Below, piece after piece: positions 1 through 36,498 of a DNA stretch of 36,498 bases. The notes under the pieces were generated by a model. The model was not told the DNA's origin and searched no databases. It worked only from the letters and a program-made list of their open reading frames with translations. This DNA is from an uncultured bacterium (GTDB taxonomy: Bacteria > Patescibacteriota > Minisyncoccia > Moranbacterales > UBA1568), in assembly GCA_937864125.1 (NCBI GenBank), contig CALMHZ010000001.1:1-36498 (forward strand), given 5' to 3'. The translations under genes were made by a program, and so were the position numbers. Each line of letters starts with the position of its first letter. Within the stretch, counting starts at the first letter, position 1.

Positions 1-312
1 AACGCTCGGGAGGCGTCCATCGTGTTCCCGGCAATCGAAATGATGCTGAGCGAAGGAAGCCGCATGATCGCTTCTTGGAAGGCGAAATGGCCGGACGCGA
101 GCATCAATGGAGTGATTCTCTCCGGCGGGACGGCTCAGATGAATGGCTTCGCCCAATACGCTTCTTCAAAACTCGGCGTGCCCGCGCTCCTTGGGAATCC
201 TTGGCGGCACATAACCTATCCGAGCGCGCTTAAACCGGCTATCGAGGAGATGAGCTCGTCTTTTTCCGTGGCCATAGGGCTCGCTCTGTATGGAATGAAA
301 GAAAAAAAATGA
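1..312 (+). CDS. pilM: PilM-like type IV pilus assembly ATPase, C-terminal part (5' end outside window)
   Basis: Frame open from base 1; actin-like/PilM C-terminal motif ILSGGTAQMNGFAQYASSKLGVPALLGNPW; followed by pilN/pilO-like genes. Confidence 0.85.
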   Translation, partial: NAREASIVFPAIEMMLSEGSRMIASWKAKWPDASINGVILSGGTAQMNGFAQYASSKLGVPALLGNPWRHITYPSALKPAIEEMSSSFSVAIGLALYGMKEKK

Positions 313-375
313 CAAAGCGTATTTTTCGCGATATACTTACCGTACAAAAATTCAAAAAAATATTATAAAAAAACT

Positions 376-912
376 ATGCCAGGGATGAATCTTTCGCAGA
401 ATGCCCAGCAACCGAGCGCCCTTAAAAAACATCCCATATTCGGGAAAGGGCTCATCGCTATCATCATCATTCTTATTCTTTCGCTGATTGCGTGGCAGGG
501 ACTCGCCTATTGGGAGAGGCGTATCGATACGGAAATATCCGATATTACGGCGCGCATAACCGAAACGCAGGCGAGTTTCGGCGGGAAACAAGCGGATGAA
601 GTCGCTGATCTGCAGTTCCGTTTGGACGCGATCGAGAAGAGTTTTTCAGGCAAGGTATATCCGGGAGAAATGCTCCGCGGACTTGAAGGGGTGATTCTTC
701 CGGGTATCGATCTGTCGGAATACTCTTTCAACAAGGAAAAAGGTTCGATAACCATTGCCGGAGAGGCCGATTCCTTTCTTCTGGTAGCGCAACAGATGGT
801 ACTTCTGAAGAAAATGAGCGACTTTTCCGCTATTTCGGTAGACAAGCTCAAGCGAGAGGAGAATGGGAAAATAAGTTTCAACCTTTTGGCAACATTGAAC
901 CAGTCCATTTAA
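376..912 (+). CDS. pilN: PilN-like type IV pilus biogenesis protein
   Basis: Single N-terminal TM segment (LIAIIIILILSLIAWQGLAYW) then coiled coil and small alpha/beta domain; position between pilM and pilO. Confidence 0.75.
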   Translation: MPGMNLSQNAQQPSALKKHPIFGKGLIAIIIILILSLIAWQGLAYWERRIDTEISDITARITETQASFGGKQADEVADLQFRLDAIEKSFSGKVYPGEMLRGLEGVILPGIDLSEYSFNKEKGSITIAGEADSFLLVAQQMVLLKKMSDFSAISVDKLKREENGKISFNLLATLNQSI

Positions 913-923
913 ACAGAACACAT

Positions 924-1697
924 ATGTCCATAAAGAAGATATCGTTCCCGATCTTTATCATCGCCCTTATTTTTATCGCCCTTTATTTCATCAAGCCGAC
1001 GGTGCTTTCGATACTTGATAAGCGCGCGGTAAAAGAAACGAAGCTTATCGAGCTCCAGTCCGTCGAAAATACCAAGGCGAGCATAGGCACTCTTTCCGAG
1101 GCTCGGGCCGTGTTGCTCGCCAAGTCTGAAGGTCAATTGGCTCTTGCCTATCTTCCTCTCGCGTCGGATCAGGACCGAGTGTTGGATATGCTCAACTATT
1201 TGGCGACGCAAGGAGGCGCGTCCATCGATTCCATGAGCTTCGTAGTGGAGCCGAGGGAGGTTCCTCTGCCCGCGGAGCCCATGGCCCCTCTGCCGGACGG
1301 GAGCATTCCGCCCACCCCTCCCGTAGCCCCAAGTCCGCAATTGTTCTCCGTGAAAGTCGCGATGACAGGAACCTATGAGGGAATGAAAGCCTTCATGGAA
1401 AAACTTTCCATGATAAATCGCTTTCATGAAATCAAGTCCTTCGCGATCGTCGAGCCGGATATCGAGCTTGATTCTGAGGGCGCCCCGACTGCTCCGTCAG
1501 GATTTTTGGAGGGTTCTTTGGAAGCGGTATTCTCGTATCTTCCGGAGGGAAGGTACGATAACGCATACCTGCATCCTGTGTTTTCGAGTAAGCAATTCGA
1601 CACGAAAGCGTTCGACAAGCTTGCTTCCCTGCGAGCGGACACTCCTCCTTTGACGGAGCCTGCTGCCACAGGGAGGCCGAATCCCTTCAGTCTTTAG
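924..1697 (+). CDS. pilO: PilO-like type IV pilus biogenesis protein
   Basis: N-terminal TM, coiled coil, Pro-rich linker (PLPDGSIPPTPPVAPSP) and PilO-like YEGMKAFMEKLSMINRFHEIKSF; synteny. Confidence 0.72.
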   Translation: MSIKKISFPIFIIALIFIALYFIKPTVLSILDKRAVKETKLIELQSVENTKASIGTLSEARAVLLAKSEGQLALAYLPLASDQDRVLDMLNYLATQGGASIDSMSFVVEPREVPLPAEPMAPLPDGSIPPTPPVAPSPQLFSVKVAMTGTYEGMKAFMEKLSMINRFHEIKSFAIVEPDIELDSEGAPTAPSGFLEGSLEAVFSYLPEGRYDNAYLHPVFSSKQFDTKAFDKLASLRADTPPLTEPAATGRPNPFSL

Positions 1698-1714
1698 CCT
1701 CGCCGTTCGACCCT

Positions 1715-3466
1715 ATGGATGAGCCAGCCACCTCAAAAAAAGAAATCAAAAAAGATTCTGTCACTACGGCTCCCTTGAGCGAGCACTCCACGGCGGTCAC
1801 GCCTAAGGCTCCTTCGAAAACCGTGGCTCCGAAGGATGATCTCGAAAGCAAGGCTGCCGCTTTTGGTATTCCTCTTTTGAAAACGGCTCCGAGCAAGATT
1901 GATAAAAAAACTCTCGTCTTCATATCCGAAGATACCGCGCGCAAGTATCGCATGGCGGTTTTTTCCAAAGAAAAGGATACTTTGAAAGTCGCCATGGTCG
2001 ATCCGGAGAATTTTGAGGCCCTCAATATCCTCCGGTTTTTGGCGGAGAAAGAGCAGTTGAATATAGAGATTTCCCTGGCGGGAGAAGAGGCGATAGAGGA
2101 GATGCTTAAACAGTATTCGGGGGCGGATCGCGCCTTGAACGAGGCTATCATCTCACTCAAGAAAGACGGTATCTCGGAAGTGTCCCTCACCCGCGACGAT
2201 GAGGATGTCCCGGGATCGGAAGTGAACCAAGAGATCCTGCAGGACGCGCCGATAGCGAGATTGGTGGAAGCGATCGTCACCCATGCCATCGAGGCTCGGG
2301 CGAGCGATATCCATATAGAATTGGCGGAAGACAGCTATCGGGTCCGGTTCCGCGTCGACGGGCTGCTTCATTCCTCGCTGGTGTTTCCCTTGCAGGTAGG
2401 CCGCGCGGTGGTCGCGCGCATCAAGATACTGTCGAATTTGAAAATAGACGAAAAACGCAAGCCTCAAGACGGCCGGTTCCGAGCGACGAGCAACGGGAAG
2501 ACGGTCGATCTCCGCGTATCCACTCTGCCGGTCGTGGATGGGGAAAAAGTCGTCATGCGCGTGTTGGAAAAGACCAACAACACGGTTGATTTCAAGGAAA
2601 TGGGTTTGTGGGGTCGCAACGGGGAGCTCTTGCGGAAAAAGATCATCGAGCCCTATGGCATTATCCTTATGACCGGGCCTACCGGATCCGGGAAATCGAC
2701 CACCCTGTATTCCTTTTTGCAGATCTTGAACCAAGAAGAGCGCAATATCATAACGCTCGAAGATCCGGTCGAGTATTCCATAAACGGCATCAACCAAAGC
2801 CAGGTGCAACCGGAAATAGGATATACCTTCGCCAACGGCCTCCGTTCCATCCTTCGTCAGGATCCCAATGTGATCATGGTCGGAGAAATCCGCGATAATG
2901 AAACGGCGGAACTCGCGATCCACGCGGCGCTGACCGGGCACCTCGTGCTCTCGACGCTCCACACCAATAGCGCTCTCGGGTCCATTCCTCGATTGGTCGA
3001 CATGGGCATCGAACCTTTCCTCATAGGCTCATCGATACAGGTCGTAGCCGCGCAGCGGCTCGTGCGTCGGATATGCCTTGCCTGCAAAGAGGAGCAGCCG
3101 GTGACTCCGAAGCTCCTCAAAAAATTGAAGGATCTGGTGGACGCGATTCCGAAAGCGGAAACGGCGAAGTATGGATATGAGAGTGGCAAACCGATCAAGC
3201 TTTATAAAGGGAAAGGGTGCGATGCCTGCGGCAATACCGGCTACAAAGGGCGGATTGCGATTTATGAGGCTCTCGAGGTGACCGACGAGGTGAAGAACAT
3301 CATCATCGACGAAAAAAACATAGAGGGGATGCTCACCCCGGAGGCCGCGCGGCAGGGGATGCTCTCGTTGCGGGAAGACGGTGTCCTGAAGGCGTTGACT
3401 GGGGTTACGACGCTCATCGAGGTGGAGCGGGTCACGGAAGGATCGGTATTGGTTGATGAGGAATAA
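1715..3466 (+). CDS. pilB: Type IV pilus assembly ATPase PilB/GspE family
   Basis: Walker A GPTGSGKSTTLYS, ILRQDPNVIMVGEIRDNETAE, LVLSTLHTNSA, zinc motif CLAC...CDACGNTGYKGR. Confidence 0.95.
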   Translation: MDEPATSKKEIKKDSVTTAPLSEHSTAVTPKAPSKTVAPKDDLESKAAAFGIPLLKTAPSKIDKKTLVFISEDTARKYRMAVFSKEKDTLKVAMVDPENFEALNILRFLAEKEQLNIEISLAGEEAIEEMLKQYSGADRALNEAIISLKKDGISEVSLTRDDEDVPGSEVNQEILQDAPIARLVEAIVTHAIEARASDIHIELAEDSYRVRFRVDGLLHSSLVFPLQVGRAVVARIKILSNLKIDEKRKPQDGRFRATSNGKTVDLRVSTLPVVDGEKVVMRVLEKTNNTVDFKEMGLWGRNGELLRKKIIEPYGIILMTGPTGSGKSTTLYSFLQILNQEERNIITLEDPVEYSINGINQSQVQPEIGYTFANGLRSILRQDPNVIMVGEIRDNETAELAIHAALTGHLVLSTLHTNSALGSIPRLVDMGIEPFLIGSSIQVVAAQRLVRRICLACKEEQPVTPKLLKKLKDLVDAIPKAETAKYGYESGKPIKLYKGKGCDACGNTGYKGRIAIYEALEVTDEVKNIIIDEKNIEGMLTPEAARQGMLSLREDGVLKALTGVTTLIEVERVTEGSVLVDEE

Positions 3467-3470
3467 TCGT

Positions 3471-3938
3471 ATGCAAACCATGCAAGAGAAAAGATGCGCC
3501 GCCTTGGCGGGGAAGAAGATCCTGATAATGGAAGATGATTTTTTCGTGCGGGATATTTATCAGAAAAAGCTCGGCGACAGCGGGTTTCTCGTCGAAAGCG
3601 CGGGCGACGGTCTCGAGGGCATGGAGCGACTCAAGGCGAACACTCCGGACCTCATTATTTTGGACATATTCATGCCGTATGTTGACGGCCGGGATGTCCT
3701 CCGGGAGATCAAGGGAAATGACGCGTGGAAAAATATTCCCGTCATTCTCCTTACGAATTTTTCCGCGAGCGAGGGCGTGAAGGACGGGTTCGGCCTCGGC
3801 GCCGTGGAGTATCTCATCAAATCTCATTTCACGCCGTCGGAAGTCCTGGAAAAAGTCTGTTCGATTTTTGAAAAGCAGGAAAAAAGTGATACACTGAAAA
3901 AAGATGACGCCCAAGATACGCCGCGATCCGAGGCGTGA
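3471..3938 (+). CDS. CheY-like response regulator receiver-domain protein
   Basis: REC signature: acidic pocket MEDD, phosphoacceptor LIILDIFMPYVDG, conserved Lys in YLIKSHF. ATG 3471 has GAGGA 8 nt upstream; ORF-track start at 3453 overlaps pilB. Confidence 0.9.
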   Translation: MQTMQEKRCAALAGKKILIMEDDFFVRDIYQKKLGDSGFLVESAGDGLEGMERLKANTPDLIILDIFMPYVDGRDVLREIKGNDAWKNIPVILLTNFSASEGVKDGFGLGAVEYLIKSHFTPSEVLEKVCSIFEKQEKSDTLKKDDAQDTPRSEA

Positions 3939-3985
3939 AAAGACGCGGAGACAAGCAGACACATTAAATACCTCAAACAAACACT

Positions 3986-5083
3986 ATGTCAGACGGCGCG
4001 GAAATACTGCATGCGGAACAGCGGGTGAAAAATCTTTTGTTGCTGGTCGGGCAGCAGGGGGCATCCGACCTGCACTTGGCGGTGGGACGCTATCCGACCC
4101 TCCGCATCAACGGCAAGCTTCATCCGGTAACGCAGGAGAAGGTGCTGACACCCGCGGATACCAAGGCCCTTTCGGACATCCTTCTGACCGAAGATCGGAA
4201 AAACGAGCTCTTGTCGACCGGGCAGACCGACTTTTCCTACAGTTTCGAAAATCGCATGCGGTTCCGCACGAATGTTTTTTTTCAGAAAGGGTACATTTCG
4301 GTCACCATGCGGTTCGTCATGGATCATGTCCGGAATCTCGAGGAGCTCAATATACCCAGTTCGCTCTATAATTTCGCGAGTTATTCGCAGGGGCTGGTGC
4401 TCGTCACCGGGCCCGTGGGGCACGGAAAGTCGACGACGCTCGCCGCCATCATCGAATACATCAACCACAACCAGGAGAAGCACATCGTCACGATCGAGGA
4501 CCCGATCGAGTTCGTCTATGAGCAGGATCGCTGCATCATCAATCAGCGCGAAGTGGGGCGCGACGCCAAGAGCTTCCCTCTCGCGCTCCGCGGAGTCTTC
4601 CGCGAGGATGCGAATGTCGTGTTGCTCGCCGAACTCCGCGACTTGGAGACGATCTCGACCGCGATGACCGCGGCGGAAACGGGGCACCTCATTTTCGCGA
4701 CCGTTCACACGAACGACGCGGCGCAGACGATCGACCGCGTCATCGATGTATTTCCTGCGCATCAGCAGAACCAGATCCGGGCGCAGCTTGCAAGCGTGCT
4801 CCTCGGGGTCATATCCCAGCGGCTCATCCCGCGGATGGACGGCGCGGGCCGCGTGCCGGCGATAGAGATCATGCTCAAAAATCATGCGGTCGAGAACCTT
4901 ATCCGGGAAAACAAGACCCATCAGCTCGACTCCGTCATCGAGACGAGCCTCAAGGACGGGATGATCTCCCTCGATCGATCGCTTTCCGACTTGGTGCGGC
5001 GAGGCCTCATCTCCATCAATGATGCGATGCTCTATTCCAAGAATCGCCAGTACCTCGAGATGCTTATCGCCAAAGAACAATAA
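3986..5083 (+). CDS. pilT: Twitching motility/retraction ATPase PilT
   Basis: GASDLHLAVGRYPTLRINGKL, Walker A GPVGHGKSTT, LAELRDLETISTAMTAAETGHLIFATVHTNDA, PAIEIMLKNHAVENLIRENKTHQL. Confidence 0.95.
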   Translation: MSDGAEILHAEQRVKNLLLLVGQQGASDLHLAVGRYPTLRINGKLHPVTQEKVLTPADTKALSDILLTEDRKNELLSTGQTDFSYSFENRMRFRTNVFFQKGYISVTMRFVMDHVRNLEELNIPSSLYNFASYSQGLVLVTGPVGHGKSTTLAAIIEYINHNQEKHIVTIEDPIEFVYEQDRCIINQREVGRDAKSFPLALRGVFREDANVVLLAELRDLETISTAMTAAETGHLIFATVHTNDAAQTIDRVIDVFPAHQQNQIRAQLASVLLGVISQRLIPRMDGAGRVPAIEIMLKNHAVENLIRENKTHQLDSVIETSLKDGMISLDRSLSDLVRRGLISINDAMLYSKNRQYLEMLIAKEQ

Positions 5084-5085
5084 CT

Positions 5086-6297
5086 ATGAAATTCGTCTTC
5101 AAAGCGAAAAATGCCGAAGGGATACTCAAGGAGGGTATCGTCGAAGCCGAGGCGCGCGATGCCGCAAGCCTCATCCTGCAAAAAAACGGCCTGGTGCCTA
5201 TTTCGGTCCGAGCGGAAACGGAGGTATCGGCCGCGCTGAAAGAAATTTCCCGTCTCTGGGAAGGCGTCTCGACCAAGGAGCTCGTGGTGTTTTTCCGCCA
5301 GCTCGGCGTGCTCATCGAGGCGAAGGTGCCGGTCACATCATCGCTGCTTGCCATCGCGGAAGAGACCGACAATTCGTATTTCAGGATCATCCTGAAAGAG
5401 ATCAAGGATGATGTGGACGACGGCATGTCGCTTGCCGATGCGTTCGCCAAACATCCGAACGCCTTCACGCCGCTTGTGGTGAACCTCCTCCGCTCCGGAG
5501 AAGTCTCAGGCGGGCTCCAGCGATCCATCGTGTTCATCGCGGACAACATGGAAAAAGACTATCACCTCGTATCCAAGATCCGCGGAGCGCTCTACTATCC
5601 GGCGTTCGTATTGGGCGCGGCGCTTCTTATCGGGTTTCTCGTCGTCTCCTTCATCATTCCGAAGATCACCGTCATCCTCAAGGACTTTTCCGCCGATCTT
5701 CCCTGGTACACGGTCGCTATCATGGCGATTTCCGATTTCTTGTCCGTGTACTGGTGGGTGATCCTCTTGCTTGTGGCGGTAGGAGGCGGAGCGTTCGCCT
5801 ACTACATCCGTACGGAGGACGGCAGGCGGGAGTGGGAATCGCAGATACTTTCCATCCCGATCGTGGGGAAGATCGCCCGCTATGTGTATTTGGCGCGATT
5901 GACGGAAAACTTGGGCGTGCTTTTGAACGGCGGCATTCCGGTCGTGCGTTCCCTCATCATCGTGTCGAACATTATCGGCAACGAGCCCTTCAGGAGAGTG
6001 GCGCTCGAGGCAGCCGAAGAGGTGAAAACCGGAGGAAATATGAGTACGGTATTTTTTCGCTCGCCCGAGATTCCGCATTTGGTGGCGCAGATGATCCGCA
6101 TCGGGGAAGAATCCGGAACGCTCTCGACCATCCTCCGCAATGTCGCCGCATTCTACTCCGAGGAAGTCGATGGCATGACGCGGAACATGACCGCGCTCCT
6201 CGAGCCGGTGCTCATCGTCGTACTGGGAATCGGCGTCGCGATTCTCGTCATCGGGATATTGCTTCCGATATACAATGTCGTGGGGAATTTCGCGTAA
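5086..6297 (+). CDS. pilC: Type II secretion/type IV pilus inner-membrane protein PilC/GspF
   Basis: GspF-type duplicated TM architecture; [80 protein letters not shown]. Confidence 0.95.
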
Positions 6298-6340
6298 GGA
6301 TTCTTATGCCGCGGGATCGGCATCCCTTGACGGAATTTCA

Positions 6341-6369
6341 TTGTTCAAAGAGCAAAAAAAGAGTATACT
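6341..6369 (+). promoter_or_regulatory. Sigma70-like promoter of the pilin gene
   Basis: TTGTTC (6341-6346), 17 nt, TATACT (6364-6369); followed by AAAGGAGG Shine-Dalgarno before ATG 6414. Confidence 0.75.
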
Positions 6370-6413
6370 TGAAAAGGAAGAAAATAAACAGACAACAAGA
6401 AAGGAGGTGCGAT

Positions 6414-6854
6414 ATGAAAAAAACACAAAAATTTTCCATGAAGGTAAGACGGGGGTTTACGCTCATCGAACTTTTGATCGTCATCGCCATTATCGGCATT
6501 TTGGCATCGATCGTGCTCGTGAGCCTCTCGAGTGCCCGTGAAAAGGCGAAAATAGCCGGATTTAAGGCCCAGGTGCATTCTTTGCAGGCAGCTGCCGTAC
6601 TTCAGTGTGATACGGCCGCGCTCCAGACAACTGCTCCTGCCTCTGTTGGATACATTAAAGAGCCGGCGACGGGAAGTTACATTACCGCTATCTCCAATGC
6701 AAACATTACTGCCGGAACGACTACGGCTGTGTGCGGACCTACAGGCACTGGGAATTTCTCGATCAACGTTACGGCGACCGGTATAACGGGTGCATGTAAT
6801 ACAACAAACACGGTTATCAGCCCGACGGGAGTTGCTTTCCCAGCTGGTTGTTAA
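6414..6854 (+). CDS. Type IV pilin (probable major pilin)
   Basis: Prepilin motif RRG^[31 protein letters not shown]; four Cys in mature region; own promoter, strong SD and terminator. ORF track places it inside the longer ORF 5754-6854. Confidence 0.92.
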
Positions 6855-6891
6855 TCAGAGTGCGGATGAAAAAAGAAATGTTCTTTTTCAG

Positions 6892-6927
6892 AAACAGCAG
6901 GTGATTCGCCTGCTGTTTTGTTTTTTG
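6892..6927 (+). terminator. Rho-independent terminator after pilin
   Basis: AAACAGCAGG (6892-6901) / CCTGCTGTTT (6909-6918), 10-bp perfect stem, then TGTTTTTTG. Confidence 0.85.
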
Positions 6928-7015
6928 TCCAAAAATGAACCCGTCCACCGGTAGAATCTTTCGGCCCACTTTTTCTTTTTTTCTTTACTCCGGAAATTCA
7001 TGATAGACTGTCTCT

Positions 7016-7813
7016 ATGATATTCATTCTTTTTGTCTTGGGGCTTCTGGTGGGAAGCTTCCTCAATGTGGTCTTGTTTCGGTTCGAGAGCGGCGAGACCG
7101 TCGTGTCCGGACGATCGCGGTGTAACGCGTGCCGACAGACGATTGCCTGGTACGACAATATCCCGCTTCTTTCGTTCATATTTCTGCGTGGGGAATGCCG
7201 GCAGTGCGGTGAGCGGATTTCGTGGCAGTACCCGGCGGTCGAGTTTGCTACCGCCGCGCTGTTCGCCCTCTCCGGCGCGCGGCTCTATGTTCCGGGGAAT
7301 ACTTCTTCTTCGATCGAGCTTGCGTTCGCGCTTGGCCTTATCGCGATACTGACCATTATCTTCGTCTATGACCTCGTTCACATGGAGATTCCGATGGCGG
7401 CTTTGTGGGCGGGAATATTCTGGGCCATACTCATGCTCTTTTTTCTTTGGTACTTTTCTCTTCCTCGAGAGATGTTTTTCGATTCGAGGTTGTGGGATGG
7501 TCTTATCGGCGGCGGAATCGCCTTCCTGTTTTTTTACGCGCTGGTGTTTTTTTCCCGCGAGACTTGGATGGGAATGGGGGATGCGTGGCTTGCCTTGATA
7601 CTCGGGTTGGTCGCCGGGTGGCAGCTCTTGTTGCCTGCGCTTACACTTGCCTTTGGAACGGGAGCTGTCTTCGGTATAGGGCTCATACTCCTTGGAAAAA
7701 AACAGATGCAAAGCCGTATCCCCTTCGGACCGTTCCTTGTGGCGGCCGTGCTTTTTATCGCATTGTTTGGTAGAATAATACAAGATGTATGGCAATTCCC
7801 TTTGTGGGCATAA
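7016..7813 (+). CDS. pilD: Prepilin peptidase (A24 family, PilD)
   Basis: GSFLNVVLFR, two CxxC pairs (CNAC...CRQC), FVYDLVHMEIP and GMGDAWLALILG aspartyl protease motifs. Confidence 0.93.
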   Translation: MIFILFVLGLLVGSFLNVVLFRFESGETVVSGRSRCNACRQTIAWYDNIPLLSFIFLRGECRQCGERISWQYPAVEFATAALFALSGARLYVPGNTSSSIELAFALGLIAILTIIFVYDLVHMEIPMAALWAGIFWAILMLFFLWYFSLPREMFFDSRLWDGLIGGGIAFLFFYALVFFSRETWMGMGDAWLALILGLVAGWQLLLPALTLAFGTGAVFGIGLILLGKKQMQSRIPFGPFLVAAVLFIALFGRIIQDVWQFPLWA

Positions 7814-7890
7814 GATGCGGGAGCGCTCTCGAGGGAGGGGCTGGTATCGGCCCGTGAAGTGTGATACGCAAGACACTAAACAAAAAGAAG

Positions 7891-8463
7891 ATGACTTCGA
7901 ATACCTATAAGATGAGTCGCGGATTTACCCTCATCGAGGTGATGGTGTCCGTAGCGATTCTCGCGCTTATGGCGGCGGTTACCATAGTCTCGATGAATGG
8001 CGGACGGAATCGGCAAGAGGTCGAGGCGTCGACCCGGCTCGTCGCGGCTACCTTGCGGGAGGCGCAGAACAATGCGCTCTCTGGCAAGAATATCACCGGC
8101 ACGGCAGGCAGCCGTCCCTGCCAATTCCGGGTGCGCACGACCGGAGGCACGGGAACGATAACGCACGAGCAACTGAACGCGGGCGATGTCCTTTGTCCGA
8201 ACCCGGGAACGGCGACGAACGGCGCGTGGTCCGGATTCAGTACCGATCTTTTGAACGGAGTGACCTTTTCGTCCTCGACGGAAGTGTATTTCGATGTGCC
8301 GCGGGGCGAGCCGAAAAATGCCGCGGGTGTCTTGGGGGTCGAGCTGAATTCCGCCACCGGGCCCGTAGATTTTTCGATGACCAAGGGCGCCGATACCGCG
8401 CATGTGTGCGTGTATCCCCTGGGGAGAATAGAAGAGGCGTCCGTAGGCGCTTCTTGTCCATAA
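7891..8463 (+). CDS. Type IV pilin-like/pseudopilin (GspH/FimT-like)
   Basis: Prepilin motif SRG^FTLIEVMVSVAILALMAAVTIVSMN; synteny. ORF track starts upstream at GTG 7861. Confidence 0.82.
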   Translation: MTSNTYKMSRGFTLIEVMVSVAILALMAAVTIVSMNGGRNRQEVEASTRLVAATLREAQNNALSGKNITGTAGSRPCQFRVRTTGGTGTITHEQLNAGDVLCPNPGTATNGAWSGFSTDLLNGVTFSSSTEVYFDVPRGEPKNAAGVLGVELNSATGPVDFSMTKGADTAHVCVYPLGRIEEASVGASCP

Positions 8464-8470
8464 GAACGAT

Positions 8471-9043
8471 ATGAAAACGATCAAGCGGAAATTTCAAAAA
8501 GGATTTTCTTTGGGGGAAGTGCTGCTTTCCTTGGCCGTGCTGACCGCGGGAATCGTGCCTATACTGGGCGCGCTTTTGGGCGCGCTCACTACCTCGCTTA
8601 AGAATCAGGACACCATCATCGCCGCGGGTCTCGCCCAAGAAGGCATCGAGCTTGTGGTGAATGTGAGGGACAACGGAGTGCTGTCTTCCGCGAGCAGTGC
8701 CTTTGTCGGATTTCCAAATGGGAATCAGACGTGTCGGATCGATATAAACGCGCTAGCGCTTTCGGATCCTGTGACAAATCAAATCGAGTGCGGGGGTGGA
8801 GGCATCCAGTACTACTTTGATCTTTCTGTCGAGCCTTCGAACAAAGTATATGTTCATGATAACGCGCAGGGGAAATTCAAGCGGAAGATATTTATTTTCC
8901 TGCCGCCCGGACGGGATGAGGCTTTCGTTACGAGCGCCGTCTATTGGGGAGCGTATGATCCAACTCACAGCACGGTCGATACGGATTGCACCGCGCTTAA
9001 TGACTGCGTCCGCGCCCAGACGGTACTCAGGCCCTGGAAATAA
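8471..9043 (+). CDS. Pilin-like/PilV-type minor pilin
   Basis: Prepilin motif QKG^FSLGEVLLSLAVLTAGIVPILGALLGAL with Glu at +5. Confidence 0.8.
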   Translation: MKTIKRKFQKGFSLGEVLLSLAVLTAGIVPILGALLGALTTSLKNQDTIIAAGLAQEGIELVVNVRDNGVLSSASSAFVGFPNGNQTCRIDINALALSDPVTNQIECGGGGIQYYFDLSVEPSNKVYVHDNAQGKFKRKIFIFLPPGRDEAFVTSAVYWGAYDPTHSTVDTDCTALNDCVRAQTVLRPWK

Positions 9044-9096
9044 AGGCGAGAATCGGAATGAGCGCAGATCGTATGAATACTTATGAATAAAGCCGT

Positions 9097-9669
9097 ATGA
9101 GTACCAGTCGAAAAAAAACCTTACCGGGCTTCACCCTGATCGAGATGGTTATTTCTCTCGGAATATTTTCCATCATCGCCGTCGCCGTCGCCGGAACCTT
9201 CGCGTCGGGATTTTCAACTTACAAGGAAACCCGGGCGCTCTCGCGCAACCTCGAGAGCGCGCAGTTTGCCATGAACACCCTTGCGAAGCTTCTGCGTACG
9301 AGCACGGTCGATCCGGGAAGTCCTTCTTCGTCAAATCAGATTATTTTTTATGACCATTCTTCTTCGCGCTGTTTCCAGTATCGGATATGGTCCTCAGCTG
9401 TAGGCTCTAGCGTGCTCCAGGCCCGCTGGTTTCCCTTGACGGACAGCTCCCTTTGCCGTTCTTCCACCAATGCCACTTTTCCCCCGACATTTAGCCAGGT
9501 TACCTCGGGATTTGTTACCGGAGGGTTTCTGATTACTCCTTCTATGAATCCGACGCGCGCAGGGCGCGTCACGCTCAGTCTTTCGGTGAAAACAAACGCT
9601 TCTGCCGTCCGCGAGGCGCATGTGCAGACGACCACCTCTTTGCGGGACTACAAAGAAATCGGCTTCTAA
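9097..9669 (+). CDS. Pilin-like/PilW-GspJ-type minor pilin
   Basis: Prepilin motif LPG^FTLIEMVISLGIFSIIAVAVAGTF. Confidence 0.82.
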   Translation: MSTSRKKTLPGFTLIEMVISLGIFSIIAVAVAGTFASGFSTYKETRALSRNLESAQFAMNTLAKLLRTSTVDPGSPSSSNQIIFYDHSSSRCFQYRIWSSAVGSSVLQARWFPLTDSSLCRSSTNATFPPTFSQVTSGFVTGGFLITPSMNPTRAGRVTLSLSVKTNASAVREAHVQTTTSLRDYKEIGF

Positions 9670-9702
9670 GAGTGTAGCGAAGAAAGCGGCTTATGGTGCC
9701 TC

Positions 9703-9731
9703 TTGACATCGGGTCTTTTTTGTGGTACTTT
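9703..9731 (+). promoter_or_regulatory. Sigma70-like promoter upstream of PEP-CTERM gene
   Basis: TTGACA (9703-9708), 17 nt, TACTTT (9726-9731). Confidence 0.7.
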
Positions 9732-9808
9732 GGCTTTCGCATAGACAGAGCGTCTATGATTCAGCATAGGCATGGTGCTTATGGAGTTTTTTTACAAGGA
9801 GAAGAATC

Positions 9809-10495
9809 GTGTGGAACAAAAGTAAAGAAAAAGCAGTAAAGTGGTGTACCGCGCTCATCCTCGCATTTCTCGCATTTCCCGCGGCTGCGGTCACAACTCA
9901 GCTTATCGATGGGTTTGAAGGAGGAATGCTGGGATCATGGTGGACGGTCCGCAATGGCGTCGTTCCGGATGATGTGGATGTGTATAACGCTATTTCCGCA
10001 AGGTATAATGGGGGTGCGGGTCCGCAGCTCTACTATCCGCCAGAGGGGAGCTGGATGGTGGTCGTCGAATCGGGCGATCCGGCGACGACGATTGAGACCA
10101 GCTTCAACGCGGCAAACGGAGCAACACTTCAATTTTCGTGGTTTTTTCACACGATAGTTGATTCCCATGAGGGGTATAATGATTCCGCAGGAATAGTGCT
10201 GAATGGCACAAGCATGGTGCTTATAACCTCTGCGACGACGGGGCAGGGCGTTGGGGGAGAAAATACCGGTTGGCAAGAGTTTTCGCTGCCGCTCTCTCCT
10301 GGGCAAGTGAGTCTCGGTCTGTGGGTGAAAAATGATGCAGCTTTCCCTACATATGATTCCCAGTTTGCGATCGATAATATCCGTGTAACCTACGCGGTAC
10401 CCGAAGCGTCGACCTGGGCGATGATGCTCTCGGGTCTTGGGTTGATCGGATATGCTGTGGGAAGGCAGAGGAAGGCCCCGGTGCCGATTCGATAA
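9809..10495 (+). CDS. Secreted PEP-CTERM sorting-domain protein
   Basis: GTG start with AAGGAG upstream; signal peptide WCTALILAFLAFPAAA; C-terminus VPEASTWAMMLSGLGLIGYAVGRQRK matches the PEP-CTERM pattern (VPEP-S/T-WAMML-GLGL-G-(R/K)n). Confidence 0.88.
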   Translation: MWNKSKEKAVKWCTALILAFLAFPAAAVTTQLIDGFEGGMLGSWWTVRNGVVPDDVDVYNAISARYNGGAGPQLYYPPEGSWMVVVESGDPATTIETSFNAANGATLQFSWFFHTIVDSHEGYNDSAGIVLNGTSMVLITSATTGQGVGGENTGWQEFSLPLSPGQVSLGLWVKNDAAFPTYDSQFAIDNIRVTYAVPEASTWAMMLSGLGLIGYAVGRQRKAPVPIR

Positions 10496-10521
10496 TCGGA
10501 AAGCTCGCGGAATCTGTCGTG

Positions 10522-12697
<2,176 letters not shown>

Positions 12698-12747
12698 GCC
12701 GTAGGCGCTCCGTATCTGGGTGAAATTGATTTTTTGATCGTACGAGT

Positions 12748-13035
12748 ATGTTGAGCAAAGAGGAAGTCGAACACATAGCCGTCTTGGCGCGCATCGGTCT
12801 TTCCGACGACGAGGTCGCGCGCTACCAGAAAGACCTTTCGCAGGTACTGGATTTTTTCAAGGAATTGGAAGCCTTCGACATGCCTCCCGAAGAAACGAGT
12901 GAAAGCGTTCCGCGAAAGAAGAATGATACCCGGGAAGATCGCGTGGAAAATTTTCCATCACATGGGAGAAAGATTATAATGGATAATATGCCCGAGAGGA
13001 AAGAGGGATATGTAAAGGTGCGTTCGGTATTTTGA
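12748..13035 (+). CDS. gatC: Asp-tRNA(Asn)/Glu-tRNA(Gln) amidotransferase subunit C
   Basis: LSKEEVEHIAVLARIGLSDDEVARYQKDLSQVLDFFKEL; followed by gatA. Confidence 0.92.
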   Translation: MLSKEEVEHIAVLARIGLSDDEVARYQKDLSQVLDFFKELEAFDMPPEETSESVPRKKNDTREDRVENFPSHGRKIIMDNMPERKEGYVKVRSVF

Positions 13036-13037
13036 AG

Positions 13038-13065
13038 CCCACGCGCCAGGAGCGGGTCTTTTTTG
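13038..13065 (+). terminator. Possible weak terminator between gatC and gatA
   Basis: CCC(A)CGC / GCGGG with loop GCCAGGA, followed by TCTTTTTT. Confidence 0.45.
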
Positions 13066-13128
13066 TCACAGGTCTTCCGAAGCTATGCGCTGCCGCCCTT
13101 ACTTTTTTGATTCCTTGAGTATTTTTTT

Positions 13129-14574
13129 ATGATTCGAGCGTTGCATGAACAGCTGAAAGCTCAAGAGATAACCGCCCTTTCCCTCGCGGAGAAGCACCTT
13201 GGGGTTATCGATGAAAAAGATTCCGAAATAGGAGCCTTTCTTACCGTTACTGCCGAAGAGGCCCTTTCGAGCGCCGCTCGCGTCGATGAGAAGATCGCGC
13301 GAGGCGAGGCTATCGATCTGCTTGAAGGTATTCCCGGAGCCATAAAGGACAATATGTGCGCCGAAGGAATCCGTACCACGGCCGCGTCCAAAATGCTCGA
13401 TAGCTATATCGCGCCCTTTGACGCGACCGTCGTGTCGAACCTCAAGCAATCAGGCGCTACGATACTCGGAAAAACCAATATGGATGAGTTCGCGATGGGA
13501 TCATCCACGGAATCGAGCGCCTACGGGAAGACGAAAAATCCGATCGATCCTACGCGCGTCCCCGGCGGGTCATCCGGAGGATCGGCCGCGGCGGTCGCAA
13601 GCGGCGAAGCCGTGTTCGCGCTCGGGAGCGATACGGGCGGATCGATCCGCCAGCCGGCATCTTTCTGCGGCATCGTCGGGCTCAAGCCGACTTATGGCAG
13701 GGTGTCCCGTTCGGGACTCATCGCCATGGCATCTTCGCTCGATCAGATCGGACCATTCGCGACTACCGTTGAGGACGCCGCGATCGTGTTTTCCCGGATC
13801 GCCGGATATGATCCGAAAGATGTGACTACGACGCAAAGCAACGACAAGCGCTTCGAGAATTATCTGTCGGGTGACATGAGCGGCCTCCGGATCGGGATAC
13901 CGAAAGAATATTTTTCTGAAAACCTCGATAAGCGGGTGCTTTCCGTGATGGAAAAGGCTATCGAGCGGCTGGAGTCGCTCGGGGCGATACTTGTGGATAT
14001 TTCCTTGCCGTATACGGAGTACGCGCTTCCGGCATACTATATCATCATGCCGTCTGAGGTGAGCTCGAATCTCGCGCGGTTCGACGGCATACGGTACGGA
14101 CTTCATGTCGATGACCGAAAGGAGCGTATGGACGGCAATGGGACGCTGCTTGAAACGTATCTCGACAGCCGCGCCTACGGGTTCGGCGAAGAGGTGAAAC
14201 GCCGTATTATGCTCGGAACCTACGCGCTGTCCGCTGGATATTATGACGCGTATTACAAGAAGGCCCAGGCGGTGAGGGAGTTGATCCGCCAGGATTTCTC
14301 CGAGGCGTTCAAAAAAGTCGATGTGATTTTTTCACCGACCGCCCCCGAACCCGCGTTTCCTTTCGGGGACAAGACGCAGGATCTCTTGAAGATGTATCTT
14401 TCCGATATCTATACCGTCACCGCGAACCTGGCCGGGATTCCCGCTATCTCGTTTCCGATCGGGACGGTGCTCGAGAAGGGAACTTCTCTCCCCGTTGGGG
14501 GGCAGCTTATGGGAAAGTGGTTCGATGAGGAGACGGTGCTGCGCGCCGCTCATGCGTATGAGACGGATAAGTGA
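13129..14574 (+). CDS. gatA: Asp-tRNA(Asn)/Glu-tRNA(Gln) amidotransferase subunit A
   Basis: Amidase signature: [54 protein letters not shown]. Confidence 0.97.
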
Positions 14575-14617
14575 TTTCCTTTCGCGCCGACTATCTGGAA
14601 GCGGAGGAGAGACCGAA

Positions 14618-14646
14618 TTGACATGAAGATTGATATGTGATATAAG
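14618..14646 (+). promoter_or_regulatory. Consensus-like promoter of a short transcription unit
   Basis: TTGACA (14618-14623), 17 nt, TATAAG (14641-14646). Confidence 0.75.
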
Positions 14647-14677
14647 AAAGCGTGTTCTTTTAATGAAGGAGAGTATC

Positions 14678-14830
14678 GTGAAGATCCGTGGAAAATTAGC
14701 TCGTCTTCGTGGAAAATTCCGTCCAAAAATAATGCGACCTCTAAAGAATTCCAGAGGGCGCTTCCGCTGCTCTATGCGCAGCTTCGCGGCGGTGCTTTTC
14801 CGTTATTGGGATCGGAAGCAGAGTTCGTGA
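14678..14830 (+). CDS. Small basic protein candidate (50 aa), MKIRGKLARLRGKFRPKIMRPLKNSRGRFRCSMRSFAAVLFRYWDRKQSS
   Basis: GTG start with AAGGAG 6 nt upstream, downstream of consensus promoter and upstream of a terminator; another frame of the same interval also looks coding-like, so the frame is uncertain. Confidence 0.4.
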   Translation: MKIRGKLARLRGKFRPKIMRPLKNSRGRFRCSMRSFAAVLFRYWDRKQSS

Positions 14831-14869
14831 TGATCCTCAAATACAGCCAGATCCGATGAAAATTCTTTG

Positions 14870-14899
14870 ACCGCAACCACTTGCGGTTTTTTGTTTTTT
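14870..14899 (+). terminator. Rho-independent terminator
   Basis: ACCGCAA (14870-14876) CCAC TTGCGGT (14881-14887) then TTTTTGTTTTTT. Confidence 0.8.
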
Positions 14900-14915
14900 A
14901 GAGGAAAGTAGGGAT

Positions 14916-15446
14916 ATGAATATACCCGTGTGGAAGCCGCTTTATTTTTTCGGAAAACTTCTCGGCCTATCGGTCGCCTGGGAGGTATCGATCGGCGCCG
15001 CGGTGTTCCGCGTGGAAGATGGGCGTCGCCGGTATCTTATACTGCGCTATCCGAGCGGACATTATGATTTTCCAAAAGGGCATATGGAAGCCGGTGAAAC
15101 CGAGGAAGAGACCCTGTTCCGCGAAGTAGAGGAAGAGACCGGCATCAAGGAGCTTTCCATCCTTCCGGTGCGTGAAAGTATCCGATATTTTTATACGGCG
15201 AAGGGAAGCGAGCGGGCGCGGCGCAGACGGGAAGGCCGCCCCTTGCATATTTTCAAACAAGTCCATTTCTATCCCGCGGAAACTCCCGCGTCCTTTGTGC
15301 GGATTTCTCATGAGCATACCGGGTTCGAGTGGCTTCCCTACGAAGAAGCCTTGTCCAAGCTTACCTTTGACAACGCGAGGCGAGTATTGAAGAAGAGCGA
15401 GGAGTATATCGGTCGAAAAGAAAAAGAAATTCTCTCTGCTCCGTAG
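14916..15446 (+). CDS. NUDIX hydrolase
   Basis: Nudix box GHMEAGETEEETLFREVEEETGI. Confidence 0.92.
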   Translation: MNIPVWKPLYFFGKLLGLSVAWEVSIGAAVFRVEDGRRRYLILRYPSGHYDFPKGHMEAGETEEETLFREVEEETGIKELSILPVRESIRYFYTAKGSERARRRREGRPLHIFKQVHFYPAETPASFVRISHEHTGFEWLPYEEALSKLTFDNARRVLKKSEEYIGRKEKEILSAP

Positions 15447-15612
15447 TAATAATGATGGTGCGGGATGCCTCCTGCGCGTATGAATGCTTTCCTCTTGCGG
15501 AAGAGGGTTTCGGAAAGATCCGGCACGGCTTGGTCGCGGCTATAAAGAAAAAAACTTCGGCGCGACGGGGAGGAATTCTGGAGAAAGAACTCTTTCGGAA
15601 AGGAAAGATGCT

Positions 15613-15641
15613 TTGCAATTTGTTTCCATTGCTGATATAAA
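15613..15641 (+). promoter_or_regulatory. Putative promoter of the ABC-F gene
   Basis: TTGCAA (15613-15618), 17 nt, TATAAA (15636-15641); supports ATG 15667 as start. Confidence 0.55.
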
Positions 15642-15666
15642 GGCATTTCATAGAGAGTACCAGCAT

Positions 15667-17361
15667 ATGATCACTGTCCGAAACATTTTCAAGCGATATG
15701 GCCCCCTCAAGGTGCTTTTGGGTGTAAGTTTTTCGATGTCTCGGGGCCAAAAGGTCGCCCTCGTTGGTCCCAACGGTGTGGGGAAATCGACGCTCCTTCG
15801 TATTCTTGCCGGGGTAGAAGCGGAGGATCGAGGAAAAATAGAGCGGATCAATGGATTGCGTGTCGCTTTCCTCGAACAGGAGATCACAGCGGAGTCGCCT
15901 TCGGAAACGGTTCTGGCCGCGCTCCGAAGAATTTCCGGCGTGGCAGCGGTCGAGGAGAAGCTTGCGAAACTCGAGGAGAAGCTGGATACGGAAGAAACCC
16001 TTGCGGCGTATGGAGAGCTTCGGGATATGCATGAGCGGATGGGCGGCTTCTCATTTCCTCGAAAGGCGAGAATGGCCCTCGATGGGCTCGGCTTGCACCG
16101 GGTCGAACTCGGAAAAATGATGGCTGAGATTAGCGGAGGCGAACGGCGTCGGGTCGCGCTCTCGGCCATCTTGCTCGGAGAATCGGATCTCTTGCTCCTC
16201 GATGAACCGACGAATGATCTGGATCTCCCATCAATACTTTGGCTCGAGAATTTTTTGAGGGAAACGAGATCGGCTGTCATAGTCGCGTCGCACGATCGCG
16301 CGTTTCTCGATGCCGTGGTGGGGAAAGTGCTCGAGATAGACTGGCATTTCCGCATGGGGAAAATGTGGACGGGGAATTATACGACTTATTTTCGTGAAAA
16401 GTCAGAAATGCTTCGCAGGGAGCGCGAAGAGCATACCCGAACGGAGGAGGAACGGGCTCGTCTCAAGGAAACGGCGCTTGAAAAGAAAGAATGGGCGCGC
16501 ATCGGCGGCGAACAAGTGATGCCGGATCGAGACAAGATGTCCCAGGGGTATCATCGTGACCGGGCGGAACGGAAGTTCGGAGCGGCAGCGAAGGCTCTCG
16601 AACAAAGGGCGGACCAGGTGAAGCGTATCCATCCGCACGCCGAGCGTGATCCGTTGGAAATATATTTCGAACCGACGCAGGGCGGGGATGCTTCGATTTC
16701 GCTTGGAGGCGTGGTCATCGGGCGTGGCGACTTCCGTCTGGGGCCGATGGATATGAATATGCCGTACGGATCCCGCGTCGGTATTTTTGGCCAGAATGGT
16801 ACCGGAAAATCAACACTGCTTGAAACTATGGAAGGGAAGCTGGAATGCGTCAAAGGAGGCGTCACGCGAGGAGATGCGGTAAAGCTCGGCGTCCTTTCTC
16901 AGATGAACGGTGCGATCCCACTTAAAAAGACCGCCGTAGAGTGGATCACGCAGTCGACGGATATCAAAGGCGAGGCCGACGCCATCAGGTTCTTGGTCCG
17001 CTTTTTACTCGATGCTCCCGCTGTCGAGGCGCCCTTGGAAAAGCTGTCTCCCGGCGAGCGCATGCGCATAGCCTTCGCCTTTCTCATGGCGTCGAAGGTC
17101 AATGTGCTTGTCTTGGATGAGCCGACGAACCACCTCGATCTCGAGGCGGTGACGGCGCTTGAGAGCGCGATCCATCTTTATAAGGGGACGCTTATCCTCG
17201 TCTCGCATGACCGGGCGTTTCTTTCGAACATCCAGTTTTCGCAGGTATGGTCCCTCTCGGATGGCGCGATTTTCCGTGAAACGGACTATGCGAGCTATCT
17301 CGAGCGCGCCTTGGTCGAAGCCGAGCGGGAGAAGCGGGCGATGCGGCGGGTGTCATTTTGA
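15667..17361 (+). CDS. ABC-F family ATPase (ribosome-associated)
   Basis: Two ABC cassettes: GPNGVGKST...ISGGERRRVALSAILLGESDLLLLDEPTNDLD and GQNGTGKST...LSPGERMRIAFAFLMASKVNVLVLDEPTNHLD; no TM segments. ORF-track start at 15484 is probably too far upstream. Confidence 0.93.
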   Translation: MITVRNIFKRYGPLKVLLGVSFSMSRGQKVALVGPNGVGKSTLLRILAGVEAEDRGKIERINGLRVAFLEQEITAESPSETVLAALRRISGVAAVEEKLAKLEEKLDTEETLAAYGELRDMHERMGGFSFPRKARMALDGLGLHRVELGKMMAEISGGERRRVALSAILLGESDLLLLDEPTNDLDLPSILWLENFLRETRSAVIVASHDRAFLDAVVGKVLEIDWHFRMGKMWTGNYTTYFREKSEMLRREREEHTRTEEERARLKETALEKKEWARIGGEQVMPDRDKMSQGYHRDRAERKFGAAAKALEQRADQVKRIHPHAERDPLEIYFEPTQGGDASISLGGVVIGRGDFRLGPMDMNMPYGSRVGIFGQNGTGKSTLLETMEGKLECVKGGVTRGDAVKLGVLSQMNGAIPLKKTAVEWITQSTDIKGEADAIRFLVRFLLDAPAVEAPLEKLSPGERMRIAFAFLMASKVNVLVLDEPTNHLDLEAVTALESAIHLYKGTLILVSHDRAFLSNIQFSQVWSLSDGAIFRETDYASYLERALVEAEREKRAMRRVSF

Positions 17362-17389
17362 ACAATGGTTTCCCCCGGAGTCGACGCAT

Positions 17390-17422
17390 AAAAAAACAGG
17401 GAGGCTCGCAAGAGCTCCCTGT
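17390..17422 (-). terminator. Rho-independent terminator, minus-strand polarity
   Basis: Minus strand ACAGGGA-GCTC-TTGC-GAGC(C)-TCCCTGT followed by TTTTTT; the T tract is immediately adjacent only on the minus strand. Confidence 0.75.
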
Positions 17423-17449
17423 CGCATCGTTTTTTCTTTGGGCAACTTT

Positions 17450-17611
17450 TCAGTAGAGAGGTTTTCTGCGTGGCGGGTGTTGCGAATGGGTATGATTTTG
17501 AGTCGGTGGAGACGGATGTTTCCGTGTCAATTCGTTTGTTTCTTGAGAATTTTCACTTGAAGATGGCTGAGGGGTTTTCTCCGTTGGCTTTGCGTGGCGG
17601 GTCGATGGCAT
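17450..17611 (-). CDS. Small Pro/Ser/Thr/Gln/His-rich protein candidate (53 aa), MPSTRHAKPTEKTPQPSSSENSQETNELTRKHPSPPTQNHTHSQHPPRRKPLY
   Basis: ATG with GGAG 8 nt upstream, preceded by strong minus-strand promoter and followed by a minus-strand terminator; below the ORF-track length cutoff. Confidence 0.55.
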   Translation of the reverse strand: MPSTRHAKPTEKTPQPSSSENSQETNELTRKHPSPPTQNHTHSQHPPRRKPLY

Positions 17612-17673
17612 GGTATTTTCTCCGTTTGTGAAAAAACAAAATACTTCTCATCCCGAAAAATGGGAATTTGATT

Positions 17674-17702
17674 ATTCTACCAAAGAAATGCCGCGCCGTC
17701 AA
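17674..17702 (-). promoter_or_regulatory. Minus-strand sigma70-like promoter
   Basis: Minus-strand TTGACG (17702-17697), 17 nt, TAGAAT (17679-17674). Confidence 0.7.
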
Positions 17703-17717
17703 CAGTCGAGGCTGCCC

Positions 17718-17747
17718 TTGATTTAGCCCGCGCTTTCCTTGTATACT
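17718..17747 (+). promoter_or_regulatory. secD promoter; predicted TSS at or next to the ATG
   Basis: TTGATT (17718-17723), 18 nt, TATACT (17742-17747); ATG at 17755, 7 nt after the -10 box. Confidence 0.7.
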
Positions 17748-17754
17748 GCTTTCC

Positions 17755-19458
17755 ATGAGACTTCAGAATAAAATCCGCATGCAGTTCGCGTGGGTCCTCG
17801 CCCTCGCGCTTTTTTCTGGGATCGTAGCGTATCCGCATGTACTGTCGTTTATTCCCAAATTCTCCCTTGCTCCCGCGATAGAAGACAGATTGGCCATCAA
17901 TCTGGGTCTTGATCTTCAAGGGGGCATCCATCTTGAGTATTTGGCCGATGTGTCGCAGGTTCCGGAGGACAAAAAGGCCGATGCGCTCGACGCGGCGCTT
18001 GCCGTCATCGAGCGGAGAGTCAACGCCTTCGGAGTCGGGGAGCCGGTCATCCAGTCTTCGAAGTCGGGCGCCGAGGATCGTATCATCGTCGAGCTTCCCG
18101 GAGTGAAGGATGTCGAGGAGGCGAAGAGGATGCTCAAGGAAACCCCGTTTCTCGAATTCCGCGAGTCCCAGGACGAAGAGCTCGAGAGGCAGTTCGATGA
18201 GCGCAATGCCATCGAGAAAAAAAACGCGGAAGATGTCCTCGGGCGGGCCAAGAGGGGTGAGGATTTTTCCGCCCTCGCGAAAGAGTTCAGTCAGGACCCC
18301 GGATCGAAAGAGTCAGGCGGAGATCTTGATTTCGTGGGCAAAGGAGTGTTCGTGCCTCAGTTCGACGAGGTGATCTTCCGCGAGGATTTCAAGCCGGGAA
18401 GCGTCTATCCGGAGCTTGTAGAATCGCCTTTCGGGTGGCATATCATCAAAAAGCTGGAAGAGCGCGGAGAGGGAGAGGGGAAGGAGGTCCGCGTGGCCCA
18501 CATCCTGTTTTCCAAGCAGTCACTTGATATGATTCCGGATTCGGTCCGCTTCAAGCCGACGGGTCTTTCGGGGAAAAATCTCAAGGATGCCTTTATCGAC
18601 TATCAGGGGCAGGGGCTCGGGTCGCCGCAGGTCGGGCTCCAGTTCGATAGCGAGGGAGCCGCGCTTTTCGCGGATATAACCAAGCGCAATATCGATAAGC
18701 CGATTGCCATATTCCTTGATGATGAGATTATCAGCGCTCCGACCGTACAGACCGAAATCACCGACGGTCGTGCGGTTATAACCGGGAGCTTCACCCTCGA
18801 GGAAGTGAAATCGCTGGTGGGCCGTCTCAACGAAGGTGCGCTTCCTGTGCCGATCACGCTCGTCGGCCAGCAATCGATAGACGCGTCTCTTGGGAAAGAA
18901 GCGCTGCAAAAGAGCATTTTTGCCGGAATCATGGGACTCCTCGCGGTGTCTTTGTATATGGTGCTTTACTATCGGTTCTTGGGTTTTGGTGCGGTGTTCG
19001 CGCTCCTTATCTATTCGGCCATGCTCCTCTCTTTGTTCCGGCTTTCCGGCCTCACGCCTTTTCCTATCACGCTTACGCTCTCGGGTATCGCGGGATTCGT
19101 GCTTTCGATCGGTATCGCCGTCGATGCGAATGTGCTTATTTTCGAGCGGACCCGCGAAGAACTCGCCTATGGGAAGTCAGTCCACAAATCGCTGCAGGAG
19201 GGATTCAGGCGCGCGTGGCCGAGCATCCGCGACGGGCATGTCTCTACGCTTATCACGACCTTCATCCTTATCCTCATGGGAACGGGGTTCGTGAAGGGGT
19301 TTGCGGTGATCCTAGCGCTCGGGGTTCTCCTCTCGCTTTTCACCGCGGTCGTGCTCGTACGGGTATGGCTTCGCTTCGTCGTCTCGGACTGGGCGGAAAA
19401 ACGGCCGTGGCTCCTCGTCGCGCCGAAGAAACTCCTGGAGGAAGATGAAACGAAATAA
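17755..19458 (+). CDS. secD: Protein translocase subunit SecD with inserted parvulin-like PPIase domain
   Basis: SecD motifs LGLDLQGGIHLEY, ERRVNAFGVGEP, LNEGALPVPI, SGIAGFVLSIGIAVDANVLIFER; insertion with FSALAKEFSQDPGSKESGGDLDFV...GWHIIKKLEERG. Confidence 0.95.
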   Translation: MRLQNKIRMQFAWVLALALFSGIVAYPHVLSFIPKFSLAPAIEDRLAINLGLDLQGGIHLEYLADVSQVPEDKKADALDAALAVIERRVNAFGVGEPVIQSSKSGAEDRIIVELPGVKDVEEAKRMLKETPFLEFRESQDEELERQFDERNAIEKKNAEDVLGRAKRGEDFSALAKEFSQDPGSKESGGDLDFVGKGVFVPQFDEVIFREDFKPGSVYPELVESPFGWHIIKKLEERGEGEGKEVRVAHILFSKQSLDMIPDSVRFKPTGLSGKNLKDAFIDYQGQGLGSPQVGLQFDSEGAALFADITKRNIDKPIAIFLDDEIISAPTVQTEITDGRAVITGSFTLEEVKSLVGRLNEGALPVPITLVGQQSIDASLGKEALQKSIFAGIMGLLAVSLYMVLYYRFLGFGAVFALLIYSAMLLSLFRLSGLTPFPITLTLSGIAGFVLSIGIAVDANVLIFERTREELAYGKSVHKSLQEGFRRAWPSIRDGHVSTLITTFILILMGTGFVKGFAVILALGVLLSLFTAVVLVRVWLRFVVSDWAEKRPWLLVAPKKLLEEDETK

Positions 19459-19461
19459 TAT

Positions 19462-20361
19462 ATGCGACAGATCATCCAACAAAGAAAGTTCACCTACATG
19501 CTCTCAGGAGCGCTCCTCCTTTTGTCGGTGCTCGCCATCTCGATATGGGGACTTCGCCTGGGACTTGATTTCAAAGGAGGAACCCTCCTTGAAGTCCGTT
19601 TTTCGAAAGATGCCGCCCCCGACGCGAGGGAGGTTCAGTCATTGCTCGAACCCTTGGGGCTTCAGAGTTTGTCGGTGCAAGGAACGGAAGGAAACGGGTC
19701 CATCATCCGTTACCTCAACTCCGATGAAACGACGAATAACCGGGTCATGGAACAGCTTGAAAAAAGGGACGCGGGATTGACGCTTCTTCGGACGGATTTT
19801 ATCGGCGCCTCGGTGTCGGAACAGATGAAATCGAGCGCCTTTTGGGGAATACTTTTTTCCATATTGGGCATCGCAGGCTACATAGCGCTCGCGTTCCGCA
19901 AGGTGTCGCAGCCCATTTCTTCCTGGGACTACGGATGGGGAGCCGTGATCGCCCTCGCTCACGACATCGTCATCACGATCGGCGCGTTCGCCGTATTCGG
20001 CCATTTCCTCGATATCGAAGTCGGAATTCCGTTCGTCGCGGCCCTTCTTACCATTCTCGGATATTCGGTGAATGATAGCATCGTGGTCTATGATCGGATC
20101 CGCGAGAACCTGCTTCGCTCCCGTGCGAAAGCGGATTTCGAAACATTGGTGAACCGATCGGTGAATGAAACGATGTCACGGTCCATAAATACTTCCATGA
20201 CCGTCATGATCGTTCTCGCGGCGATAGCGATTTTCGGCGGGGAGAGCATCCGGTGGTTCGCGATCGCCCTTCTTATCGGGGTCGGTTTCGGGACCTATTC
20301 TTCCGTATTCGTCGCGTCCGCCCTTCTTGTCACCCGCTACGCCATGAAGCATAAGAAATAA
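19462..20361 (+). CDS. secF: Protein translocase subunit SecF
   Basis: GLDFKGGTLLEV, ALAHDIVITIGAF, AALLTILGYSVNDSIVVYDRIREN; directly downstream of secD. Confidence 0.95.
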   Translation: MRQIIQQRKFTYMLSGALLLLSVLAISIWGLRLGLDFKGGTLLEVRFSKDAAPDAREVQSLLEPLGLQSLSVQGTEGNGSIIRYLNSDETTNNRVMEQLEKRDAGLTLLRTDFIGASVSEQMKSSAFWGILFSILGIAGYIALAFRKVSQPISSWDYGWGAVIALAHDIVITIGAFAVFGHFLDIEVGIPFVAALLTILGYSVNDSIVVYDRIRENLLRSRAKADFETLVNRSVNETMSRSINTSMTVMIVLAAIAIFGGESIRWFAIALLIGVGFGTYSSVFVASALLVTRYAMKHKK

Positions 20362-20374
20362 TGATGATCAGAGT

Positions 20375-20689
20375 ATGAGCATGAAATGGAATCCTTTCGC
20401 GAAGAAAAAAGATGGAACGGCTTCGAAGCCATCCGTCGAGAGCGAGCTCGCCTCCCTTCCGGGCGCTCCGAAACTCGAGGACATGGGGATGATGGAACGC
20501 TTCGCGATGAAGCGATTCATGAAGATGAGCCCCGAAGAACAGAAGAAAATGGTCGAAAAAGCCATGACGCCGAAGAATATCGAGAAACACAAGGACGAGA
20601 TCGTCGCGTCCCTCGAGGAAATGAAAAAAAGCCGGATGATTTCCGATGATCAGTATCGTTTGATGAAACGGAAGTTCGGCATCAAATAA
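20375..20689 (+). CDS. Hypothetical small basic protein (104 aa)
   Basis: Complete ORF in tight spacing between secF and tyrS, with no recognised domain. Confidence 0.65.
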   Translation: MSMKWNPFAKKKDGTASKPSVESELASLPGAPKLEDMGMMERFAMKRFMKMSPEEQKKMVEKAMTPKNIEKHKDEIVASLEEMKKSRMISDDQYRLMKRKFGIK

Positions 20690-20762
20690 CAGTCTCGCTA
20701 TCATCTCGACCAAGGTCGAGGAGCGCCACTATGCGAAAAGGATTTTGAATGACAAAAAACCT

Positions 20763-21962
20763 ATGTCCGAACAAGAACAGAAAATCGACGAGACCTTGAC
20801 CCGCGGCGTAGCCGAGGTCATTGAGGGGGAGCATCTGAAGAAGCGCCTGCTTGGGGGCGAGAAGCTCCGGGTCAAGTTCGGTATCGATCCGACGAGCCCC
20901 TCTATCCATCTCGGGCGCGCGGTGTCGCTTCTTAAGCTCCGTGATTTCCAGGAGCTCGGATGCGAGATCGTCTTCATCGTGGGGGACTTCACCGGGACGA
21001 TCGGGGACACGAGCGACAAGGAGAGCGAGCGGCCCATGCTCGACGCGGAGACCGTTCAAAGGAACATGGAAACATATACGATACAGGCGGCCAAGATTCT
21101 CGATTTCGCAGGCGTCGAAGTGCGGTTCAATGCCGAATGGCTTGCCCGTCTCGATTACAAGGAAATTCTCGGACAAGCAGAGGCATTTTCGCTTCATGAT
21201 TTCATCTCTCGGGAGAATATCAAAAAACGACTCGACTCAGGAAAGCGTGTTTCGCTTCGGGAGCTTCTCTATCCGCTCATGCAGGGGCATGACAGCGTCG
21301 TCGTGAAGTCCGATGTCGAGATAGGCGGAAGCGATCAATGGTTCAATTTGCTCGCGGGGCGCAAGCTCCAAGAGCGCGCCGGACAGGCGCCGCAGGATAT
21401 CCTCACGACTGATCTTATCCTCGGAACCGATGGGCGTAAAATGAGCTCGAGCTGGGGAAATACGATCAACATCCTCGACGAACCGAATGATATGTTCGGC
21501 AAGGTGATGAGTCTCCCTGACACGCTTCTTGAAAGCTATTTTATACACTGCACCAGGATTCCGATGGAAAGAGTGAAAGAATTCCTGAAAGCTGATAATC
21601 CGCGCGACGCGAAGCTTCGGCTCGCCCATGAGATCGTGTCGCTTTATCATGGTGCCAAAGAAGCGGCAGACGCGGAAGCCTATTTCATAGATAACTTTTC
21701 GAAAGGAAAGATCCCGAATGATATTCCGGAGCTCGCGGTCGGCTATGAAGGGGATACCCGGAAATTTGAAAGTCTTGAATCCTTTATCGTCCGCATCGGA
21801 TTCGCCGCAAGCAAATCGGACGCGAGGAGGAAGATCGAGCAAGGCGGCGTCTCTCTCGATGGCGAGAAGGTAGCTGCCGAAGGGTTCATCTTTGATAAGG
21901 AAGCGCACGACGGGAAAGTGCTGAAAGTGGGAAAAAAGGATTTTGCAAGAATCGTATTCTAA
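20763..21962 (+). CDS. tyrS: Tyrosyl-tRNA synthetase
   Basis: VKFGIDPTSPSIHLGRAVSL (HIGH-like), GSDQWFNLLAGRKLQ, DGRKMSSSWGN (KMSKS-like), C-terminal S4 domain. ORF-track start at 20745. Confidence 0.95.
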   Translation: MSEQEQKIDETLTRGVAEVIEGEHLKKRLLGGEKLRVKFGIDPTSPSIHLGRAVSLLKLRDFQELGCEIVFIVGDFTGTIGDTSDKESERPMLDAETVQRNMETYTIQAAKILDFAGVEVRFNAEWLARLDYKEILGQAEAFSLHDFISRENIKKRLDSGKRVSLRELLYPLMQGHDSVVVKSDVEIGGSDQWFNLLAGRKLQERAGQAPQDILTTDLILGTDGRKMSSSWGNTINILDEPNDMFGKVMSLPDTLLESYFIHCTRIPMERVKEFLKADNPRDAKLRLAHEIVSLYHGAKEAADAEAYFIDNFSKGKIPNDIPELAVGYEGDTRKFESLESFIVRIGFAASKSDARRKIEQGGVSLDGEKVAAEGFIFDKEAHDGKVLKVGKKDFARIVF

Positions 21963-21984
21963 TCCTCTCTTGATTCGCGGGAAA

Positions 21985-22124
21985 AGCAAAAACCCCCAAT
22001 GCAGGGGCGCATATGGATCCCGTGAAAACAAAGTGCGGAAAAATAATATTTTCCCTGAATTGCCAGGTGGGTTCCATGCTGTCGCCGAGGCGACATTGTT
22101 CAGCGCACCGTTCTGGAGGTTTCT
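21985..22124 (-). ncRNA. Candidate structured small RNA (~140 nt), no family recognised
   Basis: Minus-strand promoter GTGACA-N16-TATACT (22158-22131), terminator CCCCTGCATTGGGGG plus T-rich tail (22007-21982), internal hairpins TGTCGC-CTCG-GCGACA and GGAAAA-TATTAT-TTTTCC, no ORF closing before the terminator. Confidence 0.6.
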
Positions 22125-22130
22125 TCTTCC

Positions 22131-22158
22131 AGTATAGCATTTCATTTTTTTCTGTCAC
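22131..22158 (-). promoter_or_regulatory. Promoter of the minus-strand small RNA
   Basis: Minus-strand GTGACA, 16 nt, TATACT. Confidence 0.6.
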
Positions 22159-22214
22159 GCATCCGGAGAAATTTCCCTTTGAAGCGCCGGCATGTATTTC
22201 TCGGCCTCTTTCTT

Positions 22215-22243
22215 TTGACCGAACGGCGCTTTCTTTGTACACT
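22215..22243 (+). promoter_or_regulatory. pheS promoter
   Basis: TTGACC (22215-22220), 17 nt, TACACT (22238-22243). Confidence 0.65.
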
Positions 22244-22269
22244 GTAGCTATCATTTGGGAATTACTTTC

Positions 22270-23304
22270 ATGGTGAAGGAGAATATCGCCCGTATTATCG
22301 AGGAGGGAAAAGAAGCATTTGCTCTGGCAACAGAAGAGATGGTCTTTGCCGAACTTGAAAAAAAGTATCTGGGCCGAAAAAGCGATCTCTCGGACATTCT
22401 CAAGGGATTGAAGGATTTGTCGCCGGAAGAAAAGCGGGAGGCGGGGCCGCTTGCGAATGAGGGGAGATTGGTCCTCGAGAGGGCCGCGGAAGAGGCTCGG
22501 ACACGGATCGCTTCTTTCAAGCTTGCTTCCGAGGAGCATATCGATATAACCGTTCCGGGAAGAAAGCCTGCGGTGGGCCACCTTCATCCTATTACGCGCC
22601 TCACTCATGAGGTAGAGGATATTTTTTCGACTCTCGGATTTTCGGTGGTCGGGGGACAGGAAGTCGAGACGGAATTTTATAATTTCGACGCCCTTAATAT
22701 TCCCTCCGATCACCCGGCGCGTGATATGCAGGATACCTTTTGGATAGATTCGGAAGGATTGGATTCGCAGTATGTCTTGCGGACCCATACCTCTTCGGTG
22801 CAGGTGCGGTATATGGAGGCCCATACGCCCCCTTTTCGCATCGTGATTCCGGGGCGCGCGTTCCGCAATGAGGCGACTGACGCTTCCCACGAGCACACCT
22901 ATCACCAGTTCGAATGTCTCATGGTGGACGAGAGGGGAAAAGTGACCGTCGCGCATTTCAAGCATATCGCCGAGATGTTTTTCCGCGAATTTTTCGGACG
23001 CGATGTGAAAGTCAGGCTTCGGCCGAGCTTTTTTCCTTTCACCGAGCCGTCGTTCGAGTTTGATATCTCGTGCATTCTCTGCGACGCGAAGGGGTGCCCG
23101 GTGTGCAAGCAGTCAGGATGGCTCGAGATCGGCGGCGCGGGCATGATTCATCAGAAAGTATTCGAGAAGGCGGGATATGACGCGGGGAAATACCAGGGGT
23201 TCGCGTGGGGATTCGGCCTTACCCGGCTCGCGATGATGAAATACGGGGTCACCGATATCCGTCTCTTCATGGACGGGGATATACGGTTCATACGACAATT
23301 CTGA
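22270..23304 (+). CDS. pheS: Phenylalanyl-tRNA synthetase alpha subunit
   Basis: HPITRLTHEVEDIFSTLGF, LRTHTSSVQVRYM, GRAFRNEATDASHEHTYHQFECLMVD, GFAWGFGLTRLAMMKYGV. ORF track starts at TTG 22255. Confidence 0.96.
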   Translation: MVKENIARIIEEGKEAFALATEEMVFAELEKKYLGRKSDLSDILKGLKDLSPEEKREAGPLANEGRLVLERAAEEARTRIASFKLASEEHIDITVPGRKPAVGHLHPITRLTHEVEDIFSTLGFSVVGGQEVETEFYNFDALNIPSDHPARDMQDTFWIDSEGLDSQYVLRTHTSSVQVRYMEAHTPPFRIVIPGRAFRNEATDASHEHTYHQFECLMVDERGKVTVAHFKHIAEMFFREFFGRDVKVRLRPSFFPFTEPSFEFDISCILCDAKGCPVCKQSGWLEIGGAGMIHQKVFEKAGYDAGKYQGFAWGFGLTRLAMMKYGVTDIRLFMDGDIRFIRQF

Positions 23305-23369
23305 TTATGAAGCGATTGCCAAAAACAATCGGATGGTTTTTTATGAAGAATTGGCATTTTTAGACACTT

Positions 23370-25733
23370 ATGAAATTCAGTTATAACTGGCTTACGGAAT
23401 TATCCGGCACGAAAAAGTCTCCCGAAGAACTCGCGGAGCTCCTGCTTACGCATTCCTTCGAGGTGGAGGAAGTACGTCCGTATGAGCATGGTCTTTCTGG
23501 CGTGGTGGTAGGCGAAGTCGTTGCGATCGCGCCGCATCCCAATGCCGATCGGTTGCGGGTCGCGCAGGTTTCGACGGGCGAGGAATCGCGACAGATCGTG
23601 TGCGGGGCTCCGAATATCGCCGTAGGGCAGAAAGTGGCCGTGGTGATGCCTGGCACGAAGCTTCAAAATGGAATGGAAATCGAGGCGGCTGAAATCCGCG
23701 GAGCAAGCTCGCTTGGGATGATCGCGTCGGAAGAGGAGCTGGGTATCGGTCAGGGAAAAGAAGGGATAGTTGTTCTTCCTCCGGATTCTCCAGTCGGCTC
23801 GCCGCTTGCGACGCTCCTCGGGCTTGACGATGTGATAGTGGATGTCAAAATCCTTCCCAATCGAGGCCGCGACGCGCTCTCGCACTTCGGGCTTGCAAGA
23901 GAAATTTCCGCCTTGGAGGGTCGGATCTTGGATCTTCCTTTTCCCCAAGAAAGATTTTCATCGGAACAAGGAGTACGGGATGCTTTCACTCTCTCGGTCG
24001 AGGCGAAAAGTGCCTGTCTTTTCTATGCAGGGTTACTTTTCGATCTCAGCACCGAAAAAAAATCGATATCTTTGGAGATGAAGGGCCGGATGCTGATGCT
24101 CGGGCATCACTCTCTTTTCCCGGCCGTCGACCTCGCGCAGTATTATTCGCTGCTCTATGGTCAGCCGATGCATGTTTTTGACGCGGATAAAATTTCAGGG
24201 CGGTCTCTCTCGGTTCGTTTCGCGCATCCGGGTGAAGTCCTCACCGTTCTTTCCGGGCATGAAATCACCTTAAGCGGAGAGGATATCGTTATCGCAGATA
24301 GCAAAGGACCGATAGCGCTTGCCGGTATCTCAGGAGGGAAAGAGAGCGCGGTATCGGAAGAGACGAAATCGGTCTGGGTTGAGATGGCGAATTTCGATCC
24401 CGCCGTGATCCGACGCTCTCGCGTGCGCCATGGGTTGCCTACGGCTGCCGCTTATTTGTTCGAGCACGGGGTAGATCCGATATGGCCGGCTATCTTGCCT
24501 TCTTCGCTTATACCCTCCTTTGAGAAGACCCTTGGCGCTCAGTACAAGGGAGGAGTCCGGTATCAAGGGAGCGAGGAAAAAGAAAAGCGCGTGATACATT
24601 TCTCCTTTGACCGCATCGAATCCACGCTTGGAATTGTCATCCCGAAGGAGAAAGTCATCTCTTTGCTTCGCGGTCTTTCGATCGGGGTGGAAATGAGCGG
24701 GGAGGAAATGACTCTTTCGATTCCTTCTTTCCGATCGGACCTTCTTGACGAGGTGGATATCATCGAGGAGATAGGCCGCGTCTACGGGTATGAGCACATT
24801 TCTCCGAGCATTCCTCTCGTACCCCTTCTTCTTTCGGAAGAAAACAAGGAAGAACAAATGAGTCGCGTCGCGCTTTCGGAGTGCGCGGCGCTCGGATTCG
24901 ATGAAATCATGACCTATTCTTTCTATGGCAAGGAAGAAAGGGAAGAAAGCGGAGTTCCTCTCGATGAGCATCTTCGCCTGCGGAATCCGATGAATCCGGA
25001 TCAGGCATATATGAGGGCGAAGCTTCTCCCGATGCTTTTCCGAAAAATGCGGGAAAATATGTATCGGAGCGAATCGCTTCGGCTGGTTGAGCGCGGAAAG
25101 GTATTTTTTCGCGAAGGAGCGGCTCCTCGCGAAGAAGACCACCTCGCGCTCGCTCTCTCGGAAAAGGAATCGGATGCGAGTGAGATTTTCTTCCGACTCA
25201 AAGGAATGGCGGAGCATCTCCTGGAAGTGTTGCGGATCGATACGGAGATCGCTTTTGTTCACGCGAAAAGCGCCCCTTCCTTCTTTCATCCCGGGAAAAC
25301 GGCGCAGGTAGTCGTCGAAGGAAAGGTGATAGGGATCATCGGAGAAGCGCATCCTGACTGTATGAAAAAATTCGGCGCGCGGAAAATGGCGGGAGCCGAG
25401 TTTTCACTCGACGCGATACGCGATCTTTCCTTGCGACCGCGCTCCATGCGTCCGTTGCCGAAGTTCCCTTTCGTTACGAGGGACATCTCTCTTCGAGTAC
25501 CCGAAGCGGTAACCGTAGCTTCTCTTGAGGAAGTGATCCGTCGCGCCGGACCGCCCCTTCTCAAGGAGTGCGTATTTTTTGATGTCTATGAAAAGGGTCG
25601 GGAAAAAAATATCTCTTTCCGTCTCGCGTTCGGTGCTGCCGATCGCACTATAGAAAAGACGGAGAGCGATCATGCGTTTGAACATATAGTGGAAGAAGCG
25701 GAGAGTGTTTTGGGCGCGCAGCTTTCCTTATGA
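23370..25733 (+). CDS. pheT: Phenylalanyl-tRNA synthetase beta subunit
   Basis: FSYNWLTEL, EMAP-type tRNA-binding domain GEVVAIAPHPNADRLRVAQV, B5 and C-terminal FDX-ACB domain (RPLPKFPFVTRDISL). Confidence 0.96.
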   Translation: MKFSYNWLTELSGTKKSPEELAELLLTHSFEVEEVRPYEHGLSGVVVGEVVAIAPHPNADRLRVAQVSTGEESRQIVCGAPNIAVGQKVAVVMPGTKLQNGMEIEAAEIRGASSLGMIASEEELGIGQGKEGIVVLPPDSPVGSPLATLLGLDDVIVDVKILPNRGRDALSHFGLAREISALEGRILDLPFPQERFSSEQGVRDAFTLSVEAKSACLFYAGLLFDLSTEKKSISLEMKGRMLMLGHHSLFPAVDLAQYYSLLYGQPMHVFDADKISGRSLSVRFAHPGEVLTVLSGHEITLSGEDIVIADSKGPIALAGISGGKESAVSEETKSVWVEMANFDPAVIRRSRVRHGLPTAAAYLFEHGVDPIWPAILPSSLIPSFEKTLGAQYKGGVRYQGSEEKEKRVIHFSFDRIESTLGIVIPKEKVISLLRGLSIGVEMSGEEMTLSIPSFRSDLLDEVDIIEEIGRVYGYEHISPSIPLVPLLLSEENKEEQMSRVALSECAALGFDEIMTYSFYGKEEREESGVPLDEHLRLRNPMNPDQAYMRAKLLPMLFRKMRENMYRSESLRLVERGKVFFREGAAPREEDHLALALSEKESDASEIFFRLKGMAEHLLEVLRIDTEIAFVHAKSAPSFFHPGKTAQVVVEGKVIGIIGEAHPDCMKKFGARKMAGAEFSLDAIRDLSLRPRSMRPLPKFPFVTRDISLRVPEAVTVASLEEVIRRAGPPLLKECVFFDVYEKGREKNISFRLAFGAADRTIEKTESDHAFEHIVEEAESVLGAQLSL

Positions 25734-25782
25734 GACTCTTCCCATGAAAAAGAAGAAGGATGAGGTGTCTTTAAAAGAAGCA

Positions 25783-25811
25783 TTGACATAAAAATAAATT
25801 CATGCCATAAT
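25783..25811 (+). promoter_or_regulatory. rnpB promoter
   Basis: TTGACA (25783-25788), 17 nt, CATAAT (25806-25811). Confidence 0.6.
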
Positions 25812-25857
25812 ATCAACTTGTTTTCCGGTTGCGCAGAAGGTATTCGTGTTCTTTCAT

Positions 25858-26220
25858 TCCTGAAACAGGTCGAACTATCGCGTGTGCCGCAGGGCACATG
25901 AGGAAAGTCCGGACTCCCGCTCGGCCTTCGGCCGTGCAGCAGGTAATAGGTAACCCCTATACACCGCGAGGTGCGAGGTGCGAACAGTGACGCCCACATC
26001 CGAAAGGATGCGGGGCGTCCCGCAAAAGGCGGGGCGTAATCATCGGCACATGGTGCCGATGGGTGAAACGGCTAAATCCTTACCCGGGTGCAAGGTCGTG
26101 CCCCTTCAGTGTTTCGCAAGAGATGCGAAAAGGGGAGAACCGCAAGAATCGTCTGGCGACAGACGATCCAGACAAATGATAGTTGAGACACAGAATCCGG
26201 CTTATGAGCCTGTTTCAGGA
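25858..26220 (+). ncRNA. rnpB: RNase P RNA, bacterial type A
   Basis: GAGGAAAGTCCGGACTCCC near the 5' end, GGGTGAAACGG, ACCCGGGTGCAAGGTC, ACAGAATCCGGCTTAT near the 3' end; ends pair perfectly as 12-bp P1 (TCCTGAAACAGG / CCTGTTTCAGGA). Confidence 0.97.
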
Positions 26221-26259
26221 ACGAGAGGATGGGAATAGCACATAAAGGAGGCGTCGTGA

Positions 26260-27744
26260 TTGGATGAAAGCGCGGAGGAGGTGTATATCCGGGTTCTTTC
26301 TGCTATATTTCAATATATGAAGAGGTCTGAAATTTATTTTAGCGCGATACAGGTCCCGGTCGATTATTTGCTGGTCGTCCTTTCCGCCGTCTCGGTGTAT
26401 CTGCTTCGGGATTTTCTCCCGGAAGTATCGGATATTCTGAGTCCGAAGCTGTACGATCTTTCTTTCGACGCGTTTCTCGAGCTTGCCTTGCTCACCGCGC
26501 CGTTGTTTCTCGTCATCTACGCGCTCGAGGGACTCTATATCATCCGCGCGACGAGGCGGTTTTGGAAGGAAGCGTTCGATGTGTTCAAGGCGACATCGCT
26601 TGGTATCGTCGTTATCATCATCGCGGTTTTCTTGGAGCGGGAATGGTTCTCTTCGCGCTTCATCATTCTCGCGGGCTGGATTCTTACGGTCGTCTATGTA
26701 GTGCTGGGGCGATATGTCATACAGCGCATCCAGCGGCGATATCTGGTAAAAAATGGCGTGGGGATGCACCGAGTGCTTCTCATCGGGGGGAACGGCCGCG
26801 TGCGACGCTTCGCGAAATTGTTCGCCAAGCATCCCGAGCTCGGGTATCGCGCCGTCGACATCATCGAAAGCTCGAAGGCGAGCTTGCAGAGGGTTACCGA
26901 AATACGGACCATGAAAGGGATCGATGAGATCATCGTCTGTGATCCCACGATTCCCGATGACGAACAGGAAAAGATTCTCGATTATTGTCAGATTCACAAT
27001 ATTTCGTTCAAATATTTTCCGACTACGCTGCAGACATCCCGGTTCGCGCTCCGTATATTCAACGGAGAGCCGATCATAGAGTTCCAGAACACCCCGCTCG
27101 AGGGCTGGGGAAGGGTGGCTAAAAGAATTTTCGATGTTTTCGCAAGCACGCTTCTTATCATCGTTTTTTCGCCGATCATGCTTGCGATCGCGATCCTCAT
27201 CAAGCTTGAGGATAACGCGGGGCCTATCATTTATCGTAATCGTCGTATCGGCGAGAACGGATCGGAGTTTTTCGCGTATAAGTTCCGCTATATGCAGTGG
27301 AAATATTGCGTAAGCAAACAGAATCCAGATTTCGAGAGGGCGCTCGCTTTCGAGAAAGACCTAATCATCAAGCATAGCGTGCGGAAAGGGCCTTTATACA
27401 AGATCAAGGATGATCCGCGAAAGACGAGGGTCGGTGCCTTTATCGAGAAATATTCGCTCGATGAACTTCCGCAATTTTTTAATGTGCTCATGGGCAGCAT
27501 GAGCTTGGTGGGTCCGCGCCCCCATCAGAAACGCGAAGTGGAAAAATATCGCGAGTACCATAGGCGGTTGCTTACCATCAAACCCGGCATTACCGGAATG
27601 GCCCAGATTTCCGGACGATCCGATCTTCCGTTCGAGGATGAGTATCGGTTGGATGTATATTACATTGAGAACTGGTCGTTGTGGCTCGACATACTGATTT
27701 CTTTCAAGACGGTGGGAGCGATGATCCGCCGTCGGAAAAATTAA
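26260..27744 (+). CDS. Polyprenyl-phosphate sugar phosphotransferase (WbaP/WcaJ-type initiating transferase)
   Basis: N-terminal TM bundle, Rossmann-like region, C-terminal bacterial sugar transferase domain (AKRIFDVFAS..., YSLDELPQFFNVLMGSMSLVGPRPHQKREVEKY, KPGITGMAQISGRSDLPFEDEYRLDVYYIENWS). TTG start with AAAGGAGG at 8-nt spacing; ATG 26317 is an alternative. Confidence 0.92.
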   Translation: MDESAEEVYIRVLSAIFQYMKRSEIYFSAIQVPVDYLLVVLSAVSVYLLRDFLPEVSDILSPKLYDLSFDAFLELALLTAPLFLVIYALEGLYIIRATRRFWKEAFDVFKATSLGIVVIIIAVFLEREWFSSRFIILAGWILTVVYVVLGRYVIQRIQRRYLVKNGVGMHRVLLIGGNGRVRRFAKLFAKHPELGYRAVDIIESSKASLQRVTEIRTMKGIDEIIVCDPTIPDDEQEKILDYCQIHNISFKYFPTTLQTSRFALRIFNGEPIIEFQNTPLEGWGRVAKRIFDVFASTLLIIVFSPIMLAIAILIKLEDNAGPIIYRNRRIGENGSEFFAYKFRYMQWKYCVSKQNPDFERALAFEKDLIIKHSVRKGPLYKIKDDPRKTRVGAFIEKYSLDELPQFFNVLMGSMSLVGPRPHQKREVEKYREYHRRLLTIKPGITGMAQISGRSDLPFEDEYRLDVYYIENWSLWLDILISFKTVGAMIRRRKN

Positions 27745-27834
27745 AGCTTCCGCGCTTCCTCGGATTCCGGGATATAGGATATTTTTTGGAGATATTGTAT
27801 ACTAAAAAGCGTTAATCTTGTTTTAAAGTGGCGT

Positions 27835-28191
27835 ATGGAGCTTATCTTTCGATGGTTTTCGGTCGCGATCGGATTTATGGTGGCGGCATATTTTGTACCG
27901 GGCATCACCCTTACGGGCGGATTCGGAACCGCGTTGCTTCTCGCCGCCATCTGGGGTATCGTCGGCATGGTGGTGCGACCGATTCTCGTGATCCTTACCT
28001 TGCCCGTGACGATACTCACGCTCGGCTTATTTATTTTTATCATCAATGCGGGGCTTTTTTGGTGGCTTGGAGATATCCTCCAGGATTTTCATGTAGAAGG
28101 CTTTTTTCCGGCCCTGATCGGATCGATAGTACTTTCGGCCGTTTCATCTCTTATCGGTTTCGTGTTGAAGAAGTTCCGTGATGATGAATAA
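27835..28191 (+). CDS. Four-TM membrane protein, phage-holin-like family (PF04020-type)
   Basis: Four hydrophobic segments with NxxxRPILVILTLPVTILTLGLF-type motif. Confidence 0.75.
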   Translation: MELIFRWFSVAIGFMVAAYFVPGITLTGGFGTALLLAAIWGIVGMVVRPILVILTLPVTILTLGLFIFIINAGLFWWLGDILQDFHVEGFFPALIGSIVLSAVSSLIGFVLKKFRDDE

Positions 28192-28194
28192 GAT

Positions 28195-29322
28195 ATGAAG
28201 ATCGCGTTGGTCCATGATTACCTCGTCCAGTACGGGGGCGCGGAGCGGGTGCTCGCGGCTTTTACGGAGATTTTCCCCGAGGCATCCATCTATACTTTGC
28301 TTCATGATAAGGAGGCGGTGCACGGGGCGTTCGATGATAAGCGCGTCTACACCTCATTCCTTCAGGGAATTCCTTATATCAAGCGGATGCACCGACTGTT
28401 TCCGCCTCTTATGCCGCCCGCGATCGAACAATTCGATTTTTCCATGTACGATGTCGTATTGTCGGATTCCTCAAGTTACGCGAAAGGCATCTTGACGAGT
28501 CCCCATACGCTCCATATTTCCTATATCCACACCCCTATGCGATACGCATGGGATGATTGTCAGAAGTACGCGCACGATTTCGGATTTCCTCGGATCATCA
28601 AGCGGTTCGTGCCGTTTTTTATGAACCTGATACGGATTTGGGATAAAAAGAGTGCCGACAGAGTGGATCTTTTCTTGGCCAATTCGCATTTTGTAAAGGC
28701 TCGAATCCGGAAATATTATCGCAAGGAGTCTTTCGTCATACATCCGCCTGTCGACACCGACCGATTTTTTATCGCAAGCCCGGAGAAAAAGAAAGATTAC
28801 TTTCTGATGGTGGGGCGGCTCATCGCGTACAAGCGCTTCGACATAGCAATCCGAGCCTTCAATCGCCTCGGGCTTCCGCTTAAGATCATCGGAAGAGGTC
28901 CCGATATGGCCAGGTTGAAGAAAATCGCGGGACCGAACATCGAGTTTCTCGGGCGAGTGTCCGATGAGGAACTGCCATCTTACTACGCGGAGTGCCGCGC
29001 CTTTATTTTCCCCCAAGAAGAGGATTTCGGCATCGTGGCGCTCGAGGCGATGGCGTCCGGGCGCCCCGTCATCGCCTTTCGGGGCGGAGATATCGAAGAG
29101 CGAGTCAAGGAGGGTCTTTCGGGGGTGTTTTTCAACGAGCAGACAAGCGAGTCTATCGTAGCCGCCGTGAAAAGGTTCGAGAAGGAATCGTTTGATGCGG
29201 AGAAAATCCGTGAAACCGCGCTTCCATTTGACAAAGCCGTATTTAAGAGCAAAATAAAGGCATATGTGGAAAAAGCTTTGAAAGACCATCAGGAGTCAAT
29301 TTCTCTCTCTTCCGTTCATTAG
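28195..29322 (+). CDS. GT4-family glycosyltransferase
   Basis: VHDYLVQYGGAERVL at N-terminus; VGRLIAYKRFDIAIRAF, FIFPQEEDFGIVALEAMASGRPVIAFRGGDIEE. Confidence 0.92.
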   Translation: MKIALVHDYLVQYGGAERVLAAFTEIFPEASIYTLLHDKEAVHGAFDDKRVYTSFLQGIPYIKRMHRLFPPLMPPAIEQFDFSMYDVVLSDSSSYAKGILTSPHTLHISYIHTPMRYAWDDCQKYAHDFGFPRIIKRFVPFFMNLIRIWDKKSADRVDLFLANSHFVKARIRKYYRKESFVIHPPVDTDRFFIASPEKKKDYFLMVGRLIAYKRFDIAIRAFNRLGLPLKIIGRGPDMARLKKIAGPNIEFLGRVSDEELPSYYAECRAFIFPQEEDFGIVALEAMASGRPVIAFRGGDIEERVKEGLSGVFFNEQTSESIVAAVKRFEKESFDAEKIRETALPFDKAVFKSKIKAYVEKALKDHQESISLSSVH

Positions 29323-29352
29323 CCTCATGTGCGGCCCATCCGTATTCTTCCT

Positions 29353-29952
29353 ATGGAACTCCGATCGTTCATCAATATATTCGCAAAGGATAAAGGAGTT
29401 TTTTTCAGCGGCATTTTTATCGCGGTTTTGTTCGGCATACTTTTTTTCCATTTCCAAGGCGACCGCTATCTTGCCACGCTGTCTGTCAATGTGACACGAA
29501 GCGGACCGCCTGCGGGAATGGCCGAGTATCAGTATGATCAGTTCTATCGCCTGCAGGCCGATGAGCGATTCGCCGATACCGTCGTCCGCTGGCTGCTTAC
29601 TCCTTCGATGCGGTCGGCTATCGGGCGGGCTGCCGGAGTCGAGAAAAATGAGATATGGGGCTTGGAAGCGAAGCGTCTTTCTTCACAGTTGGTGGAGGTG
29701 ACTTATGAAGCCAGCTCTCCGGAGAAGTTTGGCGCGTATGCCGAGGCGATAACCCAGACGCTCAATAGGGAGTCGGCCGCGCTTAATAAGGAGGCTCAGG
29801 CCAAGGACTGGTTTGTCGTCATCGCGTCGCCGCCCTCGGTGGAAGATGCCCGCTATGAGTTGATGCCGATCGTTTTGGGAAGTTTTTTTCTCGGACTGTT
29901 CGTTTCATTTTGGACGGTGCTTGTAAGGTGGTATTGGAAGAAGGGAAGGTAA
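29353..29952 (+). CDS. Wzz-like chain-length/polysaccharide co-polymerase-type membrane protein (tentative)
   Basis: TM segments at both ends flanking an extracytoplasmic region; lies between two glycosyltransferases. No strong motif. Confidence 0.45.
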   Translation: MELRSFINIFAKDKGVFFSGIFIAVLFGILFFHFQGDRYLATLSVNVTRSGPPAGMAEYQYDQFYRLQADERFADTVVRWLLTPSMRSAIGRAAGVEKNEIWGLEAKRLSSQLVEVTYEASSPEKFGAYAEAITQTLNRESAALNKEAQAKDWFVVIASPPSVEDARYELMPIVLGSFFLGLFVSFWTVLVRWYWKKGR

Positions 29953-29998
29953 TACATGTTTTGACAGGGTCCTCTGGAGGGGTGGGCTGCGAACGGAT

Positions 29999-31165
29999 AT
30001 GAGAATAGGGATAGATATTCGATCTTTGGCGCTCGGAAGGCGGAGCGGGGTCGAGGAGTATGTGATAGCGCTTCTTTCGGAGCTGTTTCGCATAGACCGG
30101 CAGAACGAGTACATACTTTTTTTCAACGCGTGGGGGAATGAGCCGCAGGATTTTTCATGGCTGACCCAACATCCCAATGTCACATTGCGGAAATTCCGTA
30201 TCCCGAACAAGCTGCTTAACTTTTCGCTCTGGTATCTCAGGTGGCCCAAGCTCGATCGGCTTCTCGGCGGGGTGGATATTTTTTTTCTTCCGAATATAAA
30301 TTTTTGCGCGGTTTCCGACAAAACGAAACTTTTCGTCACCGCCCATGACCTTTCTTTTGAAATGTATCCGGAAACTTTTTCTTGGAAACAGCGCGCGTGG
30401 CATTTTTTCGTGAATCCGAGGAGATTGCTGCGATCCGCGTATCGGATATTCTCCGTATCGCAATCGACCAAGGACGATCTCGTAAAGCGATACCTTCTCC
30501 CCCCAAGCCGAATCGAGGTCATACGAAGCGGGGTCGGAAAAAATTTTCGTGAGTATAGTCGGAACGATCCCCATCTTCTTCTCGTCAAGGAGAAGTATCA
30601 CTTGCCCTACACATTCATTCTTTATCTCGGTGCCTTTGAGCCGCGGAAGAACATAACGGCGATCATCCGGGCATTCGGCGCGCTCAAAAAAGCAGGCTAT
30701 CCGGAACTGGAGAAGCTTTCGCTCGTCTTGGCCGGCGTTTCGGGGTGGAAAGAAGAGGGAATGCGCGAAGAGATCAAGAAGTCTCCTTGGAGAAAGCAGA
30801 TATCGCTTCCGGGATTCATCGCCGACGAGGACAAGCCCGCCCTCTATAATCTTGCGAGCTGTTTCGCATACCCTTCTTTGTATGAGGGGTTCGGTTTTCC
30901 GGCTCTCGAAGCGCTCGCGTGCGGGGTGCCGGTCATAACTTCTCATTCCACTTCTCTTCCCGAAATAGTGGGGGAAGCCGCCGTCTTGGTTGATCCTTCC
31001 CGGCCGCAAGAGCTTTTCTTGGCATTGGAGCAGGTGCTGCTCGACAAGGATCTTCGCGCACTGCTTCGCGAAAAGGGATTGGTCCGCGCCAAAAAGTTCT
31101 TGTGGAGCGAAACCGCTCGACGGGTGCTCTCAGCCTTTGAAAAAGCATGCTCTTCGCGGATATGA
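29999..31165 (+). CDS. GT4-family glycosyltransferase
   Basis: RIGIDIRSLALGRRSGVEEYV, YLGAFEPRKNITAIIRAF, ASCFAYPSLYEGFGFPALEALACGVPVITSHSTSLPEIVGEAAVLVDP. Confidence 0.93.
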   Translation: MRIGIDIRSLALGRRSGVEEYVIALLSELFRIDRQNEYILFFNAWGNEPQDFSWLTQHPNVTLRKFRIPNKLLNFSLWYLRWPKLDRLLGGVDIFFLPNINFCAVSDKTKLFVTAHDLSFEMYPETFSWKQRAWHFFVNPRRLLRSAYRIFSVSQSTKDDLVKRYLLPPSRIEVIRSGVGKNFREYSRNDPHLLLVKEKYHLPYTFILYLGAFEPRKNITAIIRAFGALKKAGYPELEKLSLVLAGVSGWKEEGMREEIKKSPWRKQISLPGFIADEDKPALYNLASCFAYPSLYEGFGFPALEALACGVPVITSHSTSLPEIVGEAAVLVDPSRPQELFLALEQVLLDKDLRALLREKGLVRAKKFLWSETARRVLSAFEKACSSRI

Positions 31166-31234
31166 AAATTTTCGTTTTCATGGTATGTTGTAGGTGAGTT
31201 TTAGGGGGAGGAAAAATAATTGACAACAAAGGCT

Positions 31235-31420
31235 ATGGCATTGCAAAAAAATGTGGGAGGGGTGGACCGTGTCATCCGGATAGTGCTCGGACTCTTGATC
31301 CTTGCCGCCGGATATGCCAATGGATCGCTGTGGGGATTGTTCGGCTTGGTGCTTCTTGCGACGGCGATATTCCGATGGTGCCCCGTCTATATTCCTTTTG
31401 GAGTTTCCACCAAGAAATAG
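31235..31420 (+). CDS. DUF2892-like small membrane protein
   Basis: KNVGGVDRVIRIVLGLLILAAGYANGSLWGLFGLVLLATAIFRWCPVYIPFGVSTKK. Confidence 0.8.
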   Translation: MALQKNVGGVDRVIRIVLGLLILAAGYANGSLWGLFGLVLLATAIFRWCPVYIPFGVSTKK

Positions 31421-31460
31421 CATGAAATCGCCGTAGAAAAAATTGTCCATCCAGTTTCGT

Positions 31461-31489
31461 TTGAATAAAAAATAAATAATTTATATAAA
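31461..31489 (+). promoter_or_regulatory. Promoter of acidic secreted protein; predicted TSS at the ATG
   Basis: TTGAAT (31461-31466), 17 nt, TATAAA (31484-31489); ATG 31496. Confidence 0.6.
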
Positions 31490-31495
31490 AAGAAT

Positions 31496-32827
31496 ATGGC
31501 ACAGGATTCAAAGAAACAGCTTTCGTCGGTTTCATCTTTGCTGATCGCGATTTTGTCGCTCGGGTTATTCGCCGGCGGGACGGCGATCATGGTGAAGGCG
31601 GGAGTCGTATCTTCCGCCCCGTTCGCGTTTGTGTTGGGCGAAGACGATGAGGATGATGGCAAAGATGACGATGACGAGAAAGATGAGGATGAAGACAAGG
31701 ATGATGAAGATGACAACAAGGATGAGGACGAAGACAAGGATGATGACGGCAAGGATGAGGGTGATGACCGCGACGATGAGTCGGAGAAGCTCTCCGGGCG
31801 CGGAGGGGATGACTCGGATGAGGATAACAAAGATGATGGCAAGGAGGATGAAGACGGCGTAGAAGAAGAAAGTGAGAACGAGGATGAGGAAGGTGACGAT
31901 CGGCTCAAGGACCTCATGGAGAAGGTAGCCGAATCGGAGAAGGAGATTGCCGAGAAGCAGCAAGAGGGCGTGGATGCCGCGGCTGCGCTTTCGAGAATCG
32001 CGTTGGCGAAAGGAGTCCTCGAGGCCTACAAGGCCGCGGTTGCCGCGGGAAATTTTGAGGAGGCCGATCGATTGGCGAGAGAAATCAAGAAACTCTCTCA
32101 TTTCGCTGTAGAAGAGGATCTGCATGATTCGAAAAAGGCCGGAGAGCGTCTCAGGCAGGCACAGGAGAAGATAGTGAAAGCGAAGGCGAAGCTCGCGCTC
32201 CTCGCGGCAATCGGCGGATCGACTGCAAGCCTCTCGACACTGCTTGCCGAGGCGGAGGCGAAGCTTGCCTCGGGCAACGCGGCGCTCTCCTCGGGGGACT
32301 TCATGGGGGCGGAAAATCTTTTCAAAGAAGCGAAAAACGTCGCAAGCAAGGTGAAGGATGCCGCCGAAAATGCTCTGTATGCGCTTGGCGGCTCGGATGA
32401 TGAGTTCGATGATGACTATGAAGACTTCTCGGAAGAGGTATCGGATGATCTCGATGAGATCGCCGGAATCGAAGGTGATGATAAGCGCGTGAAAAAGATC
32501 AAGGAAATCGCGATGAGACAAAAGCAAGCGGGACTTGAAACCGCAACCGCCGTGCAACTTGCTCAGCAGAGAAGCGCGCTTGCAAGATTCTTCCTCGGCG
32601 CGGATGATGACTCTCTCACCTCGATAAGCGCGAAGATTGCGGAAAATACCAAGAATGCGCTTGCCTTACGGGCGCTTGCCGCGTCTTCCACTGATGCCGA
32701 TCTCCAGGTGCTGCTTATCCAGCAGGCGGAGCGGATCGAAGCGGAAAATATGAAGCTCCAAGGGTTCGTCGCAGCCCAAGCCGACTCGAACGGCCTCTTC
32801 GGATGGCTGGTCGACCTCTTCCGCTAG
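31496..32827 (+). CDS. Secreted/anchored protein with extreme Asp/Glu low-complexity segment and helical C-terminal region
   Basis: N-terminal hydrophobic signal/anchor, ~90-residue D/E/K/G-rich segment, then predicted-helical Ala/Glu/Lys-rich region. Confidence 0.85.
   Translation: MAQDSKKQLSSVSSLLIAILSLGLFAGGTAIMVKAGVVSSAPFAFVLGEDDEDDGKDDDDEKDEDEDKDDEDDNKDEDEDKDDDGKDEGDDRDDESEKLSGRGGDDSDEDNKDDGKEDEDGVEEESENEDEEGDDRLKDLMEKVAESEKEIAEKQQEGVDAAAALSRIALAKGVLEAYKAAVAAGNFEEADRLAREIKKLSHFAVEEDLHDSKKAGERLRQAQEKIVKAKAKLALLAAIGGSTASLSTLLAEAEAKLASGNAALSSGDFMGAENLFKEAKNVASKVKDAAENALYALGGSDDEFDDDYEDFSEEVSDDLDEIAGIEGDDKRVKKIKEIAMRQKQAGLETATAVQLAQQRSALARFFLGADDDSLTSISAKIAENTKNALALRALAASSTDADLQVLLIQQAERIEAENMKLQGFVAAQADSNGLFGWLVDLFR
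31640..31909 (+). repeat. Degenerate coding repeat encoding KDEDEDKDD-type units
   Basis: Protein KDEDEDKDDEDDN-KDEDEDKDDDG-KDEGDDRDD; DNA GATGAGGATGAAGACAAGGATGATG recurring with substitutions. Confidence 0.8.
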
Positions 32828-32863
32828 GAGTGGCGACGCTCTCTGTAGCGCATGCCTTGAAAG

Positions 32864-32893
32864 CCCCCCTCTTCGGAGGGGGTTTTCATTTTT
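32864..32893 (+). terminator. Rho-independent terminator
   Basis: CCCCCTC (32865-32871) TTCG GAGGGGG (32876-32882) then TTTTCATTTTT. Confidence 0.88.
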
Positions 32894-32931
32894 AGGGAGA
32901 AAAGTTGCCCTAGGGAGTATTTGCGAGCCGC

Positions 32932-32960
32932 TTGAATAAGCGCGCCAGGTATGATATGGT
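32932..32960 (+). promoter_or_regulatory. speD operon promoter
   Basis: TTGAAT (32932-32937), 17 nt, TATGGT (32955-32960). Confidence 0.55.
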
Positions 32961-32993
32961 AGGCGTATAAGTTTGTGTTGAGGCTATTTTTTT

Positions 32994-33404
32994 ATGTCTG
33001 AAACAATCAACCAGGCACACTTCGGGGAACACCTGACACTTGATGGATATGGCGGCTCATATGAAAAACTGAATGATCGAGAGCTTGTTCTGTCCTGCCT
33101 TTCGGATCTTCCGAAAAAGCTCGGAATGCATCCGCTCGCCGAACCCGTGATATATGCGGCTGCCGACAACCAGCTGAGAGACCCGGGGGGCTGGAGCGGA
33201 TTTGTCGTCATCGCGGAAAGCCACATCAGCATACACACCTTCCCGAAACGGCGTTTCGTCAGCATCGATGCATATACTTGCAAAAACGGCTTTGACCCCT
33301 CCATCATCGAACGATATTTTCAGGAAGCGTTTTCCCTCGAGGATATGGAAACCAACTTCATCAAGAGGGGGACGAAGTATCCCGTGGAAAATATCTTTGA
33401 GTAG
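32994..33404 (+). CDS. speD: SpeD family pyruvoyl-dependent decarboxylase (AdoMet decarboxylase-like proenzyme)
   Basis: Self-cleavage/catalytic region FVVIAESHISIHTFPKRRFVSIDAYTCK, ~136 aa. Confidence 0.88.
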   Translation: MSETINQAHFGEHLTLDGYGGSYEKLNDRELVLSCLSDLPKKLGMHPLAEPVIYAAADNQLRDPGGWSGFVVIAESHISIHTFPKRRFVSIDAYTCKNGFDPSIIERYFQEAFSLEDMETNFIKRGTKYPVENIFE

Positions 33405-33433
33405 GGATTTTTCTTTTTTTACTTTGATCCATT

Positions 33434-34726
33434 ATGCGGATACTCTTCGTTTCGGGTGAACTCATCGCGGGCGATCTTCCGTGGCGCCTCAAAGAAGAGG
33501 GCAATGAAGTCAAGCTCTATGTTGGACATCCGCTTCAGGCGGAGTGTCAGAATGGATTTGTCGAGCGGGTGGCGAATTGGAGGCAGGAACTCGGGTGGGT
33601 GGGGAAAGATGGCCTTATCGTGTTCGATGATGTCGGTTATGGGCAGGAACAGGACAATCTTCGAGAAGAGGGTTACCGGGTTTTCGGCGGGAGCGCAGGA
33701 GGGGATCGCCTTGAGCAGGATCGGGAATACGGACAGAAGGTTCTGCGATCCGTCGGACTCAATGTTGAGCCAACGCTCAATTTCGCGACTCCTCGCGAGG
33801 CGATTGAACATATCCGAAACCATAAAGCGGCGTATGTCGTGAAGCAGAATAATCACCAAAGCGCGCTCAACTATGTCGGAGAACTCGAAACGGGCGAGGA
33901 TGTGCTCTCGATGTTGAAAAAATATGAATCCGTCGGAGTGAGTGATATATCGCTACAGAAGAAGCTTAGGGGAGTGGAAGTCGGGGTGGCGCGATATTTC
34001 AACGGGAATGATTGGGTGGGACCGATCGAGATTAGTTTCGAACACAAGGACCTGTTCAACGACGACATCGGCCCGAAGACCGGTGAAATGGGGACGCTTG
34101 CATGGTATGACGCGAACGAAGATAACCCTCTCTTTAAAAAAATCATCGAACCGCTAAAAAAATACCTTCAGGATATACGGTTCAAGGGAGATATAAGTGT
34201 AAACAGTTTTGTCCATGAGCACAGGGTTTCTCCCATAGAGTTCACCGCAAGGATAGGATGTCCAATAATTCACTTGCAGGGAGACTTCAACATTTCTCCC
34301 TGGGGCGAATTTCTCGCTGCTATTGCGGATGGGAAGCGGTATGATCTACAATATAAGAAAGGATACGGTATCGTGCTCACGCTTGCGTTGCCGCCATTCC
34401 CGTATGAGGGAATTTCCAATGAGTTTTCTTCCGATGATTTGGAAATATTTTTCCGTGACGGGTTATCGGCGGAGGAGCGGAAGAGGATTCACTTCGAAGG
34501 GGTGAAGCTCGATATGCGTGATGGTAGGGAAAGATATTTCGTGACCAAGAGCATTGGGTATACAATGTTCGTCACCGGGATCGGAGAGAAAGTAGAGTCT
34601 GCCCAAGAGTCAGCTTATTCGCTTGCAAGAAAGGTCATCATTCCGAAGATTTTCTACCGTACAGATATCGGTAGTCGGTTTCTCCGAAATGATCATGAAC
34701 AACTCAAACAATGGGGATGGCTATGA
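33434..34726 (+). CDS. PurD-like (GAR synthetase-related) ATP-grasp protein
   Basis: PurD-like features: ILFVSGELIAGDLPWRLKEEGNEVKLYV, DDIGPKTGEMGTLAWY (cf. GPNTGGMGAYSP), SPIEFTARIGCPIIHLQ (cf. EFNARFGDPE). Confidence 0.78.
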   Translation: MRILFVSGELIAGDLPWRLKEEGNEVKLYVGHPLQAECQNGFVERVANWRQELGWVGKDGLIVFDDVGYGQEQDNLREEGYRVFGGSAGGDRLEQDREYGQKVLRSVGLNVEPTLNFATPREAIEHIRNHKAAYVVKQNNHQSALNYVGELETGEDVLSMLKKYESVGVSDISLQKKLRGVEVGVARYFNGNDWVGPIEISFEHKDLFNDDIGPKTGEMGTLAWYDANEDNPLFKKIIEPLKKYLQDIRFKGDISVNSFVHEHRVSPIEFTARIGCPIIHLQGDFNISPWGEFLAAIADGKRYDLQYKKGYGIVLTLALPPFPYEGISNEFSSDDLEIFFRDGLSAEERKRIHFEGVKLDMRDGRERYFVTKSIGYTMFVTGIGEKVESAQESAYSLARKVIIPKIFYRTDIGSRFLRNDHEQLKQWGWL

Positions 34727-35229
34727 ACCATGTTGTTTCGTATAAGAAAAAAATACTGGGAAGGATCCTTATCAGTTTTCTTTTATTTGTCGTTTTTGCT
34801 GCAGGAATAGCTTCCTATGGACGATTTTTCATTTATCAGGATTTTCCGGTAACCGTGGAGACGACATGTGATCCTGCTTCGGAGAGCTGTTTCGTCCATT
34901 ATTGCGATCCAAAATTCGAAGAATGTACTGGCAGGCCGGAAGAGGATACCTGGTATTACAAGAGAATCACTGGGCAAGGGAATGTACTTCCTTCCTGCAT
35001 AAGTGAAAAATGCGCAGAGGTGTCATGTGCCGAAAGTGAATTGGCATGCGAAGTGGAATTCTGTGATCCGGAGTCGGAAGAAGAGTGTTCCGATCGGGAT
35101 ACATTTCCGCATACCGATACAAATAACAAGGTTCAAACGGATAAGTCCACAATTGAAAATGGAGTGGATCCGAATGGAAAGAGTGACCTTGGCGAGATGG
35201 CGGAGAATGGAGCGGGTGGAGGGGAGTGA
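34723..35229 (+). CDS. Membrane-anchored Cys-repeat protein
   Basis: N-terminal TM; 10 Cys with two C-x6-C-x4-C-x6/7-C modules; ATGA overlap with upstream gene. Confidence 0.75.
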   Translation: MNHVVSYKKKILGRILISFLLFVVFAAGIASYGRFFIYQDFPVTVETTCDPASESCFVHYCDPKFEECTGRPEEDTWYYKRITGQGNVLPSCISEKCAEVSCAESELACEVEFCDPESEEECSDRDTFPHTDTNNKVQTDKSTIENGVDPNGKSDLGEMAENGAGGGE

Positions 35230-35234
35230 ATTCA

Positions 35235-36182
35235 ATGCCGACTATGGATATCTGGAATAATTGGCTCTTAATCGCCTTCGTGGCCCCCTTCCTTTGGGCG
35301 CTCGTCAATATCATCGATGTGTACTTCGTTGAGAGCGTGTATGAGGATGAATATGATGGCGCAATGATTTCTGGGATATTTCAGATCGCTCCGTGGCTTC
35401 TTGTTCCATTTGGAATGATATCGTTTACGCTTCCGGCGACTGAGGCTGGGCTGCTGGCATTTTTTGGGGGCAGTTTGTTTCTGTTCTCTTTCTTTTTTTA
35501 CTTTCGCGCGCTATTTTCGAAAAATGATGTCGCATTGATACAGGTTTTGTGGAGTTTGAGCGTGCCTTTAGTGCCGTTTCTTGCATGGCTTTTTATTGGA
35601 GAGCGGCTCGCCCTTCTCCAATACATGGGAATCGTTATCGCCTTCATTGGAGCAATATGCCTCTCGCTTGATCCAAAGATTCGATCCAATGGTTTTGCGG
35701 CGACGGCGAGAATTATGGTTTTGGCCATATTTCTCTTGTCGCTTTCCATGGTGATCGAAGCAAGGGCTTATACTCTTGCGGGTGATTTTTGGAGCATATT
35801 CCTTCTGTTTTCACTCGGTGCTGCGATAACAGGAACAGGCCTCTCGTTTTTTGATAAGAAAGGGTACGCAGACCGGCTTCAGCATATCGCAGGGTTGAGC
35901 CGGAAGTATTTTCTTGTATTTTTTTTGGCGGAGACGCTGGCTCTATTGGGAACGCTGACATCGCAACGGGCAATCGACCTTTCTCCGGCGGTATCATTTG
36001 TAGCTGTCATCGAAAGTCTGGTGCCGGCTTTTGTTCTTGGCATTAGCTTTCTTCTTTCAGTCATGCTTTTCGAGAAAAATAGAAAATTAGCGAGGAGGCT
36101 GTATCGTGATCAGTTGGTGGGCATTCGTATGAAGATGGCGTCGATCGCTATCATTGCGTTCGGCATTTATCTCATCGCATGA
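35235..36182 (+). CDS. EamA/DMT-superfamily transporter
   Basis: About ten hydrophobic segments; LIQVLWSLSVPLVPFLAWLFIGERLALLQYMGIVIAFIGAICLSLDP is EamA-like. SD AGGGGAG 8 nt before ATG 35235; GTG 35226 also possible. Confidence 0.8.
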   Translation: MPTMDIWNNWLLIAFVAPFLWALVNIIDVYFVESVYEDEYDGAMISGIFQIAPWLLVPFGMISFTLPATEAGLLAFFGGSLFLFSFFFYFRALFSKNDVALIQVLWSLSVPLVPFLAWLFIGERLALLQYMGIVIAFIGAICLSLDPKIRSNGFAATARIMVLAIFLLSLSMVIEARAYTLAGDFWSIFLLFSLGAAITGTGLSFFDKKGYADRLQHIAGLSRKYFLVFFLAETLALLGTLTSQRAIDLSPAVSFVAVIESLVPAFVLGISFLLSVMLFEKNRKLARRLYRDQLVGIRMKMASIAIIAFGIYLIA

Positions 36183-36261
36183 TGGTATTTTCGCATACTT
36201 TTTCTTTTCTTTGATTTCAAGTACAATAAACCTATATATCCTACAAATACTCGATACTTTT

Positions 36262-36498
36262 ATGTTTTGTGCCGATATTCCCTTCCCGAAATTTTTCTTT
36301 TTTTCTGACACTGTCTCACCCCTTCTTTATTATTCACATTTTTTAGCGATCATCCTCACGCTTGCCTTGGGCATTTTCGTGTATTGGAAAAAAAAAGAGT
36401 TGCTTGAGGCGAAGCTTCTGTTATTCATAGGAATTTTCTTTTCCTTGTGGTCGGTCGCTGATATCGTGCTTTGGGTTCATGTTGATGTGCGTATAGTA
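36262..36498 (+). CDS. Membrane protein, N-terminal fragment (3' end outside window)
   Basis: Open frame MFCADIPFPKFFFFSDTVSPLLYYSHFLAIILTLALGIFVYW... to window end with repeated TM segments. Confidence 0.6.
   Translation, partial: MFCADIPFPKFFFFSDTVSPLLYYSHFLAIILTLALGIFVYWKKKELLEAKLLLFIGIFFSLWSVADIVLWVHVDVRIV

Follow-up and report, generated by a model that had tools for sequence, protein, structure and literature searches.

The secD locus and its insert

The stretch of DNA analysed here (36,498 nucleotides, referred to as the window) carries on its forward strand a secD gene (17755..19458, +) whose 567-amino acid product contains a parvulin insert. The protein scored 373.3 bits against the NCBIfam SecD model TIGR01129 (cut-off 244.4). 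A secF gene encoding 299 amino acids (19462..20361, +; TIGR00966, 278 bits) lies 3 bases downstream, and Asp457, in the motif AVDAN, was invariant in the SecD alignment; the two features required of a SecD, this aspartate and an adjoining secF, are therefore both present. Downstream of secF, an open reading frame of 104 amino acids (20375-20689, +) had no Pfam match.

Pfam matches within the SecD protein fell in the order SecD_1st, Rotamase_3/Rotamase and SecDF_P1_head. SecD_1st (amino acids 79-139; 17989..18171, +) represents the N-terminal part of the P1 base and SecDF_P1_head (amino acids 268-365; 18556..18849, +) the P1 head, while the C-terminal membrane domain bearing Asp457 was located by Pfam and alignment at amino acids 372-532 (18868..19350, +). 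The P1 base, the P1 head, the membrane domain with its aspartate and the adjacent secF are all held in common with the characterised proteins of Thermus (3AQP) and E. coli (5MG3). The alignment with Thermus SecDF, however, covered the window SecD only as far as amino acid 138 and resumed at amino acid 267, which places the insert at the junction of the P1 base and P1 head; Thermus SecDF has approximately 37 residues at this site, compared to about 128-129 in the window SecD. In the known topology of SecD this junction lies outside the membrane. A preliminary description of the locus had assigned the parvulin sequence to positions 18172-18522 (amino acids 140-256); these lie within the insert, but the whole extra segment linking base and head is longer, at approximately amino acids 139-267 (18169..18555, +).

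A parvulin domain with its first strand last

The proposal that parvulin sequence interrupts SecD was borne out, as the translated reading frame contains the segment originally quoted and the Pfam match is far above the cut-off. The core of the domain, from alpha1 to beta4 (amino acids 150-235; 18202..18459, +), matched PF13616 (Rotamase_3) with 78.6 bits (6.8e-22, cut-off 22.5, model positions 32-114 of 116) and PF00639 (Rotamase) with 64 bits (cut-off 21.7, model positions 15-94 of 97). The core fold, the SxD and GGDL motifs, the GxHII strand and the dual histidines are common to the insert and to the single parvulins PrsA and PpiC. Asp181, in SQDPGS (18295..18297, +), aligns with the active-site Asp/Cys of parvulins, from which its equivalence is inferred.

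In both parvulin models the first strand was left unmatched ahead of the core. Its counterpart, VRVAHILF, comes after GWHIIKKLEERGEGEGKE (the GWHIIKK strand); the displaced strand beta1 with His249 was placed at amino acids 244-253 (18484..18513, +) by alignment, motif and AlphaFold, and strand beta4 with His229 at amino acids 227-237 (18433..18465, +) by alignment and AlphaFold. PrsA and PpiC have beta1 first, whereas the insert has it last. The beta1-first chain order of parvulins (beta-alpha3-beta-alpha-beta2) is thus not met, and the insert is a circularly permuted variant rather than a canonical member of the Rotamase family. It differs also from SurA, a separate soluble chaperone with beta1 first, in being one permuted unit inside a membrane protein; no Pfam match to the SurA_N domain was present in the window SecD, which does not qualify as a SurA.

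The displaced strand is conserved. Its His, Ile and Leu were invariant in an alignment of 14 diverse SecD inserts, as was the histidine of GxH (His229, 16 of 16 SecD sequences), and Asp181 was nearly invariant in the SecD alignment. A beta1 motif trained on 49 parvulin first strands from outside the Patescibacteria was scored on 73 SecDs with a single parvulin unit, both in the 60 residues ahead of the domain and after it. The motif reached at least 10 bits after the domain in 68 of the 73 (median 20.4), while it was found ahead of the domain in none (0/73, best score 2.3 bits) and in none of 39 SecDs without an insert.

With the beta1 strand moved to the front, the Rotamase_3 score rose to 91.0 bits, from 82.8 bits in native order, and the match now reached the start of the model; two scrambled strands gave no gain (81.9 and 81.7 bits). 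The same rotation applied to a stand-alone parvulin (L117) changed its score from 109.9 bits in native order to 120.5 bits with the strand in front and 106.3 bits with the strand scrambled. The circular permutation suggested in the preliminary description is accordingly backed by sequence, conservation, paired histidine changes, the rotation test and two AlphaFold models, and is neither chance nor decay.

Predicted structure of the insert

The insert was folded on its own with AlphaFold (amino acids 136-274, 12 sequences), with almost no other part of SecD included. One compact domain was predicted (pLDDT 90.8, pTM 0.82), with strands at residues 55-60, 87-89, 92-102 and 109-118, the last being the HIL strand; as no SecD domain is present in this model, the HIL strand can pair there only with the insert. 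The same strands were predicted in full-length SecD (190-194, 222-224, 227-237 and 244-253), where the pLDDT stayed close to 90 throughout the insert. By these models the insert comprises four strands and four helices, as in a parvulin; strand order within the sheet was not measured, and strand neighbours were inferred from DSSP and from folding in isolation, not from coordinates.

When the insert was used as a Foldseek query the confident matches were all parvulins, the best being 8hm3_B (E 1.6e-7), and PrsA (6xd8_A) was superposed over 76 columns with an rmsd of 1.5. Only SecDF and RND pumps were among the matches listed for the full SecD model, a search which is silent on the insert. It had been stated beforehand that a fold other than that of a parvulin, or a HIL strand lying in the SecD base, would refute the proposal; the models predict a parvulin fold with the HIL strand in the insert. 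The link between beta4 and beta1 is short (amino acids 238-243) in the window SecD and in most relatives. Long acidic or low-complexity loops were observed at this position in the SecD inserts of L083, L148, L151, L074 and L060.

Proposed role in protein export

The insert is best explained as a complete permuted parvulin located at the hinge that joins the P1 base of SecD to its P1 head, which probably acts as a prolyl isomerase and/or peptide-holding foldase. The analysis establishes its identity as a parvulin, its permutation, its conservation and the pairing of its histidines; its activity, its contact with exported chains and its capture are inferred. In the proposed arrangement the chain would run through alpha1-alpha3, beta2, alpha4, beta3 and beta4 and then into beta1, with the short beta4-beta1 link standing in for the usual N-terminal entry of a parvulin and the His229/His249 pair being rebuilt from strands which are now neighbours in sequence. 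SecDF draws on the proton gradient to assist the pulling of exported chains; its P1 head is mobile and binds peptide (PMC9987972). SurA has been found to bind the holo-translocon, and AlphaFold docks its parvulin domains on the P1 head of SecDF (PMC9987972). In the Patescibacteria with the insert, a domain of this kind is joined covalently to SecD beside the P1 head. The insert would meet the emerging chain at the SecYEG exit, where the P1 head handles it, and might there speed proline isomerisation or keep emerging chains unfolded. That export and folding are coupled, as the preliminary description proposed, is plausible and agrees with the SurA-SecDF work (PMC9987972), although no data presented here bear on it.

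Searches of the open-licence literature yielded no description of either a permuted parvulin or a SecD-parvulin fusion. The meeting of SurA and SecDF at the translocon was shown only recently (PMC9987972); both parts are here one protein, which makes a contact of the SurA-SecDF type directly testable. Patescibacteria are gene-poor, and a foldase kept in the export motor bears on the folding of their envelope proteins; if the activity is real, the protein-exporting machine of many of these ultra-small bacteria may carry its own folding helper.

The histidine pair, multi-unit inserts and alternative readings

In known structures the two parvulin histidines pair on two central strands (PMC5353683, PMC2678132), and by alignment the insert carries its dual histidines, His229 and His249, on the same two strands. 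Among the 73 one-unit SecDs, counted as sequences without regard to kinship, both histidines were kept in 67, both were gone in 4 (L049, L051, L077 and L080) and 2 were mixed. On the tree, co-change of the histidines could be counted on well-supported branches as only 2 independent pairs and a sign test was not significant; with so few independent events, the statistic carries little weight after kinship is taken into account.

Many SecDs of approximately 690 amino acids, and single-chain SecDF proteins of approximately 950-1100 amino acids, have two parvulin units, in the order alpha1-beta4, then beta1-alpha1-beta4, then beta1. The Pfam match of the central unit begins at model position 1 (L213, L188), which indicates that this unit is canonical and that the parts flanking it make up a permuted shell. 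Of 40 such proteins, 38 lacked both histidines in the shell (first beta4 and last beta1), 1 retained both there and 1 was mixed, while the central unit kept both in 38 and had lost both in 2. This is the pattern expected if the central unit interrupts the shell between its beta4 and beta1. Two of the one-unit SecDs without histidines, L049 and L051, nest in the two-unit clade (well-supported branch, 98) and retain only the degenerate shell, from which it follows that a permuted shell can stand alone without the central copy. Larger inserts of this multi-unit kind, present in many relatives, go beyond what had been noticed previously. In some families the SecD inserts are longer still and combine one or more Pfam parvulins with degenerate stretches, e.g. 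the reading frames of 787-981 amino acids in L318, L319, L320 and L321, each with one canonical parvulin.

These losses are the main argument for reading the insert as a permuted parvulin fold that clamps peptide or acts as a spacer without catalysis, rather than as an isomerase, since the absence of both histidines from most two-unit shells suggests that catalysis is dispensable in some copies, and the four one-unit SecDs lacking both point the same way. Furthermore, in Pin1 work cited in PMC2678132, histidine mutants keep their activity and a structural role is given to the pair; a kept pair is consequently no proof of catalysis, and the conserved histidines may have a structural and not a catalytic role. 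The lineage of the window, however, keeps both histidines and Asp181, and a degenerate shell is usually accompanied by a central copy with both histidines. A clamp or spacer is considered doubtful on this evidence, though it remains the most serious competitor to a working foldase.

According to another explanation the HIL strand is all that remains of a second parvulin, since lost, and does not belong to the fold, the domain being a truncated parvulin without beta1. The SecD profile aligns without a break to alpha1-beta4 of the first parvulin domain (P1) of E. coli SurA and of SurA-type tandems (including 8hm3/8hm4) plus the first strand of the second (P2), as would a truncated tandem, but a strong beta1 motif is kept in nearly all of the one-unit relatives, the beta1 histidine follows the beta4 histidine, and the strand is confidently predicted inside the isolated domain. 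The vestigial strand is very improbable and was rejected on the conservation and the histidine pairing. The suggestion in the preliminary description of a remnant of a tandem pair is therefore retained in part: the SurA alignment makes a tandem ancestor likely, but a remnant is no true rival to permutation as there is one self-contained domain. Marginally less credible still is a swapped dimer, in which each parvulin is completed by the HIL strand of an adjacent SecD molecule. Swapping is not excluded, as prediction of a monomer is blind to it, but the short beta4-beta1 link in the window SecD and most relatives favours a hairpin within the chain.

Distribution among relatives

A full-length match to the insert was found in at least 49 of 57 genomes related to that of the window (the same order), and one genome of the order has lost it (G036, L086). 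Named records assign this group to Candidatus Moranbacteria, and further cases were seen in Buchananbacteria, Kerfeldbacteria and Magasanikbacteria. Although the window genome is a draft of 97 contigs, an assembly or annotation artefact has virtually no credibility and was ruled out by these independent genomes, a full-length match in so many of them being no accident of assembly.

The phylum was surveyed with an even sample of 384 Patescibacteria genomes, at least 49 of which had a match in a long frame that spans the insert and continues into the P1 head; more were read directly, and the real figure is therefore higher. Other Patescibacteria have ordinary short SecDs without the insert. No match combining parvulin and P1 head was among those listed for 201 Chloroflexota genomes, nor among those listed for 99 Acidobacteriota genomes. 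The evidence for absence of the fusion from these two phyla is strong but not complete. The genome scan was limited to the best 80 loci, and rare fusions elsewhere are consequently not excluded. An apparent fusion outside the Patescibacteria, in a record titled Lysobacteraceae (L153, JAACEG010000012.1), was rejected; the genome is of approximately 700 kb, its SecD groups with those of Patescibacteria, and the title is probably wrong.

Stand-alone parvulins and origin of the insert

The permutation is not peculiar to SecD, and its presence in stand-alone chaperones had previously been missed. Among 46 Patescibacteria stand-alone proteins with a single parvulin, HIL follows beta4 in 32; a degenerate strand, mostly RQIF or SQIF, takes this place in 11, all from the order of the window, and 3 of the same layout (L123, L126 and L131) have HIL in front in the canonical manner. 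Six Acidobacteriota stand-alone parvulins (including L157, L159, L169, L172 and L206) likewise have HIL downstream of beta4, and no second parvulin core follows it. As in the SecD insert, the HIL strand of these permuted chaperones comes after GYHIIK. Unlike the insert, these chaperones are not part of SecD, and each has an N-terminal segment of its own, which in L117 is SurA_N-like, as well as a C-terminal segment (FxxWL in Patescibacteria).

The canonical and permuted stand-alone forms of Patescibacteria have N- and C-terminal parts in common, so that the permutation must have arisen within one chaperone family, and the alignment of the SecD profile across the junction of the two SurA domains suggests duplication and end-trimming. 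A parvulin of SurA/PrsA type was most likely duplicated and trimmed at its ends to give the permuted form, which was then captured into SecD. Such a capture of an already permuted domain is inferred as the probable origin of the insert, as the same permutation is found in stand-alone proteins. The domain tree rests on only 76 columns; in it the SecD copies are mostly nearest the stand-alone permuted ones, and the donor is unresolved. We lean, if only slightly, towards a wider account in which natural permutation gave the main parvulin form of Patescibacteria, found also in Acidobacteriota, and permuted and canonical units, one or more in series, were then built into SecD to yield an export motor that carries its own folding enzyme where chains leave the translocon. 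The occurrence of both forms in one chaperone family offers a ready test of how far the PPIase fold and its dual histidines tolerate rewiring.

The window genome encodes a second parvulin, a reading frame of 359 amino acids containing GLGFHILLVNERKKEGDAERVRVSQIFVKKK (L002, G000:C96:8244-8579), in which a beta1-like strand is also last, with Gln replacing His. In the order of the window (L103-L116) the stand-alone parvulin mostly lacks the beta1 histidine while the SecD copy keeps it, and a division of labour between the two is possible there. Elsewhere in the phylum the stand-alone parvulins retain HIL.
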